Assembly (NCBI GenBank): GCA_947449255.1 | Contig: CANFQX010000004.1 | Location: 1-64,000 of the forward strand | Direction of reading: 5' to 3' | Length of the DNA: 64,000 bases | Origin: Pseudobdellovibrionaceae bacterium | GTDB taxonomy: Bacteria; Bdellovibrionota; Bdellovibrionia; Bdellovibrionales; Bdellovibrionaceae | In this document: positions 1 to 64,000 of the stretch, piece after piece | How positions within the stretch are numbered: position 1 is the stretch's first letter | How the letters are laid out: each line of letters opens with the position of its first letter | The notes under the pieces: model-generated | Told to the model about the DNA's origin: nothing | The model's database searches: none | Seen by the model: only the letters and a program-made list of their open reading frames with translations | Made by a program: the position numbers and the translations under genes

Positions 1-99
1 GAGTACATCGAAGTATTTTACAATCGTCAACGACTACACTCGTCGTTGAATTATAAATCGCCAATTGACTATGAAGAAAACTTTGCTAAATGTGCGTAA
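1..99 (+). CDS. IS3-family transposase (OrfB), C-terminal fragment
   Basis: An open frame from base 1 to a TAA at 97-99 encodes 32 residues beginning [20 protein letters not shown]. This is the end of the DDE/rve integrase catalytic domain of IS3-family OrfB proteins (family pattern YIE-x-FYN-x-x-R-x-HS-x-L-x-Y-x-SP). The final glutamate of the DDE triad normally lies a little before this segment and is outside the window. The protein catalyses cut-and-paste movement of the insertion sequence. The gene is truncated by the window edge, so whether the full copy is intact is unknown. Confidence 0.8.
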
Positions 100-129
100 C
101 AACGAGTCCGTTTTTCTCAGGTAAGATCA
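1..129 (+). mobile_element. 3' end of an IS3-family insertion sequence
   Basis: The window opens inside an insertion sequence. The last transposase codons (1-99) are followed by about 30 bases of end sequence. Read on the minus strand this end starts TGATCTTACCTGAG, and an IS3-family end of the TGA...TCA form fits. The outer boundary near 129 is inferred from that TCA and from the neighbouring reading frame, which takes its stop codon exactly there. The rest of the element lies left of the window, so a target duplication cannot be checked. Confidence 0.65.
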
Positions 130-426
130 ACCGTTGAAATTTCGAAGCTTCTCAGGGATCGGATGAGCAATATTAAGGACTGGTTTTATATCCAATTCAA
201 CATCAAAGTGTTCATAAACTTGCCTTTCTAATGACGAAACTAATCGATAGGCTAATTTAAAATCAGTTTCGCGGACAGCCATTTTAAAAAGAGTATAATT
301 AGGATCAAAGATTTCTTCCCTTGTGAATTTTTTCAATTTCTTTTCATCTTCATTATTAGAAATTGGTATCAAATTTTCATTAAATTTCAATTTTTCATAA
401 GCAAGATTATAAATATTATTTTCCAT
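127..426 (-). CDS. Unknown 99-residue protein, 3' end at the IS junction
   Basis: I do not recognise a family. The product is charged and probably alpha-helical, with no signal peptide or membrane segment; it begins MENNIYNLAYEKLKF. A good ribosome binding site (CTGAGG) sits a few bases before the ATG at 426. It is the last member of a minus-strand run hipB-hipA-RES remnant-this gene, separated from the RES remnant by only 3 bases, so it was probably co-transcribed. Its TGA stop (127-129) coincides with the inferred terminal TCA of the insertion sequence, so the original C-terminus may have been cut off by insertion. The gene is AT-rich like the rest of this accessory segment. Confidence 0.5.
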   Translation of the reverse strand: MENNIYNLAYEKLKFNENLIPISNNEDEKKLKKFTREEIFDPNYTLFKMAVRETDFKLAYRLVSSLERQVYEHFDVELDIKPVLNIAHPIPEKLRNFNG

Positions 427-429
427 ATA

Positions 430-612
430 TTACCTCAGAATTATTCCTATATTTTTTAGTGCTTTATTTTGAACAGATCTAAATATTATTGCGTCATATT
501 TATGTCCAACTATATCTCCAATAATTTGTTGAGATACCATGAAGGTTTGTAAAGAAAGTATGCGGAAACCAAAATAAAAATCTTTTCTCCAACTGTCTTT
601 TATTTTTCCCAT
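430..612 (-). pseudogene. C-terminal remnant of a RES-domain (NAD-degrading toxin) protein
   Basis: This 60-residue frame (ATG at 612, 8 bases after the hipA stop) ends with a segment TQ-like...IIGDIVGHKYDAIIFRSVQN. It resembles the C-terminal part of RES domains, where a G-x-DAI-x-Y/F-x-SVR/Q-N pattern precedes the last strand. RES proteins are NAD+ phosphorylase/glycohydrolase toxins of about 150-230 residues normally paired with an Xre/DUF2384 antitoxin. Here the N-terminal two thirds, including the usual catalytic Arg and Tyr, are missing and no DUF2384 partner is visible. I therefore call it a toxin remnant. The assignment rests on a short motif and is uncertain. Confidence 0.45.
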
Positions 613-619
613 CAACAAC

Positions 620-1843
620 TCATCTTAATCTCTTACAATGAGACTGAATGGTTCTATCAATATCAGAAATGGTTTCTGAGCGAATTTCTTTATTTTTTGC
701 ATATTCTTTAAATTTTAGAGCAATATCACAGACTTTATCAAAATAAAAAAGCGCCTTTTTTTTATCGACTCCAGTTTTCAAGGCAAGCTGAAGGAGATGA
801 TCTCTACTTGGATTCTTGCTTTCTCCACAAATATCCATCTGGTGCTCGCCAGCAGGACCCCAGCTGAACGTTAATTCATAGGCCGGGGTGAGTTTCCAAT
901 TTTTCTTTGCATCAAGCAAGAAGGAAAACTTCTTTGCGTGATCCTCGCGATTATTAAATGTCACATTAAACACACATTGCAAAAATGCTTTTTCTACTTC
1001 TCGCTGATCTTTGGTCATTAAGCGCGTTAGGCGCAACAAAGTTATATAGTCAACCGAGGGAATCCTGAAATTGGAATTGAGTGCGCCAGCTGCCGTATGC
1101 AATGGAACTTTGCAATTCTTCCATAGATCAAATCTCTCCATCCCAAAAGCTGAGAGATTTTTACCAAGGTCAAAATACTGTGTGCTGTTCATTTGAATCC
1201 CACATTTTTTTGCTAATTCTGAATAAAGTTCCTCAATGGCACAAACTTCCTTGTGCTCATGTTCACTTGGAAATTTAATCAACCAGGGAGCACCCAATGC
1301 GTGATTGTCTGTTGAAATGGATTTTGTTTTTAAATCATAACTCACCAAGGCCTTTGGCCTTGCCCCTTGAGGAGAGCCCCCAATTTGTGCAATTTGCGCA
1401 AGGGCCTTCGTCGGCTCATCAGTGACAATTTTATGAATCTCCTGGGCCAACTGTTTGAGGGTAAAATTAAAAGTCTCAAATTTTTCATCTGAGGCCGGTT
1501 CAAAGGTCAGAGCTCCCATTCCTCCATCGCCAAGAAAGGCCAATCGATCTAAAGGAGAAATTTCTGAGGGCATGAATCCTTTTTTCTTGAAGAATCTATT
1601 CATGAGTAAGAGTCCCCACCCGTCTGGCAAACTATCAGCAATCAATCCAGGAAGTCTTTCTTGATACGCAGGAAAGTTGCCATAGGCTTCAGGCCGCAAA
1701 GAAAGATTTAAAGGAGAAAGCTCAAGGCCTTTTTTCAAGGCTTCTGATGAGTACTCAAAAAGCAAATGAATCCCATCGTCTGCAAGCTCTCCCAATAGCC
1801 AGTGCTCACCCCATCCTGAATAAAAAACCGAGAGTTTTTTCAT
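620..1843 (-). CDS. hipA: HipA-family serine/threonine kinase toxin
   Basis: A 407-residue HipA protein. HipA toxins phosphorylate a translation factor or aminoacyl-tRNA synthetase (GltX in E. coli) and cause growth arrest. Seen here: the HipA N-terminal domain (about residues 5-105, SLPDGWGLLLMNR), the glycine-rich loop region IGGSPQGARPK, the KFP segment (LIKFPSEHEHKE), the ERFD motif, and the catalytic segment NREDHAKKFSFL. In the following motif, where relatives typically read LxPAYDLTFS, this protein has LTPAYELTFS, so the metal-binding Asp is replaced by Glu. Its start overlaps the hipB stop by 4 bases, the standard hipBA arrangement. A toxin-antitoxin role is inferred from family and context; activity may be altered by the Asp-to-Glu change. 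Confidence 0.9.
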   Translation of the reverse strand: MKKLSVFYSGWGEHWLLGELADDGIHLLFEYSSEALKKGLELSPLNLSLRPEAYGNFPAYQERLPGLIADSLPDGWGLLLMNRFFKKKGFMPSEISPLDRLAFLGDGGMGALTFEPASDEKFETFNFTLKQLAQEIHKIVTDEPTKALAQIAQIGGSPQGARPKALVSYDLKTKSISTDNHALGAPWLIKFPSEHEHKEVCAIEELYSELAKKCGIQMNSTQYFDLGKNLSAFGMERFDLWKNCKVPLHTAAGALNSNFRIPSVDYITLLRLTRLMTKDQREVEKAFLQCVFNVTFNNREDHAKKFSFLLDAKKNWKLTPAYELTFSWGPAGEHQMDICGESKNPSRDHLLQLALKTGVDKKKALFYFDKVCDIALKFKEYAKNKEIRSETISDIDRTIQSHCKRLR

Positions 1844-2178
1844 CTCACTCTCTTTTGAATTTTAGAGTTACGCAAAATTTCGTTTTTTTCCATTTCGGCG
1901 ATCGAGCTGATTTTTAATTGAAACACCTTTGTGAGATCACTGACACAATCCAGGACCATCGCAATTCGAATCAGTGTCAAAAGTGTACACTGTCCTTTAT
2001 TTTCTAAATTTTTTATGGTGCCCACATCAAGCCCCGTTCGATCAGCAAGCTCCTGCTGAGTCCAGCGCTTGCTCATTCGCTGCTGTTTTAGGCGAAAGCC
2101 AATTTCCTGGCCGATCTCCTCCGGAGTCGAAAGCTTAAAATCTACTTTAATACCTATATTTGTATTTAAAGGATCCAT
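1840..2178 (-). CDS. hipB: HipB-like XRE-family antitoxin/repressor
   Basis: A 112-residue DNA-binding protein with an XRE helix-turn-helix at about residues 30-85 (RWTQQELADRTGLDVGTIKNLE). It overlaps the start of hipA by 4 bases. HipB proteins neutralise HipA and repress the hipBA promoter. The N-terminal 28 residues and a charged C-terminal tail lie outside the HTH. The ATG at 2178 is chosen because a promoter-like pair of hexamers ends just upstream. This pair differs from the second hipBA system at 61.7-63.2 kb in operator and antitoxin sequence, so cross-regulation is not expected. Confidence 0.88.
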   Translation of the reverse strand: MDPLNTNIGIKVDFKLSTPEEIGQEIGFRLKQQRMSKRWTQQELADRTGLDVGTIKNLENKGQCTLLTLIRIAMVLDCVSDLTKVFQLKISSIAEMEKNEILRNSKIQKRVR

Positions 2179-2187
2179 ATGGCTAAT

Positions 2188-2216
2188 ATTGTAGCTTTAT
2201 TTCGGCGGGAAAGCAA
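2188..2216 (-). promoter_or_regulatory. Likely sigma70 promoter of hipBA (first system)
   Basis: On the minus strand TTGCTT (2216-2211) and TACAAT (2193-2188) are separated by 17 bases. The expected start of transcription (about 2181) is only a few bases before the hipB ATG at 2178, so the mRNA would be leaderless or nearly so. I see no clear inverted-repeat operator like that of the second hipBA locus. Confidence 0.5.
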
Positions 2217-2701
2217 AAAAACGTCTAAATCATAGCTAATTTATTGCATATAATGATGTAATTAAATCTTTAAGAGCTAAAATAATACATAATAGAATTA
2301 AATGAGAGAGGTTCAAAATCAACCCGATCCAAAAGATTGGTTTATTATTTTATACAGCTGATAAATCCTGATTGTTTACCTATTTAAAATACTCCTGTCA
2401 CAGCCAATGGCTACTCGCTCATTATTTTGGGCCTTACCGCACCCTTAAGAACAAAATTCTTTTTTAATTTTTATCTGCTTTTTCGGTCGCAATAAAAACA
2501 GCAGTGTTTCAAAAAAAAGTGTCGGGGTTCGATTACCTTTAAATTTCAACACCTTAGCCTCAAAAATTTCTCGCATCAAATCACATCATTTTTATTATTA
2601 CTCATTTATTCATTCCGCATTGCAGAGAAGTTAATCTGTTTTTGGGTCTGAACTTAACTGTTCAAAAGTTTTTCTAAACTAACTTTAACAAAGGGGATTT
2701 T
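2217..2701. other. AT-rich intergenic region with no recognised gene
   Basis: About 485 bases between the divergent hipB and the secreted-protein gene. It is AT-rich and stop-rich in all frames. A T-loop-like GGGGTTCGATTACC at about 2524 is not part of a tRNA. A good ribosome binding site (AAAGGGG) precedes the gene at 2702, whose promoter must lie here, but I cannot place it with confidence. Confidence 0.5.
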
Positions 2702-3160
2702 ATGGAACTTTCAAAAGGAAAAATGAAAATTATGGCATCTCTGTTGATGGGATTCGTGTTTTTGGCTCTTGGCCAGAGCGCTAAAGCTCAGTGTGCAAGC
2801 GGATCTCAAAGCAAAAGTGCTAGCCTGTGGGAAATGGACCCTGCAACTCGAACACCTCTCAGGGTGGTTGGAACAGTATCTAAGAAAGCTGTTTGGACTA
2901 CTGATAAAAAAACAGGTTTATGCCTTAGATATACTGATTACACTTTTACTTCCAGTTTAATTAAATATCCGAATGGAACAGGCTTATCTGCACACTCAAG
3001 TTCCAGCGGTCAAGTGTTTGCAAATGTTACGATTGCATTGGGGGCAATTAACGCGACAGTTCGCCTGCCTGGGGCTCTGTTAACTGCAGCCTCTTGCGTA
3101 GACAAGGTCGGACTCTATGACTCAGCCATGAAGCAATATTACACTAGCGGTTGCCTCTAA
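2702..3160 (+). CDS. Small secreted protein of unknown function
   Basis: A 152-residue protein with a typical Sec signal peptide (positive N-terminus, hydrophobic MASLLMGFVFLALG, cleavage expected near AKA-QC at about residue 30). The mature part is small, rich in Ser, Thr, Ala and Gly, and has four cysteines, one right after the cleavage region and one near the C-terminus, so disulfides are plausible. No family recognised. The ribosome binding site AAAGGGG is well placed before the ATG. It is monocistronic: a strong palindromic terminator follows within about 75 bases. Export to periplasm or outside is inferred from the signal peptide. Confidence 0.75.
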   Translation: MELSKGKMKIMASLLMGFVFLALGQSAKAQCASGSQSKSASLWEMDPATRTPLRVVGTVSKKAVWTTDKKTGLCLRYTDYTFTSSLIKYPNGTGLSAHSSSSGQVFANVTIALGAINATVRLPGALLTAASCVDKVGLYDSAMKQYYTSGCL

Positions 3161-3163
3161 TAT

Positions 3164-3206
3164 TGGTTGGTTCATTGGTAGATTGGTTTCTTAATTGGTT
3201 GGTTTG
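3164..3206 (+). repeat. Degenerate ATTGGT tandem repeat
   Basis: Just after the stop codon of the secreted protein, ATTGGT recurs four times in about 43 bases, with TGGTT fillers. It lies between the gene and its terminator, so it would be in the 3' untranslated part of the mRNA. No known role. Confidence 0.5.
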
Positions 3207-3232
3207 ACAGACATCGTTCTCGAGTGACATCC

Positions 3233-3277
3233 ATAATCCCTGCAGTGAATTCACTGCAGGGATTATGCTTTTCGTTT
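3233..3277. terminator. Perfect 34-bp palindrome, probable terminator
   Basis: Bases 3233-3266 form a perfect palindrome (arms ATAATCCCTGCAGTGAA and its complement) centred on GAATTC, followed by GCTTTTCGTTT. The GC-rich stem plus T-rich tail fits a Rho-independent terminator for the upstream secreted-protein gene. The stem is unusually long and has no unpaired loop in duplex form. Confidence 0.7.
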
Positions 3278-3404
3278 GTCATAAAACACCTTCTTCATCG
3301 TCGTATAGCTACGATTTGCGCTGAATTGATGGCATTATCAAGATTGGTGATTTTGGATTAATACTTTCAAGTCAGCTCCGTAATGAGCAATGTTAGGAAA
3401 CAAA

Positions 3405-5174
3405 ATGAATCCGCAAAATGAATTTGGTTTTTTAAAAAATCCCACCCAATACCTTTTTTTCACTGGTAAGGGTGGCGTCGGAAAAACATCACTTTCAACA
3501 GCAGTGGCCTTGAAGCTTGCTGATCAGGGAAAGTTTGTTCTTCTTATCAGTACCGATGCGGCCTCCAATCTTGATGAAATGCTCGGAATTCAATTGAGCA
3601 ATCAAGCCGTCACAGTTCCCGGCGCAGAGAGACTTTCTGTGCTGAATATAGACCCCACTCGCGCAGCCGAATCCTATAGACTGCGAGTCCTCGAACAAAT
3701 GGCCAAAGATGCAACGCCTGAAGAAAAATCAACCGTGCGCGAACAACTTTCTGGCGCCTGCACCACAGAGATCGCAGCCTTTGATGAGTTCTCTGGTCAC
3801 CTGGTTGGTGATAATTCAAAATACGACCACGTCATTTTTGATACGGCACCCACAGGACACACCCTTCGCCTTTTGAGTCTTCCAAAGGCGTGGACAGGTT
3901 TTTTAAAAGACAATGACAAAGGGGCTTCCTGCTTGGGTCCACACTCGGGATTAAAAATGCAAGAGTCTCTATTTCAAGCGGCTCTCAATGCTCTCACCGA
4001 TGGCTCAAAGACCACGGTCATTCTGGTTGCTCGTCCTGATAAGGGCTCTCTCTTTGAAGCTCATAGAACTTTACTTGATTTGCGAGAGCTTGGTTTTTAC
4101 AATCAGCGGCTTGTGATCAATGCTGTTTTTCACGCCAGCAACCCCCAGGATTCAATTGCTAAATCTATTGAGCAAGAGGGCTTTAAAGCCCTCAACGAAA
4201 TGCCTTCAGAACTTAAAGCACTTTCAAGGGACGAAATTCCACTGAGAGGATTTGACACTGTCGGCCTCCAAGCTCTGCGTGCCCTTCTTGCTTCCGACCC
4301 AGCAGTGATCCATTCCAATAAGGCGACTCAGCCCATCTCAATAAATTTAAATTCTTTCGGCCTTGATAAGCTTGCTGACGAATTGGCAAAAAATGATCGG
4401 GGACTGATCATGGTCATGGGCAAAGGTGGCGTCGGAAAAACTTCAATCGCTGCGGCACTTGCGGTCGGACTTGTTCAAAGAGGTAAAACAGTCCATCTGA
4501 ATACAACAGATCCTGCAGCTCACCTTGAAATGACTTTAAATGGAGCGATTGAAGGTCTTGTCGTCGGTCGGATTGATCCATTTGAGGAAACAAAAAAATA
4601 TGTTGCCAAAATTTTCGCTCAAAAAGAAAAAAACCTCACTCAAGCAGAGAAAGAATTATTAATCGAAGATCTTAAATCTCCTTGCACAGAAGAGGTCGCC
4701 GTATTTCACGCCTTCTCTAGAGTCGTTGCTGAAGCGAGAAGTTCATTTGTTGTTCTTGATACTGCTCCGACAGGACATTCCCTCTTATTGATGGATGCAA
4801 CGGGAGCCTATCATCGCCAGGTGATTCAAGAAATGAAAGGTAAAATCACGACGCCCCTCATGCGTCTACAGGACTCGGCCTACACCCAAATTATACTTGT
4901 CACACTTCCTGAAGTGACTCCTGTTTCACAAGCCGCAACTTTACAAGAAGATCTCCGCCGAGCACAAATTGAGCCTTATGCTTGGGTTTTAAATAAGAGC
5001 CTCCTCATGGCTGGAACTACGGATCCACTGCTGAGCCATCGCCTGGGCAGTGAACAAATGCAAATTGAACGGATCAACCTGGGACTGGGCCACCGCCTGT
5101 ATGCCGCTCCCTGGCTAGAAAAACCTCCGATCGGAATTGAAGAACTTTCTAAAATGGTGACTTCATCGAAATAA
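3405..5174 (+). CDS. arsA: ArsA-type tandem anion-transporting ATPase
   Basis: A 589-residue protein with two homologous ArsA/GET3-like halves. Each has a deviant Walker A (GKGGVGKTS at residues 21-29 and 340-347) and a DTAPTGH switch II signature (about 146-152 and 452-458). The arsenite/antimonite-binding cysteines of E. coli ArsA (113, 172, 422) have counterparts at C119 (GACTTEIAAFDEF), C176 (GASCLGP) and C427 (SPCTEEVAVF). This supports a metalloid-stimulated ATPase energising an ArsB pump. However, no arsB, arsD, arsR or acr3 lies nearby, so the partner is elsewhere or the role differs. The ATG at 3405 is preferred over 3390 because AGGA sits 7 bases upstream. No obvious operator. Confidence 0.85.
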   Translation: MNPQNEFGFLKNPTQYLFFTGKGGVGKTSLSTAVALKLADQGKFVLLISTDAASNLDEMLGIQLSNQAVTVPGAERLSVLNIDPTRAAESYRLRVLEQMAKDATPEEKSTVREQLSGACTTEIAAFDEFSGHLVGDNSKYDHVIFDTAPTGHTLRLLSLPKAWTGFLKDNDKGASCLGPHSGLKMQESLFQAALNALTDGSKTTVILVARPDKGSLFEAHRTLLDLRELGFYNQRLVINAVFHASNPQDSIAKSIEQEGFKALNEMPSELKALSRDEIPLRGFDTVGLQALRALLASDPAVIHSNKATQPISINLNSFGLDKLADELAKNDRGLIMVMGKGGVGKTSIAAALAVGLVQRGKTVHLNTTDPAAHLEMTLNGAIEGLVVGRIDPFEETKKYVAKIFAQKEKNLTQAEKELLIEDLKSPCTEEVAVFHAFSRVVAEARSSFVVLDTAPTGHSLLLMDATGAYHRQVIQEMKGKITTPLMRLQDSAYTQIILVTLPEVTPVSQAATLQEDLRRAQIEPYAWVLNKSLLMAGTTDPLLSHRLGSEQMQIERINLGLGHRLYAAPWLEKPPIGIEELSKMVTSSK

Positions 5175-5294
5175 TTTCAATTGTCCACGCTTTGAACAAG
5201 TTGCTCTGGCTTGGTGGCAGCCTGTTGATATTTTAGTGGCAACCCTGCTTTTCTTTTGTTGTCGATCCCCTTCAATCTTGCTAGGTTCCGCCCC

Positions 5295-8200
5295 ATGTCA
5301 CCAGCAAAATTAGCCGTTCGAAATCCTATTTTTATTTTATCTATTGTCATCCTTATGCTTGTTTTGGGAGCCATTTCGCTTAAAAACTTGCCTATTGATT
5401 TGTTTCCAGACGTCAGTTTACCAACGGTTGCCATCCAAACCGTCTATCCTGGGGCCGGGCCGCAGGAAATTGAGTCGGAAGTCACCAAAACCCTTGAGGA
5501 CGTGCTGTCTTCGATCTCTGGTGTGCAAAAAGTTTCGTCCCAGAATATGGAAGGCATGAGCCTCATCACTGTTGAATTTTCCTTGAAAACAAATTTAAAT
5601 TTTGCCGAACAAGAAGTGCGCGCCAAAGTTTCTAATGCCATGCGATTGCTGCCAGATGATATTGATGCTCCTGTGATTCGAAAAATGAGCCCCTCTGATG
5701 CCCCGATCATGACCGTGTCTTTGAAAGCTGATATGCCCGATGGAGAATTGTATGACCTTGCTAAAGAAGTCATCTCTCCTCAATTTGAACAGATTTATCA
5801 AGTGGGACAAATCGATATTTTGGGAGGCCGCAAGCGTGAAATTCATGTCAGCCTCAACCGTGAAAAGCTCAATGGGATGGACATCTCGGCAACCTCGATT
5901 GCCAATGCTTTAAGAGGCGGAGGACGTAACATTCCAGCTGGTAAAATCAATGCCGGCCCTACCCAGTTCACCTTCCGAACCTTAGCGCAATACCAGAGCC
6001 TTGAAGAGATCGGCGGAAATGTTTTACGCATCGCCGATGTCTTTCATCCCGTGACCATTTCCAGTATTGGAAAACTCGAGGACACCTTACAAGACGAAGT
6101 CAATCGCAGCAGACTGAATGGCAAGAAAGCCATCAATTTTAGTATCTACAGACAATCCGGAGCGAACTCAGTCCAAGTGGCTGACGATGTCCGAGCCAAG
6201 GTGGCTAAAATCAATGACAACTTTAAAATTAAAAATATCCATGCTGAATTGAAGGTCGTTCAAGACACAAGCCGCAGGATTCGTGCGAATGTAGTGGACG
6301 TTTACGAGTCGATTTTCTTTGGTGTGCTTTTAACCGTCATCGTTGTTTATTTTTTCCTGGGAAGTTTAAAATCAACCCTCATCACCGGCTTTGCTCTTCC
6401 GAACTCTTTACTTGGTGCCTGCATTGTGATGGGTATTTTTGGTTTTTCGATCAACATCATGAGTCTTTTAGCCATGAGCTTAGTTGTAGGACTGCTGGTC
6501 GATGATGCCATCGTCGTGCGAGAAAATATTTTTCGCAAAATAGAAGCGGGCCTGTCCCCTAAAAAAGCAGCCGTCGTTGGCACTGAAGAAGTCACCCTAG
6601 CGGTCATCGCAACAACCCTAGCCATTCTTGCCGTGTTTGGACCCATCGGCAACTTGCAAGGAATTGTCGGACAATTCTTCAAACAGTTTGGTTTGACTAT
6701 TTGCTTTGCCATGATTGTCAGTTTGTTTGATGGACTTTTTGTGGCCCCGGTTCTTTCAGCCTATATGGCTGGCTCAACCTCCCATGCCCCTGCCACTTCC
6801 AAGTTTGGAATTTTCAATGAAAAGCTTTTAAAAAACTTTGACGAATTTCAGACAAAACTTGAGCGCATCTATTTGAAAACCTTAAGAATGGCTTTGGCTC
6901 ATCCTCTGAAAACTATTTTGTCTTCTTTGGGAATTTTTGTTTTTTCTGTTTTTATTGCGACCAAGGTTCCCTTTACATTCTTGCCAGCTCAAGACAACGG
7001 TGAATTCTATATTCAATTTGAGCTGCCTCCCGGAGCAAGTCTTGATGGCACGGACTTGGTTGCAACGGAGCTTGAAAAAATAGCTCACACTTATTCTGAA
7101 GTTGAAGATGTCCTTTTGTATGTCGGCAGCGCCAATGGTGAAGCCCACAAAGGCAGTGCCTACATTCGCTTAGTGGAGTCTAAAAAAAGAAATAAAAACA
7201 CCACGCAAATGAAGGACGAACTGCGCAAAGCCTACAAGGGAATGGAAAAATACAACATCATCGTGACCGACAACCCAGGACAGCAAAACAGCCGTCAATT
7301 CAATTTAAATGTGGTCGGTCAAGATATGGATGAGTTGATAAAATATTCTGAGAAGCTCACCGCGAAACTCAAATCCATTCCTGATTTACAGCAAGTCGAT
7401 TCGAGCTATCGTCCGGGCAAGCCAGAGTTTCAAGCTCAACTCAAAAGCGAAATCGCCAAAGTATCTGGAGTCACGATCAATGCCATTGGAACAGAGCTTC
7501 GCACGCTGATCGAGGGGCAAACCCCGGCCATTTACCGACAAAATGGAATCAATTATGATATTCGTGTGCGACTTCAGGAAGATCAGAGAGACCTTCGCGA
7601 ACAATTCTCACTTTTGCGCGTTCCAAATCTTTCACAAAGAATGGTTCCTTTAGAAAATGTAGCCGTACTCAAAGAAGCTCGGGGTCCCTCTGTTATTTTA
7701 CGAGAGAATCGCAATCGCTATGTGCAAATTTCTGCTGATATCACACCTGGCGGTAAAGGTCTTGGTCGAGTCATGGCTGAAGTAAAAAAACTAGGTGAAA
7801 GCGAATTAAAGCCTCCACCCGGAGTCAGCTTCAGCTTTGTTGGCGAGGCTGAACGCTTTGCTGAACTGGTTGCTAACATCCTTGTGTCCATGGGCCTTGG
7901 AGTTATGTTCATTTATCTTGTGCTTGCAAGTTTGTATGGATCCTTCATCACCCCGGTCACGATTATGGCGGTTATTCCGCTGGCCGCTTGTGGGGCTTTC
8001 TTTTCATTATTTATTGCACGATCAAGTTTTGATTTATTCTCAATGATCGGCTGCGTGATGCTGATGGGGCTTGCAACAAAAAACTCTATCCTGCTGATTG
8101 ACTCCACGATTGAACGCCAAAAAGAGGGCTTAAGCACAGCCGATGCACTTATAAAAGCCGGCGAAACACGCCTGCGCCCAATTATAATGACTAGTCTAGC

Positions 8201-8414
8201 CTTGATTGCGGGGATGGTGCCCGTAGCGATTGGCCTCAATGAAGCTTCTAAATCTCGCACCAGTTTGGGAATTGTAGTTATCGGGGGAACGATCAGTTCC
8301 ACCTTACTGACCCTCTATGTGATCCCGGCTTTGCACTTATATATTGACCGATTTCAAAACTGGTTTATGGGTAAATTTCATCAGATTTTTGGTCATGACC
8401 AGTCTGAAATTTAG
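5295..8414 (+). CDS. RND-family efflux transporter, inner-membrane pump (AcrB/HAE1-like)
   Basis: A 1039-residue RND permease. It has an N-terminal membrane helix, a large periplasmic porter loop (FPDVSLPTVAIQT, YPGAGPQEIE), a block of about six helices, a second loop and a final helical block. The proton-relay motif LLVDDAIVVREN (equivalent to AcrB D407/D408) and the lysine of GLATKNSILL (AcrB K940) are both present, so it should be proton driven. Substrate cannot be told; HAE1-type pumps export hydrophobic or amphipathic compounds. ATG 5295 gives the standard N-terminus. It stands alone: neither a membrane-fusion protein nor a TolC-like channel gene is adjacent, although these are normally in the same operon. 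Confidence 0.9.
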   Translation: MSPAKLAVRNPIFILSIVILMLVLGAISLKNLPIDLFPDVSLPTVAIQTVYPGAGPQEIESEVTKTLEDVLSSISGVQKVSSQNMEGMSLITVEFSLKTNLNFAEQEVRAKVSNAMRLLPDDIDAPVIRKMSPSDAPIMTVSLKADMPDGELYDLAKEVISPQFEQIYQVGQIDILGGRKREIHVSLNREKLNGMDISATSIANALRGGGRNIPAGKINAGPTQFTFRTLAQYQSLEEIGGNVLRIADVFHPVTISSIGKLEDTLQDEVNRSRLNGKKAINFSIYRQSGANSVQVADDVRAKVAKINDNFKIKNIHAELKVVQDTSRRIRANVVDVYESIFFGVLLTVIVVYFFLGSLKSTLITGFALPNSLLGACIVMGIFGFSINIMSLLAMSLVVGLLVDDAIVVRENIFRKIEAGLSPKKAAVVGTEEVTLAVIATTLAILAVFGPIGNLQGIVGQFFKQFGLTICFAMIVSLFDGLFVAPVLSAYMAGSTSHAPATSKFGIFNEKLLKNFDEFQTKLERIYLKTLRMALAHPLKTILSSLGIFVFSVFIATKVPFTFLPAQDNGEFYIQFELPPGASLDGTDLVATELEKIAHTYSEVEDVLLYVGSANGEAHKGSAYIRLVESKKRNKNTTQMKDELRKAYKGMEKYNIIVTDNPGQQNSRQFNLNVVGQDMDELIKYSEKLTAKLKSIPDLQQVDSSYRPGKPEFQAQLKSEIAKVSGVTINAIGTELRTLIEGQTPAIYRQNGINYDIRVRLQEDQRDLREQFSLLRVPNLSQRMVPLENVAVLKEARGPSVILRENRNRYVQISADITPGGKGLGRVMAEVKKLGESELKPPPGVSFSFVGEAERFAELVANILVSMGLGVMFIYLVLASLYGSFITPVTIMAVIPLAACGAFFSLFIARSSFDLFSMIGCVMLMGLATKNSILLIDSTIERQKEGLSTADALIKAGETRLRPIIMTSLALIAGMVPVAIGLNEASKSRTSLGIVVIGGTISSTLLTLYVIPALHLYIDRFQNWFMGKFHQIFGHDQSEI

Positions 8415-8542
8415 ACAAAATGGCCACCGCTGTCTGGGCTGGCTCGCGCACTGAAAACTTGAAACTGCACTGAACTTTCTATAAAATTAAGGTTCAGTGT
8501 GGCTTTATTTAAAATAACTCTGCGGGGCTTTAAAAAAACGGA

Positions 8543-10102
8543 ATGGTAAAATTTAAGTTTGTTCAATTATCTACCTCAGCTCTCATCTTTGCTCTCACCT
8601 TTGCGTTGCAAGCGCAGGCCGATTATTGGGCTCAGTGCCAAAACTCACAAAAGAAAAAGTGCATGGAGACTTCCCCTGTAAACAAGGAGATCCCTGCAGT
8701 TTACAAAATTCTTGGCAACGGAAAAAATCCAACGGTTGAAACCCTATCTATAAAAAACAATGAATTTTCTAAGGAGATTTCAAGCCTTGAATCTGGCGAA
8801 GAAATCAAAACGCCCGAGACCCTCAACATCGAAGTGGATCCCTCGATTAAGTTTCAAGAGATCTGGGGCTTCGGGGGATCGATCACGGACTCTTGCATGG
8901 CCAACCTTGAAAAAATGTCGCCAAGTGATCGAAAAAAATTAATGCAGGATATTTTTTCGCGCCAATCTGGAGCTGGTTTTAGTTATCTGCGAGTTCCATT
9001 GGGTGCTAATGATTTTTCGAATGGTGACTACAGTCTAAATGATACAGCTAACAATAAGCCCGACCCACAGATGAAACACTTTGATAAAAGCAAGCTCTCT
9101 AAAACGATGAGATTTATTAAAGAGGCCAAGGCCATCAACCCGAGTATTAAGATCTTGGTTTCACCTTGGACACCGCCAGCTTGGATGAAGGATACAAAAA
9201 AACTTCGCGGCGGCCAATTGCTAGAAAAGTACCATGCAGCCTACGCCAAGTATTTGGCAAAAAGTGTAGAAACCTTCCAAGAAAATGGCATTCAGATCAA
9301 TCACATGACTGTCTTAAATGAACCACTCATAGGTGACGCAAAAACCAATTGGGAATTTCCTCAGGCCTATATGTCTACCGAGCAACAAAAAAAGTTTTTA
9401 ACAAAGAATATTGTACCCTTGATGAAAAAAAAGAACTTTCCAAGAATTTTAGCTCACGATCACAATTGGGATAATTCCTCTGAAGCAGAAAAGTTAGTCA
9501 ATGATCCACGCATAAAACCAGCGCTGGCGGGTGTTGCTATGCACTGCTATGGCGGCGACGAAAACGCCGAAAAGGAAGTCATTACTAATTATAGTTCTTC
9601 AAATGTGATGAATACGGAATGCACAGCTTCGTTTTCACCGAATGATCAAGGTGCCAATTCGTCGGAAATAAAACAGTCGCAATTTTCCTGGTGGTTAAGG
9701 ACGCAAAGTCTTGATTCCCTGAGAGCTGGAAGCTCCGGCGGGCTTGGATGGAATTTGTGTTTGGATGAAACCGGCGGCCCACAAAACAATGGCTGCAAAG
9801 ATTGTCGCGGCTTGATCACAATAGATCAAAAAAACCACCAAAAAGTGACTTTCAATCCTGAGTTCCAAGCGCTGGCTTTTTCCAGCAGAGCCTTACAAAA
9901 TGGAGCTCATCGCATTCATAGCAACAGCGGAGAAAAAAAGGACTTCACAAATGTGGCCTTTAAGAATCCTGACGGAAAAATTGTTGTTCTGCTTCATAAC
10001 AATCAACCTACAAAGCAGATCGTATCCCTGAAGATTCGCCCTTGTTCAAACACCATCCAAATTGAAATGCAACCCCAATCAGCATCGAGTGTGCATTTTT
10101 AA
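8543..10102 (+). CDS. Secreted glycoside hydrolase family 30 (glucosylceramidase-like)
   Basis: A 519-residue exported enzyme with a signal peptide (LSTSALIFALTFALQAQA, cleavage near residue 26). The GH30 (beta/alpha)8 domain runs from about residue 100 (IWGFGGSITDSC) to about 430, followed by the beta-sandwich typical of the family. The acid/base glutamate is E260 in VLNEP and the nucleophile E359 in NTECTASF. SPWTPPAWMK is also a family hallmark. The closest subfamily by motif appears to be GH30_1 (glucosylceramidase, removal of glucose from glucosylceramide), but bacterial members may act on other beta-glucosides. It is monogenic. In a predator such an enzyme could act on host or prey glycoconjugates; that is speculation. 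Confidence 0.87.
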   Translation: MVKFKFVQLSTSALIFALTFALQAQADYWAQCQNSQKKKCMETSPVNKEIPAVYKILGNGKNPTVETLSIKNNEFSKEISSLESGEEIKTPETLNIEVDPSIKFQEIWGFGGSITDSCMANLEKMSPSDRKKLMQDIFSRQSGAGFSYLRVPLGANDFSNGDYSLNDTANNKPDPQMKHFDKSKLSKTMRFIKEAKAINPSIKILVSPWTPPAWMKDTKKLRGGQLLEKYHAAYAKYLAKSVETFQENGIQINHMTVLNEPLIGDAKTNWEFPQAYMSTEQQKKFLTKNIVPLMKKKNFPRILAHDHNWDNSSEAEKLVNDPRIKPALAGVAMHCYGGDENAEKEVITNYSSSNVMNTECTASFSPNDQGANSSEIKQSQFSWWLRTQSLDSLRAGSSGGLGWNLCLDETGGPQNNGCKDCRGLITIDQKNHQKVTFNPEFQALAFSSRALQNGAHRIHSNSGEKKDFTNVAFKNPDGKIVVLLHNNQPTKQIVSLKIRPCSNTIQIEMQPQSASSVHF

Positions 10103-10321
10103 AATGAACTCTTTTTAAATTACGGCTGAGTCACCTTGCTGATAGTCACTATTCTGGTGTGCATTCTATTCCCAAAAAGGTCACATAAAAACCAAATCAA
10201 TGAAATTTTCGGGGATGACACCCTACTTAAGTCTGGTGTGTTGAACTTAAAGGTTTAAGACCCCAGCAAAGGTATCTTAAGATAAATACTCTGTATGATT
10301 CTTTTCCGGTGAGGTTTTTTA

Positions 10322-12352
10322 GTGGGAACAATTCAGTTTAAAAAAGATGATTTCGAAAACATTGTTGAGGCCCTCTCTGACCTTAAAAATGGCCACTATT
10401 GGAAAAGAGCAAAGCCTCAAGAAGATGAAAATCTAAATCTGCTTGCTAATAAAATCAATGAACTGGCCATCTCACTCGAAGTGCAAGCGCAAGATGATTT
10501 GCAATTAAGAAAGCTGATCAATAGCGTTCCCGATATGCTGGGCTACTGGGATGCTGATTTGCTTAATGTTCATGCGAACAATGCCTATTATAAATTTTTT
10601 GGAAAGTCTCCAAATGAAATATTCGGAAAACACATTCGAGAACTCCTGGGCGAGGAGGTCTACAAAAAAAATGAGCCTCACTTTAAAGCTGTCCTTGACG
10701 GTCTCCCACAGATTTTTGAACGGGAACTTCCCTTTGCCAGCGGCAAGGGCTCACGTCCCTGCCTGACCAAATATATTCCTGATTTTATCAACAACAGGGT
10801 TGCAGGTTTTTTTGTTGTCGTCACAGATCTGACTGAGCTTAAAAGGATGGATCAGAATTATAAGGCCGTGATCGAAACCCTGGGCGAGGGCGTGGTTCTG
10901 CAAAACCGCAAGGCTGAGATCATTGAATTCAATCAAAATGCTTGCACGATTCTTGGCCTTACCGAAGACCAGCTTGTAGGGCGCACCTCATTTGATCCTC
11001 GATGGAAAGCCATCAAAGAAGATGGCAGCGATTTTGATGGCTCCGAGCATCCTGCCATTGTTGCCCTGAAAACTGGAAAGTCGGTCGCTGGCGTTATCAT
11101 GGGAATTAAACTTCCTTCCGGGGAAACTCGCTGGCTCAATATCAATGCCAATCCGTATAAGATTCACAAAAAAAATTCTGAGCGCGCTGCTGAAGACACT
11201 GAGTCCAAAGAGCAAATGGTTGTGTGCACTTTTACAGATATTTCCAATATTAAATCCAGAGAAGATGAATTGCGCTTCATCCTGAAGTCACTGAAGATTG
11301 GGATTTGGAAACTTAATCCAGTCAATCAAAGCTTAACCTGGGATAAATCCATGTATGAACTTTTTGAAATCAATGAACAAGATTTCACTGGAGATTATCA
11401 AGCCTGGGAAAATACCCTGACAACAGAATCTAAAACCAAAGCTATCGAAGAATTAAATAAGGCCTTATCTGGAGAAAAAGAATTCAACACCGTATTTGAA
11501 ATAAAAACAAAGTCCTCCGGTCGGCGTTCAATATCTGGAATTGGGAAGGTTGATAGAGACCAATCTGGCAATGCGCTGATGATGTACGGCATTAACATGG
11601 ACTGCACTGATTCAGTCCTCCGAGAGCAAGAGATTCAAAGGCTCGCCAATGAAAGCCGAAGAAATGCAAAATTAGCATCGCTGGGTGAGCTTTCTGCCGG
11701 GATTGCTCATGAAATTAACAACCCCCTGGCCATCATTGATGGAAGTTTAGAACTCATATCAAAATACAGAGAAAATCCTGAAAAATTTGCGGCTAAAGTC
11801 GATGGAATGAAAAAAGCAACCCATCGAATTTCAAGAATCATTCAAAGTCTTAAGAAATTTTCGCGCTCAGACAGCAAGCCCATGTATCAAAACCATAAAC
11901 TCGGCGAAATTATCAATGACGCTGTTATACTGACTGAAGCTAAATCAAAAAAACATGACACTTCCGTCAGCGTTGAGAGCCATGCAAATATCATCCTGAA
12001 ATGTGATGAAATTGAGATTGAACAAGTTCTTGTGAACCTTATTAACAATGCCATCGATGCCATTTCAGACCGCTCTGAAAAATGGATTAAAATATCTTAT
12101 TTTGAAGAGGGTCCAGCTGTCGTCGTTCGAATCACTGACTCAGGACCGGGCATTCCCGAAAGTGTGCGGAATAAATTATTTGACCCCTTTTTCACGACGA
12201 AAGAAACCGGCGAAGGCACTGGCTTGGGCCTGTCCATCACCAAAGGAATTCTTGATGAACATGACGCAACAATCTCTGTTCTGGATACCTTGCCTAACAC
12301 CTGTTTTGAGATTAGGTTTCACAGAAAAGAGGAGATAAAACGTGTCAATTAA
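10322..12352 (+). CDS. Soluble PAS-domain sensor histidine kinase
   Basis: A 676-residue kinase without membrane segments. A short N-terminal helical region precedes three PAS domains (about 60-175, 177-305, 315-425), then HisKA with the phospho-acceptor H463 (GIAHEINNPLA) and a HATPase_c domain with N box (NLINNAIDAI), G1 (DSGPGIP), F (DPFFTTK) and G2 (GTGLGLS). The start is GTG at 10322, preceded by GGTGAGG. The stop codon overlaps the start of a receiver-only response regulator by 11 bases, so the two are translationally coupled and form a two-component system. The signal is unknown; a cytoplasmic ligand or redox cue sensed by PAS is likely. Confidence 0.92.
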   Translation: MGTIQFKKDDFENIVEALSDLKNGHYWKRAKPQEDENLNLLANKINELAISLEVQAQDDLQLRKLINSVPDMLGYWDADLLNVHANNAYYKFFGKSPNEIFGKHIRELLGEEVYKKNEPHFKAVLDGLPQIFERELPFASGKGSRPCLTKYIPDFINNRVAGFFVVVTDLTELKRMDQNYKAVIETLGEGVVLQNRKAEIIEFNQNACTILGLTEDQLVGRTSFDPRWKAIKEDGSDFDGSEHPAIVALKTGKSVAGVIMGIKLPSGETRWLNINANPYKIHKKNSERAAEDTESKEQMVVCTFTDISNIKSREDELRFILKSLKIGIWKLNPVNQSLTWDKSMYELFEINEQDFTGDYQAWENTLTTESKTKAIEELNKALSGEKEFNTVFEIKTKSSGRRSISGIGKVDRDQSGNALMMYGINMDCTDSVLREQEIQRLANESRRNAKLASLGELSAGIAHEINNPLAIIDGSLELISKYRENPEKFAAKVDGMKKATHRISRIIQSLKKFSRSDSKPMYQNHKLGEIINDAVILTEAKSKKHDTSVSVESHANIILKCDEIEIEQVLVNLINNAIDAISDRSEKWIKISYFEEGPAVVVRITDSGPGIPESVRNKLFDPFFTTKETGEGTGLGLSITKGILDEHDATISVLDTLPNTCFEIRFHRKEEIKRVN

Positions 12353-12686
12353 TGTCATTTACCTAGATGATGAGCCTATGCTGTGCGAACTCTTTTCTGA
12401 GTTTTTTTCTAGTGATGATATTATCATCACTACTTTCACAGACGTTTACACAGCTATCGATGAGATTAAAAAAAACCCCCCCGATTTAATTTTTATTGAT
12501 TTCAGATTGCCAGGAATGAACGGCGACCAAGTGGCTTTGCAACTGGCCCCTAGCATCCCCAAATTTTTAATCACTGGGGATATCGATGTTGAAACCGCCT
12601 ACAAATTTACCAAAGTTATTCCAAAACCCTATAAAAGGGATGAGATTAGCAGCATTCTGAATGAGGCCTTAAGCCTGAAGAAGTAA
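12342..12686 (+). CDS. Single-domain response regulator (CheY-like)
   Basis: A 114-residue receiver domain with no output domain. The acidic pocket is DDE at residues 9-11, the phosphorylated aspartate is D53 (FIDFRLPGMNG), the switch Thr is in LITGD and the conserved lysine is in IPKPYK. The gene overlaps the 3' end of the histidine-kinase gene. The output must come from protein-protein contact, for example a phosphorelay partner, a motor or a secretion component; nothing downstream on this strand reveals it. Confidence 0.88.
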   Translation: MSINVIYLDDEPMLCELFSEFFSSDDIIITTFTDVYTAIDEIKKNPPDLIFIDFRLPGMNGDQVALQLAPSIPKFLITGDIDVETAYKFTKVIPKPYKRDEISSILNEALSLKK

Positions 12687-12712
12687 ACACCACTTCAAGC
12701 TGGCCTGTATTT

Positions 12713-14338
12713 TTACTTCTGAGAACTCAGATACCCCACAATGTCAACATTTGGGGGTTGAGCGATACCAGCCCCTGGTTTGGGGCCGTTGAGCTCCGCT
12801 AAGGAGTAATCCATCCTAGCATCATAACGCCTCTCATATTGATACCGCAGCCATCGCTCTTGACGAAACCAACTCAATTTATTTTCATTGTCCGAGCACG
12901 AAGCCAACTCTTGCGGACTTTTGGCTCCCCATCGAAGTTCAACACAATGATAAGGATCAAAGCTCAAATCAAAGAGTCTTTTTCGTACGTCTTCTAAATT
13001 TAAGTTCACTTTGCGGCCATCTGAATTCACGTAGGAGATTTGACAGCTTTTCGACTCCGTTTGATAGGTTTTTAAAAGATCGGCGGGAAGATTTGTGCCC
13101 GTATAAATAATTGCAGGGTCATTATCATTATATCGTTTTATAATATCTTGGGACTCACTTAAAAGCTCCATGTAAGAAATTTTTAAACGAGCATCCCTGG
13201 AAGGACTTGCGTAATTTTCCCAATCCCCGTCGGTCCCATAAATATTATAAGGCAATCGATAAGGATGTTCGTTGTTTTGAATTCCTGAATCCACGGCCGC
13301 TTTCACAGCTGCGATGCGGTCTTGCAGTCCACTGCAAATATCGTGAACATTTTCTTTCATATCTAAAATGGGATCAATTTTTAGATGACCTTTTGCGAGC
13401 TTCACTCGCACATACTCATAGTAGGATACTATTTTTCCTTCAAATATAAATTGGCTGTTTTCCCAATTTGCTGGGGGATTGGCTGCATTTCCATAAAATT
13501 GCTCAAGGCTCAATGAACTCAGTTGGTTATTTTTTGCCCCAACAATTTTGCCATAATAAAGATTCCCATCGTTGTCAGACCATTCACCCGAAACGGCAAG
13601 GGGACGAAAATTTTTAAATCCAGCGCCTTGATAGGGGTTGCTGCGCACAAATTTACGGCTAAACATTCCCGATGTGATGGAATTGTCTGGATGAGCATCG
13701 ATATAAAAAGCGCGCCCATCATCAGTCACTTTATAGATGATGGTCACATGCCCATTGGGATCATAAAGAACAGTTCCTGAATGAATCCCTTCTCGATCAA
13801 TTCTAACGGGATAATAATCTGAAAATAACCCCTGATCCTCAATGCCCATCATGCGATAAGATGCAGAAGAAGTGACATTTAAAATAGTCCTTAAAACAGA
13901 ATTGGCATTTGAATAAATAAAATTGGCGTCATATCTTCCCGTGACCCGATTACCAAAGGGCGTGTACCGAATGTCACCACCATTTCCCGCGACATTTCTT
14001 GGCGCCACCCCACTTTGTACGGACATGGGTAAACCATTTTTCCAAGCAAAATAAGACCGCAATAAATAAGGTAAATCTGCACAATCGGCAAAAAAATCAA
14101 GACCTGAGGGATCCGAATAAGAATAGGGATTGGCCGAACTTCTGAGGCAACTGCTGACCTTTCCACAACTTCTTTTTTCAACGGCATACCCAATTCGGGC
14201 AACAAATTCACCAAAATTGGATTCATCTTGGTAGCTCCAACTGGGCTTGGTTATTTTCCAATCTGGGAATTGTGCTTCCGCAATTGCCGTTAAAAAGATG
14301 ATGAATAGAAGACACAGATATTTCAAAGAATATTTCAT
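12713..14338 (-). CDS. Exported protein with cysteine-peptidase/transglutaminase-like features
   Basis: A 541-residue protein with a signal peptide (YLCLLFIIFLTAIAEA, cleavage near residue 22). Near residue 85 is a Cys-containing helix (FFADCADLPYLLRSYFAWK). About 110 residues later comes GHVTIIYKVTDDGRAFYIDAHPD, an arrangement of Cys, then His on a beta strand, then a polar residue, as in the NlpC/P60, CHAP and transglutaminase-like folds. The C-terminal 250 residues are polar and helical with several more cysteines and no recognised domain. The ribosome binding site GGGGGAGGT is strong. It ends head-to-tail against the response-regulator gene on the other strand. A cell-wall or protein-processing role is only an inference; it may be a lineage-specific family. 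Confidence 0.6.
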   Translation of the reverse strand: MKYSLKYLCLLFIIFLTAIAEAQFPDWKITKPSWSYQDESNFGEFVARIGYAVEKRSCGKVSSCLRSSANPYSYSDPSGLDFFADCADLPYLLRSYFAWKNGLPMSVQSGVAPRNVAGNGGDIRYTPFGNRVTGRYDANFIYSNANSVLRTILNVTSSASYRMMGIEDQGLFSDYYPVRIDREGIHSGTVLYDPNGHVTIIYKVTDDGRAFYIDAHPDNSITSGMFSRKFVRSNPYQGAGFKNFRPLAVSGEWSDNDGNLYYGKIVGAKNNQLSSLSLEQFYGNAANPPANWENSQFIFEGKIVSYYEYVRVKLAKGHLKIDPILDMKENVHDICSGLQDRIAAVKAAVDSGIQNNEHPYRLPYNIYGTDGDWENYASPSRDARLKISYMELLSESQDIIKRYNDNDPAIIYTGTNLPADLLKTYQTESKSCQISYVNSDGRKVNLNLEDVRKRLFDLSFDPYHCVELRWGAKSPQELASCSDNENKLSWFRQERWLRYQYERRYDARMDYSLAELNGPKPGAGIAQPPNVDIVGYLSSQK

Positions 14339-14574
14339 GATACCTCCCCCAAGAAATAGAAGTCAGCCACATACGCTCTAAAATTGAACTCTATAAAAAA
14401 TTTGTGTACTGCATTTTGAATGACTAGAGTTTTGCCTAAGAATAGAAGGAACTTTTCCAAAGTAAAAGTCACCGAACTGCGAAAGAATACAAAAATTAAG
14501 CAAGGATTTTGCTAAATGGCGGTAATGCCGTACCAAGGAATAAGGATATGAAAACTCCTCACATGAGGAATCCT

Positions 14575-14601
14575 AAAATCAGGGTTTCAACCCTCTCATG
14601 G
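14575..14601 (-). terminator. Possible weak terminator of ftsY
   Basis: Downstream of the ftsY stop, AGGGTT and AACCCT form a short stem with a 2-base loop, followed on the minus strand by GATTTT. The stem is only about 6 bp, so this is tentative. Confidence 0.3.
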
Positions 14602-14614
14602 ATTTCATTTTATT

Positions 14615-15745
14615 TTACTGAAAAATAGAGTCGACAAACTCTTGCGCCGAAAACGCACGCAAATCCTGAATTCGTTCTCCGACACCTATAAGCTTAATTG
14701 GAATTTGAAGCTCTTGCGCTAAGCCGACAGCCACACCACCTTTTGCCGTGCCATCCATTTTAGTCAAGATGGCCCCAGTCAAGCCCAAGGCTTTATGAAA
14801 TTCTCTAGCTTGCATCAAAGCGTTTTGTCCGGAGTTTGCATCCAAGACTATCAAAGTTTCATGAGGAGCTTCAGGAATGACTTTTGCCATGACCCGCTTT
14901 ATTTTTTTAATTTCTTCCATCAAATTTGCCTGAGTGTGCAAACGCCCCGCCGTATCGACAATCAAAATATCATAGGACTGTGCCTTGGCCTTGGCCAAGG
15001 CATCATAGGCAACAGCACTAGGGTCAGTGACACCCTCTGGTGAAAAGATCTCGACATGAGCACGGTCTGTCCAAACTTTCAATTGGCCACCAGCTGCAGC
15101 CCGAAAGGTGTCACCGGCAGCAACCAAAACTTTTTTCCCCTGCTTTGCCAGTTGCGCAGAAATTTTACCAATGGAAGTCGTTTTGCCCGCTCCATTCACT
15201 CCAACAATCATCAATACTGTTGGACCAGATGGTGCAAAACAAATTTTCTCGAGGATTCCCTCTGCAGAGAAAACTTTTTCAGAGCCCGCAAATATATTTT
15301 TAATCTCGGTTTTTAGAGTTTCACGAATTGTTTCATAATCGGCGCGCTCAGCCTTTGAAAGTTTTTCTTGCAAGGCACCCATCAGTCGCTGAACCGTCAA
15401 GGGTCCCAGATCACTGGTGTACAGAATTTCTTCAATTTCATCAAGATGCTGACCGCTAGCTTCCGTTTTAAACAATGCCCTGATGCGACCAAAAAGATTT
15501 TCTTCAGTTTTTTTTAAGGCCTCTTTAAGGTTAACTTCGACCTCTGCCACGGTTGTTTTTGGAAGTGACACTTCAGGTGCAGAAGGCGTTGGTGTTGGCG
15601 CCTCAGAAACTTGCGAAATCTCTTCCCGTTTTTCCTTACGAACAATTCGGAAAAATTTCAGCATTATTCCAACCACAATGGCGGTGAATAAAACAGCTCC
15701 AAGACCAAATAAAATTTCAACTAACTGTTCGTGGCTGAGTGGCAT
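14615..15745 (-). CDS. ftsY: Signal recognition particle receptor FtsY, membrane-anchored form
   Basis: A 376-residue SRP receptor GTPase that docks ribosome-nascent chain complexes at the inner membrane. An N-terminal transmembrane helix (about 6-28, ILFGLGAVLFTAIVVGIML) precedes a short proline-rich acidic linker, then the four-helix N domain (about 70-155) and the G domain with GVNGAGKTTS, the I-box DTFRAAA, DTAGR and TKMDGTAKGG. The start ATG at 15745 has AGAGGG upstream; an in-frame TTG 15 bases earlier is less likely. A true transmembrane anchor replaces the long acidic A domain of enterobacterial FtsY. Immediately upstream lies an unknown exported-protein gene. Confidence 0.94.
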   Translation of the reverse strand: MPLSHEQLVEILFGLGAVLFTAIVVGIMLKFFRIVRKEKREEISQVSEAPTPTPSAPEVSLPKTTVAEVEVNLKEALKKTEENLFGRIRALFKTEASGQHLDEIEEILYTSDLGPLTVQRLMGALQEKLSKAERADYETIRETLKTEIKNIFAGSEKVFSAEGILEKICFAPSGPTVLMIVGVNGAGKTTSIGKISAQLAKQGKKVLVAAGDTFRAAAGGQLKVWTDRAHVEIFSPEGVTDPSAVAYDALAKAKAQSYDILIVDTAGRLHTQANLMEEIKKIKRVMAKVIPEAPHETLIVLDANSGQNALMQAREFHKALGLTGAILTKMDGTAKGGVAVGLAQELQIPIKLIGVGERIQDLRAFSAQEFVDSIFQ

Positions 15746-15789
15746 ATTTTCCCTCTGCAATCATGGATTTTATAGGCCCTTTATGTAGC

Positions 15790-16326
15790 CTATAAATGTT
15801 GGACTGGGAACAAGGGCTTCGTATTATATTGTGCATTATTACAAAGGACTCGACAGAGACCAGGCTCAGGATGATTTTCACCGCCCAAAGCGCCTCTGAG
15901 CGTGGCTTGATAATCTTCCGGATCAAAATGGCTGCGACCATCACAGTCATGAATGTCGCGCTCTTCTTTGAGCCACCCCACATAATCTGCAGTTCGATAA
16001 TCAGTTTCCTGAGACAACCGACAACCCATATAACAATGAGCAACTTTATCATTTTTCATTTTCTTTGCAAGGGGCTCTTCGAACTTAAAAACTGAATAAG
16101 CTCTCAACAGCAACACGGGATTAGGCATTGCAGGCTCAATTGCGCGCCAATTTTCCTGAGTCCGTATGAGTTCCTGAATGCTAACAAAGTAATGATGAGT
16201 GACAGGATTCACCTCTTTTTTATAGCAGTCCTTCTGAAGGTCTTGCGCCAAAGAAAGTGAAGAAAAAGACCCCAAAATCGCAAAAACAAAAAACTTAAAA
16301 TAAAAAGCACCGAAAAAAGTTTTCAT
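15790..16326 (-). CDS. Cysteine-rich exported protein of unknown function
   Basis: A 178-residue protein starting at the ATG at 16326, which places a good signal peptide (FYFKFFVFAILGSFSSLSLAQ) at the N-terminus. A longer frame upstream exists, but it would overlap the dispersed repeat at 16.5 kb and lacks a signal. The mature protein carries conserved-looking Cys/His-rich stretches (HCYMGCRLSQ, DIHDCDGRSHFD, CRVLCNN). These could form disulfides or bind metal. No named family recognised. It lies 44 bases upstream of ftsY on the same strand and may share its transcript. Confidence 0.65.
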   Translation of the reverse strand: MKTFFGAFYFKFFVFAILGSFSSLSLAQDLQKDCYKKEVNPVTHHYFVSIQELIRTQENWRAIEPAMPNPVLLLRAYSVFKFEEPLAKKMKNDKVAHCYMGCRLSQETDYRTADYVGWLKEERDIHDCDGRSHFDPEDYQATLRGALGGENHPEPGLCRVLCNNAQYNTKPLFPVQHL

Positions 16327-16478
16327 AGATCTAAGATAGTACCAGCGAACTCCAAAAAAAATAAAGTGAGATTTAAGCAAGACAGCATCATATTCAAACC
16401 AAACCAGCCCCAAAAAATAATAAATTCGCATATGACCCAATTCAAATCTAAAACCCAGCAATTTTCGCATTAAAAAAG

Positions 16479-16565
16479 ACTTCGCCCTCAAGCGCACGAT
16501 GCGCTTGAGGAAGGCCGCTCAGGATGGCCAGACAATGTCACACCAAGAGCAGCTGAATAAAAAAA
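16479..16565 (+). repeat. Dispersed hairpin element, copy A
   Basis: About 87 nt. It starts ACTTCGCCC, then a perfect 11-bp stem with CGA loop (16486-16510, arm CCTCAAGCGCA), then a second weak GGCCG/TGGCC stem, about 15 divergent bases, and CAGCTG plus an A-rich run. The first 54 bases are identical to copy B at 46742 and the layout equals copy C at 52622 (minus strand). The distance from first stem base to CAGCTG is 64 in all three. It lies 3' of smc, in opposite orientation to it. Confidence 0.85.
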
Positions 16566-16594
16566 GCCCCCAGGAAATCCATTCCCGAGGGCTT
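16562..16594 (-). terminator. Rho-independent terminator of smc
   Basis: AAAGCCC/GGGCTTT arms enclose a 19-base loop. On the minus strand the stem is followed by a run of T, about 70 bases after the smc stop codon. It abuts the A-run end of the dispersed element. Confidence 0.7.
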
Positions 16595-16661
16595 TAAAAA
16601 ATTTTTAATTTAGAGAAACCTTAAAGCGATCTGAATCTCAGAAAGACTCAAGATATAACCC

Positions 16662-19600
16662 CTAATGAATATCCTGCAAAGAAACAGACACCATCGTAGA
16701 AACCCCACGCTCCTGCATTGTCACTCCATAAAGTTTCTTGGCCACTTCCATCGTGTGCTTATTATGTGTCACCACAATAATTTGTGATCGTTTAGCCATT
16801 TCACGAACCAAGTCATTGAAACGGAAAACGTTCGCATCATCCAATGGAGCATCAACCTCATCCAGCAAGCAATACGGAGATGGCTTCACCAAGAAGATAG
16901 AAAAAACAAGGGCCACAGCCGTCAATGCCTTTTCGCCACCGGACATCAAAGACACATTTTGAGTCTTTTTTCCTGGAGGGCGAGCAATGATATCTATACC
17001 AGCTTCATTTTTTTCAGTTTCTTCAATCAGTTCAAGCCAAGCTTCTCCACCACCAAAAAGGACAGGGAAAACACGCGTAAATCGATCATTAACCAGGTCA
17101 AAAGTTTCCTTGAAGCGTTTTGAACAAATACGATTGATTCGCTCAATAACCTTACGAAGTTGTTCTTTGGCCTCAGTCAAATCAGCGTGTTGTTTGGTTA
17201 AGAACTCATAGCGGTTTGAGGTCTCTTCGTACTCCTCAATGGCTGATAAATTGACTTCACCAATCTTAGCCAATTTTTCACGAAGATCTTTCAGTTGTGA
17301 GTCTGCTTCGAGGAAATCACCTTCTCTGTCAGCATATTTTTCATAAACATCAGAAAGATTCAGCATGTAGCGCTCACGGATCTGATCGCTCAAGTACTGT
17401 TCTTTCATTTTTGCTTGTTCAAGTTTCAATTGAGAATCGTTCATTTTATGTTGGCGCACATTGCGTGCACGCTGAGTCGTTGCCGCCTCATCCTCAACCA
17501 CTCGTGCCGATTCAGACATCACTTCAAATTCATCTTTGGTGCGAGACACTTGAAGCTTTAAATTCTCGACTTCATCTAAAAGCCGTTCAAATTCAATTTT
17601 CTTTTCTTCCAAAGTCATTTGGCTTTCGGTCATTTGAAAACTATAACCTTGAGCCTCTTCATTCATTCGTGTCAGCTGAGAGTCTAGATCATTTAAAGAT
17701 CTAGTCACCATTTCGAGCTGTCTTAAAACACCAGTGTATTCTTGAGTTTTGGAAGCTGACTTCACCTGTAAATCAGTGACTTCAGATTGAAGTCCATCAA
17801 AGCCCATTCTTTTAGAATTCAATTCTTCATTTAGACTTTGAACTTCATCTTCTAAAATGGTTTTCTTTTCACGAGCCTGAATCAAAGCCTCATTGAGTTC
17901 TTCTGATTTACTTTCTTGGACCTCAAGTTGATCAGTGATCTTCTTCAGTTCCCGCTCTTGTCTTTCAACAGCCGTCTGGGCATTGACGAGTTCATTTTCG
18001 GCCCGCTCTAAATCTTTTCTAAATTCTGCAACTTTGATTTCTTGCCCAACTTTTCTTTTTTGAGCACCTTCAAAATCATTGAGAATATTATTCAGTTGAT
18101 CTTCAATTTTTTTGAGGGCTGCTTGCGCCAAGGCTAGCTTTCCTGCAAATTCGTCTTTCTTGTCGGAAAGCTCTTTGATTTCACGACGACGTTTCAAGAC
18201 TCCTGAATCTGCTGATTCAGAGGATCCACCCGTCAAAACACCATCGGCTGTCAGTGTATCACCATCTTGAGTCACAAAGGTCCAGCCCTCATATCTTGGA
18301 CGCAAAGCTAAAGCGGTTCGAATCGAATCGACGATAGCCACACCATCTAGCATATAAGCGACTGTGCTTTTAAATTTATCAGCAGCCTGAACAACATCTT
18401 TTAAAATGGCTTGAACGCCTGTTTCTTCAGCCGGACTGCTTGAGCGTGGCAACACCAATCCTTGATCTGCGGCCGACATGAAACTAGATCGCCCTGATTT
18501 ATTGGCTTTCAAATGAGTGACAGCATCCAATGCTACATCGGCATCCGAAGATAAAAGCATTTGCAACCGAGAACCCAAGGCCGCTTCCATGGCGACTTCA
18601 TATTCTGCGGGAACCTCAACAACCTCTGATACCGGTTGAAAATGGTTGATGATAGAGCCATCAGCCATCATTTCCTGAGTGCGAGTCTTTTGCCAAAGCA
18701 TGACTTGTTTTACGCCCTCTTGAAATCCCTCAAAGTTATTTTGCAAGTTTTCAAGACCATACAAGCGCGAAGTCACTTGATTCAAGGAATCCTTAAATGA
18801 ATCCACTTCGGACTTTTTAACATTGACTGCTTCGGTCAGAATTTTCTTATTGGCCTCGAAAGAGTCAACATCGCTGGCCAAATCCAATTGCATTTGGCGC
18901 TCTTTTTCAAGTTCATTGAAAACTTTTTTACGACGACCTTCAAATTCGACATGCTTTTCGCGAAGCTCATTCAAAACTTCTTGTTCGTTGGCTTGTCTTT
19001 CAGAAAGGTCAGCAATCTGAGCACCCAATGAGTTGACTCTAGCATCTAAGGAAGACTCGGATTGTCCGACAGCAAACAATTCACGACGTTTTGTCGTTAA
19101 CTCTTCATCAACTTCTGAAATGCGTGAGTTTGAGTTTTGGTAAATTTCATTCTTCTCAGCAAATTGTGAAGATAAGGATTCAGCTTCATCTCTGAGTTCT
19201 GAAACTTGGGCGTCAAACTGAGCTTTATCTCGGCTTAACAGCTCATGGCGAGCTTGCTGCTCCTGAAGCAGATTTCCAGTCATTTGCTCATTGCGACGAG
19301 CTTGCTCAATTTCAAAACGGAGTTCTTGAATCTCCATTTCCTTTTTTTGAACTGTCGATTGCTTAGCATAGAACTGAACCTGCTGCTCTTCAACGGCCTT
19401 TTCTTTTTCAAGAATTTGCAATTTCAACACTTCAAGTTGTCCCTGAAGAGTTGATAAGGTCGCATCACCCTCAACTTCCATACTTTGGGCTTCGTTAAAG
19501 ATGGCTTGGGCTTCGTCAGCGGCTCTTTTGAGCTCAAGATATTGTGCCGACGAAAGCCATAGATCTAGATCTTCAATTTGATTTTTGATATTGCGATAAC

Positions 19601-20255
19601 GTTCAGCACGCTGAGCTTGCCGTTGCAAAGAATCAATTTGGCGCTTCAATTCGCCGATGATGTCCTGCAATCGCACTAAATTTTGATCCGTAGAGATGAG
19701 CTTGCGTTGAGATTCTTTTTTGCGAGCTTTGAATTTAGTGATGCCGGCGGCTTCTTCGATCAACATACGTCGATCTTCGGGTTTCGAAGTGATGATTTTA
19801 CCAATCATACCTTGTGCAATGATCGAAAATCCCTTGGATCCAGCACCAGTGTCCATAAAGATTTCTTGCACATCTTTCAAACGTGCAGGTTCTTTATTAA
19901 TAAAGTATTCACCCTCGCCGCTGCGATGAAGCCGACGTGTGACCATAATTTCAGAATGTTTAATATATTTAGCGGGGAATGCTCCGCCATCATTTTCTAG
20001 GGTCAAAGAAACTTCACACATCCCCAAAGGAGCATATCCTTCAGCTCCCCCAAAAATGACATCCGTCATCTGAGATCCGCGCAAATCTTTTGCCGACATC
20101 TCGCCCATCACCCACATCAAAGCGTCGACGATATTTGATTTACCGCAGCCATTGGGTCCAACGATACCGGTAATCCCAGCATCAAAATGAATCATAGTGC
20201 GATCTTTAAACGATTTAAAACCAACGAGTTCAATTTTCTTAATTCTCAAGGTCAT
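16662..20255 (-). CDS. smc: Chromosome segregation ATPase SMC
   Basis: A 1197-residue SMC protein, the usual length. The N-terminal ATPase half has Walker A GPNGCGKSNIVDALMWVMGE (about 33-52). Long coiled coils (about 170-505 and 685-1020) flank a hinge domain (about 520-665). The C-terminal half carries the ABC signature LMSGGEKALTAVALVF and Walker B YCLLDEVDAPLDDANV. With ScpA/ScpB (not in the window) it forms condensin that compacts and segregates chromosomes. A strong ribosome binding site GAGGGGA precedes the ATG. It is monocistronic with its own terminator. Nothing odd in the sequence. Confidence 0.97.
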   Translation of the reverse strand: MTLRIKKIELVGFKSFKDRTMIHFDAGITGIVGPNGCGKSNIVDALMWVMGEMSAKDLRGSQMTDVIFGGAEGYAPLGMCEVSLTLENDGGAFPAKYIKHSEIMVTRRLHRSGEGEYFINKEPARLKDVQEIFMDTGAGSKGFSIIAQGMIGKIITSKPEDRRMLIEEAAGITKFKARKKESQRKLISTDQNLVRLQDIIGELKRQIDSLQRQAQRAERYRNIKNQIEDLDLWLSSAQYLELKRAADEAQAIFNEAQSMEVEGDATLSTLQGQLEVLKLQILEKEKAVEEQQVQFYAKQSTVQKKEMEIQELRFEIEQARRNEQMTGNLLQEQQARHELLSRDKAQFDAQVSELRDEAESLSSQFAEKNEIYQNSNSRISEVDEELTTKRRELFAVGQSESSLDARVNSLGAQIADLSERQANEQEVLNELREKHVEFEGRRKKVFNELEKERQMQLDLASDVDSFEANKKILTEAVNVKKSEVDSFKDSLNQVTSRLYGLENLQNNFEGFQEGVKQVMLWQKTRTQEMMADGSIINHFQPVSEVVEVPAEYEVAMEAALGSRLQMLLSSDADVALDAVTHLKANKSGRSSFMSAADQGLVLPRSSSPAEETGVQAILKDVVQAADKFKSTVAYMLDGVAIVDSIRTALALRPRYEGWTFVTQDGDTLTADGVLTGGSSESADSGVLKRRREIKELSDKKDEFAGKLALAQAALKKIEDQLNNILNDFEGAQKRKVGQEIKVAEFRKDLERAENELVNAQTAVERQERELKKITDQLEVQESKSEELNEALIQAREKKTILEDEVQSLNEELNSKRMGFDGLQSEVTDLQVKSASKTQEYTGVLRQLEMVTRSLNDLDSQLTRMNEEAQGYSFQMTESQMTLEEKKIEFERLLDEVENLKLQVSRTKDEFEVMSESARVVEDEAATTQRARNVRQHKMNDSQLKLEQAKMKEQYLSDQIRERYMLNLSDVYEKYADREGDFLEADSQLKDLREKLAKIGEVNLSAIEEYEETSNRYEFLTKQHADLTEAKEQLRKVIERINRICSKRFKETFDLVNDRFTRVFPVLFGGGEAWLELIEETEKNEAGIDIIARPPGKKTQNVSLMSGGEKALTAVALVFSIFLVKPSPYCLLDEVDAPLDDANVFRFNDLVREMAKRSQIIVVTHNKHTMEVAKKLYGVTMQERGVSTMVSVSLQDIH

Positions 20256-20533
20256 TCCCCTCTTGAGTAAAATAAAACAGCCAATAAAACGACATAAATA
20301 AAAAAATAATTACTAAGATCTAATTACTAAATAATCATCCAAAAACGCAGGATGGATTTACTAGACCAAAGGCCGTTTCTATCTCACCACGTTCTGTCAT
20401 TATGTCAACCATCGCCTTTTGAATCTCCTCACTTTATCTTCATTTTGCCTTGAAAAAGCCTTCAATGCGTCACTTGTTTGCTTAATTACTAAGCACCTTG
20501 ATTTAAACCCTTATCATTTTTTGACATAAAAAA

Positions 20534-20558
20534 ACCCACTGCAGATAGTGCAGTGGGT
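20534..20558 (-). terminator. Rho-independent terminator of ppdK
   Basis: A perfect 10-bp stem (ACCCACTGCA and complement) with GATAG loop. On the minus strand it is followed by seven T. It lies 27 bases after the ppdK stop codon. Confidence 0.85.
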
Positions 20559-20584
20559 AATAAATAAATTAAAAATAAGTCTTT

Positions 20585-23299
20585 TTATTTTTTTAAAGCG
20601 GCTTTGGCAGCGGCCAATCTTGCAATAGGAACTCGGAAAGGAGAGCAAGAAACATAATCAAGCCCCGCCTTATGGAAGAACTCAATGGAATCGGGATCTC
20701 CCCCATGCTCACCGCAAACACCAACTTTTAACTTTGGCTTAGCACGACGACCATATTCGACACCCATCTTAACTAAAGCTCCCACACCAACCTGATCTAT
20801 GGACACAAAAGGATCCTTCGCAAAGATCCCTTGCGAAACATAAGATCCTAAAAAGCGTCCAGCATCATCTCTAGATAGCCCCAAAGTCGTTTGAGTTAAA
20901 TCGTTTGTTCCAAAGCTAAAGAAGTCTGCATGTTCAGCAATCGCTCCAGCGGTCAAAGCCGCCCGAGGAAGTTCAATCATAGTTCCAATTTGATAAGAAA
21001 AATTGATGTTTTTTTCAATTTGAACTTTCTTGATTTCTTGCTCTGCTTGAGCGCGCAAAATCTCCAGCTCCTTATCCGTGGCTACAAGTGGAATCATAAT
21101 TTCTGGAGCGGCCAAGTTTCTATTCTCAGAAATCATCATGCATGCAGCTTCTGCGATCGCTCGAACTTGCATGGTGTAGATTTCTGGATAAGTGATGGCC
21201 AAGCGACATCCACGATGTCCTAACATTGGATTGAACTCGTGCAAGGCTCCAACTTTTGAACGCAAACGATCAAAGTCCATTCCTAAACGTTTAGCTAATT
21301 CTTTTGATTCTTCCTCAGTGTGAGGAACAAATTCATGCAAAGGTGGATCCAACAAACGAATTGTTACAGGATGACCATCCATGATTTTTAAGATTTGATA
21401 AAAATCATCTCGCTGCATTGGCAAAAGCTTAGCCAGTGCCTTTTCGCGATCCGTTTTGTTATCAGCAATAATCATTTCCCTGACAGCATCAATTCGATCG
21501 CCACCAAAGAACATGTGTTCGGTTCTGCAAAGCCCAATACCTTCTGCTCCAAAATTTTTAGCCGTTTGAGCGTCTTTAGGTGTGTCGGCGTTTGTGCGCA
21601 CCTTCAATTGCCGAATGCGATCCGCAATTTTCATGATGCGTTCAAAATAAACATCTAACTTAGGTTCAATTGTTTTCACTTCACCCAAATAAACTTCACC
21701 CGTTGAGCCATCCAACGTGATAACATCGCCACGCTTTAGAACGTAGCCTTTCACTTTCATCGTCTCATTTTTGTAGTCAACTTCTACTTCGCCGCAACCG
21801 GCAACGCAACATTTACCCATTCCACGGGCAACGACCGCCGCATGAGAAGTCATGCCTCCACGAGTGGTAAAGATGCCTTGGGCCGCGATCATTCCCGCTA
21901 TATCCTCTGGGGAAGTTTCAACGCGAACAAGAATGACTTTCTTCCCTTGCTCTCTCCACTCAACTGCTTCTTCAGATGTGAAAACGATTTGACCATTCAC
22001 TCCACCTGGTGAAGCTGGCAATCCTTTAGCCAACAAAGTTTTCTGTGCTTTGGGATCTAAGGTTGGATGCAAAAGTTGATCTAATGAATGAGGTTCAAGA
22101 CGCAGAATAGCTGTTTCTTCTGTGATCAATTTTTCATCAATCATATCGCAGGCAATCTTTAAGGCCGCAGCGGCCGTTCTTTTGCCATTGCGAGTTTGCA
22201 GCATCCACAAAGTGGAACGCTCAATCGTGAATTCGATATCTTGCATGTCATGATAATGAGTTTCTAGTTTCTTATAAATATCTACCAGCTGTTGATAAGC
22301 AGCTGGCATGGCCTCTTCTAAAGATTGCATACCAGATTCAGCGGCTGCAATTTTAGTGATAGGCTGAGGCGTCCTAATTCCAGCAACAACATCTTCACCT
22401 TGGGCGTTGATCAAAAACTCTCCATAGAAAGCTTTGTCACCTGTGGAAGGGTTGCGTGTAAATGCAACTCCAGTTGCAGAATCTTCACCCATATTTCCAA
22501 ACACCATCGATTGAATATTCACGGCAGTTCCCCAACTTGCAGGAATATCATGAAGGTCCCGGTAAGTGATTGCACGCGGAGTATTCCAAGAATGAAAAAC
22601 AGCAGTTATTGAACCCCACAACTGATCCCATGGATCTGTTGGAAAAGTCCGCCCAGTGACTTGCAAGACAAGGTCTTTGAACTTTTTCACAAGAAATTTT
22701 AAATCTTCAACAGTCATTTCTGTATCGAGTTTATAATGCTTGTCTTCTTTCAAATCTTCAAGAGTCACATCAAGAAGAGAAGAATTCATATTCATCACCA
22801 CATCAGAATACATCTGAACAAAGCGGCGGTACGAATCCCATGCAAAGCGAGGATTATTTGAAGACTTTGCCAAGCCTTCCACAGTTTGGTCATTTAAGCC
22901 CAAATTTAAGATTGTATCCATCATACCGGGCATTGAAGCTCTTGCTCCAGAGCGAACAGAAACTAACAAAGGATCTGTTGTGTCGCCAAATTTTTTTCCA
23001 ATTTTTGCTTCAACATTGGCCATGGCTTCGATCACTTTCGGTCGAACCCAATCTGGCAGTTTGCCGCCTTCTTCATAAAAGTGCGTGCAAATTTCTGTAG
23101 AAATTGTAAACCCCGGCGGAACCGGAATTCCTAAGGCTGTCATTTCAGCAAGATTTGCTCCCTTGCCTCCCAGAATATTCTTCATTCCTGCATTGCCTTC
23201 GGATTCACCGGCTGCAAAGAAATAGACAAATTTCTGCGGTAGAGCTGCCTTTAATTTTGCCTTGTTTGATTGAATGTCAGTTGTAATGTTCTGGTGCAT
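20585..23299 (-). CDS. ppdK: Pyruvate, phosphate dikinase
   Basis: A 904-residue PPDK converting pyruvate, ATP and phosphate to phosphoenolpyruvate, AMP and pyrophosphate, reversibly. The N-terminal ATP-grasp nucleotide-binding domain (GGKGANLAEMTALGIPVPPGF, SGARASMPGMMDTILNLG) is followed by the phosphohistidine domain with the catalytic His in GGMTSHAAVVARGMG. The C-terminal PEP/pyruvate TIM barrel has GTNDLTQTT and GVCGEHGGDP. Length is typical. Next to glyS but separated by that gene's terminator, so transcribed on its own. The enzyme may serve gluconeogenesis or glycolysis when amino acids are the main carbon source; that is inference. Confidence 0.97.
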   Translation of the reverse strand: MHQNITTDIQSNKAKLKAALPQKFVYFFAAGESEGNAGMKNILGGKGANLAEMTALGIPVPPGFTISTEICTHFYEEGGKLPDWVRPKVIEAMANVEAKIGKKFGDTTDPLLVSVRSGARASMPGMMDTILNLGLNDQTVEGLAKSSNNPRFAWDSYRRFVQMYSDVVMNMNSSLLDVTLEDLKEDKHYKLDTEMTVEDLKFLVKKFKDLVLQVTGRTFPTDPWDQLWGSITAVFHSWNTPRAITYRDLHDIPASWGTAVNIQSMVFGNMGEDSATGVAFTRNPSTGDKAFYGEFLINAQGEDVVAGIRTPQPITKIAAAESGMQSLEEAMPAAYQQLVDIYKKLETHYHDMQDIEFTIERSTLWMLQTRNGKRTAAAALKIACDMIDEKLITEETAILRLEPHSLDQLLHPTLDPKAQKTLLAKGLPASPGGVNGQIVFTSEEAVEWREQGKKVILVRVETSPEDIAGMIAAQGIFTTRGGMTSHAAVVARGMGKCCVAGCGEVEVDYKNETMKVKGYVLKRGDVITLDGSTGEVYLGEVKTIEPKLDVYFERIMKIADRIRQLKVRTNADTPKDAQTAKNFGAEGIGLCRTEHMFFGGDRIDAVREMIIADNKTDREKALAKLLPMQRDDFYQILKIMDGHPVTIRLLDPPLHEFVPHTEEESKELAKRLGMDFDRLRSKVGALHEFNPMLGHRGCRLAITYPEIYTMQVRAIAEAACMMISENRNLAAPEIMIPLVATDKELEILRAQAEQEIKKVQIEKNINFSYQIGTMIELPRAALTAGAIAEHADFFSFGTNDLTQTTLGLSRDDAGRFLGSYVSQGIFAKDPFVSIDQVGVGALVKMGVEYGRRAKPKLKVGVCGEHGGDPDSIEFFHKAGLDYVSCSPFRVPIARLAAAKAALKK

Positions 23300-23422
23300 A
23301 AGTCTCCTTTTTCTGCCTCATAACCCGGCCATGAGACATCGCCCCTAACTTAAATTCAATGAAAAGTTACGCTAGATATGCGTTGAGTTATCGCAAAGCC
23401 AACCCACAGCGCTCAATAAGTA

Positions 23423-23450
23423 AAAAGCCCCTGAAAAATCAGAGGCTTTT
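23423..23450 (-). terminator. Terminator downstream of glyS
   Basis: The arms AAAAGCCCCTGA and TCAGAGGCTTTT pair with one mismatch around a 4-base A loop, giving a U-rich end on the minus strand, about 50 bases after the glyS stop. Confidence 0.75.
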
Positions 23451-23499
23451 CTTTGAACATTGTTATTACGCACCGAGTGGCAAAAAGGTACGGCGTACC

Positions 23500-24834
23500 T
23501 TAAAAAGATTTTAGTTTGGTGGTGATGTAGGTGTTTAATTGGGACATTGCGATGCGCTCTTGAACCATTGTGTCGCGATGGCGAACTGTGACGGCCTGAT
23601 CGTTGATGGTGTCAAAATCGACAGTCACACAGAATGGCGTGCCTATTTCGTCTTGGCGACGGTAGCGCTTTCCAATAGAGGCTGCCTCATCGTAGGTGAC
23701 ATCAAAATCTTCCGCCAATTGATTGCGAAGCTTGCCTGCAATTGAACTCAGCTCTTCTTTTTTGGACAGTGGCAAAACAGCCACCTTATATGGAGCAAGC
23801 TCTGGATGAAGACCCAAAACTATGCGAGTGTCTTCCTTCCCCGCTTCATCTGTAGAGATTTCTTCGCGATAAGCATCACACATGAAAGCCAAGAATAAAC
23901 GGTCACAACCCACGGCTGTCTCAATGACATAAGGAATGTATTTTTCTTTATTGGCTTCGTCAAAATACTCAAGACTTTTTCCAGAAAAACTTGAATGCTG
24001 AGTTAAATCAAAATCAGCTCTGTTATGAATCCCCTCGAGCTCTGAAAAGCCCATTGGAAATTTATATTCAAAATCAGTCGCAGCCCGCGCATAATGCGCA
24101 AGTTTTTCGTGATCATGAAATCGCAGATTCTCTGCTTTAATGCCATATTTCATATAAAAATTGTGGCGAGTTTCTTTCCACTCATTAAAGAATTTTTCAT
24201 CAGTCCCAGGTTTTACAAAATATTGCATTTCCATCTGTTCGAATTCTCGTGTTCTAAAGATGAAATTTCCCGGTGTGATTTCGTTGCGGAAAGATTTCCC
24301 AATCGCCGCGATTCCAAAGGGAATTTTGTATCTTGATGACTGCTGGCAATTCATGAAATTAACAAAATGACCCTGCGCTGTTTCGGGCCGCAGATAAACC
24401 ACACTGGCTGAATCTTCTAAAGGCCCCATGTGGGTCTTAAACATTAAATTAAAGTTTCGCTCTTCTGAAAGATTTTGACTGCCACACTGAGGGCACTCTT
24501 TACGGAGCAAATAAGACTCCGTGTTGTCCGCGCGAAAGCGCGTCTTGCAGGCTTTGCAGTCCACCAAAGGATCGCTAAAACCATCAACATGGCCTGAGGC
24601 TTTCCATACCGTCGGATGCATAAGAATAGCAGCATCCAGACCCACAATGTCTGGTCTGCGAGTCATTGCATTCCACCAGGCTCGTTTCACATTCAATTTC
24701 ATCAATGAACCCAAAGGTCCATAGTCCCAACAACTTCCTAAACCACCATAAATTTCTGATGACTGAAATACAAAACCTCGACGTTTGCTGAGGCTGACAA
24801 GGGTATTCAAATCCTCACAATGCTTAATTTTCAT
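23500..24834 (-). CDS. glyS: Glycyl-tRNA synthetase, single-chain class II type
   Basis: A 444-residue alpha2-type glycyl-tRNA synthetase (the GRS1 form, not the bacterial alpha2-beta2 form). It charges tRNA-Gly with glycine. The N-terminus has [20 protein letters not shown] and WDYGPLG. A CxxC...CxxC zinc ribbon ([15 protein letters not shown]) is followed by motif 2 ([21 protein letters not shown]) and motif 3, then the anticodon-binding domain ([17 protein letters not shown]). It is a little shorter than many homologues but complete. No T-box or other leader is visible upstream. Confidence 0.96.
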
Positions 24835-24965
24835 CTAGAGCTCCGATTGCATAAACAAAGACCAAAAGTACACACACGAATTAAAAACTACACTGGCGGT
24901 CCAGATGCAGTCAAGGTTTGAGGGTCTTCCTTGATCTCGATCAAAGCTTCATTGAAAATGAAATT

Positions 24966-25328
24966 ATGCATCGCACTTTAAAAAAATATATTATTTTATC
25001 TAGCATCATCCTGATTGTCTCCTCATTGATCGAGGCAGAAGCCATTTCTGTTTCAGAATTTATCACCACCGAAGAAACCGTTCGAGAGCAGATGCTGACA
25101 ATTTCACGTGAACTCGGCGTCACCTGCACAGAGTGCCATCATGTTGAAAACTTCAAAAATGACGACAAAAAGAATTTCAAAATTGCTCGCGAGCATATGA
25201 AACTGACACAACTCATTAAAGAGCATGGATTTAGTGGCAACAAAGAGCCCGAGAGCACCTGCTATATGTGCCACCGCGGAAAACTTCATCCCGATGTTAA
25301 AGAACCTGCTGCTCAAAAAACACACTAG
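24966..25328 (+). CDS. Small periplasmic dihaem cytochrome c
   Basis: A 120-residue protein with a signal peptide (YIILSSIILIVSSLIEAEA) and two CxxCH haem sites, CTECH and CYMCH, about 44 residues apart. The layout (VTCTECHHVENF ... KEPESTCYMCHRG) resembles the cytochrome subunit family of photosynthetic reaction centres and related small electron carriers that are widespread outside phototrophs. The ATG at 24966 is chosen because the signal peptide then starts correctly; the ribosome binding site is weak. It overlaps the convergent membrane J-like gene by 4 bases at the 3' end. An electron-transfer role is inferred from the motifs. Confidence 0.8.
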   Translation: MHRTLKKYIILSSIILIVSSLIEAEAISVSEFITTEETVREQMLTISRELGVTCTECHHVENFKNDDKKNFKIAREHMKLTQLIKEHGFSGNKEPESTCYMCHRGKLHPDVKEPAAQKTH

Positions 25329-25753
25329 CTGACTTTTTTAAGAATGGCCTGAAAAGCGGCCTCAAGAAATTCAATAGATTCTTTGTCACATTTTTTCAAG
25401 CAGGCCTGATAGGCCTCGGTCACTTGAGTGATCGAGGATCCTGCAGGGACTCCCAAAACTTCATAGGCATCCCACGAATGGGAATTATACATAAACATGA
25501 CATTTAAATATTTCTCTTGAGGAATCCCGGGCCTGACCCTTTTGGTCATTGTCGGATTGTAGGATCCCTGCTTTCCCATGACTGACGGAGATAATAGGTT
25601 TTTTACCGGCAGGCTTGCTGGCTTCGAAGAATGATCTGGCGCCTTCATATCAAGCTGAGTGGGCCGCTTCCCATGGCCGCGCGACATGGCATACCATAAT
25701 ATAAAACCTGCGGCTCCAGCAATGTTCAATAACAAAATCACTTGGCTATTCAT
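25325..25753 (-). CDS. Membrane-anchored protein with degenerate J-domain-like C-terminus
   Basis: A 142-residue protein: N-terminal transmembrane helix (VILLLNIAGAAGFILWYAM), a basic, proline-rich linker, and a C-terminal stretch SWDAYEVLGVPAGSSITQVTEAYQACLKKCDKES. This matches helix I and the start of helix II of J domains (DxYxxLGVxxxAS-x-xxIxxAYxxxxxxxHPD). The HPD tripeptide that stimulates Hsp70 is replaced by KCD-like residues, so it is unlikely to activate DnaK. Such degenerate J modules usually mediate protein contacts. It is divergent from the adjacent mrp gene with about 50 bases between, and convergent with the cytochrome gene. Confidence 0.6.
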   Translation of the reverse strand: MNSQVILLLNIAGAAGFILWYAMSRGHGKRPTQLDMKAPDHSSKPASLPVKNLLSPSVMGKQGSYNPTMTKRVRPGIPQEKYLNVMFMYNSHSWDAYEVLGVPAGSSITQVTEAYQACLKKCDKESIEFLEAAFQAILKKVS

Positions 25754-25802
25754 TCTTCTTCCATTATTCGTTATCTGTCTAAATTTATCAAGGAGTCACA
25801 AA

Positions 25803-26597
25803 ATGGCCAGTCCCAATCCCTTCGACAAGCAGACCCCTATCCAAGGCATTAAACACATCCTCGCCGTAAGCTCTGGAAAAGGTGGCGTGGGAAAAAGCAC
25901 GGTTGCCACCAACTTGGCTTTGGCCTTAGGACGAAAGGGCAAGGTTGGATTGTTGGACGCTGATATTTATGGCCCTAGTATTCCGCGAATGTTGGGCGCA
26001 CTTTCACAAAAACCAAATATGAATCCCGACACCAACCAACTCGAACCGATCGAAAGATACGGATTAAAATTAATGAGCATTGGTTTTCTGATTGATGAAA
26101 GCTCTGCTGTTGTCTGGCGCGGACCGATGTTATTTAAAGCTATGGATCAATTCCTACGAGACGTAAACTGGGGTGAACTGGATTACCTTGTGATTGATTT
26201 GCCACCAGGAACTGGCGACATTCAACTGACTTTAGCCCAGAAAGTGCCGGTGGCTGGCGCGATCGTGGTCTCCACTCCACAAAATGTTGCCTTGGTGGAT
26301 GTAAAAAAAGCCATCGATATGTTTCAAAGAGTCAGCGTTCCTCTGTTGGGCCTCATTGAAAACATGGCCTATATGATCAACCCTGTGAATGGGGAAAAAA
26401 TGCAACTTTTCCCTAAAGGTGAAATTGATTCCTACGCACAGAAAATGGGCATTCCAAAACTTGGCGAGGTGGCCTTCAACCCCTCTGTAGGATTATCCTG
26501 TGAGGCAGGAATTCCGATTGTAGAAGCAAACCCCAATGGAGCTGAAGCCCAAGCCTTTATGAAAATAGCGGATAAAATTCGGGAACTCTTTCCGTAA
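25803..26597 (+). CDS. mrp: Mrp/ApbC/NBP35-family P-loop ATPase lacking the CxxC motif
   Basis: A 264-residue ParA/MinD-superfamily ATPase with deviant Walker A SSGKGGVGKSTVATNL (about 23-38), LLDADIYGPSIPRMLG, DLPPGTGDIQLTL and the Mrp signature ENMAYM. Mrp/ApbC proteins deliver Fe-S clusters to apo-targets through a CPxC motif that normally follows ENMSYF. Here the segment reads INPVNGEK with no cysteines, and the protein has only one Cys elsewhere. It also lacks the N-terminal MIP18-like domain. So Fe-S carrier function is doubtful. The ATG at 25803 has AGGAG upstream. A strong terminator follows. Confidence 0.87.
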   Translation: MASPNPFDKQTPIQGIKHILAVSSGKGGVGKSTVATNLALALGRKGKVGLLDADIYGPSIPRMLGALSQKPNMNPDTNQLEPIERYGLKLMSIGFLIDESSAVVWRGPMLFKAMDQFLRDVNWGELDYLVIDLPPGTGDIQLTLAQKVPVAGAIVVSTPQNVALVDVKKAIDMFQRVSVPLLGLIENMAYMINPVNGEKMQLFPKGEIDSYAQKMGIPKLGEVAFNPSVGLSCEAGIPIVEANPNGAEAQAFMKIADKIRELFP

Positions 26598-26628
26598 TTT
26601 TACTTTTCGCCAATCAACTCACCCAGTA

Positions 26629-26667
26629 AATGAGATCGGTCAGAGAATTGACCGATCTCATTCTTTT
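26629..26667 (+). terminator. Rho-independent terminator of mrp
   Basis: A perfect 14-bp stem (AATGAGATCGGTCA and complement) with a 6-base loop, then CTTTTC, 32 bases after the mrp stop. Confidence 0.85.
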
Positions 26668-26759
26668 CAATTCAAATAAAACGCCTCAATTTGAATAGCA
26701 AAAGCACCTTGTTGTTTTGTCTTTTTCCAACATTGAAACAGGGTTTTCCCATCGTGAAT

Positions 26760-27297
26760 CACATTTCTGATATAAATTGAGATTCGACAGAGCCTCTCTT
26801 GAAATTAATACTTTAGTCTAGCATCCTATGAATGAAGGAACTTGAATGGCTCACAGAGCATACCGAAGATAAAACTCTGAGTAGGTGAATGCTTGAAGGC
26901 CAGCAAAGGAGGACACTGATGAAGAAACGAATCCACGACCATCACGATGAACCACCGAAGTGAAGACGCTTCACAAGGATAGCTACAAAAAGAGCGAGAT
27001 ATTGAGTCTTTTGAAAAGGATCCGTTTTGAGTTAATTATTTAACTTTTTATAAGGAGGTTCTAAAGGAAGCTCAGTTAGGATAATATCCTTCTTTTGTCT
27101 CAAGGCAAAACGATAGAAATGTCGTTGCGCAAAACTAGAGGGGCTTCGTCTTCACGGACATGCCAGCCAGTTGCCAAAGGTATATGAGTCGCCTGAGGAA
27201 TTAAGGTGAGCAGATGGAAGGACAATACAAAAAATTGGTTTCATTCCCCTTAGCTTGCGAGTTATCAGTGACGATTTCTCGCAAGCATCTTTTTTTC
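26760..27297 (+). ncRNA. Candidate structured non-coding RNA of about 0.5 kb
   Basis: About 650 bases between two terminators hold no gene. The mrp transcript ends at about 26667, yet a second strong terminator on the same strand stands at 27253-27297, implying a separate plus-strand transcript between them. The region is rich in local complementarity: GTGAAGACG (26960-26968) pairs with CGTCTTCAC (27147-27155), GTGAAGACGCTTCAC and AGGATAATATCCT fold locally, and AGTTAATTATTTAACT is followed by T. A 24-codon frame (26889-26963) with an internal AAAGGAGG could be a leader peptide. It does not match RNase P, tmRNA, SRP or 6S patterns that I know. The 5' end is a guess. Confidence 0.4.
27253..27297 (+). 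terminator. Rho-independent terminator on the plus strand
   Basis: A perfect 9-bp stem (GCTTGCGAG and complement) with a 16-base loop, followed by ATCTTTTTTTC. The T run is on the plus strand only, so it does not serve the minus-strand mltD gene that ends at 27311. Confidence 0.75.
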
Positions 27298-27310
27298 TAA
27301 GAATTCTCAA

Positions 27311-28954
27311 TTAATTTTTCTGTGTGACCTCTGTCTGAGGAATAAAAATTTTGGAGCCCACAGCCAGTGCAGCTGGGTTTCTGATTTTATTTTTCTCTTG
27401 CAGGACCGAGCTCATAACATTATATCGAGCTGCGATCTCAGTGAGCTTTTCCCCTTTTTGAACTATATGTACTCTGGTCTTAGCCAATGCCCGAGCCGAA
27501 GGGCTATTCGAGCTGATATTTGCTGGCAATTTCATTTTCATGCCTAGCTTAATTTTATTACCACGCTTGATATTATTTAACTGTTTCAATTGAGAAACAG
27601 TTATTTGGTATTTTAAGGCAATTGAATAAAGCGATTCTCCAGATTTCACCACATGAACTGGCCCATTAAAATTATCCTGCTTTTCCTTTTTGTCTTGTTT
27701 TTCCTCAACCTGAGCCACCGCCGTAGCTCCCTTTACCCCTCCGCGAGAGCGCAATGGTGATCTGTCTGGTACATAGATTTTCATGCCTACTTTAAGTCGA
27801 GATTTTCGCGGTAAATCATTCAGGTCGCGAATGTAAGCCACTGAGGTCCGGTATCTGCGTGCAATCGTTTTTAGATTGTCTCCGCGACGAATCTTGTAGG
27901 TGGTCGTGTCTCCAGAATCTGCGACAAATTGAACTTGATCAACAGCGGCAGAATTTGCAGCCACTACCGCCGCATCATTCATTCCCGGAGGTATGCGTAA
28001 GACCAAATCAGTTCCCTTTAAAGGTGCAACTTCACCTTTAAATTTTGGATTCAAAGCTTTGAAGTCTTCATAGTTTACGTTTAATTTTTCTGCCATTTGG
28101 CGCAGATTCGTCGGTTTAACTACAGAAATATGATCGAATTCAATGGGAGGAAGATAGTCAATTCCTTCAAAACCAAATTTCTCGGGATCTTTAGCAATCA
28201 ACTTTGCAGCTATAAACTTTGGTACATAATTGATCGTTTCTTGAGGCAATCGCTTCTTGCGAGCAAGTTCCCAAAAATCACGGGTGTAATGATTCATGAC
28301 CTCCCGCTTGACGCGATTCTCCCCTACATTGTAAGAGGCCATGGCCAAATACCAGGAACCAAACACACTATAGAGGCCCTTGAAATATTCAGCAGCCGCT
28401 TGGGTTGCAAAAACTGGATCTCTTCTTTCATCAACGAAAGGATTGATCTCTAGGCCATAGCGCTTACCAGTTCCGCGAATAAATTGCCAAAAACCAACGG
28501 CCGCGGCATGAGAAGTTGCTTGTGAACTAAATCCAGATTCAATCAATGCAATATAGAATAAATCTTCTGGCAAGCCATTGTCGCGCAAAACTTTTTTCAT
28601 CAACTTTTCATAGCGTGAGGACCGAGCTAGGTATTTCTCCATATGCTCTCGACCCCGGCCTTGAAAGTAGGTGATCCATTTCTCAACGAGAGGATTGATT
28701 TCAGTTGGAATCGATTCTAGTTCTTGATCCAAAACCTTAGGACCTTCTGGATCCGAAAGACGAAATGAACTGATGTCTTTGATCTCAGATTCATCATTTT
28801 TTGCTGGCGCTTGATTCAGCCCTGTTGAATTAGCATCGGCAGAATTTCCACCGCGCGCATCTCCGTTACCAACTGCTGTGGTTTGCCCCAAATCCTTGTG
28901 AACACAACCTGCCGAAAAAGCAAGAACCACACATAATGTTAAAAGTCTCTTCAT
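27311..28954 (-). CDS. mltD: MltD-like membrane-bound lytic transglycosylase with LysM repeats
   Basis: A 547-residue lipoprotein: signal peptide with lipobox FSAGC at about residues 13-17. A lysozyme-like SLT domain follows (about 130-250) with catalytic Glu in ALIESGFSSQATSHAAAVGFWQF and the NVGENRV motif. Three LysM modules at the C-terminus (about 365-410, 440-485 and 498-542) bind peptidoglycan glycan. It cleaves the MurNAc-GlcNAc bond with anhydro-sugar formation. The ATG at 28954 is chosen because it starts the lipoprotein signal and has GGGGGGACT upstream. In a predator, LysM lytic transglycosylases may act on own or prey wall; which one cannot be told here. Confidence 0.92.
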   Translation of the reverse strand: MKRLLTLCVVLAFSAGCVHKDLGQTTAVGNGDARGGNSADANSTGLNQAPAKNDESEIKDISSFRLSDPEGPKVLDQELESIPTEINPLVEKWITYFQGRGREHMEKYLARSSRYEKLMKKVLRDNGLPEDLFYIALIESGFSSQATSHAAAVGFWQFIRGTGKRYGLEINPFVDERRDPVFATQAAAEYFKGLYSVFGSWYLAMASYNVGENRVKREVMNHYTRDFWELARKKRLPQETINYVPKFIAAKLIAKDPEKFGFEGIDYLPPIEFDHISVVKPTNLRQMAEKLNVNYEDFKALNPKFKGEVAPLKGTDLVLRIPPGMNDAAVVAANSAAVDQVQFVADSGDTTTYKIRRGDNLKTIARRYRTSVAYIRDLNDLPRKSRLKVGMKIYVPDRSPLRSRGGVKGATAVAQVEEKQDKKEKQDNFNGPVHVVKSGESLYSIALKYQITVSQLKQLNNIKRGNKIKLGMKMKLPANISSNSPSARALAKTRVHIVQKGEKLTEIAARYNVMSSVLQEKNKIRNPAALAVGSKIFIPQTEVTQKN

Positions 28955-29280
28955 GAGTCCCCCCGGTACAGAGTTCAGGCTACAAAACTCAGACCACTTT
29001 TTCAATAAAACATCCTGATCATTGGGCTTTTTACTGAATTGATAACACTTATGATCCTCACCTCTATTTAAGGCTCAGAGGGAATATGCGATTTTATGGT
29101 TGATATTTATGCACTTTTTGGATTTTAAAAAATGGCCTTCTGCATTAACACCAGAAGTTCTGACTGCAATAAAGTCTAGTTAGAAACTCACTTCATTACA
29201 GACCATCCTGATCATTGAGCTTTAACCAGCCCTGTTTTCCTAGACGAATCCTGGGCGATTGTCTGGCCGAACGCCCTTCT

Positions 29281-29664
29281 TTATTCAATGCTCTCATTGC
29301 GACTGGAGCCTGGCGTCTCTCTCACGCCTTCATCAAAATCTATATCATCGGGATTCTGGTCTGCATCAACATTGGGGCTGCTGACATCTTCAATGCCGGC
29401 TGAGCGCAAATTATCGCTGTGATCACGGCGCTCGATAATTCCCTCATCTGCACCGCTGAGGACAGAATTTATAAGCCGATCAGTTTGGCTCTCTAGATTT
29501 GCATTCATCTCTTTCACATGAGGACTTTCGGAATCAGCTTGAACTTCCTGAGCTCCCTCAACACTCGCCTTTGACATTTTAGAGTGGGCTGGACGCCGTA
29601 ACTTTTTTTGAATTTTGAAATGAAGGATCTCTGGTCTTGAAGGACTTCCGGCATTTGGAGTCAT
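29281..29664 (-). CDS. Small disordered acidic protein of unknown function
   Basis: A 127-residue hydrophilic protein with no hydrophobic core, no signal peptide and few aromatic residues. The N-terminal 35 residues are basic (HFKIQKKLRRPAHSK) and the C-terminal half is strongly acidic (NVDADQNPDDIDFDEG). Ribosome binding site AGGAGA lies 8 bases before the ATG, supporting that the gene is real. No family recognised. It probably is intrinsically disordered and could bind nucleic acid or another protein through its basic head. Confidence 0.55.
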   Translation of the reverse strand: MTPNAGSPSRPEILHFKIQKKLRRPAHSKMSKASVEGAQEVQADSESPHVKEMNANLESQTDRLINSVLSGADEGIIERRDHSDNLRSAGIEDVSSPNVDADQNPDDIDFDEGVRETPGSSRNESIE

Positions 29665-29820
29665 TTTGAAATCTCCTAGATGAAGTAGGCTGATAGATTA
29701 GCATACTATATTTGCCGGATGAACATTGCTACTGGAGCTCTTGTTTTCTGTGGGAAAGCAAAAATTCTTTAATTGCTGGCGCCCCCATTGCGGAGGCGAA
29801 ACATTGCTGATCTATTTTTT

Positions 29821-31113
29821 TTACAAAAGGTCTTTAATCATTGAATAGATGTCTTGTTGATTTTGGGCTTTCCACATATTACCAACATGCCCGCCCGTAG
29901 GGTAAATAATCACGCGATTGCCCATGACTTTTGCAACTTCTCGCAGATCATCTGGGCGAACCAAATAATCATCCATATTGTGAAGCAATCTAAAGGCCTC
30001 ATCTTTTGCAAAAGTGTCTTTCAATGAAAGCAGGTCACCCTTAGTTAAGAATTCATCTCGGGACAAATTCATATTGAGCTTTTTAGACCAAAAGGGCCAC
30101 AACGCTTTCGTAACATATTCATTGTAGCTGACTTGAGAGGCCGCAAATTTAGCCGACTGATAATCAGCCTTCACATCAATAAGGCCCAAATCCGTTATGT
30201 GCTGTCCAACGTAAATTGTGTCTGCCAAACTCTGCTGAAAGCTGCTTCCAATGAGATATTGAACTTGAGTTTCTGAAAGGTTTAATTTTTTATCAAGACC
30301 AAGAAAATAATTTGGATTTTTAATATCTCGTGAAAGGTAAGCCCCACCTTCAGCATAAACATAGGCCCAAGTCATTTTTTTATCTTGCACCGATAGTTTA
30401 TCACCAGAATGACTTAGACGATCCAGCTCATCGATAGCCACGGACATACGAAGAGGAGGATCAATCATCACGGCCCGCTCAAGTCCCAATAAAGGCGACT
30501 TTCTTTCAAGGGTCATAATGAAGGCCGCGTTGATAGCACCCAATGAATAACCCACGACAGCAGATCGACTCACCTTGAGGTGTAAAACGCGTTCGGCTAC
30601 AATACGCGCCTGAAGCATGACATGCCGAAGGTCTGCGGCATCAGCTGGCGGATAGCCAACAATCCCGGTCGTGCTTTGTGTTAGTGCAAATCTCCAGAAT
30701 AAAGGAGACGGAATAATAATAACTGAAAAGCCGCGATGAAAAAGTTGCTCTGCGAGGAACTCCCCGCCACTGTCATAGGCTGTAGCTCCTAAACCTGGGA
30801 TTACATAAACCAATGGAGCTTTGCTTTTTTGCGCGTAAGCGGCCACATTCATTTGTGCTATTTTTTCAAACCCAGGCATCTGATCGCGCTTCCAAACTCC
30901 AGCCAAATTAAGCGCCGTTGGAGCTTCGCCAGAGGCCTTCAAAAGCTTCACAGTCAAAGATGAAAAGTAGGGATTTGCATAAGGAAAAGAGTATTGAGTC
31001 TTTAAATAGCTCGGATTGGCGGCAGGATTTGCTGTAACAACATCGGCCATCGATAAGCTTGTAAAACAAAGTAGACTGAACTGAACCATCAAAAAAGGAA
31101 CTATTTTATTCAT
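29821..31113 (-). CDS. Exported alpha/beta-hydrolase-fold protein
   Basis: A 430-residue protein with a signal peptide (PFLMVQFSLLCFTSLSMA, cleavage near residue 23). The hydrolase core begins at about residue 98 with the oxyanion-hole segment YVIPGLGATAYDSGGE. The nucleophile elbow is GYSLG (Ser at about 193), followed by VMIDPP. A late Asp (DDYLVRP) and His (PTGGHVGN, near residue 413) complete a plausible Ser-Asp-His triad. Substrate unknown: esterase, lipase or acyltransferase are possible. The downstream neighbour on this strand is the disordered-protein gene, 157 bases on, with no obvious co-transcription. Confidence 0.75.
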   Translation of the reverse strand: MNKIVPFLMVQFSLLCFTSLSMADVVTANPAANPSYLKTQYSFPYANPYFSSLTVKLLKASGEAPTALNLAGVWKRDQMPGFEKIAQMNVAAYAQKSKAPLVYVIPGLGATAYDSGGEFLAEQLFHRGFSVIIIPSPLFWRFALTQSTTGIVGYPPADAADLRHVMLQARIVAERVLHLKVSRSAVVGYSLGAINAAFIMTLERKSPLLGLERAVMIDPPLRMSVAIDELDRLSHSGDKLSVQDKKMTWAYVYAEGGAYLSRDIKNPNYFLGLDKKLNLSETQVQYLIGSSFQQSLADTIYVGQHITDLGLIDVKADYQSAKFAASQVSYNEYVTKALWPFWSKKLNMNLSRDEFLTKGDLLSLKDTFAKDEAFRLLHNMDDYLVRPDDLREVAKVMGNRVIIYPTGGHVGNMWKAQNQQDIYSMIKDLL

Positions 31114-31457
31114 GAAACACCTATAGCTAAAACGAACGTTCTCGGGGTCCGGAAACTATGCCCTTCACAATTTAAAATCAAGAAGCTGAATGAGTTTCAT
31201 TAAATTCAGCGAGAAAACTGCCAAAAATCCATGGAATAACCGACCTATGATGAAATAGGTACACTATCTAATTTAGAATATGTTTACAGATAGCCCTTCG
31301 CTGTCACCTGGCAAAATCTTAGACAGGCGAACGTGTTAAATGCTCCCGTGAATATTTTAAAGGGACAAAGCAAAACAGCCCCTCATTATAAGCACTTAAA
31401 CTGATTTATATGCCTCAAAAGCAGTCTGCCCCTTAGTTTCAAATTCTATGATTTACA
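31114..31457. other. Intergenic region upstream of the sigma54 promoter
   Basis: No gene seen. An imperfect hairpin GCTGAATGA...TCATTAAATTCAGC lies at about 31181-31210. Upstream activator sites for a sigma54 activator would be expected 80-200 bases before 31458, but I cannot name a palindrome there with confidence. Confidence 0.4.
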
Positions 31458-31473
31458 TGGCACTGGCTTTGCT
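31458..31473 (+). promoter_or_regulatory. Sigma54 (RpoN) -24/-12 promoter
   Basis: TGGCACTGGCTTTGCT matches the RpoN consensus TGGCAC-N5-TTGCW with GG and GC exactly 12 bases apart. It lies 43 bases before the ATG of the small exported protein at 31516, with a ribosome binding site GGAGAA in between. Transcription should start about 12 bases after the GC. Confidence 0.8.
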
Positions 31474-31515
31474 GATTCATTTTTATAACATCTTTAATGA
31501 TAGGAGAACCGCCTT

Positions 31516-31953
31516 ATGAAAAAAGCAAGAGCACCCTTTAAACTGATCCTCACCTCAATGGCCTTTATTTTTTGCACAGCCTCTTTGGCCTCTGCAAATT
31601 TCGAAAAAGGTTCGAAGGCTACCGACGAAGACTATGCTTCAATGATTAAAACCATTCTGGTAAAAAACAATCTTGTCGCGCAAGATTCCGACGTTCAGAA
31701 CATTAAAATTAAAAAGACAATTGCTAGTTTAGCTTTCTTTTTAGCCAATGCCACAACTGACAGAGACCAAGAATTTCATGTTCGCCAGGTTGAATTTGTA
31801 GCAAAAACCAAAACGGCTGCGGGTGCAGAGGGTGCTGTTAAAAAATACACCTGCAATTTGGTCGTAGAGATTCGTGGGCAAAACGACCTCAGTGGATCAC
31901 AGTTAGAGGCTTGTTATTCTGATCCAGGAAGCTACTCAAGTTTTTCTCTTTAG
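31516..31953 (+). CDS. Small exported protein under a sigma54 promoter
   Basis: A 145-residue protein with a long signal peptide (FKLILTSMAFIFCTASLASA, cleavage near residue 27). The mature 118 residues contain two cysteines (YTCNLVVEIRG and EACYSDPG) that could pair, and a beta-rich middle (EFHVRQVEFVAKTKT). No family recognised. Ribosome binding site TAGGAGAA precedes the ATG. It is monocistronic and expressed from an RpoN-type promoter, so it is likely induced by a specific activator, for example for flagellar, pilus, nitrogen or envelope functions. Which of these applies is not shown by the sequence. Confidence 0.75.
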   Translation: MKKARAPFKLILTSMAFIFCTASLASANFEKGSKATDEDYASMIKTILVKNNLVAQDSDVQNIKIKKTIASLAFFLANATTDRDQEFHVRQVEFVAKTKTAAGAEGAVKKYTCNLVVEIRGQNDLSGSQLEACYSDPGSYSSFSL

Positions 31954-31998
31954 AATAACTAAGGATTCCGTGGGTGAAAATTATAAATGTCTCAAGCC

Positions 31999-32050
31999 CC
32001 CTGCTAGCTAGTCCAATCCAATTAAAAATGGAAGAGCTAAAGCAGCAGGG
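31999..32050. terminator. Possible bidirectional hairpin between convergent genes
   Basis: CCCTGCT (31999-32005) pairs with AGCAGGG (32044-32050), with an inner AGCT/AGCT pair. It lies between the convergent 31516 and 32060 genes and is followed by ATTGATTTATT on the plus strand. No strong T run. Confidence 0.4.
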
Positions 32051-32059
32051 ATTGATTTA

Positions 32060-33064
32060 TTAACACTCTCGCATGGCGATTGAACTGTAGGTGTGCCAAT
32101 AAAGAATTTTTCTGTTTCTGTTTTCAGTTCTTTTGATGAACTGAACTAAGTAAGAAAAAACTTTGCTTGTGTAAGTCGTATCTAATTCAATATTTTCTGT
32201 GCTCAACATTAAATCTGTCAGCTGCTTAGAGTCTGCTTGCTCTTGGCCATAGGCCTCGAATTCATTTTCAACCAATTCAATATCTTTAAGCCGAATTGGG
32301 TTGTCTTTCTTAAAATGAACCAAAATTTGACTTAATAAATGATAAATATTGTATCTGTTGCAAACAATCTGATCCACGCAGCGCACGCCAATAATTTGAA
32401 TATTCGATCCAGTCATCACTTTTCCAGCCAATAACCCCGCCATTGTTCCGCAGGTTCCCGCCCCTACAATCAGTGCATCGGGCATAGGTATTTCATTGCG
32501 TTTCACTTGATCCATCATTTCCAAGAAAGCATTCAAATGCCCCATGGCCCCAAGCTCACTGGATCCCCCGGTTGGCATTCGATAAATGCTTTTATCAGAC
32601 CTTAAAAGTTTTTTACCAAAATTTGCGCTGGCTTTGAGGAAATTCAATGGAAAGGCGCCCTTGTGAATCTTAAGTTTGATGCCTTTTCTTTTGCTGGAGT
32701 ACAAGGCATGTTTTTCAATTTGATTGTTGAGATGTGGTACAAAATGATAAATTTTTACAGGCAAACTGACCCGCTCTGATTGAGCAGCCAGGGCGGCTAC
32801 GAAATTGGAGCCCAAAGGGGCTAAGGTCACAATAGATTTTGTTTTTTTATTTAGGGCATCACCCAGCAAAAACTCAAGATTTCTTACTTTATTTCCACCA
32901 TAGGAAATCGTATCCGTCAGATCTTCTCTTTTGATATAGATTTCGGAGTGCCCCAATTCCTTGGAAAGCTGGTCCAGCTTATAGACCGGAGTATTCTCTT
33001 CGATAAGTTGGGTCCAATTCTTTTGTTTTTCAGGAAAAAGACTAAATAACGGAAAAGTTCTCAC
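32060..33064 (-). CDS. PLP-dependent enzyme of the ACC deaminase/D-cysteine desulfhydrase family
   Basis: A 334-residue fold-type II pyridoxal-phosphate enzyme. The Schiff-base lysine is in YGGNKVRNLEF (about residue 58), preceded by IYIKREDLTD. Phosphate is bound by a glycine-rich GAGTCGTMAG segment near 204-213. This combination fits the 1-aminocyclopropane-1-carboxylate deaminase/D-cysteine desulfhydrase group, which deaminates small amino acids to a 2-oxo acid and ammonia. Residues that separate the two activities cannot be read securely. The middle region is unusually basic. Monocistronic, convergent with the small exported-protein gene. Confidence 0.8.
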   Translation of the reverse strand: MRTFPLFSLFPEKQKNWTQLIEENTPVYKLDQLSKELGHSEIYIKREDLTDTISYGGNKVRNLEFLLGDALNKKTKSIVTLAPLGSNFVAALAAQSERVSLPVKIYHFVPHLNNQIEKHALYSSKRKGIKLKIHKGAFPLNFLKASANFGKKLLRSDKSIYRMPTGGSSELGAMGHLNAFLEMMDQVKRNEIPMPDALIVGAGTCGTMAGLLAGKVMTGSNIQIIGVRCVDQIVCNRYNIYHLLSQILVHFKKDNPIRLKDIELVENEFEAYGQEQADSKQLTDLMLSTENIELDTTYTSKVFSYLVQFIKRTENRNRKILYWHTYSSIAMREC

Positions 33065-33226
33065 GGAAGCCTCAACTTTGATCAGAGAAAAGTTTTGAAG
33101 AAAACGATTCTGATTTTAAGGGGGTTGTTGAGGGCCACCTGTACCAAATTAAAAGAATCACAACAACTCAATTGTATTTAAGCTGTACAGATCAATTCAA
33201 AGCCTGAATATATTTTAAAAAAAGAC

Positions 33227-35491
33227 CTAGGGTTGCGCCAAAGCCTTGTAGATCATCAGATTCCTTAGAATGGCCTTTACATAAAGGCTTGTTTCATTCC
33301 ATGGCAATTCATCAAACCACAATTCATCTTCAGGCCGTGATGAATTCTTTTCAACCAGAGCCTTCACTTCGGGTCGCCCCTCTGCCCAAGTCTTTATTCG
33401 GTGAGGGCCGGCGTTATAGGCCGCCAGTGAAAAAGGCACATTGCCATGAAACTGTTCAATCATCTGAGCCACATAAAAAGAGCCCATGGGAATATTGATT
33501 TCAGGTCGGAACATGTCTTCTGGAATTTCAATTTTTAAATTTAATTTTTTTGCAATTTCTTGTGCTGTTGGCGGAATCATTTGCATCAATCCCATCGCCT
33601 TAGACGTCGAAACTGCGCGCATATTAAAACCGCTTTCTTGGCGCGTAAGGCTTCTAAGTAAATTGATTTCAATATGATATTTGGTGGCTTCTTTTTTATA
33701 GAGGGTTTCAAAAATTTCTGGATATCCAAGTTTTAAAAACTCTGCACGCCTTAGAGATGGAGCAATTTCCATGGCTTCATTGATCATTCGAATAGCTAAA
33801 AAATATTGATGGTGAGCCGCTAATTCCCCAGCAAGGGCCACCTTGGTTTCGGGGTCCCTGATCATAGGTCCTTCTTGAAACTCTTGGTGAGCCTCAACCA
33901 CCCATCCTGCCTTAGATAAACTGATAAAGCGTTTCCAAGAGGCCTTCTGTGACCCCACTAGAAAAATATCTTGATCTAAATATACATCCTTCTCGGCTTG
34001 TTCTGGCCAAAGCCATTGCCCTTCGTGGGCTTCAGTATTCAAGCGAAGTCCATAGTAGCTGAAGGGATACCGAGCCACAAGAGCCTGGGCAAGCGTCAGG
34101 GCTTGCTCCTTGTTCGTCTGCTCAAAACAACGCACAATCCAGTACTGACTGCTCAATTCGTAGCGGTCACGGCCTTGATCTTTCCCTAGCTGCAAAAGTT
34201 TCTCAAAGCTTGAAATGGCCTGATTAAAATCTTTTTGTCTAAATTGAATTAAGCCTGTTCGAAATAAAGCTTCCGCCGCTTCTTCAGACCCTTTACCCAT
34301 TTCAATCAATTTGCTAAAAAAAACCAAGGCCTCTGGATATCGCCCTAAAAAATGAGCCGACCTTCCCGCAATCCATAAATGATTGACCACTGAAGTTGAG
34401 TGAGGGCTTAGTTCAAAAGCCTTTTGCGCCAAAACCAAGGCCCCAGCGTAATCCTGCTTCCGGTGCAAGGTCTGAGCCCAATCAAGTTGCCTTGCTGGAT
34501 CGGCCTCTTGCAATTCATGAAGTGCCTTGGTCACCAAAGCAGCTTCAGTGAGTGTCGAATAGAGATCCATGGGCTTGTCTTTGTATCGGCGGGCGGCCCG
34601 GCCACCAGGAAATTGATTTAATAATTTAACAATATCTTTAATAAGATCCACGGATGTCTGTGAATTGATTTTTTGTTCCAATTGATTTGCGATTTTTTCA
34701 TCCCACTGATCTTCAATGGAATTCTCTTTCTTTTTAGCATGAGATAAAAATTCTGAAGCCACCTCTGGCTGTTTTTTTTCTTTCACGAGGGATTCTAGTT
34801 TTCGAGCCACTTCTTTGGAATCTTTCAAAGAGAGGGACTCATCATAAAAAAAACGTCCCTGATTTAATTCTTTGCGAATCAGGGCCAAATCTCCAAGCCA
34901 TTCAAAGATCTTTGATTTCTGCTCTTTAGTTAATTCCATTTCTGGCTGCAGCAGTTGTGCCAATTCACTTTCTGCCTTTGGACTCTTACTCTGAACCAAG
35001 GCTTCCAATAAATTCCACTTTTGTGAAAGCCAGGCCTGCCGTAAATCGGCGGCCCACGGTCCATCTCGAAGCAAAGTCGAATGGCTGCCAAAGGTCTTCA
35101 TTGCATTTTCAATAACCCTGCTTTTTTCAGAATTTAATTTAGAATCTTTTGGATATTCTTTATTTAGGCAATGCAGCCAAGTTAATCCAACCCAGCCACG
35201 CAAATCTTTGTGTTTGGCAAAAACCTTTGGGGCCAAGGACAGGCATGATTCCCATTTTAATTGAATTTCATAAATTTTGAGTTGTGAAAGGTCAGAAACA
35301 GGAGTGGATTTTTTTTTGAGGCCTTCGCCGCTATAAAGATCAACAAAGGGAGTGTTTTGAAAAATCTTTTTTACTGGAATCTTTTCAATGATGGAGGGGG
35401 AATTTTTTGGTGCTATTAATTTTGCCTCTGCATGAACTACTGTCGCATTCATGAAAAGAGGCAAAACTAAGAAACTGGCAAGACGACTCAT
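33227..35491 (-). CDS. slt: Soluble lytic murein transglycosylase (Slt70-like)
   Basis: A 754-residue periplasmic enzyme. A signal peptide (SFLVLPLFMNATVVHAEA) is followed by a long alpha-helical superhelix with TPR-like units (about 200-590). The C-terminal SLT domain (about 600-745) has catalytic Glu in SLTRQESGFNMRAVSTSKAMGLMQMIPPTA and the AYNAGPHRIKTW motif. It degrades peptidoglycan exolytically to 1,6-anhydromuropeptides. The ATG at 35491 gives a better signal peptide than the one at 35515; no clear ribosome binding site for either. Second lytic transglycosylase of the window besides MltD. Confidence 0.9.
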   Translation of the reverse strand: MSRLASFLVLPLFMNATVVHAEAKLIAPKNSPSIIEKIPVKKIFQNTPFVDLYSGEGLKKKSTPVSDLSQLKIYEIQLKWESCLSLAPKVFAKHKDLRGWVGLTWLHCLNKEYPKDSKLNSEKSRVIENAMKTFGSHSTLLRDGPWAADLRQAWLSQKWNLLEALVQSKSPKAESELAQLLQPEMELTKEQKSKIFEWLGDLALIRKELNQGRFFYDESLSLKDSKEVARKLESLVKEKKQPEVASEFLSHAKKKENSIEDQWDEKIANQLEQKINSQTSVDLIKDIVKLLNQFPGGRAARRYKDKPMDLYSTLTEAALVTKALHELQEADPARQLDWAQTLHRKQDYAGALVLAQKAFELSPHSTSVVNHLWIAGRSAHFLGRYPEALVFFSKLIEMGKGSEEAAEALFRTGLIQFRQKDFNQAISSFEKLLQLGKDQGRDRYELSSQYWIVRCFEQTNKEQALTLAQALVARYPFSYYGLRLNTEAHEGQWLWPEQAEKDVYLDQDIFLVGSQKASWKRFISLSKAGWVVEAHQEFQEGPMIRDPETKVALAGELAAHHQYFLAIRMINEAMEIAPSLRRAEFLKLGYPEIFETLYKKEATKYHIEINLLRSLTRQESGFNMRAVSTSKAMGLMQMIPPTAQEIAKKLNLKIEIPEDMFRPEINIPMGSFYVAQMIEQFHGNVPFSLAAYNAGPHRIKTWAEGRPEVKALVEKNSSRPEDELWFDELPWNETSLYVKAILRNLMIYKALAQP

Positions 35492-35543
35492 TCTAATGCA
35501 GCTTAAAAAAAGCATCCTTTATTTCACTTTCAATATTGCAATT

Positions 35544-36014
35544 TTATTCTTTGCAATAAAACTTTCCATTTACTTTCACATAACCATCTGGACGATGTCC
35601 TCGTGGATCATGATGAAGCCAATGGATCATAGGACCTTGATTTGTCCAAAGAAACATTCCACCCATCGCAACGACATCACCTTCCCTAATGGGAACATGT
35701 GGGCACATATCAGAATTATACACAGCTTGAAGTGAAGCACCATTGGAAAGTCGAACCATCCATTTTTGATGGCGAAGTCCATCATTATCCTCGGGCAATA
35801 CTTTTGTTACAACCATGCCATCGCCCTCTACAAAATTTACTTTGCGACGATTGCTGACAGCATTTATAAGATCTTGGTCAGACCCATCGTGCTGAAAATC
35901 AAAAGAGGATGAAATGGAAACTTCATCAAATTCACTGGTTGTGGCAGAAGCAAGCGCTGAAAAAGACAATAGGACTGAAACCAAAGCAGAAAATAAAAAT
36001 CTATAAGATGACAT
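35544..36014 (-). CDS. Exported DUF3465-family protein
   Basis: A 156-residue protein with a signal peptide (FLFSALVSVLLSFSALASA). The mature part is a small beta-barrel-like domain with the DUF3465 hallmarks HQKWMVRLSNG, REGDVVAMGG and MIHWLHHDPRGHRPDGYV. In this family the His-rich HWxHHD segment is conserved and could bind metal or nucleic acid; the fold resembles OB-like domains. No biochemical role is established as far as I know. Ribosome binding site AGAGGGG is well placed. Downstream neighbour on the strand is slt, 53 bases away, so co-transcription is possible. Confidence 0.75.
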   Translation of the reverse strand: MSSYRFLFSALVSVLLSFSALASATTSEFDEVSISSSFDFQHDGSDQDLINAVSNRRKVNFVEGDGMVVTKVLPEDNDGLRHQKWMVRLSNGASLQAVYNSDMCPHVPIREGDVVAMGGMFLWTNQGPMIHWLHHDPRGHRPDGYVKVNGKFYCKE

Positions 36015-36102
36015 GGTACCCCTCTTTAGACCAAAGTCCAGCTAACGCCAAACAAAAGCAAATCAGGATCTTGTTAGGATTCGATGATGCCGCAAGTTAT
36101 TT

Positions 36103-36579
36103 TCATTTGTATGTGACATTTTCGATGACAACTATTTCTTCCCCTGAAGGCTTTACGAGCTTCACCTCATCACCTTCATTTTTGCCCAATAAAGCGCGTG
36201 CAACGGGTGACTTCCATGAGATCTTACCTTGTTTTGGATCAAGCTCATCTTCGCCAACAATTTGGTAGCTGAATTCTTTCCCATCATCGTTAGATAGAGT
36301 CACTGTGGCACTAAAAAGAACCTTAGTTCCCTTCATCACCTTGGGGTCGACAACTTCTGCATCTTCTATTCTTTTGATCAAAAAATGGACCCGTCGATCA
36401 ATTTCTCGAAGTCGACGCTTGCCATATTGGTAATCTGCATTTTCAGAGCGATCACCATTGGATGCAGCCCAGGTCACAACTTCGACCACTTTAGGCCGCT
36501 CGACGTGCATTAGCTGATGAAACTCATCCTTTAATTTCGCAAGCCCCTCGGGTGTTATATAATTCTTTTTAGTATCCAT
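36103..36579 (-). CDS. greB: Transcript cleavage factor GreB
   Basis: A 158-residue Gre factor that enters the RNA polymerase secondary channel and stimulates cleavage of backtracked RNA. The N-terminal coiled coil carries the acidic tip in AASNGDRSENADYQYGKRRL, followed by REIDRRVHFLIKRIEDAEVVDP, which is typical of GreB rather than GreA. The C-terminal FKBP-like domain ends EEIVVIENVTYK. Complete and of normal length. Monocistronic; divergent from the FecR-protein gene. Confidence 0.92.
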   Translation of the reverse strand: MDTKKNYITPEGLAKLKDEFHQLMHVERPKVVEVVTWAASNGDRSENADYQYGKRRLREIDRRVHFLIKRIEDAEVVDPKVMKGTKVLFSATVTLSNDDGKEFSYQIVGEDELDPKQGKISWKSPVARALLGKNEGDEVKLVKPSGEEIVVIENVTYK

Positions 36580-36720
36580 AGAGGATATAATCTAATCGAA
36601 AAGCTTGGTGGAATCTACTTTTAAACTGAGTGGGGACTCTCCCAAGCCCTAGACTTCTCCTCGACCTCCGCACCGTCTAATTTTTCCTTGATCGAGCCGA
36701 TCTAATCTGTTGGAGGACTG

Positions 36721-38646
36721 ATGCAAAATCACTGGAAAAAACTAGGCATAGCACTATTTTGCTCGACGTCAGTTCTTGCCTTAACCTTTTATTTGTATCA
36801 ACCCAAAAACTTAAACACCCAAACTGAAAACAGTGAGCGCCCCTTAGCCTACGCCGTCAAAATTGTCGATGAGATTCAACGACGTCCTTCTTCTCGTTTA
36901 TTATGGGTTTTGCTGAATAATGGTGAGCCCATCTATAATGGCGAAGCCCTGCGAACCTCAGAACGTGGTGAAGTTCGAATTCAGTTTTCAGATTCCGAGC
37001 GCTATATTGATTTAGAACCCGACTCGCTGATTGTGCTCAAAAAAGCTGAGGGCGAAATTGCCCTTGATCTGTTAGAGGGCAGCCTTTTTGTCAGCTCAAA
37101 AAATGAAAACACTAAAAATGCAGAGACCCCTCTGATACTTAATTCTGCCAATGGCAAGGTTGACCTCTCGCGAGCCAAGGCCGCAATCACAAAACCCAAG
37201 GGGCAGTCTTTGGGAATTCAAATTGTCTCAGGAAAAGCATCCTTCCAAATAAAAAATGGCGCAAAAAAAGAGCTTCTTCAGGGGCAGTTAGGGTCCATCG
37301 AAGCCTCAGGATTTGAAGCCAGCAAGTTCGATATGAAAGTCTTATCACCATCTATGAATCAGCCCCTTACCATGGATTCAGAGAATCTAAAACCTGTTCA
37401 CTTTAGTTGGAACGGTATAACGACCAAAGATCCTCTTTCCCTGTGGACTGGATCACAACGAAAAGGCCTAAGCCTCAAAACTAAAATAGTAAATGGAAAA
37501 ACTGAAGCGTCAGTCTTGCTTCCCTTTGGCAATCACTTCTGGAAGTTGGTTGCAACAAACACTCAAGGCCAAATCACTGCCGAAAGTTCGATCTATAAAT
37601 TTGAAATTCAGGCGCGCTATGCTCCCACGATGATTTTTCCAGCTGTAGATAGCGAGATCTCGGTCGAGAAATTTCCTTCGCAGGTGAATTTTAAATGGCA
37701 AAAAGGCGAAGAAGTTAAATCCGTCACACTCGAAGTGTGGTCCGATGCAAAACTTAAAACCAGAATCTTAGAGCAAACCTTTATCAAAGAAGACAGCTTC
37801 TTGCTCTCAAATTTAAAAGGTGGAACTTATTATTGGCGCATGAGTGCTCTCTATCATGAGACTGATTCCACAATTCCCAATAAAAGCATCGCTGGGAAAA
37901 TTCAAAAATTTTCTCTGCGACAGACGCAAATCACAGATCAAAAACTTGCAACTTCAGAAGCCATCCAGCCCCTAAAGTTGGAGTTTGATTTGCCAGCCTC
38001 GCAACTGACTCAATACTTTGTCGACAAGCCCGCTTTAGACCTGAACTGGAAAATAGATGACCGTAAAAATGTCTCCTACTTTTTGGTTCGAGTGCGAGCC
38101 GAAGGCGAAGATGAATCAAAAACTTTAAACACTGAAATTAAAGATCTTAAGGTCAATTTGAACATCCCCAGAGCCGGCCGATACATTGCCTCCGTGGAAG
38201 CCCTCAAAGAAGATGGAACACTGCTTGCTAAATCACCCTCTCAAATCCTAACTTCAACGCTCTTACCCGTTTTAAAGGCCCCCTCGTTCACGGCGCCCCC
38301 TGGATTCATCTTTGGTCAACAAAATGGGCGCGCAAGTTTAACTTGGACACAGGTTGATGGAGCTAAAGAGTACTTATTTACCGTCAAAAAAGTGACCACG
38401 ACCGAAGTGAAAATGACTGAAAAAAATGAGCCACAACCAGCGACATTGCCGATTCAGCAAAAAGTCACTTCAAACAGCGCTATTGTTAAGAATTTAACCC
38501 CTGGTGAATACTCCGTCGAGGTTGTTGCCATCGACACCCATGGTCGGCTGGGAGAAATTGAAGCTCCTCGAAAAATGAAAATTCCAGAGCCTCCCGAAAG
38601 CCCCCGCCTGCGAGCCCCCTCCTCACCAAAAATAAAGGTGAACTGA
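36721..38646 (+). CDS. FecR-domain protein with fibronectin-like repeats, membrane anchored
   Basis: A 641-residue protein with one N-terminal membrane helix (LGIALFCSTSVLALTFYLY). A FecR domain (about 70-150) has the pattern NGEPIYNGEALRTSERGEVRIQFSDSERYIDLEPDSLIVL. Several beta-sandwich, fibronectin-III-like modules follow (about 215-300, 310-400, 430-520, 525-625), each with a late YYWRM- or YSVEVVA-type strand. The end is proline-rich. Ribosome binding site TGGAGG is strong. The stop codon lies 16 bases before the cyclase gene, so they form an operon. FecR-type domains act in periplasmic signalling; a sensor or scaffold for the cyclase is my inference. Confidence 0.82.
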   Translation: MQNHWKKLGIALFCSTSVLALTFYLYQPKNLNTQTENSERPLAYAVKIVDEIQRRPSSRLLWVLLNNGEPIYNGEALRTSERGEVRIQFSDSERYIDLEPDSLIVLKKAEGEIALDLLEGSLFVSSKNENTKNAETPLILNSANGKVDLSRAKAAITKPKGQSLGIQIVSGKASFQIKNGAKKELLQGQLGSIEASGFEASKFDMKVLSPSMNQPLTMDSENLKPVHFSWNGITTKDPLSLWTGSQRKGLSLKTKIVNGKTEASVLLPFGNHFWKLVATNTQGQITAESSIYKFEIQARYAPTMIFPAVDSEISVEKFPSQVNFKWQKGEEVKSVTLEVWSDAKLKTRILEQTFIKEDSFLLSNLKGGTYYWRMSALYHETDSTIPNKSIAGKIQKFSLRQTQITDQKLATSEAIQPLKLEFDLPASQLTQYFVDKPALDLNWKIDDRKNVSYFLVRVRAEGEDESKTLNTEIKDLKVNLNIPRAGRYIASVEALKEDGTLLAKSPSQILTSTLLPVLKAPSFTAPPGFIFGQQNGRASLTWTQVDGAKEYLFTVKKVTTTEVKMTEKNEPQPATLPIQQKVTSNSAIVKNLTPGEYSVEVVAIDTHGRLGEIEAPRKMKIPEPPESPRLRAPSSPKIKVN

Positions 38647-38662
38647 TGAAAAGATATTTTAT

Positions 38663-40528
38663 ATGAAAATTCCAATATCAACAAAACTGATCTCTGTGAC
38701 GATCTTAACCGTTGTAGCTTCGGCAGCTGCCATCACACTGATTTCATCTGAATATTTCGAAAAAAAAGCAGCCGAACAAATAGACATTGCAAACTTAGAA
38801 TCCGCCGCCGGCAAAGCCAAAGAGATCAACAATATCCTGACCAGCTTTGTTGATAAATCACGCGTTATTGGATCAGTCTTGCTTAAAAACTCTAACCTTG
38901 ATTTAGGGTCCACCACCAACAATGTTGGCGGCGACAACAATGCGTTGAAGGATGATCTGCTTTTTAATTTTACCAAAGACAAAAATTTTATTGCGGTGGA
39001 AGTTTTAAAAATTGATGGATCAAGCCTTGAAACCGTCGCTCGCAGAGTTAAAGATGATTTCTTTACCAGTTACAGTCTCAGTGGTTCCTATATCAATCAA
39101 CTGAGGGAACTGCAAAAATTTCCCATTCGAAGTCTTGCCCTTGGAAATATCGAAGTCAAAAATTCATCCTACCCTAAGTCCCCTGCCATGTTCACCATAG
39201 GCCTTCCCCTTGTTCACGATGCTCAAGGAAAAATCACCCATGTTGTGCTTGCCTATATAGCCCTTTCACCTCTGGAAAAGCCGTTCACTGAGCCCTCTGA
39301 AAGGACCCAATTTTTAGTAGATCGTTCTGGAGAAGTTCTAGCTCATAAAGAAGAAAGCAAAGCCTTCGCAAGACTTGATTTGAGCTCTAGCCCCTTCGTT
39401 AAAAAGGCCCTTGCACAGACCTCGACTCAGTATCAAACGAAATTTTTAGATACCGAAAGCAGTCAGCAATTTTTTGGGGCCGCAGTCTCCGCCTCTTTCG
39501 GCGTTCGCGTGATTTCTGAAACATCAGAGGCCACTATTTTGGAAGTTTCTAATGAAGTGAAGAGGCGATCTATATTTGTTGCTGGCTGTGCTGTATCAGC
39601 TGCAATTTTCTTTATATTCTTATTTTCCATGACACTCACCTCGCCAATTGAAAAATTAGCTGAGCTGATAAAATTAGTCTCTAAGGGAAATTTTGAAGTT
39701 AAAGCTCGAGATCAGGTCCGATCCCAAGATGAAGTCGGTGACCTTGCTGAAGCCTTTGATCAAATGACAGCGGGCTTAAAAGAACGAGACAAAGTGAAAA
39801 GTCTTTTTTCAAAGTTTCATGGCGTTGCCATTGCGGAAGATCTCATCAACAAAGATATCACCGTGGGCGGCCAGAGCAAAGAGGTTGTGGTCTTTTTTTC
39901 AGACATCCGAGGCTTCACTTCATTTTCTGAAAACAGATCCCCTGAGGAAGTCGTTGAAATGCTCAATGAATACTTCAGTGTCATGGTTCAGTTGATCAAT
40001 GCTTATGGTGGGGTTGTCGATAAATTTATTGGTGATGCGATCATGGCCGTTTGGGGTGCTCCTCACGGTACAGTCAACGATGCGAAAAAGGCCGTGCGAG
40101 CCAGTCTTGAAATGCGCAAAGCTTTGGAAAAATTAAACCAACGAAGAATTGCCCGAAACCACCCACCCATCCATATCGGCATGGGCGTGCATGCTGGAAA
40201 GGCTATTTCAGGAACCATTGGATCCAATGAGCGAATGGAATACACAGTCATTGGCAATACGGTCAACACGGCATCTCGAATCGAAGCCTCGACGAAGGCC
40301 TTTGGCTCAGATCTGCTTATTTCGGAAAGTGTGATTGAAAAAATTGGCAATAATTTCTTGATTGAACTTGCTGGAGATGCCGAAGTGAAAGGCCGCTCAG
40401 AAAGTATAAAAATGTTTAAAGTTCGCGGCTATCTTGCTGAAAATGGTCAATACATCGAAGTCAAAACAGCCTATTCAGACTATCAAGCTGAAGGTGCCGA
40501 TAAAGTTAAAATAAAGCCTACAGCTTAA
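38663..40528 (+). CDS. Membrane class III adenylate/guanylate cyclase with HAMP domain
   Basis: A 621-residue receptor cyclase. First membrane helix at about 8-28, a periplasmic sensor domain of about 250 residues (Cache-like), a second helix (SIFVAGCAVSAAIFFIFLFSM), a HAMP linker (about 325-380), and a catalytic CHD domain (about 415-590). Metal-binding aspartates are in FSDIRGF and KFIGDAIMAVWG; the substrate strand is MEYTVIGNTVNTASRIE and the transition-state Asn/Arg are in NTVNTASR. Lys before FIGD and Thr in EYTVIG favour ATP, giving cAMP, over GTP. It is co-transcribed with the FecR/fibronectin protein directly upstream, which may feed it a periplasmic signal. Confidence 0.92.
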   Translation: MKIPISTKLISVTILTVVASAAAITLISSEYFEKKAAEQIDIANLESAAGKAKEINNILTSFVDKSRVIGSVLLKNSNLDLGSTTNNVGGDNNALKDDLLFNFTKDKNFIAVEVLKIDGSSLETVARRVKDDFFTSYSLSGSYINQLRELQKFPIRSLALGNIEVKNSSYPKSPAMFTIGLPLVHDAQGKITHVVLAYIALSPLEKPFTEPSERTQFLVDRSGEVLAHKEESKAFARLDLSSSPFVKKALAQTSTQYQTKFLDTESSQQFFGAAVSASFGVRVISETSEATILEVSNEVKRRSIFVAGCAVSAAIFFIFLFSMTLTSPIEKLAELIKLVSKGNFEVKARDQVRSQDEVGDLAEAFDQMTAGLKERDKVKSLFSKFHGVAIAEDLINKDITVGGQSKEVVVFFSDIRGFTSFSENRSPEEVVEMLNEYFSVMVQLINAYGGVVDKFIGDAIMAVWGAPHGTVNDAKKAVRASLEMRKALEKLNQRRIARNHPPIHIGMGVHAGKAISGTIGSNERMEYTVIGNTVNTASRIEASTKAFGSDLLISESVIEKIGNNFLIELAGDAEVKGRSESIKMFKVRGYLAENGQYIEVKTAYSDYQAEGADKVKIKPTA

Positions 40529-40530
40529 AA

Positions 40531-40557
40531 AAAAGACGGCTTTTATGGCCGTCTTTT
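40531..40557. terminator. Bidirectional terminator between cyclase and pstS
   Basis: AAAAGACGGC and GCCGTCTTTT arms with a 7-base loop. A-run before and T-run after serve the convergent cyclase (plus) and pstS (minus) genes. Confidence 0.9.
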
Positions 40558-40580
40558 TTGATTCACTTTTTTAAAAGCGA

Positions 40581-41570
40581 TTACATTGTCGCTTCTTTTT
40601 TAAGAATCTGTTCAATAGTCAATCCTACTTGCGCTTCACCACCGAAAACTGTTCCCATTTTATTTTTTTTCAAATGTTCTTTGGCTTGTGTGTAAGCTGT
40701 CGCTGGAAGCGGGATGTACTGAACTTGTTTAACCATCTCAGCAGCTTTATCTAAATAAAACTCTGCATACTGCTTCACTTCAGGCCTGACCATAGCCGCC
40801 TGGTTGACGTAGATGAAAATTGGACGAGACAAGGGGAAGTAAGTTCCAGAAATAACAGTTTTTTCGTTTGGCAAAACTGCTTTTTTAGAAGGGGCTTTTG
40901 CTCCGCCAATGATACCTAAAATTTTCAATTTGTCTTTATTACTGATGTAATAAGAGTAAGGCATATAACCCAAAGCGCCTTTTGAGGAATTAACACCCAT
41001 CACACGAGTGTTATGGTCTACACTGGCTGTATAATCACCTCTTGAAGATTTTGCTTTTTCAACAATGGCTTCAGTGAAATAATCAAAAGTTCCATTATCA
41101 GTGCTCGCTCCAAATAAAGTCAATTTTTCATCGGGCCATTTCGCATTAACTTGCTTCCAAGTCATGATTTTGCCTTGAGCTGCTGGTTCCCACATTTTTT
41201 TTAGTTCTTCAGTGGTGATTTCATTAACCCAATTGTTTTTGGTATTAACCACAATAGCAATAGCATCAAAAGCTATTGGCAATTCAAAATAATTGATTTT
41301 TGAAGTGCGGCAAGTTGCCATTTCTTCTTTGGTGATAGGGCGTGAAGCATTTTGAACATCTGTTTCACCACGGCAGAATTTTTTAAAACCGCCACCAGTT
41401 CCAGAAACTCCTACGGTGACTTTTGTAGCCCCTTTTGTGAATGCTTGGTACTCCTCAGAGACAGCTTCAGTGATAGGAAATACTGTGCTTGAACCATCGA
41501 TTTTAATTAGATTTTCAGCCTTAGCTGAAAGCGATCCCAATAACATTGCAATACTAAGAACTAACTTCAT
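40581..41570 (-). CDS. pstS: Phosphate-binding protein PstS-like, orphan
   Basis: A 329-residue periplasmic binding protein with a short signal peptide ([16 protein letters not shown]). The mature N-terminus [19 protein letters not shown] and the [24 protein letters not shown] segment are typical of the PBP_like_2 phosphate-binding family, where Ser, Thr, Arg and Asp ligate phosphate. It should capture phosphate for a Pst ABC importer. No pstC, pstA, pstB or phoU lies beside it, unlike the usual operon, and I see no clear Pho box upstream. Solitary PstS-like proteins can also act as secreted scavengers. Confidence 0.88.
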
Positions 41571-41662
41571 AATGTTCCTCCAATGAGCGGAACCCTATCA
41601 AAGATTTTTCTGTATGAGAACCTCTAGCGCATCACTATTAGGTTAGGATTGTGTTAAGACAG

Positions 41663-41690
41663 AAAAAAGGGCCCATTCAGGCCCTTTTTT
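41663..41690 (-). terminator. Terminator of the trypsin-like protease gene
   Basis: AAAAAAGGGCC and GGCCCTTTTTT arms with a CATTCA loop, T-rich on both strands, about 50 bases after the stop at 41742. Confidence 0.85.
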
Positions 41691-41741
41691 CTTCAATTAT
41701 TCTGATTTTTTAAAAATTAAAAAGGCTTTTGCTAGACGCAA

Positions 41742-42602
41742 CTATTGTTGCAACTTGCAGCCCTTTACACTGAGATCAACTTCATTGAATTGATTCAAGC
41801 ACGAATAAACCAAATAGGTTTGTTGTCCATAAGAATAGTCTTTGTGGGCTGTGATCGTTCCTGTTGCGTCCACTTCACAAGGATTATTCATTGTGCATTT
41901 TTGACCGCTCTCGCTTCCGGTGTTGTTCACGCCGATGACAGCTCTAGTGTCACGATGAATGACTGGCGAACCAGAAGTTCCGCCGATCACGACACAGCCA
42001 GGACGAGTGTATCTGATTGAATCTTCCATGGTCCACGCCGCCTCTTTAAGCTGAGTCACAAACGCTTCAATGGCGCAAGAATAACCACGATTCCAATAGC
42101 CTGAAATCACCTCAATTGGATCAGATACTGAGGGATGTTGAGATGACAACACCAAGGCATTCACACCATATTTTGATTTAATTTCACCATAGGTTTCTTT
42201 GATTTTATAAATCGTCATATCCGTTTTTGTCATAGTCGAATAAACGATTTGAGTCGCGTTTAAATGAGCTGCAATGCGATCTTGTGAATTGTATAATTTA
42301 AATGTTCTTGAGCTTGGTTTTCCATAAACGATTTGTCCCGCTTTTGGCATCCCTGTTTCAAGACAATGACCATTGGTCAGAATTAAGCCTTGGTCTGTGT
42401 CCCTAGAGTTCTCCAAACGAATCAAAGATCCTGAACAATTTGAAAGTGCAACAATGCCCTCAAAATTAAAATCATTAGAAAATTCCATTGGTAGCGACTG
42501 CAGTGACATTCCAGGTTTCGGTAACGGTAGTGCCTGCGCTGATACTGTTGCCATAGCGGCAACAAATCCAAATGCGAACACCTTAAGTAAAAGTTTTGAC
42601 AT
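41742..42602 (-). CDS. Secreted trypsin-like serine protease
   Basis: A 286-residue exported S1-type peptidase. Signal peptide (VFAFGFVAAMATVSAQA, cleavage near 24). The catalytic triad reads H79 (LILTNGHC), D128 (TKTDMTIY) and S212 (GGTSGSPV). Five or more cysteines in the second half suggest disulfides. The S1-pocket residue cannot be read with certainty. The ribosome binding site (AGGGGGGAT) is strong. Predatory bacteria encode many such secreted proteases; a role in digesting periplasmic or prey protein is inference. The protein is near the minimal size for the family. Confidence 0.88.
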   Translation of the reverse strand: MSKLLLKVFAFGFVAAMATVSAQALPLPKPGMSLQSLPMEFSNDFNFEGIVALSNCSGSLIRLENSRDTDQGLILTNGHCLETGMPKAGQIVYGKPSSRTFKLYNSQDRIAAHLNATQIVYSTMTKTDMTIYKIKETYGEIKSKYGVNALVLSSQHPSVSDPIEVISGYWNRGYSCAIEAFVTQLKEAAWTMEDSIRYTRPGCVVIGGTSGSPVIHRDTRAVIGVNNTGSESGQKCTMNNPCEVDATGTITAHKDYSYGQQTYLVYSCLNQFNEVDLSVKGCKLQQ

Positions 42603-42670
42603 AAAATCCCCCCTACAACTAACCTATTCGAATCTAATTTAGAGATGCAATAGAATAAGCAGTTTTTGAC

Positions 42671-43936
42671 TTAAAGCTTCACACTTAAGCCATCTTTTAA
42701 AGCCATTTTCTGAGCTCGTAGAGCCGGAATCAACCCCATCAGAGTTCCACCTGAAAAAGTAATCAAAATCAGTAAAAAATCAAACCCAGTCAACGCTGGC
42801 CCTCCCAGGAACAGTCCAAATTCGGACTCCAGCCAAGGCTTCAGCAGTGCTATTAAACCCACAGATAATCCAACGCCAAGCGCAACGCCTAAAAATGTTA
42901 AAACCGCGGACTCAAAAACTAGCAATCCCACCAACTGGCTTGACCTTGCACCTAAGGCCCGCAAAATAGCCATCTCGCGACGACGCTCGTTCAAGGTTGT
43001 CGTGAGTGCAATCAGCATCGCCATGAAACCCACAACCACGACCATCCAGGAAATAATGCGCAAAACTTTTTCTGCGTAAGACAATCCTCCCCAGAGCTCG
43101 CTCAAGGCCACTCCTGGTATAATGGCCATCAGTGGTTCTGGTTTGTAATCATTGATTTCTCTTTGCAGTCTTAGGGTGTCGATTCGTGATTTGGCACCGA
43201 CAAAAAAGGCCGTGATCTCATCAACCACAAGATCTTCTTTGCGAATTTGATTTGCGGGAATCATTTTATCGCGAGTGGGCATGGCGCCATCTTTCCAATC
43301 GATGTGCAAAGCTTCTCCCCCCTCCAGACTCATATAGACGGCCCGATCCAGGGGCGTTCCTGTCTGCTTCATTATTCCCACAATTTCAAATGGCTTATCC
43401 CCATGATGAACAACACCTTCACCTTTTGTAATTCCATGTGAAACTATAATTTTATCGCCCAAATGATAATTTAGCTTTTTGACAACATCCGCGCCAACCA
43501 CAACATCCCAAAGTCCTTCAAGGATCCGTCCGGACTGCAACTCAATGCGCTGATCACCTCGAAAATGATAATATTTAAAAAAATCTTCATTGGTTCCAAC
43601 AACCCGAAATCCGCGATGTGCATCTCCTAAAGAATAGGGAATGGTCCACCCAATGGCGGGATTTTTTTTGAGTTCTTGATAACTTTTCCAACTCACGTTG
43701 TTGGTTGCAGATCCCATATTAAAAACGGTGTACAGCAACAGCTGCAGAGAACCACTCCTTGCACCCACGATCAAATCCGTTTTGCTGATGGTTTGGGTGA
43801 ACCCTTCTTCGGCTGCGCGCTTCGCCCTCTCTACCGACAGCAATAAGGACACACTGAGGGCTATCGAGATCACCGTTAAGGATGTGGCAAAGACTCTATT
43901 TCTAAGTGATTTGAAAGCCAGCTCTAATAAAACCAT
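42671..43936 (-). CDS. ABC transporter permease of the FtsX/MacB type
   Basis: A 421-residue permease with four membrane helices: one at the N-terminus (SLTVISIALSVSLLL), then a large periplasmic MacB-like domain (about 40-285), then three helices (ISWMVVVVGFMAMLIALTT, VFESAVLTFLGVALGVGLSVGLIALL, FDFLLILITFSGGTLMGLIPA). NERRREMAILRALGA is the cytoplasmic coupling motif of the family. It follows the ATPase gene by 41 bases. Such systems are mechanotransmitters or extract substrates from the periplasmic face rather than importing. Operon partner DUF3299 suggests a metal-linked envelope function; substrate unknown. Confidence 0.88.
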   Translation of the reverse strand: MVLLELAFKSLRNRVFATSLTVISIALSVSLLLSVERAKRAAEEGFTQTISKTDLIVGARSGSLQLLLYTVFNMGSATNNVSWKSYQELKKNPAIGWTIPYSLGDAHRGFRVVGTNEDFFKYYHFRGDQRIELQSGRILEGLWDVVVGADVVKKLNYHLGDKIIVSHGITKGEGVVHHGDKPFEIVGIMKQTGTPLDRAVYMSLEGGEALHIDWKDGAMPTRDKMIPANQIRKEDLVVDEITAFFVGAKSRIDTLRLQREINDYKPEPLMAIIPGVALSELWGGLSYAEKVLRIISWMVVVVGFMAMLIALTTTLNERRREMAILRALGARSSQLVGLLVFESAVLTFLGVALGVGLSVGLIALLKPWLESEFGLFLGGPALTGFDFLLILITFSGGTLMGLIPALRAQKMALKDGLSVKL

Positions 43937-43977
43937 AATTATTTCCTAACAATTTTCAAATTCAATTTATTCATTAA

Positions 43978-44679
43978 CTAGGATTGATTGATCGTCTGTA
44001 AAGAAAGACTTAGAGAAAAAAGATTTTCAATACTGCGATCATGAGAAACAAAGACCACTGTTGTGCCAAAGTGTTCAGCAACCTCAAAAAGCAATTTCAA
44101 AAATTTTTCGCGGTGATCGGTATCAAGAGCAGAAGTGGGCTCATCAGCCAGCAGCAGATCTGGCGTCCCCAGCAAAGCTCTGGCCACCGCCACACGCTGT
44201 TGTTGGCCGACACTGAGTTCAAGCACTTTTTTATCAGCAAGATCACCAATTCCCAGATTCCCACAAAGCCCCCGAATGACAAGCTGAACATCTGAACCCT
44301 TCAAGCGGGCCTTGCGCGCAGGGCTTAAATACAAGGGCAGTATGATATTTTCAAAAACCGTAAGATAGGGAATTAAATTAAAACTCTGAAAAATATAGCC
44401 CAAATGTTCCGCTCGAAAAGAATCTCGCTCTGCGGGTTTCATTAAACACAAATCTTTGCCAAGAATTTTTAAGCTTCCGCTGTTGGGCTGCAAAACGCCG
44501 GCAAGGCATTCTAGCAATGTTGTTTTTCCTGATCCACTGGGACCAAATAAAAATAAATTTTCTCCGGGCATAACTTTAAATGCAGGAATATTTAATGTGG
44601 GCTTATCTTGCCCTTCATAGGTAAAAAAAAGATTTTTAATTTCAATCAATGGTTCTTTTGAGTTCAGTGGCTGATTCAC
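43978..44679 (-). CDS. ABC transporter ATP-binding protein (LolD/MacB-like)
   Basis: A 233-residue ATPase with Walker A GPSGSGKTT (about 41-49), Q loop (FQSFNLIPYL), signature LSVGQQQRVAVARAL, Walker B LLLADEPTSALD and switch His in VFVSHD. It belongs to the three-component LolD/MacB/FtsE branch and partners the FtsX-type permease downstream. It lies 87 bases downstream of the DUF3299 gene; the three genes form one minus-strand operon DUF3299-ATPase-permease. Confidence 0.9.
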   Translation of the reverse strand: MNQPLNSKEPLIEIKNLFFTYEGQDKPTLNIPAFKVMPGENLFLFGPSGSGKTTLLECLAGVLQPNSGSLKILGKDLCLMKPAERDSFRAEHLGYIFQSFNLIPYLTVFENIILPLYLSPARKARLKGSDVQLVIRGLCGNLGIGDLADKKVLELSVGQQQRVAVARALLGTPDLLLADEPTSALDTDHREKFLKLLFEVAEHFGTTVVFVSHDRSIENLFSLSLSLQTINQS

Positions 44680-44766
44680 CTTTTTTATCCTCGACTCTGT
44701 TTGTTCTTCTTAACTTTTCTTATTCATTTTAAGTTTTTCTGGAAAACCCTTATTTTTTTAAAAAAA

Positions 44767-45234
44767 CTATTTATAAAGTTCAACACTCTCCCCTTGGATT
44801 TCGAAGGAAGCGTCGCCATACATAGATTTCTTGGTGATGATCTTAAACGTGCCATAGACCCAAATGGGCTCATAAAAAGAGGAGGTCCCTTTTTTCATCT
44901 TAACATAAACCATTTGATTCGATGGAGGTGGTGGAACATGAATGCAGGCCTGTGCATTGGGAACTAAAAGAAATTCGGTGACATCTTTCTGATTGTCCTC
45001 AAGGGGAACCATAAATCCTGGCAACTTCACAAGCTTCCCATCAAGGGCCTCCAACTCCTTCGGAGCCTTCCCTGTGATATAATCCATCTCCCCCAGTTGC
45101 CTCCAGTCCAACTCTATGGCCGACTGAAAACCCGAGGAACCACTCCAGTATTGTAAGACCAAGGCGCCAAGAACCATCGCAAGAAGAACAACCGCACTTA
45201 CAATCCACCTATTGGAGACAATCCATTTTTTCAT
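44767..45234 (-). CDS. Membrane-anchored DUF3299-family protein
   Basis: A 155-residue protein with an N-terminal membrane helix or uncleaved signal (WIVSAVVLLAMVLGALVLQYW) and a periplasmic domain. The DUF3299 signature is VPLEDNQKDVTEFLLVPNAQACIHVPPPPSNQMVYV; the Cys-x-His within it is conserved and may bind a metal. In gammaproteobacteria DUF3299 genes occur with MacB-like ABC genes in zinc-responsive clusters, from memory of the family; that link makes metal homeostasis the best guess here. No Zur box is evident upstream. Confidence 0.78.
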   Translation of the reverse strand: MKKWIVSNRWIVSAVVLLAMVLGALVLQYWSGSSGFQSAIELDWRQLGEMDYITGKAPKELEALDGKLVKLPGFMVPLEDNQKDVTEFLLVPNAQACIHVPPPPSNQMVYVKMKKGTSSFYEPIWVYGTFKIITKKSMYGDASFEIQGESVELYK

Positions 45235-45416
45235 CGCTCCATTAAAGCCAGCCTCGTTTTAAAATGCAATAGGACTTAGTCCAATTCACTTGAAATGCCA
45301 TCTTGCAATACCTTAAATTGCAGTTTCTAGTTTCCATTTAGTGACCTTTTAGATACCCTCTGAAAACCTGTTAATAACGATAGCCATCGAGCTCTATAAA
45401 CAAAGTTAGGCCCATC

Positions 45417-46661
45417 ATGAGTACAAAAATACAACGCCCACGCGGCACCAGAGATCTCCTTCCTGACGACAAAGTCCTTTTTCGATTTGTCGAAGAATCT
45501 GCCTATGAAATTGGCCGGCTTTATGGTTATGGAGAGATCGAAACTCCAATTTTTGAATTTTCTGATGTTTTTCATCGCACGCTGGGGGAAACGTCTGATG
45601 TAGTTAACAAAGAAACCTATGACTTCACGGATCGTGGAGGTGAAAATTTAACTCTTCGCCCCGAAGGAACTGCGGGAGTCGCCAGGGCCTTTATCTCTGA
45701 AGGCTTAAGCCAGCAACTGCCCTTAAAACTTTATTATTCTGGTCCCATGTTTCGCTATGAACGTCCTCAAAAAGGTCGCTACCGTCAATTTTACCAACTG
45801 GGCGCAGAGTGCCTTGGGTATGAAACGCCTCTGGCCGATGTCGAATGCATTGGCTTTGCCTGGGATCTGTTGCAAAAAATCGGCATCTCTGCAGATTGCA
45901 CTCTTGAAATAAACACTCTCGGAGACACTGAAAGTCGCGCTGCCTACAGAGCAGCTTTGGTTCAATATTTTACAGCCCACCAAGAGCAACTCTCTAGCGA
46001 CAGCAAAACGAGGCTTGAGAAAAATCCATTGCGCATCCTGGATTCAAAAGATGAAAGCGACAAAAAACTAGTTGCTGGCGCCCCCACTCTGGATCAGCAC
46101 TTGAACGAAAACTCACAGCTATTTTTTAAAAAAGTGATCGCCGGCATCGAACGCTTGGGCATCCCCTACAAATTGAATTCACATCTCGTTCGCGGCTTAG
46201 ATTATTATTGCCATACAGTTTTTGAATTCACGACAGCAAAACTAGGAGCCCAAGGCACTGTTTTGGCCGGCGGTCGTTATGATGGATTAATAGAAAGCAT
46301 GGGAGGACCAAAAACTCCGGGCGTAGGATGGGCCGCAGGAATAGATCGCCTAGTTGACCTCACTCCAAAAGAACTAACAGGAAAATCAGAAAAATTAATC
46401 GCCGTCATCGGTGCCGACGAACAAGGCGAAGATGAAAGTCTTTTTATAGCCCATCAAATGCGCGCGCGCGGACTGAAAGTAGAAAATATTCTTTCAGGAA
46501 AAATGGGCAAAAAAATGCAAAAAGCCAATAAACTAGGAGCTCAATACGCCCTGATCCTTGGAAACACAGAAGTAGAAAACAAACAAGTCACAGTAAAAAA
46601 CTTTACAACCGGAGAACAAACCCTAATATCCCAATCCGATTTAAAAACATTTAATTTTTAA
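45417..46661 (+). CDS. hisS: Histidyl-tRNA synthetase
   Basis: A 414-residue class II synthetase that charges tRNA-His. Motif 1 is near the N-terminus ([12 protein letters not shown]), motif 2 is [13 protein letters not shown] with [18 protein letters not shown], the histidine-specific HisA motif is [15 protein letters not shown] and motif 3 is [13 protein letters not shown]. An anticodon-binding domain follows (about 325-410). Length is normal. ATG at 45417. A copy of the dispersed hairpin element starts 81 bases after its stop. Confidence 0.97.
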
Positions 46662-46741
46662 ATAAAAACCCAAAGAATGACTGACCAAATTCAATTGCCA
46701 ATTGGGAATCAAAAAGTTGTGATCAACCAAGATCCCCCAAA

Positions 46742-46827
46742 ACTTCGCCCTCAAGCGCACGATGCGCTTGAGGAAGGCCGCTCAGGATGGCCAGAATAAC
46801 TCAGACCGAAAACAGCTGCAAAAAAAG
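46742..46827 (+). repeat. Dispersed hairpin element, copy B
   Basis: Identical to copy A for its first 54 bases, including the 11-bp stem at 46749-46773 and the GGCCG/TGGCC pair. After 15 divergent bases it ends ACAGCTGCAAAAAAA. Same orientation as hisS, lying between convergent hisS and lgt. Confidence 0.85.
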
Positions 46828-46852
46828 TCCCCAATTTCAAAGGAAAAAGATC

Positions 46853-47917
46853 CTACCGATTCAACCGTCTTAACTTAACCGACTGACCCTGTCCCCATCC
46901 ACTGATCTTCAACGAACTTGCACGTCCCCAAACAAACATTAAAACTAACCCGGCAATAAGCATAACCACACTCAACCACTGTCCACGACTTAAACCAAGC
47001 CATTGCAAGCCAATCTGAGCATCAGGCATACGGAAGTTTTCATCAATCAATCGAATAACCGCGTATAAAACAATGAACATCGAAGCAATAAAACCTGGCT
47101 TGCGAGGTCTTCTCCACAGAAAAAAGAGCACAATAAAACAAAATAATCCTTCACCCACCGCTGCAAAAAGTTGTGAGGGATATCTTGGCGTCAATAAAGG
47201 GGCGATCGCCTCTTTAGCTGCGATATTTCCACTTTGAATTTGCTCTACAATTCTATTCAGAATTGAATAAACTTGTTCATGAGAGGTCGCATCGAAGCGG
47301 AACTTTCCAATAAGCTCCAACCAACTTTCTCGGCTGACACCAATTTTTTCGGTGACTGTCGCTAAATCGGTGAGTCGACTAAATTCTTGGGAAGGCCATA
47401 AGTAAATATCTTGTGGAAATTTTACGGCTAAAGGAAAAGCTGGATCGCACGGGCGCCCCACCAATTCGCCATTGATGAAGTTTGCAATACGTCCAAAAAA
47501 GACGCCCATTGGACCCGCAACACAAACCATATCCAGCAGGTAAAGTGAATTGACTGAATATCTGCGCGCAAAGAGCAAGCAGGCTATAACAATCCCAATC
47601 ATACCGCCATGGCTTGCCATTCCACCCTCATTGACGGCTAAAGCTCCCCAATAAGGAAAGGTGGCTTTAAATTTGGTGAACAAATCTGGGCTATAAAAAA
47701 TCACATACCCTAATCGACCACCCACTAACGTTCCAACGGCTCCATAAGTTATGAAATCACCCACCATCACTGAATTCATTCCAGAACGCTGTCTTTGGGC
47801 TAGCCAACTCAACATCAGGTAGGCAAATATAAAGCCCATCATGTAGGACAAACCATACCAGCGAACACCAAAGTCCCCTGCTATTCTATATGCAAATGGA
47901 TCAAAATCATGAACCAC
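46853..47917 (-). CDS. lgt: Prolipoprotein diacylglyceryl transferase
   Basis: A 354-residue integral membrane enzyme that transfers diacylglycerol from phosphatidylglycerol to the lipobox Cys of prolipoproteins. The Lgt signature GRIANFINGELVGRP and the N-terminal RWYGLSYMMGF and HGGMIG motifs are present, with seven expected helices. It is longer than the usual 260-300 residues because of an insert of roughly 70 residues after the signature (DLATVTEKIGVSRESWLELI onward), probably a periplasmic arm. Lipoproteins such as the MltD homologue in this window are its substrates. Confidence 0.94.
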   Translation of the reverse strand: MVHDFDPFAYRIAGDFGVRWYGLSYMMGFIFAYLMLSWLAQRQRSGMNSVMVGDFITYGAVGTLVGGRLGYVIFYSPDLFTKFKATFPYWGALAVNEGGMASHGGMIGIVIACLLFARRYSVNSLYLLDMVCVAGPMGVFFGRIANFINGELVGRPCDPAFPLAVKFPQDIYLWPSQEFSRLTDLATVTEKIGVSRESWLELIGKFRFDATSHEQVYSILNRIVEQIQSGNIAAKEAIAPLLTPRYPSQLFAAVGEGLFCFIVLFFLWRRPRKPGFIASMFIVLYAVIRLIDENFRMPDAQIGLQWLGLSRGQWLSVVMLIAGLVLMFVWGRASSLKISGWGQGQSVKLRRLNR

Positions 47918-47946
47918 AGTTGCTACCTCTTTACTGCTAACTTTTT

Positions 47947-48003
47947 AATAAAAATCCCTGCAAGGAACTTTCCCTTTATTTGGGATCGCATTTTTTTGCA
48001 GGG
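47947..48003 (-). terminator. Terminator of the exported-protein gene at 48034
   Basis: On the minus strand CCCTGCAA (48003-47996) pairs with TTGCAGGG (47963-47956), with a second small GGGA/TCCC hairpin inside the 32-base loop. ATTTTTATT follows. Confidence 0.6.
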
Positions 48004-48033
48004 GCAAGAAAACTGAAATGTAAAAATAAAAGC

Positions 48034-48768
48034 TTAGTTCAATTCAGCGAATGCATTTTCCCCAGTTACAAAATAGCTGCGAGTCATCTCTTCGTGAGTC
48101 ACTACGCTATCCATAATCCAGTTGATATTCATTTGCATGCCAGCCACAGGTGCCTCTTTGGTCCCCTGATTGATGACAGATGGAACACTTGCAGTCACAT
48201 CAAATTTGAATCCCCACGCGACACTCACTTGTGTTGGAATAAAACCTGCGTTGGTAATGTACTGTCCAACACCATTCACATTGCCATGAGGAGTGTAAAT
48301 AACTCGGTAAGTGAAGTCGACAACAGCCAAATCAAGGTAATTGACATACTGGATGCTATAAACTTTTGCTTGCGGCATAGACCAACCAGCCATATCTGTC
48401 CAACAGTTCATCCCACGTGGCAAGGCGTTCGCCGTATCCAATTTCATGTTCACTGCAGGTCTGCCGGCTTCAACAACAGACCAGATTTTTTTGCCAATAT
48501 TAATGATTTGGTCTACGTAAACACCAATTTGATCGATGGGATTCACATTGATTGATTTTTTGTGTGAATTGAAAGGAGATTGAGCATCACCACAAACTTC
48601 ACCCAATGCATTTTCTGCAACTTGCAGTTGTTGGTTTTTAAGTTGTTCATATTGAGCGGTGATATCTTTAACTATGACTTTCTTAATTTGATAGTAGGAT
48701 TTATCCATTGCAAAGGCAGATGATGATATTCCCAGAGCTAGAGCGCAGGCCACAAAAAAACGAAACAT
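48034..48768 (-). CDS. Exported protein of unknown function
   Basis: A 244-residue protein with a signal peptide (FFVACALALGISSSAFA, cleavage near residue 20). The mature part starts with a helical segment (YQIKKVIVKDITAQYEQLKN) and then appears beta-rich with three cysteines, alternating hydrophobic strands and a long amphipathic C-terminal half (AWGFKFDVTASV). No family recognised. A purine-rich ribosome binding site (AGGGGG) precedes the ATG. Monocistronic, with its own terminator. Likely periplasmic or outer-membrane associated. Confidence 0.7.
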   Translation of the reverse strand: MFRFFVACALALGISSSAFAMDKSYYQIKKVIVKDITAQYEQLKNQQLQVAENALGEVCGDAQSPFNSHKKSINVNPIDQIGVYVDQIINIGKKIWSVVEAGRPAVNMKLDTANALPRGMNCWTDMAGWSMPQAKVYSIQYVNYLDLAVVDFTYRVIYTPHGNVNGVGQYITNAGFIPTQVSVAWGFKFDVTASVPSVINQGTKEAPVAGMQMNINWIMDSVVTHEEMTRSYFVTGENAFAELN

Positions 48769-48883
48769 AAGAACCCCCTAAGTGCCGAGATCCTATCAAG
48801 CTCATTCTTGAAGATTCAATTCATAACGCGCAGATATGAGTATTAAAAAACTCATTTCTCTGAAATGCAGCGTGTTAGCAGCT

Positions 48884-49936
48884 CTACTGTCGCAAATCAG
48901 TGCGCTGACACATCTCTTGAGGACTTTCAAAAAAAAGTTTTACTTCATTTTTCAGTTGCTCCAGGTCTTGAGCTTTAGCACAAACTCCTGTCAGCGCATT
49001 TCCAAAGTCCAACCATACTCCAGTGACACGCACATAAAATCGCACTTTTCTTAGAGCCAGGTCTTCGCGAAAATATTGACCGCACAAGGCAATCAATCTG
49101 AGCAAACACCGTCCGTACTCTTGCCCTTCTTCCAGCGCCGTGCGAGGAGCTAACATTCCCTCTCGTCCCGGAGGTGGTGCAAAGCCAAGAGACTCTCCCA
49201 ATTGCCACATCATCCAGGGACGAGCAGCCAATCCGCGCCCCGACATGGCCACATCACAACCAGTTTCTGTCAACATGTTGATGGCATCTTCAACAGTTTG
49301 CACATCCCCATTGCCTATGACTGGAAAATCAACAGCTTGATGAAGTTGTTTGATCTGCTCCCAATCGGCTTGTCCCCGGCGTTTTTGAGCAGCGGTGCGA
49401 GGATGCAAACAAACCCAATTAGCACCAGCTTCACGAATTTTTAAAACAAAACTTAAGAGCTCATGAAATTCTTTAGTGCTGCCCACAGCTCGCAACTTTA
49501 CACTGACCGGGACCGTTGAATGCTTGACTGTCATGCGCACAACCTCTGCGGCGTAATCTGGGTCCCCCATCAGGGCGACACCATAATTGTGCTTTAAGGC
49601 TTTTTGAACTGGGCAGCCCATATTGATATCAATACCTTCGGCTCCCCATTGAATTAAGCGCTGAACACTTTCAGCGATAGGCTCTTCTTCGTTACCCAAA
49701 ATTTGGGGCACCAGTCCCACTTCAGTCGGTGAACGCATTGTTTCTGGAGTCGTTTTTAAATTTTCTTTAGGGATTTTTCGGGAATTCAACATCTCTGTCG
49801 GCCACAAGGTATAAGCCTCTGCCGGCAAATACTCGCGCACAAGTTCACGCAGAGCTACATGAGTGATTCCAACCATAGGAGCAAGACAGAGAGGGAAATT
49901 GACTTTACCCTCAAGAATTGGTCGATGAAGACCCAT
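48884..49936 (-). CDS. dus: tRNA-dihydrouridine synthase
   Basis: A 350-residue FMN-dependent Dus enzyme that reduces uridine in the tRNA D-loop. The TIM barrel starts LCLAPMVGITHVALRELV. INMGCPVQKALKHNYGVALM contains the catalytic Cys, followed by SVKLRAVG, CLHPRTAAQKRRGQADW, IGNGDVQTVEDA and MSGRGLAARPW, all family motifs. Which subtype (A, B or C) is not clear. The ATG at 49936 gives the expected N-terminus and overlaps the 3' end of the upstream membrane-protein gene by 26 bases, so the two are coupled. Confidence 0.93.
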   Translation of the reverse strand: MGLHRPILEGKVNFPLCLAPMVGITHVALRELVREYLPAEAYTLWPTEMLNSRKIPKENLKTTPETMRSPTEVGLVPQILGNEEEPIAESVQRLIQWGAEGIDINMGCPVQKALKHNYGVALMGDPDYAAEVVRMTVKHSTVPVSVKLRAVGSTKEFHELLSFVLKIREAGANWVCLHPRTAAQKRRGQADWEQIKQLHQAVDFPVIGNGDVQTVEDAINMLTETGCDVAMSGRGLAARPWMMWQLGESLGFAPPPGREGMLAPRTALEEGQEYGRCLLRLIALCGQYFREDLALRKVRFYVRVTGVWLDFGNALTGVCAKAQDLEQLKNEVKLFFESPQEMCQRTDLRQ

Positions 49937-50501
49937 TCTTGATGACAATTGGAACCTTTGCATTTGGTGCACCTTTTTTTAACAATTCAAATGAACCAAA
50001 TAAAAGACCTGTAAAAAATAAATCCCCAAATATTTGATTATCAAAGAATGGGATGGCCGCAACATAGCAATCCACAAGTCCATGCCATGAATTGGAATAA
50101 AACCCGCCCATCATCCAAACACCAAAGTTTGAAACCAGGAAAAACACTAAACTTGTTAGCAATGACAGGGGAATAATTCGAGCTGGTTTTTTATTTTCTT
50201 GAAGAGTCCAACCCAAAACAACTGTCAGAGCAAAAGGCACATAGACAAAAAGCATCGTGGAGTGAAATCCCAGAATTAAATCACTTAGAAACAAAGCAGC
50301 CATAGGCACTAGCATTGATGAAATTCTTGATTGAAAATAGGCCCCACCAAACAAAGCCATCGCGCCAATGGCAGTAAAATTCCATGGATGAGGGATTAAG
50401 CGGCTCAGGGCCGCTCCCAACACCATGAAAACTAAAGTGAGAGTGAAACTAAATTCAGTGGACTTTTTTAAATTTTCAGCGCGTTTAGTCATGCCAGGCA
50501 C
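49911..50501 (-). CDS. Multi-pass membrane protein, DUF6580-like
   Basis: A 196-residue protein with about five membrane helices. The opening helix is followed by RLIPHPWNFTAIGAMALFGGAYF and then MAALFLSDLILGFHSTMLFVY, the patterns I associate with DUF6580, a family resembling small ECF transporter substrate-binding subunits. No energising ATPase is adjacent. It sits 4 bases after the acs stop and overlaps dus, in a minus-strand run acs-DUF6580-dus. Function unknown; possibly uptake of a small molecule. Confidence 0.72.
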   Translation of the reverse strand: MPGMTKRAENLKKSTEFSFTLTLVFMVLGAALSRLIPHPWNFTAIGAMALFGGAYFQSRISSMLVPMAALFLSDLILGFHSTMLFVYVPFALTVVLGWTLQENKKPARIIPLSLLTSLVFFLVSNFGVWMMGGFYSNSWHGLVDCYVAAIPFFDNQIFGDLFFTGLLFGSFELLKKGAPNAKVPIVIKNGSSSTNS

Positions 50502-50505
50502 CCTA

Positions 50506-52470
50506 TCACTTGTTCAAACGGTTGTCCACCAACTCCTGAACGACGCTAGCATCAGACAGGGTTGAGGTATCCCCCAGCAGCTTCATTAGGTTATCACTTG
50601 AACTTTCACCTAAATTTTCAGCAATTTTGCGCAAGATCCTGCGCATAATTTTGCCTGAGCGGGTTTTGGGCAATCTTGGCGACCACTGAATAAGATCTGG
50701 GGTTGCAATCGGTCCAATCTCCTTACGCACAGTCTGAATTAATTCTCTTCTGAGTTCTTCAGATGGATGTTCACCCGTTTTTAAGGTCACAAAGGCATAG
50801 ATGCCTTGGCCTTTAATATCATGGGGATAACCTACAACGGCAGACTCAGCCACTTTATGGTGAGCCACTAAGGCCGATTCAATCTCCGCTGTTCCCAATC
50901 TGTGTCCAGACACATTGATCACGTCATCAACTCGGCCAGTGATCCAATAATAACCGTCCTCGTCCCTGCGACATCCATCACCTGTAAAATAGTAACCTTT
51001 ATACGTTGAAAAATAAGTTTCTTCAAACCTTGCATGATCACCGTAAATTGTACGGGCTTGGCCCGGCCAGGAATCTTCGATAACCAAAACACCTTCTCCA
51101 GGACCAACAATTTCTTGCCCATCCGGAGTCAAAAGCTTTGGCTTCACACCAAAAAATGGCAAACAGGCTGATCCCGGTTTTTGGGCAATAGCTCCAGGAA
51201 TAGGTGAAATCATGATTCCACCCGTTTCTGTCTGCCACCAAGTATCAACGATAGGACAACGTTGATCACCAACAACATCATGATACCAGGCCCAAGCCTC
51301 TGGATTGATCGGCTCACCAACCGATCCTAACAAACGTAAAGAAGACCTCGAAGTTTTCTTTACGAAATCATCTCCTTCACGCATGAGGGAACGAATGGCC
51401 GTGGGAGATGTGTAGAATAAGCTCACTTTATACTTATCAATGATTTGCCAGAACCGGGATGGTGTTGGAAAATTTGGTACACCCTCAAACATCAATGTGG
51501 TCGCACAATTTGCCAAAGGACCATAAACAATGTAGCTGTGCCCCGTGATCCAGCCCACATCGGCTGAACACCAGTAAACGTCATAATCATGACAATCAAA
51601 AACATACTGATGGGTCATGCTGGCCCACACGATATATCCACCTGTCGTGTGCACAACTCCTTTAGGCTTTCCAGTTGATCCCGAGGTGTAAAGAATAAAC
51701 AGTGGATCTTCAGAATCCATGGCAACTGGCTCACAATAATAGCTCACATCTGTCACCAGGTCATGATACCAAAAATCGCGGCCTTCTTTCATTTCAATAT
51801 TTGTTTTCACATACTGAATGACTAAAACTTTTTCAATGATATCACATTTAGCGCAAGCTTTATCGACATTGCTTTTCATAGCAATCTCTTTGCCACTCCT
51901 GAATCCAGCATCAGAGGTGATTATAAATTTGGAACCACAATCTTTAACTCGATCGACAATGGAATCTGGCGAAAATCCGCCAAAGACGACAGAATGAACA
52001 GCCCCAATCCGAGCGCAAGCAAGCATCGCATAAGCTGTTTCAAGAATCATGGGCATATAAATTGTTACGACGTCACCTTTTTGAACGCCCATGTCTTTGA
52101 GGACATTAGCGAAGCGATTGACCTCGTGATAGGCTTCCTTGTAGGTCACTTTTTTTGCAAATTCATCTGGGTGATCAGGCTCCCAAATGAAGGCCACTTT
52201 ATTTGCTTGGCCCAACTTTAGATGACGATCTAAGCAGTTGTACGACACATTTAATTTTGCGCCGACAAACCACTTGATGCTGACTGGCTTTTCAAAGCTG
52301 GTTTCTTTAACCTCTTCCCATTTTTCAAACCAATCGATTCGATGCGCTTCCTGCCCCCAGAAGCCGTCTGGATACTTATTTGCGCGAGCATACATTTCGG
52401 GGTAATCCCCAGGCTTAATAAAGGCATGTTCGGCAAATTCTGGAATGACGGGATAAAGATCTTTATGCAT
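50506..52470 (-). CDS. acs: Acetyl-coenzyme A synthetase
   Basis: A 654-residue AMP-forming ligase making acetyl-CoA from acetate, ATP and CoA. It has the N-terminal ACAS_N segment, [19 protein letters not shown] (A3 motif), [13 protein letters not shown], the acetate-pocket region [10 protein letters not shown] and the C-terminal domain with [14 protein letters not shown], whose Lys is the usual acetylation target. Length is normal. First gene of a short minus-strand run with the DUF6580 and dus genes. Confidence 0.97.
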
Positions 52471-52621
52471 TGTTACCTCGAAAAACTAAAACAAGATTGC
52501 TGATGATGTTTCAATTCTAAACAAATAAAAAAATGGGTCAAATCTTACAGTTCTTTTAGAGATGTTTTTGAGTTGGGGTCTAGTCTGGGTTGGGTGGCTT
52601 GGGGTTTTGGGAGGGATTTTT

Positions 52622-52708
52622 TTGCAGCTGCTCTCGGGCTTGCTTGATCTGGCCGTCCTGTGCGGCCTTCCTCAAGCGCATCGTGCGCTTGAGGCCAAAG
52701 TCTTGGGG
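52622..52708 (-). repeat. Dispersed hairpin element, copy C
   Basis: Minus-strand copy of the element. It has the same 11-bp stem (52694-52670), then GGCCG paired with CGGCC (a full Watson-Crick pair where copies A and B have a G-T wobble), divergent bases, and CAGCTGCAAAAAAA (CAGCTG at 52630-52625). It lies 3' of dnaK in the same orientation, just after the dnaK terminator. Confidence 0.8.
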
Positions 52709-52740
52709 GAATGCCTGGGGGGGCCTGGTTTTTCTAAAAA

Positions 52741-52766
52741 AAAAGCCAGAGTTTCCTCTGGCTTTT
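52741..52766 (-). terminator. Rho-independent terminator of dnaK
   Basis: AAAAGCCAGAG and CTCTGGCTTTT arms with a 4-base loop, flanked by A and T runs, about 25 bases after the dnaK stop codon. Confidence 0.9.
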
Positions 52767-52789
52767 TTTAATTGTCTTTTTTGTCTGAA

Positions 52790-54709
52790 TTAGTTGACGT
52801 CTTTAAAGTCAGCATCGATCACGTCGTCGCCGCCTTTATTTTGTTTTCCAGACGCTGGTTCTTCGTGTCCAGCGGCGCCTTCGGCTCCGGCTTGAGCGCC
52901 TTGTGCGCCCTCTTTTTTGTAAAGGTCAGAGCTTAATTTATGAGTTAAGTTTTGCAATCTTTCAAAAGCTCCTTTGAGTTCATCTGCGCTTGCAGATTTA
53001 TTCTCAAGAATTTTTTTAGCTTCAACAACAGCTTCGTTTGCAGCTTTCACTTCATTCTCTGGCAATTGAGCACCTGAGTCTTTGACCAGTTTTTCAGTTT
53101 GATAAACCAGGTTGTCCAAATTATTTCTTTGGATTGCTGATTCAGCTTTGCGTTTATCTTCATCAGCATGTCCCTCAGCATCGCGAACTGCTTTTTTGAT
53201 TTCTTCTTCAGACAATCCACTTTGTGCCGTGATTTTGATTTGTTGTGATTTTCCTGAAGACATGTCTTTTGCAGACACATTCAAGATACCGTTGGCATCA
53301 ATATCAAAAGTCACTTCAACTTGTGGAACTCCGCGAGGAGCTGGTGGTAAACCAAGAAGCTCAAAGCGTCCAAGAGTCTTATTGTCAGTCGCCATTTTTC
53401 GCTCACCCTGCAAAACGTGGATGTCCACGGCCGGTTGATTGTCAGCAGCTGTAGAGAACACTTGTGATTTCTTAGAAGGAATCGCCGTGTTTCTTTCGAT
53501 CAGAGCCGTCATGACTCCGCCCAAAGTTTCAATACCTAATGAAAGTGGAGTCACGTCAAGCAACAACACATCTTTCACTTCACCAGCAAGAACGCCACCT
53601 TGAACTGCAGCTCCAACAGCCACAACTTCATCTGGATTCACTGTGCGATTAGGCTCTTTACCAAAGAACTCTTTAACAGCTTTTTGAATCGCTGGTATAC
53701 GAGTCGATCCACCAACCAAGATCACTTCGTCGATTTCACTGGCTTTCAAACCAGCATCAGTCAAAGCCTTGCTGCAAGGTTCCATGGAGCGTTTTACTAA
53801 GTCTTCAGTCATTTGATCAAATTTAGCTCTGGTCAACTTCGTTTGAAGATGTTTTGGACCAGACTGATCGGCGGTAATAAATGGCAAGTTGATTTCAGTT
53901 TCTTGAGCTGAAGAAAGCTCGATTTTTGCTTTCTCTGCAGCTTCTTTCAAACGTTGCAAAGCCATTTTATCATTTTTAAGATCAATAGCTTGATCTTTTT
54001 TGAATTCAGCAATCAACCATTCCAAGATGATGGTATCGAAATTGTCTCCACCCAAATGAGTGTCCCCATTGGTTGAACGAACTTCAACAACGCCATCTCC
54101 AACTTCAAGGATAGAAACGTCAAAAGTTCCTCCACCGAAGTCATAGATCACGATTTTTTCTTCTTTTTTCTTATCTAAACCGTAAGCCAGCGCTGCCGCT
54201 GTTGGCTCATTGATGATCCGTTTAACATCAAGACCTGCAATGCGACCTGCATCTTTGGTCGCCTGTCTTTGCGCATCGTTAAAGTAAGCTGGAACCGTAA
54301 TGACAGCTTCAGTCACAGGTTCACCCAAGTAATCTTCAGCCACTTTTTTAAGCTTAGCCAAAACAGCTGCGCCCACTTCTTCAGGGGAAACTGTTTTATC
54401 TTGAACTTTAAATGCACAATCGTTGCCTTTAGAAACAACATTGTAAGGTACAAGCTTTACTTCTTCTTGAATTTCTTCAAATCTGCGTCCGATAAAACGT
54501 TTTGCAGAATAGATTGTATTTTCAGGATTGGTCACCGCTTGACGTTTTGCAATTTGACCAGCAAGACGATCGCCATCTTTTGTATAAGCGACAACCGAAG
54601 GAGTCGTGCGTGCACCCTCTTCGTTCACTAGAACTTTAGGCTCGCCGCCCTCCATGATTGCCACGCATGAGTTAGTTGTTCCTAAGTCGATGCCTATAAT
54701 TTTGCCCAT
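52790..54709 (-). CDS. dnaK: Hsp70 chaperone DnaK
   Basis: A 639-residue Hsp70. The ATPase domain starts [12 protein letters not shown] and has [24 protein letters not shown]-type and [11 protein letters not shown] motifs. The linker [15 protein letters not shown] leads to the substrate-binding domain, and the C-terminal tail ends in acidic [12 protein letters not shown]. Normal length. Ribosome binding site AAGGAG. It works with DnaJ (54974-56104, same strand but separately transcribed) and GrpE (not in the window). Confidence 0.98.
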
Positions 54710-54746
54710 AGTTGAATCTCCTTCTTACAGCTTAATTATCACAGTC

Positions 54747-54776
54747 TTAATATGAAGCCCCATTTAAGTTCGTCAA
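54747..54776 (-). promoter_or_regulatory. Promoter of dnaK
   Basis: On the minus strand TTGACG (54776-54771) and TATTAA (54752-54747) are 18 bases apart. The sequence CCTTGACGAA around the -35 recurs exactly in the dnaJ promoter. No CIRCE inverted repeat for HrcA is present, so heat-shock control, if any, would act through a sigma factor that recognises this shared -35 context. Confidence 0.6.
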
Positions 54777-54910
54777 GGCGGGTTTCATTATTTATTAAGA
54801 AACAGCTAAAAAAAACTTTATGACATGAATTTAATAAATAGAATCAATACGTTACAGATATATAACTCGTGTTAATGGGCAAAATAATACAATCTTCATT
54901 GTGCCCCTCC

Positions 54911-54953
54911 AAGACCCTGGTGTATCCCTTCATACTTCAGGGTCTTTTTTTGC
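54911..54953 (+). terminator. Terminator with its T run on the plus strand, no known gene
   Basis: AAGACCCTG (54911-54919) pairs with CAGGGTCTT (54938-54946), followed by TTTTTT on the plus strand. On the minus strand the stem is followed by GGAGGGGC, so it does not fit dnaJ termination well. A short plus-strand RNA from the dnaK-dnaJ gap is possible. Confidence 0.55.
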
Positions 54954-54973
54954 CTGCCTACTTTTTGGTCTGC

Positions 54974-56104
54974 CTATTTTTTTCGACCAAACAGTCCACT
55001 GCCTTCGGGTCTCACCTCAAGGTTGCGAATCTTAGCAATTTCACGCAGTGCTTTTTCTTCGTCTTTATTTAGCTTTTCTGGGAACTCGACACTCACGATA
55101 TAGTAAATATCCCCGCGGCGATTTCCACGCAATGAAGGCAAGCCCTCATCGTCCAATTTGACATTATCACCCGATTTCAGCCCCTTGGGAATTTCAACTT
55201 TGGCTTTTCCAGTCACCGTGGGAACCTCAATTTCTGCACCTAAAAGCATTTGCACATAGGGCACAGAGATTTCGGTAAACAAGTCATCGCCCCGTCGTTC
55301 AAACTTGGGGTGATCTTTGACGCGGATCTCAACATAAAGGTCTCCTGGAGGTCCACCGAGATAGCCCCCTTCACCTTCCGTTGCCACCCTCAACCGAGTC
55401 CCATTGTCGACTCCTGGAGGAATATTCAGGCGAATTTTTTTATACTGAGAAGTCCGTCCTTTGCCCTTACAAGGTTTGCACGGATTCTTAATCACAGTCC
55501 CTTGCCCAGAACAGGTTGGACAGGTCGATGCCATCGCAAAAAAACCTTGCGAACGCACCACTTGACCCGACCCCTTACAGGTCGAGCAGGTCTCAGAGTG
55601 TGACCCTTTTTCAGCCCCGCTGCCCTTGCACTCTTTGCAAGATTCTTCCGTATCGAATTCGATTTCTTTTTCTAGGCCTGAGATCACATCTTTTAAAGTT
55701 ATTTCAGTGACGTACCTAAGATCTGCCCCGCGACGCGGCTCGTTGCGAGATCGCCTTTGACGACCTCCCCCACTGGCTCCACCTGCACCGCCACCAAAGA
55801 TATCCCCAAATATATCCCCGAAGTGAGAGAATATATCTTCCGTATCTTGGAAACCACCATGTCCGCCACCGCGTCCACCACTGAAAGCCTGATGGCCAAA
55901 CCGGTCATATTGCGCCCGTTTTTGCGGATCGCTGAGGATTTCATAGGCCCCGGCGGCCTCTTTAAATTTATCTTCGGATTCTTTGTCACCCGGATTTTTA
56001 TCGGGATGGAGTTGCATCGCCAATTTGCGATACGCTTTTTTGATCACATCTTGCTCAGCATCGCGAGCAACACCTAAAATTTCGTAATAATCTCTTTGCG
56101 CCAT
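54974..56104 (-). CDS. dnaJ: Chaperone co-factor DnaJ (type I Hsp40)
   Basis: A 376-residue protein beginning [13 protein letters not shown] domain with HPD (residues about 5-70), Gly/Phe-rich linker (about 75-135), zinc region with four CxxCxGxG repeats ([32 protein letters not shown]) and the two C-terminal substrate-binding domains. It stimulates DnaK ATPase. An upstream in-frame extension exists but is not homologous. The ATG lies only 8 bases after a promoter-like -10, and no ribosome binding site is seen, so the mRNA may be leaderless. The promoter region was duplicated by the cassette inserted upstream. Confidence 0.96.
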
Positions 56105-56111
56105 AGTACGC

Positions 56112-56144
56112 CAAAATAGGGTGTTTTTTGCGGATTCGTCAAGG
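56112..56144. repeat. Left 33-bp direct repeat of the ATPase cassette
   Basis: CAAAATAGGGTG followed by six T and GCGGATTCGTCAAGG. The same sequence with seven T occurs at 57897-57930 in direct orientation. It spans exactly the dnaJ promoter. Confidence 0.9.
56113..56142 (-). promoter_or_regulatory. Promoter of dnaJ, inside the left direct repeat
   Basis: TTGACG (56142-56137) and TATTTT (56118-56113) are 18 bases apart on the minus strand and share CCTTGACGAA with the dnaK promoter. Transcription would start at about 56104-56107, at or next to the start codon. Confidence 0.6.
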
Positions 56145-56290
56145 GGGTTCACACAAGAATTCAGTGTAATTCCATAAAAATGCACTAAATCAAATTTCAA
56201 TTGATACTTAGAATATTTGGCATAGAGGGACCCCCAGGATCCATCTTGTTCTCTTGGGTTTAATTCTCATTCTGCATTATTAAGACTAAT

Positions 56291-56337
56291 CTCAAATTGC
56301 CCAACTGATTAAAAACACCACAGTTGGGCAATTTGAG
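56291..56337. repeat. Inverted repeat 1 upstream of the ATPase gene
   Basis: A perfect 17-bp stem (arms CTCAAATTGCCCAACTG at 56291-56307 and its complement at 56321-56337) with a 13-base loop. The core arm TCAAATTGCCCAACT is reused by inverted repeat 2. No T run follows, so it is not a typical terminator. Confidence 0.92.
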
Positions 56338-56354
56338 CATCAAATATGTTGATT

Positions 56355-56399
56355 TCAAATTGCCCAACTACTACATTTTTACATAGTTGGGCAATTTGA
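56355..56399. repeat. Inverted repeat 2 upstream of the ATPase gene
   Basis: A perfect 16-bp stem (TCAAATTGCCCAACTA at 56355-56370, complement at 56384-56399), again with a 13-base loop of unrelated sequence. Its centre lies 63 bp from that of repeat 1, close to six helical turns, and 61 bp before the ATPase start codon. Confidence 0.92.
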
Positions 56400-56437
56400 G
56401 ATGCAATCCTTGAGATTGAAGAAAGTCGAGATTTCTG

Positions 56438-57874
56438 ATGTTTATTGGGCGAGAATATGAGCTAAAGCAATTAAACGAAATGAAAAAAAGCAGCAGAGCT
56501 GAGCTCGTTGTTGTTTATGGGCGGCGTCGCGTAGGCAAGTCAGCTCTATTGGAACAAATCATTCAAGGATCAGAGGATTACTTTTTTGAAGCAGTAAAAG
56601 GACTTACAAAGAAGAAACAAATTTCTCATTTTTTAAAGCAACTCGAGGAAATGACCAGAACAAAAACTACTATTGCTTCGTCCTGGCAGGAGGCCTTTGA
56701 TCAATTGACCCCCCATATTGAATCTGGAGCTCACACCCTGATATTTGATGAATTTCCCTGGATGGCTTCGGAAAAGATAGAATTGGTTTCTATTTTGAAA
56801 TATTACTGGGACCGCAAGTGGAAAAAAAATAACGAGCTGAAGTTGGTCTTGTGCGGCTCCGTAGCCAATTATATGATTAAACACCTTATTCATTCTGAGG
56901 CACTTCATAATAGAAAAACACTTGAAATGAAAATTGACCCCTTATCCGCTAATGAAGCTAAGTTATTCTTTAAAAACAAAAGATCTCTATTTGAGATTTG
57001 TAAATTTTTGATGATCTTTGGTGGGATCCCTAAATATTTGGAACAAATAAATCCAAATCTTTCTTTTGAACAAAACCTAGATAAGTTGTGTTTTATGAAA
57101 AACAGTTTTTTTACCAATGAGTTTGAAACAGTCTTTAAAGAACAATTTAAAACGATAAAAAAATATGAACCCATTGTGCAAATTTTAAGTGCTGGAAAGA
57201 AGACAAAAGAAGACTTGCAGACCCAAACTCAAAGTACGAGAGGCGGAGGCTTTGGAACACTCTTGCATCAGCTCGAAATGGCTGGATTTATATCCAAAGA
57301 AATATCACTAAACTTTGAAGTGGGACGTCGGAAGTCACGCACACAAAAGTATACTCTTTGGGATGAGTGGCTTAAATTTTATCTAACTTACATGAAAAAA
57401 AATTCTCGCTTAATTCAAAATCAGACAAGTGGTGGTCTCTCTGGGCGTCTTATTGGGAACAGCCTTCCCTCCTATTTAGGCTTATTTTTTGAAACCTTTT
57501 GTCAAAAAAATATCACTCAGATTATCAAATCGCTGAATATTGAGCCTGCAACTATCATCGATATTGGCCCCTACTTTAGGCAAAGTTCAAAAAATAAAGA
57601 GGGAAAGCCTCTAAACAAAAAAAACCAAGGCTTGCAGCTTGATTTGTGTATTGTCAGAAAAGGACGGATCATTACTGCAATAGAATGTAAATTTAAAGAG
57701 TCTTCCGTTGGCACTGATGTTATCAAGGAAATGGACGACAAGATTGCTAAACTTAATCTTGCAAAAAATATCACCCTAGAGCGCGTTTTGATTTCAGCAT
57801 CGGGAGTCACCCCGGAGGTTGAGGCATCGGATTACTTCCACAGAATTCTAGGGCTGGAAGCAATTTTTAACTGA
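56438..57874 (+). CDS. AAA-type ATPase_2 with C-terminal DUF234/PD-(D/E)XK-like domain
   Basis: A 478-residue protein of the archaeal/bacterial ATPase_2 family (COG1672-like). Walker A is YGRRRVGKSALLE (P-loop at 28-35), Walker B LIFDEFPWM (D104, E105), sensor-like LVLCGSVANYM, and the family motif FGGIPKYLE (about 195-202). A winged-helix region (about 245-310, FGTLLHQLEMAGFI) leads to a C-terminal nuclease-like core with D402 (LDLCIVRKG) and E416-x-K418 (AIECKF), the PD-(D/E)XK spacing. Biological role of this family is not established; links to mobile DNA or defence have been suggested. The gene is AT-rich, alone in its cassette, and preceded by two matched inverted repeats. It is uninterrupted, so probably expressed. 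Confidence 0.87.
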   Translation: MFIGREYELKQLNEMKKSSRAELVVVYGRRRVGKSALLEQIIQGSEDYFFEAVKGLTKKKQISHFLKQLEEMTRTKTTIASSWQEAFDQLTPHIESGAHTLIFDEFPWMASEKIELVSILKYYWDRKWKKNNELKLVLCGSVANYMIKHLIHSEALHNRKTLEMKIDPLSANEAKLFFKNKRSLFEICKFLMIFGGIPKYLEQINPNLSFEQNLDKLCFMKNSFFTNEFETVFKEQFKTIKKYEPIVQILSAGKKTKEDLQTQTQSTRGGGFGTLLHQLEMAGFISKEISLNFEVGRRKSRTQKYTLWDEWLKFYLTYMKKNSRLIQNQTSGGLSGRLIGNSLPSYLGLFFETFCQKNITQIIKSLNIEPATIIDIGPYFRQSSKNKEGKPLNKKNQGLQLDLCIVRKGRIITAIECKFKESSVGTDVIKEMDDKIAKLNLAKNITLERVLISASGVTPEVEASDYFHRILGLEAIFN

Positions 57875-57896
57875 AGACTTTTTCGAGAGCGCAGTT

Positions 57897-57930
57897 CAAA
57901 ATAGGGTGTTTTTTTGCGGATTCGTCAAGG
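57897..57930. repeat. Right 34-bp direct repeat with a spare copy of the dnaJ promoter
   Basis: Matches 56112-56144 except for one extra T. It keeps both hexamers (TTGACG at 57928-57923, TATTTT at 57903-57898, 19-base spacer) on the minus strand, now pointing into the 3' end of the ATPase gene as a possible antisense promoter. Confidence 0.88.
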
Positions 57931-57965
57931 CAAAGTGGCCAAACAAAACAACAGGCCCTCTAAAT

Positions 57966-58661
57966 TTATTTTTTCTTTTTTTTAACTGACTCTATTTTTT
58001 CTTCCAGCCTTTTAATGATTCGCTCGTCTTGATCGGTGGCCTTCATTTCCGCCAGCAGATTTTCTGCAAGCTGCAATTCGCCATCGTCGGAGTACAGTCG
58101 GCCAGCCAACGAAAAGACCCAGTTGGGTGCTCCGCTTTTTCCGGCTTGAACTAACAGCTCTGCGGCGCGTTTTTTATCTTTAACCTCGTAGAGATAGTGA
58201 TAGGCCGCCCGATAGAGCATTGGCCAATCTTTTGGAAAAGCCTTAGCTGCCTTTTCAAATATCTTAGTTGCCCCATCAATATCAGAAATCAAAATAGTTA
58301 AAGCTAAGGATCCAGCGGCATAAGGAATTCTAAATTCGGGGGACAACTCAGTGATCGCATCAATCATCTTATAAAGCCAAGATTCGTTCTGGCACAAGTT
58401 TTTACCAATGGACTTATCGCAAGAATCAAGACCTTGAATTGCGCGTATCCACAGAGAATCAGTAATCACATCTTTAAGTCCAAAAGTGAGCCTATTTATA
58501 TTTTTTGGAGGCGCAATAAATAAACTGACTGGATTGTCTTTAAAACTGGAATTTAGGTTTGTGAAAACCCATAAAATGAACGCAGCAATCCCAAGTGTTA
58601 AACTTGGGATTGCTGATGAAATGCTATTATTCTGAGATCTGATTTTATTAACGAATACCAT
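57966..58661 (-). CDS. TPR-like membrane-anchored protein linked to pilA
   Basis: A 231-residue protein with one N-terminal membrane helix (PSLTLGIAAFILWVFTNL) and a helical domain of TPR-like pairs (about 95-215: TILISDIDGATKIFEKAAKAFPKDW, AAYHYLYEVKDKKRAAELLVQAG). It ends in a run of lysines. Its ATG at 58661 overlaps the pilA stop by 14 bases, so the two are translationally coupled. A role in pilin handling or pilus assembly is inferred from this coupling. Before the ATPase cassette arrived, its next gene downstream was dnaJ. Confidence 0.75.
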   Translation of the reverse strand: MVFVNKIRSQNNSISSAIPSLTLGIAAFILWVFTNLNSSFKDNPVSLFIAPPKNINRLTFGLKDVITDSLWIRAIQGLDSCDKSIGKNLCQNESWLYKMIDAITELSPEFRIPYAAGSLALTILISDIDGATKIFEKAAKAFPKDWPMLYRAAYHYLYEVKDKKRAAELLVQAGKSGAPNWVFSLAGRLYSDDGELQLAENLLAEMKATDQDERIIKRLEEKIESVKKKKK

Positions 58662-59244
58662 TTTGAGAATTTGTCAAAACTTTATCCTGGGTCATTGTCC
58701 AGTTATCGTCAACACCACCTGCAGTGTTTACAATACGCGCAGCAGCTGCCACCGTAAATGTTCCTGCCGTGCTGTTTAAAATCCCCAATGCAGGGACGGC
58801 CGGAGCTGCAACATTCGTTGCGCCATTCAGTAAACTGCAACCATTTAAAATTGCCCCCGCAACTCCACAATATGCTTGGGCAGATCTCACGTTACCAGGA
58901 GCTGCTGGAGTAGAATTATAGCCGTTCGAAACGTTTGCTTCTGATGGGGCCGCCGCAAACCCAACATTATATCTTAATTGACCTTCAGGGGAATAACCGA
59001 TGGCACCAAACATACCATGGTAGGCGGTGTATTCAGCAAAAAATGCCTTCTCCGCACTGTACACAGCAGAAAGCTGTGTCTTCGCTTCAGATTGTCGAGC
59101 TTTCGCAAGAAACTTACTGACATTCGGAATCGCCAGGGTCGCCAACACCCCAATAATCGCAACCACCACCATCAATTCGACCAGCGAGAAACCAGCCTGT
59201 CCAGCTCTTTTAGAATTCAGTTTACACAAATTTATCTTACGCAC
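58648..59244 (-). CDS. pilA: Type IV pilin (major pilin PilA-like)
   Basis: A 198-residue prepilin. The start is taken as GTG at 59244 because AAGGGGGGT lies 6 bases upstream; longer in-frame starts lack such a site. The 18-residue leader ends in Gly and is cut by prepilin peptidase before FSLVELMVVVAIIGVLATLAIP, with Glu5 present. The mature globular part contains a Cys pair (AYCGVAGAILNGCS) that can close a loop. Length and glycine/alanine-rich C-terminus fit a major pilin. Overlaps the TPR-protein gene. Type IV pili are needed for attachment and prey entry in Bdellovibrio; that relevance depends on the host being a predator. Confidence 0.93.
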   Translation of the reverse strand: MRKINLCKLNSKRAGQAGFSLVELMVVVAIIGVLATLAIPNVSKFLAKARQSEAKTQLSAVYSAEKAFFAEYTAYHGMFGAIGYSPEGQLRYNVGFAAAPSEANVSNGYNSTPAAPGNVRSAQAYCGVAGAILNGCSLLNGATNVAAPAVPALGILNSTAGTFTVAAAARIVNTAGGVDDNWTMTQDKVLTNSQNGIR

Positions 59245-59527
59245 AAAAACCCCCCTTGGATTTATTAAATTCATTTTATGTCCAAGCAACATACAGATGA
59301 CTAAACTCTATCGGAAAAATATTTGTTTTCTAGAAAAAATTTTTGCAGTCCTGAAATGAAACGGTCTTTTATTTAATTCGTTAAAAAGCGTTTTAAACAG
59401 AGATTTTAGACAGTCCATTTTTATCAAAATGAAACACTTGAACTGACTTGCTTAAGACGAAAGACCCAAATTCCCACTCGGATTAAAGAAAATCCCCGCC
59501 CAAAGCCTGACTGGCTAAATCATTTTT
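59245..59527. other. pilA upstream region and decayed DNA
   Basis: About 280 bases upstream of pilA. The pilA promoter must lie here. I see no certain hexamers and no RpoN -24/-12 motif. From about 59420 the minus strand still shows short in-frame pieces (KNDLASQALGGDF) that continue the ATPase remnant next to it. Confidence 0.4.
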
Positions 59528-59644
59528 TTAAATCCGTAAACTTCGCTTTACTTCAATGGCGACATAACAATCTGGTCCGTAAATGGCAAAATCCACCTTT
59601 GATTTATTCCTGGGTTCTATAGAAGACATCCCACAAGAAAATTC
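59528..59644 (-). pseudogene. C-terminal remnant of an AAA_14/DUF4143-type ATPase
   Basis: A minus-strand open stretch reads EPRNKSKVDFAIYGPDCYVAIEVKRSLRI. This is the nuclease-like end of DUF4143 ATPases, where relatives have EVDFVLYG-x-x-G-x-x-A-x-EVKRS. The PD-(D/E)XK-type Asp and E-x-K are present. Stop codons at both ends and no start codon show it is a relic. It points opposite to the ATPase fragment that begins 26 bases later. Confidence 0.65.
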
Positions 59645-59669
59645 CTAAAAAAATACACGGAAGAATAAG

Positions 59670-60154
59670 GTGGGATCCACTGAGTTCTCTAGATTAACAA
59701 ACGCTAGAGATTCCCTCACTGGTAGAGCATCAAAGGTCAGAGTATTTCCATTTACCCTGTCCGAAGTAAAACATTTGCCTTTAAATTCAAACAATTTCTT
59801 TGTCCAAAACAAATCATGCGTGGATAGAATTGAGTCGGATCTTATATCCAGAATTTTGCAAGGTCTTTCAACCCTAGATGCACTTCAAAGACCCAAAGGG
59901 GTGTACAATTTGATTTGCTTTGGCAAAGAAAAGACGGCGTTATTCAAATCTTTGAAATGAAATATTCCGAGTCACCATTTAAATTGGAAAAAAACTACGC
60001 TAAGGCATTAAGCGATAAAATAGAAATTTTTAAGGAAAAAACTAAATTCAAAGGACAGGTCTTTTTAACGCTTGTTTCACCATTTGGCTTGGCTCCAGGC
60101 CTATGGAATGATGATATTATTGATAGCGTCGTTGATCTCAATGAAATCTGGTAA
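59670..60154 (+). pseudogene. Broken or fused ATPase remnant (AAA_14 middle, ATPase C-terminus)
   Basis: Two overlapping plus-strand frames. The first (59670-59960) opens GSTEFSRLTNARDSLTGRAS with RVFPFTLSE, the sensor and post-ATPase part of AAA_14/DUF4143 proteins. The second (from about 59890) reads GVQFDLLWQRKDGVIQIFEMKYS and ends SPFGLAPGLWNDDIIDSVVDLNEIW, a typical nuclease-like C-terminus of related ATPases. A frameshift or deletion joins them. No P-loop remains. Its last codons form part of the 60-bp direct repeat. Confidence 0.65.
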
Positions 60155-60195
60155 AAAACAGGCTTTTATCAATTCAGCCAAATCTTAAGCAACAC
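60136..60195. repeat. Left 60-bp direct repeat of the second ATPase unit
   Basis: Starts TCTCAATGAAATCTGG and ends CAACAC. It matches 61468-61527 at 56 of 60 bases without gaps. The repeat includes the last codons (LNEIW stop) of the ATPase remnant and the left arm ATCAATTCAGCCAAATCT of an inverted repeat whose right arm is missing here. Confidence 0.9.
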
Positions 60196-60208
60196 AAAAG
60201 TCCACTCA

Positions 60209-60240
60209 TGAGTAAAATGCAGTCAACTGCAATTTACTCA
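60209..60240. repeat. Inverted repeat before the AAA_14 remnant
   Basis: TGAGTAAAATGCAGT (60209-60223) pairs with ACTGCAATTTACTCA (60226-60240) with one mismatch and a 2-base gap. It lies 18 bases before the ATG of the AAA_14 N-terminal remnant. Confidence 0.85.
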
Positions 60241-60257
60241 CGCCAGTATATCAAGAA

Positions 60258-60368
60258 ATGAAGACTGAAAAACGTAATTTATCACCCATTGTGAAAGAAC
60301 TCTTGGCAAAAAAACGGTCTTTCAAGGGGGGACCTAGACAGGTTGCCAAACCTTCGGCTTTAAAGTGA
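60258..60368 (+). pseudogene. N-terminal remnant of an AAA_14-type ATPase
   Basis: The frame MKTEKRNLSPIVKELLAKKR continues SFKGGPRQVAKP, the start of AAA_14/DUF4143 ATPases up to Walker A (family GPRQVGKTT). The glycine is changed to Ala, and after the lysine codon the frame passes into the left arm of an inverted repeat and stops. So the gene was cut within its P-loop codons. Confidence 0.7.
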
Positions 60369-60388
60369 TCAATTAAAACCCGAAGGTT
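60349..60388. repeat. Inverted repeat 1 of the second ATPase unit
   Basis: AACCTTCGGCTTT pairs with AAACCCGAAGGTT with one mismatch, 14-base loop. The arm core AACCTTCGG is shared with the next inverted repeat. GATCAATTAAA beside the right arm reappears inverted at 60481-60490. Confidence 0.88.
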
Positions 60389-60440
60389 ATAGCCTTGCAT
60401 CTAGCTGAATATACTATGCTATTTTAATCTTGACAGATTT

Positions 60441-60482
60441 AAACCTTCGGTTTTGTCATGTATCTATGAAACCCGAAGGTTT
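60441..60482. repeat. Inverted repeat 2 of the second ATPase unit
   Basis: AAACCTTCGGTTTT pairs with AAACCCGAAGGTTT with one mismatch, again with a 14-base loop. It directly abuts the ATPase_2 fragment. A possible -35 TTGACA lies between the two repeats at about 60430. Confidence 0.88.
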
Positions 60483-60490
60483 AATTGATC

Positions 60491-61450
60491 TTACAGACAA
60501 GGTCTGATATCAATGTCGAGCCATTTTCAATTGCTGAAGTTTCTACACATTATTTTCCAAAATATAAACTTGAAGAGGTCATGTTTATTTATATGCTTGT
60601 TGGAGGAATCCCTTATTACCTCAACCAGTTTCAGAAAAACGAAAATTTTATTCAAACAATCAATAAAACACTTTTCACAAAAGAGAGCATTTTTTACGAA
60701 GAAGTTGATGAAATTTTGAGACTTGAATTTAATTCAGCAGGCATCCTCACCGTTAAAAAAATTTTGGCGACTTTAGGAATTTCTGGACGAATTCTTAATG
60801 ATATTCAAAGAAAAACTAAACTTGCCATTGGCACACTGAGTGAGTCTCTCGATAAGCTTATTGAGTATGGAATTGTCTTTGAAAGCCGTTCATTTTTTCA
60901 ACGTCAGCTTGAAATAAAACGCGGTGTAAAATTTAAATTAAAGGACTTTTATCTAAATACCTATTTTCAAATTATAAAGCCAAATTTAAATAAAATAAAA
61001 AGAAACACCGAGAATGAGTTACTTATCAATGGTATTTTCAAATGGCCACAGTCTTTTTATTATGTCGAAAATTTTTCAGGTGGGTCATTTGAAAATTTAG
61101 TTGAATATATCCTAATCTCTAGTGAAAAAAGACACGAAGGCATTTTTAAAAAATTTAATCTGGTCAATATAAATTTTGAGATGGAAACCCATTGGGACAA
61201 GGAAAAGCAGATAGATCTTATTGCATCTTCAACAGAAGATAAGCAAATGCGTTTAATTGAATGCAAATGGACATCGTCAATTGAATTAATAAAATCTGCA
61301 CTCCTTAATCTGCCAAAAAAAGCAAAACTTTTTGATTTCGAAGCAGCACCTCTCCTTGCCGTTGTTATTCCAATTAAAGCGACAGGCCCGATTCTCGAAC
61401 TAGCCAATCAGCAAAATATTATTCTAATAACACAAGAAGATCTAATTTAA
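60491..61450 (+). pseudogene. ATPase_2/DUF234 fragment lacking the P-loop
   Basis: About 319 codons remain. The frame starts within RSDINVEPFSIAEV, the strand after Walker B/sensor in ATPase_2 proteins, and keeps VGGIPYYLNQF, the winged helix (TLSESLDKLIEYGIVFE) and the nuclease-like C-terminus with IDLIAS and LIECKW (D and E-x-K). About 180 N-terminal residues including both Walker motifs are absent; the only upstream start is a TTG inside the hairpin. Thus it is probably non-functional as an ATPase, though the long open frame suggests recent loss or a retained DNA-binding role. Confidence 0.72.
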
Positions 61451-61467
61451 GTCCTTGCAGTCATTGG

Positions 61468-61527
61468 TCTCAATGAAATCTGTTAAAAAATAGGATTTTA
61501 TCAATTCAGCCAAATCTTAAACAACAC
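61468..61527. repeat. Right 60-bp direct repeat of the second ATPase unit
   Basis: Partner of 60136-60195, four mismatches. Read in frame it still encodes LNEI followed by Cys and a stop, a relic of the same ATPase tail. Confidence 0.9.
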
Positions 61528-61548
61528 ATGAGATTTGGCTGAATTGAT
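61500..61548. repeat. 18-bp perfect inverted repeat with 13-base loop
   Basis: ATCAATTCAGCCAAATCT (61500-61517) and its complement (61531-61548). The loop length equals that of the two hairpins at 56.3 kb. TTGTTTTG follows, so a terminator role on the plus strand is possible. Confidence 0.88.
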
Positions 61549-61612
61549 TTGTTTTGTCCAAAACGCCACACCAGGTGAGATGAGCACACTAGGATATGTC
61601 CCCGTGAAAGCG

Positions 61613-61645
61613 GGGTGGTCAAATCGGTGCAATCGAACAATGCAA
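61613..61645. repeat. Short tandem repeat TGCAATCGAACA
   Basis: Two adjoining copies of TGCAATCGAACA with one spacer base, just downstream of the second hipA. Just before them is a small CCCCG/CGGGG stem (61600-61616). No known role. Confidence 0.4.
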
Positions 61646-61658
61646 TCGAACACTCTCG

Positions 61659-62933
61659 CTAAAGGCCTTGTCTTTTTAGACTAACACAGCGATCTTCAAT
61701 CAGTTCTGAGATTCGCAGGATAATTTTTGCTTTGGGATAGGTTTTTATTATTTCACTAGCAACTAAATCTTTATGCTTCATGAGTTCTTTCTTAATCAGT
61801 TGCATCCTTTCACTCATGGTCCCTACCTTAAGCCCAAGTTCGGAATCGATCAATTCAAATTGATTTTTACCTACACGGCAAGCATCCGTTCGATCACCAA
61901 TTTTAAATGAAAAATTTCTTTTTAATTTTGGATAAATTGCCGTACACATCAGATCATAAAATGGCGCAAGTTCAATTTTATCATATTTGATCAGGAAAGA
62001 TAAATTCTTTGAATGACTATCATTATTGCCAATAAGAAGATTAAAACAAATCCAGTCTAAATAATTAAAAAGCGCTGTGGCTCTTTGCTTTATCGTTACA
62101 TTTTTTTTAATGAGCTCAAAATTGTCTTTCAGTGTTGGGCCACCCTTTTCTTCATACTTTTCCTCACTCACTATGCCCTGAGCCTGGCAAAAATCTTGTT
62201 GATGGATCCGATGGTTTTCGCCGTTTTTATCTATAAAGCGATCATATCTTTCTGTAATAAAAAGCGGATAACCATCTTTCTCAAAGATAAAGCAATCTGA
62301 AACGACAAAGCCAATCGCCTTTGCCAATTTCATACAATAGAATTCGTTATAAACAGAATCTTTGACACCAGATCTATTTATAGGAACTTTTATGATATGG
62401 GTCGTGGGTCGACCGTTTGTTGGCAAGTAAAATTCATTATTCCTGAATATGCCCGCAAATTTATCTTGCGCTCCGGCGATGGAAAGAAAGCCTGGATCCA
62501 TCTCAGAAATTACTTCCGCAACTGATTTCTTTTGCTCGATAGCTTTATAAATTTTTACCTTATCTAATTTAATTTCCTTCGCCCCTTTCTTTTTAAAAGG
62601 AGATACCAACTCATGGGTGATTATAACAGCTCCTGCACAATCGGAGCCGAATTCATCCAAAAAATCAAATGTGCCTTGAATATGATGACTTTTTTCTAAG
62701 GTGTCGCGAGCCTCACCTTCGGGCAAAAGATTTTCAAAAAATGAAAGTGTGATTCTATTCCCAAAGGGCTCTGCCTGAAGAGGCATCGCCAAGCTCAATT
62801 GAAATTTCTTTGGATGTATGAGCCATTCTTTGCTGTAGGTAAAAGAATAGACCAGTTCACGATCTTGATTCAGCACTCCTACCAATAACTCTTCAAAAAA
62901 AACATTAAGATATTTGATATTTAATTTACTCAT
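61659..62933 (-). CDS. hipA: HipA-family kinase toxin (second system)
   Basis: A 424-residue HipA with all expected motifs: N-terminal domain (LSFFENLLPEGEARDTLE), the flexible loop LSIAGAQDKFAG whose Ser is the usual autophosphorylation site, the IIKVPI segment, ERYDRF, catalytic NNDSHSKNLSFL and metal-binding APFYDLM. It should phosphorylate a translation target when free of antitoxin. Its start overlaps the antitoxin stop by 4 bases. In contrast to the first HipA of the window the Asp of the AP-x-YDL motif is intact, so this copy looks fully competent. Confidence 0.92.
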   Translation of the reverse strand: MSKLNIKYLNVFFEELLVGVLNQDRELVYSFTYSKEWLIHPKKFQLSLAMPLQAEPFGNRITLSFFENLLPEGEARDTLEKSHHIQGTFDFLDEFGSDCAGAVIITHELVSPFKKKGAKEIKLDKVKIYKAIEQKKSVAEVISEMDPGFLSIAGAQDKFAGIFRNNEFYLPTNGRPTTHIIKVPINRSGVKDSVYNEFYCMKLAKAIGFVVSDCFIFEKDGYPLFITERYDRFIDKNGENHRIHQQDFCQAQGIVSEEKYEEKGGPTLKDNFELIKKNVTIKQRATALFNYLDWICFNLLIGNNDSHSKNLSFLIKYDKIELAPFYDLMCTAIYPKLKRNFSFKIGDRTDACRVGKNQFELIDSELGLKVGTMSERMQLIKKELMKHKDLVASEIIKTYPKAKIILRISELIEDRCVSLKRQGL

Positions 62934-63154
62934 TCTTCAAACTCCAAAACAATCTTAAAGCCAAGAACCTGTCCTATTTTAAAAAGAGTCGACAGCTTGA
63001 CCTCTCTCTCTCCAGGATTACTTTCAAATTTGCTGATACCATTTGCTGACAGGTCACAAAGCTTTGCCAGTTCTGATTGGGAAATCCCAAGCTCTTTCCT
63101 TCTCTCAGTGAGTGCCTTAACTAATTGTTCAATATGATGTACAGGAATCTGCAT
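62930..63154 (-). CDS. hipB: HipB-like XRE antitoxin (second system)
   Basis: A 74-residue protein that is nearly all helix-turn-helix (ERRKELGISQSELAKLCDLS, then ANGISKFES). It overlaps hipA by 4 bases. It is likely to bind the three CTCCC-N4-GGGAG palindromes directly upstream, one of which covers the expected transcription start, giving autorepression. Ribosome binding site is poor, which would keep translation low. The C-terminal tail is short compared with E. coli HipB (88 residues). Confidence 0.9.
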   Translation of the reverse strand: MQIPVHHIEQLVKALTERRKELGISQSELAKLCDLSANGISKFESNPGEREVKLSTLFKIGQVLGFKIVLEFEE

Positions 63155-63163
63155 ACGGAAGAG

Positions 63164-63179
63164 TCTCCCTTTGGGGAGA
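63164..63179. promoter_or_regulatory. HipB operator O1
   Basis: TCTCCCTTTGGGGAGA, a palindrome with TCTCCC and GGGAGA half-sites 4 bases apart, lying 10 bases before the hipB ATG and over the predicted transcription start. Confidence 0.75.
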
Positions 63180-63207
63180 TTTTAGACTCACTTGCAATAC
63201 TCCGCAA
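63179..63207 (-). promoter_or_regulatory. Promoter of the second hipBA operon
   Basis: Minus strand TTGCGG (63207-63202) and TAAAAT (63184-63179) with a 17-base spacer, placed exactly between operators O1 and O2. The start would fall at about 63172 inside O1. Confidence 0.65.
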
Positions 63208-63208
63208 G

Positions 63209-63234
63209 AAAAAACTCCCTCAAGGGAGTTTTTT
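63209..63234. promoter_or_regulatory. HipB operator O2 within a 26-bp palindrome
   Basis: CTCCC-TCAA-GGGAG flanked by six A and six T, a perfect 26-bp palindrome just upstream of the -35. Centre 50 bp from O1. It could also act as a terminator for transcripts from either side. Confidence 0.7.
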
Positions 63235-63262
63235 ATCCCTTTGTCTGTTCAATCTGTGGCAA

Positions 63263-63278
63263 TCTCCCCCTAGGGAGA
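63263..63278. promoter_or_regulatory. HipB operator O3
   Basis: TCTCCCCCTAGGGAGA, the same half-sites and spacing as O1. Centre 49 bp from O2. Confidence 0.72.
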
Positions 63279-63470
63279 CTATCAATTCCATTCACCTAGA
63301 CCTCAGCAAGGATGCCTTCAGGGGAAATTTGAAAATAACCGTGCTTTTCCATTTCTTAATCGTCTTAAGGCTTGCAAAAATAAGCCCTGATCAACCTTCG
63401 AAAAAGATTGATATTTCGGCAGCATCTGCCGATGATATATTCTTTTTTAGTAATAAAATTTGATTTGAAT
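63279..63470. other. Gap between hipBA operators and the MNT gene
   Basis: About 190 bases with no recognised gene. A plus-strand frame runs through (ending at 63463) but has no start signal of its own, crosses the operators, and shows no family resemblance. Confidence 0.4.
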
Positions 63471-63761
63471 TCACAATCTAAGCGCTCCCGGTAAAATGCT
63501 TGAGATAAATGGATCAGAATTTTGCTGCAGATCCTGGAATACCGTCAAATCTATTTTTTGCTCGCCAATCTGTTCCTCAATTTTTAGACGAATTCGCTGT
63601 TTTTCCTTAAACCCTATGGCTTTGGATTCTATTGAAAGATCAATATCTCCACCTTTTTTTGAGTCATCAGCTCGCGAGCCAAAAAGCCAAACCTTAGCCT
63701 CAGGATCAATGGTCAAAATGGAATTTAATATAGCTTCTTTTTCTTTTGGAGTGATTCTCAT
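63471..63761 (-). CDS. MNT-type minimal nucleotidyltransferase (antitoxin-like)
   Basis: A 96-residue nucleotidyltransferase-fold protein with the signature WLFGSRADDSKKGGDIDLSIE (GS-x-x-R then D-x-D) and a third acidic position in KIDLTVF. Such proteins are usually MntA-type antitoxins that AMPylate a HEPN toxin (HepT), encoded next to them. No HEPN gene follows within 300 bases downstream, and upstream there is an ATPase fragment instead, so the pair is either broken or the partner is not a HEPN protein. It lies 32 bases after the stop of the ATPase gene at the right edge. Confidence 0.82.
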   Translation of the reverse strand: MRITPKEKEAILNSILTIDPEAKVWLFGSRADDSKKGGDIDLSIESKAIGFKEKQRIRLKIEEQIGEQKIDLTVFQDLQQNSDPFISSILPGALRL

Positions 63762-63793
63762 CCTTTATTGATACCGAGGCCCAAGCTGGGATC

Positions 63794-64000
63794 TCAACTC
63801 CCCTCAAGCACTTTAGCTAGTGCTTCGGTTGCATAAAGCGGTAGCTCGATCAGTTCAATTTCATATCTTCCTTCTGCAAACTGATGAGTCACCCTTTTTA
63901 TTTGGAAGGGTGCAAGGGATATTTTGACTGCTCTTTTAATTTTTTTCTCTCGAGTAAAATACAACAGTGACTTCAGGTGACCTGATGCTGTTGATTTTAC
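63794..64000 (-). CDS. AAA_14/DUF4143-type ATPase, C-terminal part (runs off the window)
   Basis: The minus-strand frame is open from the window edge to TGA at 63794-63796, giving 68 residues. It starts VKSTASGHLKSLLYFTREKK and ends FAEGRYEIELIELPLYATEA. This matches the end of DUF4143 ATPases, where an E-VK-S/G motif is followed by a LKSL helix and a final IPLYL-like strand. Whether the gene upstream is intact cannot be seen. It shows that ATPases of this type recur across the island. Confidence 0.62.
   Translation of the reverse strand, partial: VKSTASGHLKSLLYFTREKKIKRAVKISLAPFQIKRVTHQFAEGRYEIELIELPLYATEALAKVLEGS

Follow-up and report, generated by a model that had tools for sequence, protein, structure and literature searches.

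Three copies of a hairpin element, here called A, B and C, were located in the window, that is, the whole stretch of 64,000 nucleotides that was analysed. The features are as follows (bit scores refer to covariance model R1; the evidence for the parts is given in brackets).

16479..16565, + strand: copy A, hairpin element, 105.9 bits
16486..16510, + strand: copy A, stem 1 (11 bp) with CGA loop (sequence, folding, word count)
16513..16529, + strand: copy A, second conserved block GGCCGCTCAGGATGGCC, weak stem 2 (folding, covariation analysis)
16550..16555, + strand: copy A, CAGCTG box, ahead of the A-rich tail (sequence)
46742..46827, + strand: copy B, hairpin element between the convergent genes hisS and lgt, 102.2 bits
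46749..46773, + strand: copy B, stem 1 with CGA loop (sequence, word count)
46813..46818, + strand: copy B, CAGCTG box (sequence)
52622..52708, - strand: copy C, hairpin element between dnaK and an acetate-CoA ligase gene, 103.3 bits
52670..52694, - strand: copy C, stem 1 with CGA loop (sequence, word count)
52625..52630, - strand: copy C, CAGCTG box (sequence)

The initial annotation had placed copies at these three coordinates and on these strands, and all of them were found in the window sequence. The 11-bp stem with a CGA loop that it described was exact in copies A, B and C, and the CAGCTG box lay 64 nt past the first stem base in 3/3 copies (16486/16550, 46749/46813 and 52694/52630). Genome-wide, this distance varied by a few nucleotides because the linker length varied. 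The 23-nt stem-loop word was present three times in the window, where 100 shuffles gave an expectation of 0.01, and the folding z-scores of the window copies were -2.6 to -2.9. The neighbours, which had been named as smc, hisS and dnaK, matched NCBIfam TIGR02168, TIGR00442 and NF001413/TIGR02350, respectively. Copies B and C were situated 3' of hisS and dnaK on the same strand as the gene, and copy A was on the strand opposite to smc, facing the smc 3' end.

The host genome of the window (G000; 3.21 Mb in 34 contigs), which from its gene content is probably a Bdellovibrio, was searched for further copies. An initial DNA search gave 40 scored copies. Model R1, which was built on a 44-copy alignment (A2; 44 of 45 copies, one truncated by a contig end being omitted), returned 57 rows at E <= 0.01, and these were reduced to 53 confident distinct copies (E < 1e-7), a count that does not include a palindromic site on contig C25 with weak matches on both strands. 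Further copies therefore exist, and their number is 53 rather than the hundreds per genome that had been predicted from the window. The density in G000 was approximately 1.06 copies per 64 kb, or about one per 60 kb, and the window with its three copies was above this average.

The copies of G000 show an intergenic and 3'-end bias. Gene context was determined for 42 of the 53 copies, those in arrays (9) or at a contig end (2) being omitted, with the longest open frames taken as gene calls without a gene finder. The neighbours of these 42 non-array copies were convergent gene pairs in 18 cases, co-directional pairs in 20 and divergent pairs in 4, and 56 of the 84 neighbouring gene ends were 3' ends. 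Both orientations relative to the neighbouring genes were found. Approximately half of the G000 copies were solo, with no carrier visible nearby.

The element is approximately 87 nt long and is composed of a perfect palindrome of 10-11 bp with a 3-nt loop, a conserved block GGCYGCWCAGGAYGGCCAGA and a free linker (10-14 nt), which is followed by a box CCGAGAGCAGCTG and then by an A-rich end. When stem 1 was compared among 44 G000 copies, 39 pair-cells with double-sided changes, distributed over 7 of the 11 pairs, and no one-sided changes were observed; 4 of the 484 cells were unpaired, and none of the 484 contained a G-U intermediate. The whole-structure covariation score was 0.212, compared with 0.072 for shuffled alignments; it was reached by 0/500 shuffles and exceeded all slid controls. 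A wider alignment (A5; 30 rows from eight genomes) contained 77 double-sided, 2 one-sided and 28 unpaired cells in stem 1, and 16 of these 28 were at the innermost pair. The relatives had different letters in stem 1 with pairing kept, for example, ...GACGAGC/GCTCGTC... and ...CCTGGCC/GGCCAGG.... Thus, the structural covariation on which the initial annotation had staked its proposal is present in a larger alignment, and the covarying helix by which structured RNA families are judged is found in stem 1 only.

Stem 2 is a conserved block in which a helix is unproven and has little support. It had no double-sided change among the 44 copies of A2, and across the relatives in A5 it had a single one, with 69.7% of the cells paired. 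Since stem 2 lacked double-sided changes, the G-T to G-C change in copy C, one of five such cells in the 44 copies, is not structural evidence, contrary to its earlier reading as selection on structure.

Conservation along the element was unequal. In 24 solo copies (24 of 44, with 8 MITE-like copies, 9 array copies and 3 from relatives omitted and one copy in an IS remnant, L039 = L125, kept), identity was 0.94 in stem 1, 0.94 in the stem-2 block and 0.84 in the CCGAGAGCAGCTG box; linker identity was 0.348, and 0.29 is predicted from base composition. The core and linker identities were 0.943 and 0.741 in MITE copies and 0.937 and 0.748 in array copies. Because the linker was not yet random in these copies of recent shared ancestry, it may be concluded that the linker is free to drift and that change in the core is restrained; judging by these values, the core changes about four times slower even among recent copies. 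Core and linker distances were uncorrelated (Mantel r -0.03, p 0.65). As an alternative explanation of linker saturation, linkers could be set anew at each insertion.

The family is patchy and mostly absent from sister species. Model R1 matched 6 of 66 family genomes (E <= 0.001) and 6 of 368 phylum genomes (E <= 1e-4). The wider model R2 matched 14 of the 66 family genomes, with 54 matches in G000, 18 in G020, 9 in G067, 8 in G013, 5 in G049, 4 in G058, 3 in G061 and 1-2 in each of seven others, and it had no matches in 16 of the 24 genomes of the genus. The pgk-tpiA spacer was filled by one copy in three species (G020, G013 and G003), with the stem altered and still paired. This spacer was parsed in 17 of the 24 genomes: 3 had the element, 9 (1-176 nt) did not, and a further 5 were 411-427 nt long; no base-by-base alignment was obtained for the element-free spacers. 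The empty-site comparison at dnaK failed because the congeners are ~75-84% identical there and their spacers could not be aligned. No match to the element was found in phage and plasmid records. The stretches with the core word in IMG/VR (3) and in a genome collection that may omit records close to the window genome (60) included none convincing by R1, the best having 20.8 bits.

Two related observations were made outside the main set. In G020 and G013, two hairpin subtypes formed BIME-like head-to-head pairs ~20-120 nt apart (L306-L309, L050 and L060). Hairpins of comparable design, more distantly related and possessing a separate conserved 3' part, stood at contig starts in two genomes from a different family of the order (L244 and L245 in G234, L243 in G233), which suggests a wider superfamily.

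The element is carried by an insertion sequence and by MITEs. The transposase of this insertion sequence was IS1-like (NCBIfam IS1, 51 bits, under the cut-off of 100), with no match in Pfam or among solved structures. A complete IS1-like element with terminal repeats was present in G013 (L066), where the hairpin was located between the transposase stop and the right terminal repeat; an IS1-like remnant in G000 (L125) had an identical layout. G000 also contained MITEs of ~160 bp in which 23-nt terminal repeats enclosed the hairpin. Of 52 G000 copies, 14 were clearly bordered on at least one side by a terminal repeat of the IS1-like element (at least 19/23 letters), and an automated test of 52 of the 53 copies (the C32 copy, truncated by the contig end, was omitted) flagged 15 at p<0.01 with ~1 expected by chance. 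At most other copies, no such terminal repeats were seen. The check for target duplications that had been suggested earlier covered 33 copies, at the ends of the 87-nt element itself, and revealed none; the shared-word length was 5.06 for own flanks and 4.81 for swapped ones. Because there was neither a target duplication nor an empty site that could be aligned at base level, insertion of the element as a unit is something that we only infer. A further setting was provided by arrays on contigs C24 and C33, in which same-orientation copies alternated with BrnT, Fic and DUF4143-ATPase genes and with other long repeats. The array units have long non-coding repeats in common, and therefore duplication explains the spacing of the copies.

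Among the open frames flanking the copies, one family recurred at 11 loci in five species. Its members had HNH matches, with weak DUF222 matches in 3 of the 4 tested. In G020, G011, G013 and G000, copies were situated ~276-412 nt upstream of HNH starts, and one MITE copy was 588 nt upstream. When copies were sought up to 700 nt upstream of DUF222-HNH genes, 5 such genes had one in G020 (expected 0.03, P 2e-10), 3 in G000 (expected 0.14, P 4e-4), 1 in G011 and 1 in G013. The HNH locus counts (12, 9, 10 and 1) came from rows merged by eye, and the outcome was unchanged with alternative counts (14 in G000 when every fragment was counted, 8 in G011 when split rows were merged). One G000 HNH gene, on contig C9, had a copy on both sides, and in G006 (L314 2765-2857) a relative of the hairpin was read in frame as part of a DUF222-HNH gene, within the linker that joins the two domains. 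On a tree of 29 HNH proteins, a selected subset of the loci, the hairpin label, which was also given to a gene whose copy lay at a distance of 808 nt and to another containing its copy, needed 7 changes (shuffled mean 9.6; 30 of 500 shuffles were as low). Therefore, the link between hairpin and HNH gene did not arise once and stay. G003 and G067 contained copies and no HNH match, and G049 contained both copies and HNH genes, which were not adjacent.

Side observations were made on the HNH genes themselves. A multicopy HNH type of G000 (L318, L319, L320 and others) had no hairpin of this family at its ends. It is a second DUF222-HNH unit of ~1.6 kb with sharp ends, which was present in 7-8 recently multiplied copies, ~79-91% identical (L318 1827-3624, L319, L320, L322, L323, L324 and L325), and looks like an undescribed HNH mobile element. 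Tandem repeats of 7- to 10-mers were seen in the leaders of several HNH genes near the hairpin (L306, L317 and L322).

The family is new to the libraries searched. In agreement with the earlier statement that it matched no known element of its kind, no Rfam family scored above its gathering threshold, so all Rfam candidates were rejected, and no description of such repeats in Bdellovibrio was found in the portions of the literature available to us. On balance, and with confidence only somewhat better than even, we favour the explanation that this is a new REP-like interspersed hairpin family that spread partly as a passenger of mobile genes and is probably read as DNA. According to this explanation, the element would move from one Bdellovibrio-type genome to another, and inside each of them, largely as a passenger of carriers of three kinds (the IS1-like element with its MITEs, DUF222-HNH genes, and arrays containing toxin-antitoxin genes); the solo copies would have come from transposition or excision out of such carriers. 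Once a copy has settled in an intergenic position, in most cases downstream of a 3' end, its core would be kept while the linker drifts, and selection presumably acts on each copy. HNH genes are not required, since G003 and G067 have copies and no HNH match and G049 has both at separate places; this, the roughly half of the G000 copies that have no visible carrier and the absence of target duplications count against the explanation.

The folded DNA hairpin may be recognised by a candidate protein, such as a transposase, an HNH nuclease or a host DNA-binding protein. Recognition in this form is proposed on the grounds that the long stem is altered only by exchange of entire Watson-Crick pairs, G-U intermediates being avoided; this lack of wobble pairs tips the choice toward DNA, with the reservation that few independent stem changes occurred within G000. 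The near absence of G-U suggests either a role for the pairing at the DNA level or the restoration of perfect palindromes during copying (by template switching or gene conversion).

The strongest competitor, to which we give a minor share of the probability, is that the copies are RNA elements in transcript 3' ends, serving as stabilisers, processing sites or protein-binding hairpins. Placement behind genes, the conserved unpaired boxes, the folding z-scores, the conservation of the core against a drifting linker and the pgk-tpiA site, occupied in three species with a changed and still paired stem, are all consistent with this. The second block would also expose A(N)GGA within a small loop, the arrangement typical of CsrA/RsmE sites. 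However, most stem-1 loops are CGA and not GGA, the absence of G-U intermediates would be unusual for RNA, the copies have both orientations relative to the adjoining genes, and most sister species lack them.

It is rather unlikely, in our estimation, that predatory bacteria possess an undescribed mobile system in which the hairpin serves as a recognition module common to several kinds of mobile genes, with the solo copies as a non-autonomous swarm. In such a system, a folded DNA (or RNA) hairpin would be used by the DUF222-HNH nuclease, the IS1-like transposase and the toxin-antitoxin arrays, and each lineage would keep a perfect palindrome by pairwise or template-switch change. Perhaps DUF222-HNH nucleases act on a shared hairpin module.

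A further reading, in which the DUF222-HNH nucleases are the mobiliser, cutting or nicking at or beside the hairpin and spreading it by homing, with solo copies being non-autonomous, appears slightly less plausible still. The copies upstream of HNH starts in four species, far above chance, the scattering of the hairpin label on the HNH tree, the C9 gene with copies on both sides and the G006 copy inside a reading frame would fit such an activity, but G003 and G067 have copies and no HNH match, and the multicopy HNH type of G000 is without the hairpin at its ends.

The resemblance to REP or MITE-like elements noted initially held in part: the element is a dispersed intergenic palindrome in many copies, and IS terminal repeats accompany 14 of 52, but the single RAYT-like gene of G000 is not flanked by it. 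Like REP/BIME elements with their RAYT, the hairpins are short intergenic palindromes in tens of copies with a species-specific stem and some head-to-head pairs; unlike them, they are longer (87 nt), have a second conserved block and a 3' box, and occur within an IS and in the company of HNH genes as carriers. That the hairpins are true REP elements mobilised by a RAYT (Y1 transposase), a link suggested earlier, is very improbable and already mostly refuted, despite the dispersed palindromes and the pairs in G020 and G013. The sole Y1/RAYT-like gene of G000 was bordered on both sides by another palindrome, GGTACGCCGTACC-TTTTTGCCACTC, and G011 and G022, with 10-12 Y1 genes, had one weak copy or none; Y1 genes were common in congeners without the element. 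Copies of the palindrome flanking this RAYT-like gene (C6:100649-100858) also occurred in arrays, and a diverged copy of this REP-like motif with 3 mismatches, GCACCGAGTGGCAAAAAGGTAC, was observed in the window at 23470-23491.

Integron attC sites have the core boxes GTTRRRY/RYYYAAC, and attC-like recombination sites of a gene-cassette system can practically be dismissed: in spite of palindromic sites in same-orientation arrays on C24 and C33 interleaved with toxin-antitoxin genes, no integron integrase was found above the cut-off in any of 10 genomes (0/10), no such boxes were seen in the 44-copy alignment, read by eye, and the array units share long non-coding repeats.

Several other classes were compared. 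The IS1-like MITEs agree with the element in that 14 of 52 copies are inside or beside terminal inverted repeats, and differ in that the other copies lack such repeats; the element is a cargo module of the MITEs and is not defined by them. An intrinsic terminator was rejected, as no T run directly followed stem 1, AAGG being found on one strand and SCRAAGT on the other. HEARO/IscB omega RNA elements consist of a hairpin linked to HNH-nuclease genes, plus solo copies, an arrangement also seen here. The adjacent gene in the present case was a DUF222-HNH gene and not an IscB gene (RuvC plus HNH); its similarity to IscB was weak and confined to the HNH domain, with 17-26 bits where the cut-off is 175. 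The linkers matched their own flanks no better than the flanks of other copies (6.85 versus 6.77 swapped), which speaks against a guide acting on neighbours. We know of no such hairpin in the mycobacterial REP13E12/DUF222-HNH repeats. These repeats, which are named in PMC10589994, share with the present loci the repetitive DUF222-HNH genes.

Small interspersed hairpins are usually explained by RAYT or MITE ends, and neither fits most copies here. A hairpin family common to three kinds of mobile genes, with a long perfect palindrome rewritten between species without wobble steps, offers a test case for how non-coding hairpins spread and for whether selection or DNA repair keeps palindromes perfect. 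The annotation of predatory bacteria likewise gains a repeat that can be recognised.

A c-di-GMP-I riboswitch (Rfam RF01051, 60.2 bits) was additionally found in the window at 27094-27178. It may correspond to the B. bacteriovorus merRNA described in PMC3627812.

Follow-up and report, generated by a model that had tools for sequence, protein, structure and literature searches.

The window, by which we mean the whole stretch of 64,000 nucleotides that was analysed (contig CANFQX010000004.1 of a Pseudobdellovibrionaceae bacterium), contains an insert of about 1.75 kb between a TPR gene and dnaJ. The insert is bounded by a direct repeat: the 33 nt of the left copy (CAAAATAGGGTGTTTTTTGCGGATTCGTCAAGG) reappear at the right as 34 nt, the difference being one extra T, and the comparison between the two scores 30, whereas every other comparison in the window at a spacing of about 1.5 kb scores at most 12. 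The intervening DNA holds two hairpins and a single complete gene, which encodes a protein of 478 amino acids (Table 1). The stem of the hairpins was found only at the dnaJ locus, plus one half site with two mismatches. An earlier, sequence-only reading of this DNA had described both the repeat with its extra T and a content limited to a hairpin pair and one complete ATPase gene, and both were recovered.

Table 1. Positions of the features of the dnaJ insert and of the second family member in the window
Feature	Position	Strand	Remarks
Left direct-repeat copy, dnaJ core promoter	56112..56144	-	-35 TTGACG 56142-56137, -10 TATTTT 56118-56113; single copy conserved in congeners
Leader, repeat to hairpin 1, 144 nt	56145..56288		unlike the leaders of the genome's other copies
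Hairpin 1	56289..56337		17-bp perfect stem, 13-nt loop
Predicted promoter of the ATPase gene, TTGATT-17-TACATT	56349..56377	+	from sequence, by consensus scan; overlaps hairpin 2
Hairpin 2	56352..56402		stem nearly identical to that of hairpin 1
AAA+ ATPase / winged helix / PD-(D/E)XK gene, 478 aa (ATPase_2, DUF234; PADLOC PDC-S27)	56438..57874	+	
Right direct-repeat copy, orphan dnaJ promoter	57897..57930	-	one extra T; spacer 19
Second member, left copy of 69-nt direct repeat	60128..60196	+	
Second member, hairpin 1 (AACCTTCGG...CCGAAGGTT)	60349..60388		
Second member, hairpin 2	60441..60482		read from sequence
Second member, N-terminally truncated gene	60485..61450	+	P-loop domain missing, DUF234 kept
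Second member, right copy of 69-nt direct repeat	61460..61528	+	91%

The encoded protein scores above the curated cut-offs of the Pfam domains ATPase_2 (PF01637; 68.0 versus 33.2 bits) and DUF234 (PF03008; 27.3 versus 22.5 bits). The PADLOC model for PDC-S27 (PDLC04984) matches residues 2-477 (E 2.1e-94) and represents the same protein family over its full length. In the predicted structure (mean pLDDT 93, pTM 0.90) the secondary structure fits an AAA+ ATPase (residues 1-205), a winged helix (~240-308) and a PD-(D/E)XK domain (~310-478), and in 35 diverse members the Walker A and Walker B motifs and the nuclease residues E352, D402, E416 and K418 are invariant. The nearest solved folds, as identified by Foldseek, are those of the archaeal AAA+ ATPases 2QEN and 2FNA, followed by Orc/Cdc6 initiators and NLR/STAND proteins. 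The match to 2QEN, 2FNA and Orc/Cdc6 spans the ATPase plus the winged helix, which are alike in fold, whereas the 478-aa protein carries a nuclease domain, and we know of no such domain in 2QEN, 2FNA or the Orc/Cdc6 proteins. Orc/Cdc6 attaches to origins without cutting DNA. That domains of this kind can in general bind and cleave DNA is established, and by analogy the proteins of the PDC-S27 family may do so as well.

The only convincing gene between positions 56145 and 57896 is without a transposase match in Pfam, NCBIfam or PHROGs, in line with the earlier remark that a recognised transposase is lacking. Genes for a DDE, HUH, tyrosine or serine recombinase are absent from the unit and so is an integrase; the copies lie at unrelated sites, i.e. 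there is no fixed attachment site.

Read on the minus strand the direct repeat has the structure CC-TTGACG-AATCCGCAAAAAACACCC-TATTTT-G, a promoter of the sigma-70 type with its end 7 nt upstream of the dnaJ start codon. The 33-mer occurs once in the 3.21-Mb genome with up to three mismatches tolerated, in an ungapped search that the 34-nt copy escapes. In all 11 congeners with a readable gap between the TPR gene and dnaJ, the gap is short and contains one diverged copy of the promoter and no ATPase gene, which points to an insertion that duplicated its target. The promoter copies of the congeners match the repeat at only 19-24 of the 33 positions, whereas the two copies in the window agree at 33 of 33 apart from the one T, so the second promoter copy was made in this lineage; most simply, it would have arisen together with the insertion. 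These alignments show that the unit entered the dnaJ promoter with a 33-bp duplication and that dnaJ kept its promoter. Insertion into this promoter with target duplication had been proposed beforehand, and the expected empty site with a single repeat copy is what the congeners display. Neither of the two findings named as speaking against it was encountered: none of the relatives carries the ATPase at dnaJ, a search of 59 of them having returned no homologue of the gene, and copies of the 33-bp repeat are not scattered through the genome. The orphan promoter at the right is antisense to the ATPase gene, towards whose 3' end it points, and an antisense RNA could arise from it.

The family occupies five places in this genome: three complete genes (the window copy, C6 (37%) and C3 (33%)), one N-terminally truncated gene and one fragment. 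Each of the three complete genes and the truncated one has a hairpin pair directly upstream, and the four stems are unrelated, which argues against one shared transposase for all of them. Since the truncated gene also lies in the window, the layout of long repeat, leader of about 150 nt, hairpin pair, gene and short tail is found there twice. The 69-nt repeat of this second member takes in the 3' end of an upstream ORF together with part of its terminator; by eye, this ORF looks like an older ATPase relic. Further ATPase genes have likely left relics at 59915-60154 (a C-terminal piece, without Pfam support) and at 60258-60365 (an N-terminal piece of 36 aa without a Pfam match, in which GGPRQV resembles the start of the AAA_14 Walker A), and the copies seem to be nested, with the truncated second copy beside and around these two pieces. 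The ATPase relics are adjoined by a HipA-family kinase gene on the minus strand (61662-62933; HipA_C E 1.8e-46, Couple_hipA). A microsatellite, (ATCTA)n, was observed just downstream of the C3 copy (L015, 4550-4612).

The patchy spread ascribed to the family by the sequence-only reading is evident in the order to which the window belongs, where 4 of 141 genomes carry it, at 4-11 places each; elsewhere up to 48 matches per genome were counted. Nine pairs of loci (76-93% identical), one of them inside a single genome (L170/L169, 92%), have in common essentially just one block of 1.5-2.0 kb within 10-19 kb. The block measures 1.5-1.7 kb, reaching 2.0 kb in the pair L188/L213, in which the flanking repeats are common to both loci too. 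Its left boundary coincides with the outer edge of hairpin 1 or lies close to it, and its right boundary is close to the stop codon; a conserved right end was not found among the compared units. The pairs L218/L182 and L161/L208 (98%) were withdrawn as proof of transposition, because a wider comparison revealed the same neighbourhoods, with neighbours exchanged at the ends of the unit. In the rumen Kiritimatiellae relatives L309, L310 and L311, the ends of the unit mark precisely where whole neighbouring stretches have been gained or lost. In 16 congeners no clean empty site was found for L098, L182 or L170, and the L182 site in G095 contains a relic of the unit from which the middle of the gene has been deleted.

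A scan of 84,980 species genomes yielded 80 loci from many phyla, to which 100 further loci from multicopy genomes were added. At least one hairpin is found within 220 nt upstream of 141 of the 169 distinct genes, as compared to 15 of 338 dinucleotide shuffles and 10 of 162 windows further upstream. Together with the start of the shared block at or near hairpin 1, this bears out the earlier assignment of the hairpins to the unit. The stem co-varies with the protein (Mantel r 0.27, p<=0.001): it is shared by 75-80% of the pairs with at least 70% protein identity and by about 0.5% of those below 40%, and some stems, e.g. GGGCACGAAAT, have remained the same in Fibrobacter and Kiritimatiellae, whose proteins are about 51% identical. 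In the 0.71 Mb of DNA covered, 89 of 90 cognate hairpins are located within 400 nt of a family gene, and dispersed REP- or MITE-like repeats were consequently rejected for these genomes. A right-end hairpin that could serve as second terminus was also rejected, a cognate stem following the gene within 150 nt in only 6 of 119 cases. The predicted promoters lie mostly over or just downstream of the hairpins, although the overlap between the two is no more than random, and this position disfavours hairpins that act as RNA. An operon-like link to the downstream gene, hinted at by some Kiritimatiellae loci, was discarded, the next ORF lying on the same strand in 66 cases and on the opposite strand in 78.

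In phage WO of the Wolbachia strain wRi the gene is present with two hairpins between gpC and gpD. The WO phages of wVitA and wKue are without the gene, and their spacers keep one and two related hairpins, respectively, from which it follows that the hairpins predate or outlive the gene in that lineage. Where WO phages lack the ATPase, the spacer between gpC and gpD was seen to hold one to three related palindromes (L341 1075-1149, L342 1384-1524, L343 941-1369), and in the wMel_KL phage the spacer holds a mobile-element gene.

Long direct repeats (score at least 20) surround 24 of the 167 genes, versus 0 of 1326 mismatched flank pairs and 0 of 147 displaced windows. Of the other ORFs at the same loci, 7 of 374 have flanking repeats, and four of these seven are ATPase-family genes. 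The repeats measure 15-256 nt and vary in identity as well, and some were judged to be dispersed intergenic repeats or extra hairpins, so that the true target duplications are fewer than 24. At L161 the start of the downstream gene lies within a 76-bp repeat. When the flanks are joined so as to keep a single repeat copy, they align with G097 over 423 nt (96%); the downstream gene of G097 differs from that of G080, which makes this an imperfect empty site. At L098 a gene that by eye is hsdR-like has its start restored by an exact repeat of 23 bp. At L208 the unit replaces a gene that is present in G097, and loss of target DNA is therefore another outcome. The sequence-only reading had raised, as a check, whether homologues lie between direct repeats too, and had suggested that a mobile or selfish unit integrates with a long target duplication. 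The first holds for a minority that stands well out from the controls, most family members being without a detectable long repeat, and the second is upheld at dnaJ but not as a general rule.

Taken together, the insert is very probably one copy of a mobile unit that consists of the hairpins and the gene. The best explanation for its movement, unproven and in our estimate evenly poised, is that the encoded protein moves the unit itself. The unit comprises two tandem hairpins with a unit-specific stem, a predicted promoter and one gene for an ATPase/winged-helix/nuclease protein. At the left end of its own unit, the winged helix would recognise the cognate palindromes; the complex would be assembled by the ATPase, and the nuclease would nick the target strands in a staggered manner, after which fill-in would give rise to long, variable direct repeats; alternatively, a neighbour would be lost. 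To this full account, a single-gene mobile unit with recognition, assembly and staggered nicking by its own protein, we give even chances. That it represents a new class of self-moving element, characterized by an AAA+/winged-helix/PD-(D/E)XK protein, its own hairpins and long variable duplications, is put forward tentatively, at slightly less than even chances. The hairpins are probably also the operator of the gene, and the two roles can coexist; an operator function alone would explain the hairpins and their co-variation with the protein equally. Against this account stand the many copies without a long repeat, the absence of a conserved right end and the solo hairpins in WO.

It is possible, though we consider it unlikely, that the gene is an ordinary PDC-S27 phage-defence gene spread by horizontal transfer, with an ATPase that detects infection and a nuclease that degrades nucleic acid; its movement would be passive and the repeats a side effect. 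The paired palindromes would then be an operator through which the protein represses its own promoter, in line with the promoters predicted over or just downstream of the hairpins and with the stem-protein co-variation, which suits a repressor-operator pair. The full-length match to the PADLOC model and the STAND/NLR-like folds among the structural matches agree with defence as well. However, up to 48 matches per genome, or 4-11 places in the few carriers of an order, would be unusual for a defence gene; the sharp ends of the unit at unrelated sites and the excess of flanking repeats are left unexplained, and no validation of defence was found in the literature.

We deem it improbable that a selfish or neutral cassette is moved by others, be it by a transposase acting in trans or by illegitimate or homology-assisted recombination, with the target sometimes duplicated and sometimes deleted. 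The variable length and identity of the repeats, the gene replaced at L208, the repeats that L188 and L213 share besides the unit and the lack of a conserved right end would all fit such a cassette. Yet left ends fall at hairpin 1 repeatedly, a single enzyme in trans would not give stems that differ within a genome and still follow the protein, and the near-identity of the promoter copies in the window, set against 19-24 of 33 positions in the congeners, indicates a copy made in this lineage. It is extremely improbable that the dnaJ promoter was first duplicated in tandem by an unrelated local event and that the gene fell in later: the one-base difference does show that divergence between the copies has started, but two events would have had to strike one place independently, and the second copy in the window and other loci also have long repeats.

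Tn7-type elements likewise combine a PD-(D/E)XK nuclease with an AAA+ ATPase, as TnsA and TnsC. The unit differs in having one fused protein, no DDE transposase, no terminal inverted repeats and no fixed 5-bp duplication; a TnsA/TnsB/TnsC set is not present, the single gene being without a Tns match in Pfam. The ends of a classical transposon, with inverted repeats at both sides and a short fixed duplication, were not found either, given the 6 of 119 genes with a stem at the right and repeats of 15-256 nt. REPtrons, in which a RAYT gene is accompanied by REP palindromes that the gene product recognises (PMC3733652), resemble the unit in having one gene with short DNA palindromes. However, the RAYT is a HUH tyrosine transposase and REPs are dispersed, whereas the unit encodes an AAA+/PD-(D/E)XK protein without a HUH domain and carries hairpins on the 5' side, with a unit-specific stem that is not dispersed.

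The sequence family itself was known already: PDC-S27 has been reported from 3,503 archaeal and 4,562 bacterial loci, and for most such defence candidates validation of phage protection is pending (PMC12988326). In the portions of the literature consulted it figures solely as a single-gene candidate defence system, with no mention of hairpins, unit ends, target duplications or mobility; our literature search returned no account of hairpins, unit ends or mobility for this family. If self-movement holds, no known transposon class fits the unit; if not, the unit comes down to a variant of a candidate defence gene that is already known. A mobile unit with cognate hairpins would imply movement of DNA without a known transposase, part of the catalogued candidate anti-phage systems would be mobile elements, and surveys of defence genes would read differently. 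The AAA_14/DUF4143 proteins may form a further branch, a sister family that may be mobile too. Each gene adjoins its own predicted recognition site, so that a direct test is possible.

At L118 an ATPase gene on the minus strand (2399-3704), which by eye is AAA_14/DUF4143-like, was observed between the copies of a long direct repeat (score 114).

Follow-up and report, generated by a model that had tools for sequence, protein, structure and literature searches.

Paired inverted repeats at the predicted promoter of a mobile ATPase-nuclease gene are a probable private operator

The ATPase-nuclease gene and its paired repeats

The window (the whole 64,000-nucleotide stretch of Pseudobdellovibrionaceae DNA that was analysed) carries an ATPase-nuclease gene that is preceded by two inverted repeats and flanked by two copies of a dnaJ promoter sequence. 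The features of this locus are as follows.

56112–56144, no strand assigned: left copy of the duplicated target, 33/34 bp of dnaJ promoter sequence, still serving dnaJ on the minus strand (direct repeat)
56145–57896, plus strand: inferred inserted unit of 1752 bp, comprising leader, paired inverted repeats and ATPase gene (from the flanking repeats and the empty site)
56291–56337, no strand assigned: inverted repeat 1 (IR1), half-sites 1 and 2, arm CTCAAATTGCCCAACTG, loop of 13 bases (repeat search)
56349–56377, plus strand: predicted sigma-70-type promoter of the ATPase gene, TTGATT-17-TACATT, with half-site 3 in the spacer (consensus match only)
56352–56402, no strand assigned: inverted repeat 2 (IR2), half-sites 3 and 4, arm as in IR1, loop of 13 bases, centre 63 bp from that of IR1 (repeat search)
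56438–57874, plus strand: ATPase_2/winged-helix/PD-(D/E)XK (DUF234) gene, 478 aa, PADLOC family PDC-S27 (profile matches)
57176–57355, plus strand: predicted winged-helix domain, residues ~247–306, with helices at 257–264 and 270–281 (AlphaFold model)
57897–57930, no strand assigned: right copy of the duplicated target, 34 bp, 97% identical (direct repeat)

The gene at 56438–57874 matched the ATPase_2, AAA_14 and DUF234 models in profile searches, and the PDC-S27 profile covered residues 2–477 of its product, that is, the whole length (E 2.1e-94), which places the protein in that family. The Walker A and B and D-ExK residues (G33, K34, D104, E105, D402, E416 and K418) were invariant in 24 homologues. 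A search by sequence found no solved structure. Its AlphaFold model had a mean pLDDT of 91 with a winged helix at residues ~247–306, and the nearest solved folds were the archaeal ATPases 2QEN (Z 20.7) and 2FNA (Z 19.2), followed by NLR, ORC and TnsC ATPases; the combination of AAA+ and winged-helix folds seen in Orc1/Cdc6 was present in the model by structure comparison. Two further full homologues and two fragments were found in the same genome, and none in the other genomes of the genus that were searched.

A repeat search of the window bore out the original prediction that the two inverted repeats have one arm in common, 13-base loops and centres 63 bp apart, and that their loops are unrelated, since the two loop sequences showed no resemblance. 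The arms of IR1 (56291–56307 and 56321–56337) match at 100% over 17 bp, and the core arms of IR2 lie at 56355–56370 and 56384–56399. The predicted extent stood except at its end: extended at 95% to 56352–56370 and 56384–56402, IR2 runs a few bases further, to 56402. The spacing of the direct repeats is likewise 63 bp. The 15-mer TCAAATTGCCCAACT had exactly four matches in the window at ≤2 mismatches, all of them exact copies; shuffled sequence gave 0.5 on average and never more than 3. The repeats lie ~38–147 bp from the ATG (56438), in agreement with the position before the ATPase start that had been claimed.

In relatives, an empty site was found in which dnaJ and a TPR gene are adjacent and the 34-bp sequence occurs once. 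The flanking duplications and this empty site together show that the paired site and the gene move as one unit. The target was duplicated at insertion, as by a transposon, over 34 bp here and over other lengths elsewhere: direct repeats of 24 to ~350 bp lie outside the unit of two inverted repeats and gene at ~10% of the loci. At the 16 tabulated loci that have a direct repeat distinct from the inverted repeats, it lies outside the pair, in some cases ending 1–22 bp before IR1 (L030, L079, L055, L068 and L208). A standard transposase would not be expected to leave duplications of such variable length, and no transposase domain was found in the gene product, which only ATPase, AAA and DUF234 models matched. 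The possibility that the site represents the terminal inverted repeats of an insertion sequence was ruled out, as most loci have no matching downstream copy. The right copy of the target at 57897–57930 is a spare dnaJ promoter directed antisense into the ATPase gene, and could yield antisense RNA.

The window contains a second, N-truncated ATPase_2/DUF234 element at 60197–61459 (60128–61548 with its surroundings), whose insertion point is the 3' end of what looks like the remnant of an AAA_14/DUF4143-like gene. A 69-bp direct repeat (91%) bounds it on both sides, and it carries a separate pair of inverted repeats, with the arm AAACCTTCGG and centres 93 bp apart. A HipBA-like pair (61659–63154) and a small nucleotidyltransferase gene (63471–63761) adjoin the ATPase elements, which suggests that this stretch is accessory or defence-rich.

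Geometry and letters of the sites at homologous loci

We scanned homologous loci for four agreeing half-sites, 80 of them taken from genomes of bacteria and archaea and 4 from viral contigs. A second set of 60 loci was drawn from nine genomes that belong to the phylum of the window genome; many copies are present in most of these nine. The total of 145 loci includes two duplicates (L224 = L018 and L211 = L071). Four matching half-sites were present upstream of the ATPase gene at 88 of the 145 loci (49/85 in the first set and 39/60 in the second), scoring above each of the 340 shuffles and every gene-internal control; the paired repeats that the original prediction proposed to look for upstream of homologues are thus carried by most of them, and their absence, which would have spoken against it, was not observed. 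Among downstream control stretches, one in each set exceeded the threshold (L059 and L232). Two scans of the first set placed 53/85 and 49/85 loci over the control maxima, with a union of 56. About 40% of the loci had no site over the threshold, and many of these still gave their best weak match at 54–55 bp. In the window genome, each of the two full paralogues is directly preceded by paired repeats of its own, with differing arms.

When the sites were aligned on their dyads, the half-sites agreed only at 7–18 bp from the dyad and the loop was free. Positions 12–15 agreed in 91–98% of the loci and position 16 in 79%. The two dyads were 53–58 bp apart in 73 of the 88 loci, with a peak at 54–55 bp and a family norm of 54–56 bp, and smaller groups occurred at 40, 58–59, 63 and 71–72 bp. 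The spacing of 63 bp, from which six helical turns and binding on one face of the DNA had been proposed, is therefore particular to the window locus, and strict six-turn phasing as a family rule is excluded by this distribution. Five loci (L013, L083, L053, L045 and L067) had a third repeat at a period of ~54–56 bp and form arrays of three.

The layout was not found in the haloarchaeal plasmid relatives that were scanned. Among 17 scanned loci of the sister family PDC-S01 (DUF4143) one had a strong paired site, the others lying at or barely above shuffle level. This one, a gene of the window genome (L257; G000:C2 near 31811–32266), has a paired inverted repeat, TCCGGAAATGG, spaced 61 bp apart. 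In two distant relatives on plasmids of Emticicia and Butyrivibrio (L248 and L249), apparently just the two inner half-sites are present upstream, with identical letters in the two phyla (TTGGCGGAAT / ATTCCGCCAA).

The layout is shared, and the letters are private to each copy. Mean half-site similarity was 0.89 within a locus; it fell to 0.35 when paralogues of one genome were compared and to 0.34 across genomes. Paralogues therefore have no common sites, and the between-genome value is not that of a box sequence that different species have in common, as an Orc1/Cdc6-ORB system would need. Close relatives differ in all four half-sites at once, as in CCCCGG versus TACCGG upstream of 67%-identical proteins (L236/L071). 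We read this four-way concerted change as concerted evolution with a dedicated reader.

Promoter overlap, the putative reader and the role of the site

Promoter-like scores in the surveyed loci were above those of shuffles (p ~1e-15); these are consensus matches, and the scored region includes the repeats. The −10 boxes of the predicted promoters were enriched between or inside the repeats. Symmetric sites of fixed geometry accordingly lie at the gene's own promoter, as far as promoters are defined by consensus.

The part of the protein that co-varies with the site was sought with a Mantel test of half-site similarity against protein-window similarity, run on 78 loci with a correction for overall identity. 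Residues 251–270 (p 0.004) and 261–280 (p 0.006) gave the best windows, the p-values being nominal for 48 windows scanned. Among single columns, 257 ranked first and 268 third, and 252, 255, 269 and 271 were also in the top 16, so that 6 of these 16 fell within 248–282 (hypergeometric p 0.0008). The model places the co-varying residues around the start of the two HTH helices, with 257 and 268 predicted at the DNA-facing edge of the winged helix. The observed pairings (R/K257 with C at position 14, R268 with C at 12, and D271 with C at 15, the last in 10/11) are chemically plausible and would provide a candidate residue-base code. Because columns outside the winged helix (64, 80, 147, 173 and 372) score as well, the support for the winged helix as reader of the half-sites is good but not conclusive, and of moderate strength. 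Raw residue-base mutual information was dropped as proof, as it was dominated by relatedness and its top matches fell at 146–160, with no concentration in the winged helix.

We consider it likely that the paired repeats are a private operator, whose four half-sites would be bound by the winged helix of the downstream ATPase-nuclease, most likely in autorepression. This is close to the original prediction, in which a protein, probably the ATPase, would use the four half-sites for autoregulation, a reading that the comparative evidence favours. One dimer per repeat is the most likely occupancy, giving two dimers per pair on or beside the gene's promoter. Half-site 3 lies in the spacer of the predicted promoter; occupied half-sites would hold expression low and so restrain a potentially harmful NLR/STAND-like ATPase-nuclease; the operator may also park the protein at its own gene. 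Since each copy would read its own letters, several copies could share a cell without cross-regulation.

The main rival reading is that the repeats are a cis-acting mobility site (an end, homing or origin-like site) read by the ATPase-nuclease for insertion or copying, with regulation secondary or absent. We regard this as unlikely; the operator and mobility roles could coexist. In its favour, gene and sites behave as one inserted unit, with direct repeats outside the paired inverted repeats and, for the insertion in the window, relatives in which the site is clearly empty. The protein is folded much like ORC/Cdc6 and TnsC ATPases, its nuclease motif does not vary among the homologues compared, and the family is distributed patchily, in bursts of up to ~20 copies with many decayed fragments. 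At eight loci (L059, L078, L021, L039, L054, L056, L218 and L232) the gene has inverted repeats with the same arm both before and after it, one or two in each position, and such downstream copies, which an operator does not need, count against a simple operator. Recognition as an end is conceivable, because the site travels with the gene and a few relatives are flanked at both gene ends. However, both repeats are on the promoter side with none downstream at most loci, the right boundary has no matching site, the duplications of 24 to ~350 bp are unlike fixed cleavage at a site, the overlap of repeats and promoter is above chance, and the target in the window, a dnaJ promoter, is unlike the site. 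A wider view, which we consider unlikely, is that in a very large family of single-gene mobile ATPase-nucleases each member has a private four-half-site address, which would be read by its own winged helix and would evolve in concert with the protein, so that copies do not see one another; the address might serve both as off-switch and as address for insertion with variable-length duplication.

It is very improbable that the repeats work as RNA, either as 5'-leader hairpins controlling translation or as an RNA antitoxin of the type III toxin-antitoxin kind. As RNA, the segment in the window would fold very stably (−64.6 kcal/mol, z −11), as any perfect palindrome would, and IR2 abuts the start codon in several loci (L004 and L005). 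In contrast to what RNA pairing would leave behind, half-site mismatches showed no preference for the G·U type over the A·C type (44 versus 48, p = 0.75), pairing was held at a fixed distance from the dyad with loops that do not shrink, and an Rfam search gave no match. At L085, L048 and L239 the best promoter lies 3' of both repeats, which would therefore be untranscribed there. At the window locus the consensus promoter predicts a transcription start at ~56384, within IR2, so that neither hairpin would be complete in the mRNA. Mismatch bias, geometry and promoter position together disfavour the RNA hairpins that had been offered as an alternative, and a type III toxin-antitoxin system with its upstream repeats as structured RNA was rejected on the absent G·U bias and the promoters 3' of the repeats at some loci.

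A generic dispersed palindromic repeat (REP/MITE-like) lying there by chance would suit palindromes in an intergenic region of the inserted unit, but its probability is negligible: genome-wide searches confined the paired pattern to the window locus in the whole 3.2-Mb genome, with only three scattered single matches to the 14-base arm elsewhere at ≤1 mismatch, and the identical layout recurs in other letters at homologues. REP/RAYT and MITE elements were excluded by this lack of dispersal, and the arm is not shared by many unrelated loci, a finding that would have told against the original prediction.

Relation to PDC-S27 and to known systems

PDC-S27 is a putative phage-defence candidate of PADLOC that is treated in PMC12988326. 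The protein in the window resembles it in the ATPase domain combined with PD-(D/E)XK, the single gene and the patchy distribution. It differs in the cis-acting site found here, for the passages on the family in the literature found do not mention a cis-acting site or DNA specificity; nor did the literature searched, which covered few subscription papers and no bioRxiv, state what PDC-S27 binds or how it is controlled. PDC-S27 is a suspected defence family, and the defence role of the ATPase is that of a candidate only.

Other occurrences were noted during the survey. A PDC-S27-type gene is present in a genome of Wolbachia (L033). The family also occurs in the IMG/VR viral contigs L091–L093, whose paired-site letters are identical to those of a Rickettsiales copy (L027) and whose protein is >90% identical to it. 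DUF4143 ATPase genes reach very high copy number, with 17 in the window genome (G000) and 76 in G353; in G000, G118, G119, G210 and G353, many of them occur beside numerous PDC-S27 copies and decayed fragments.

If the operator reading holds, the site layout would show how a large suspected phage-defence family probably controls itself. The promoter site and the candidate three-position winged-helix code offer a ready substrate for binding, repression and cleavage assays, and the ATPase/site pairs may amount to a natural library of orthogonal DNA-binding pairs. Because the gene, as the duplicated target and the empty site show, travels together with its site, the question of defence versus selfishness becomes testable.

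Tandem palindromic operators of autorepressors, and AAA+/winged-helix initiators beside their own boxes, are already known. What appears to be new is an operator private to each copy in a family of mobile ATPase-nucleases, together with a candidate residue-base code, as no report of such an operator was found in the same limited literature. Archaeal Orc1/Cdc6 initiators have inverted ORB boxes beside their own gene; the boxes are widely conserved across species and mark origins of replication. The protein in the window is similar in being an AAA+ ATPase with a winged helix and inverted boxes adjoining its own gene, whereas the letters of its family vary from copy to copy and it has a nuclease domain. 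Controller (C) proteins of restriction-modification systems, like other autorepressors, bind two tandem palindromic operators. The likeness lies in two palindromes at the gene's own promoter and in keeping under control a nuclease that is potentially toxic and is carried on a mobile unit; in contrast, the protein in the window would combine DNA reader, ATPase motor and nuclease, and its half-sites are ~28 bp apart in each palindrome. With STAND/NLR ATPases (2QEN, 2FNA, and plant and animal NLRs) it shares the nucleotide-binding domain and winged helix. The winged helix of plant and animal NLRs serves chiefly as a switch element, whereas that of the ATPase in the window appears, from its co-variation with the half-sites, to read DNA.
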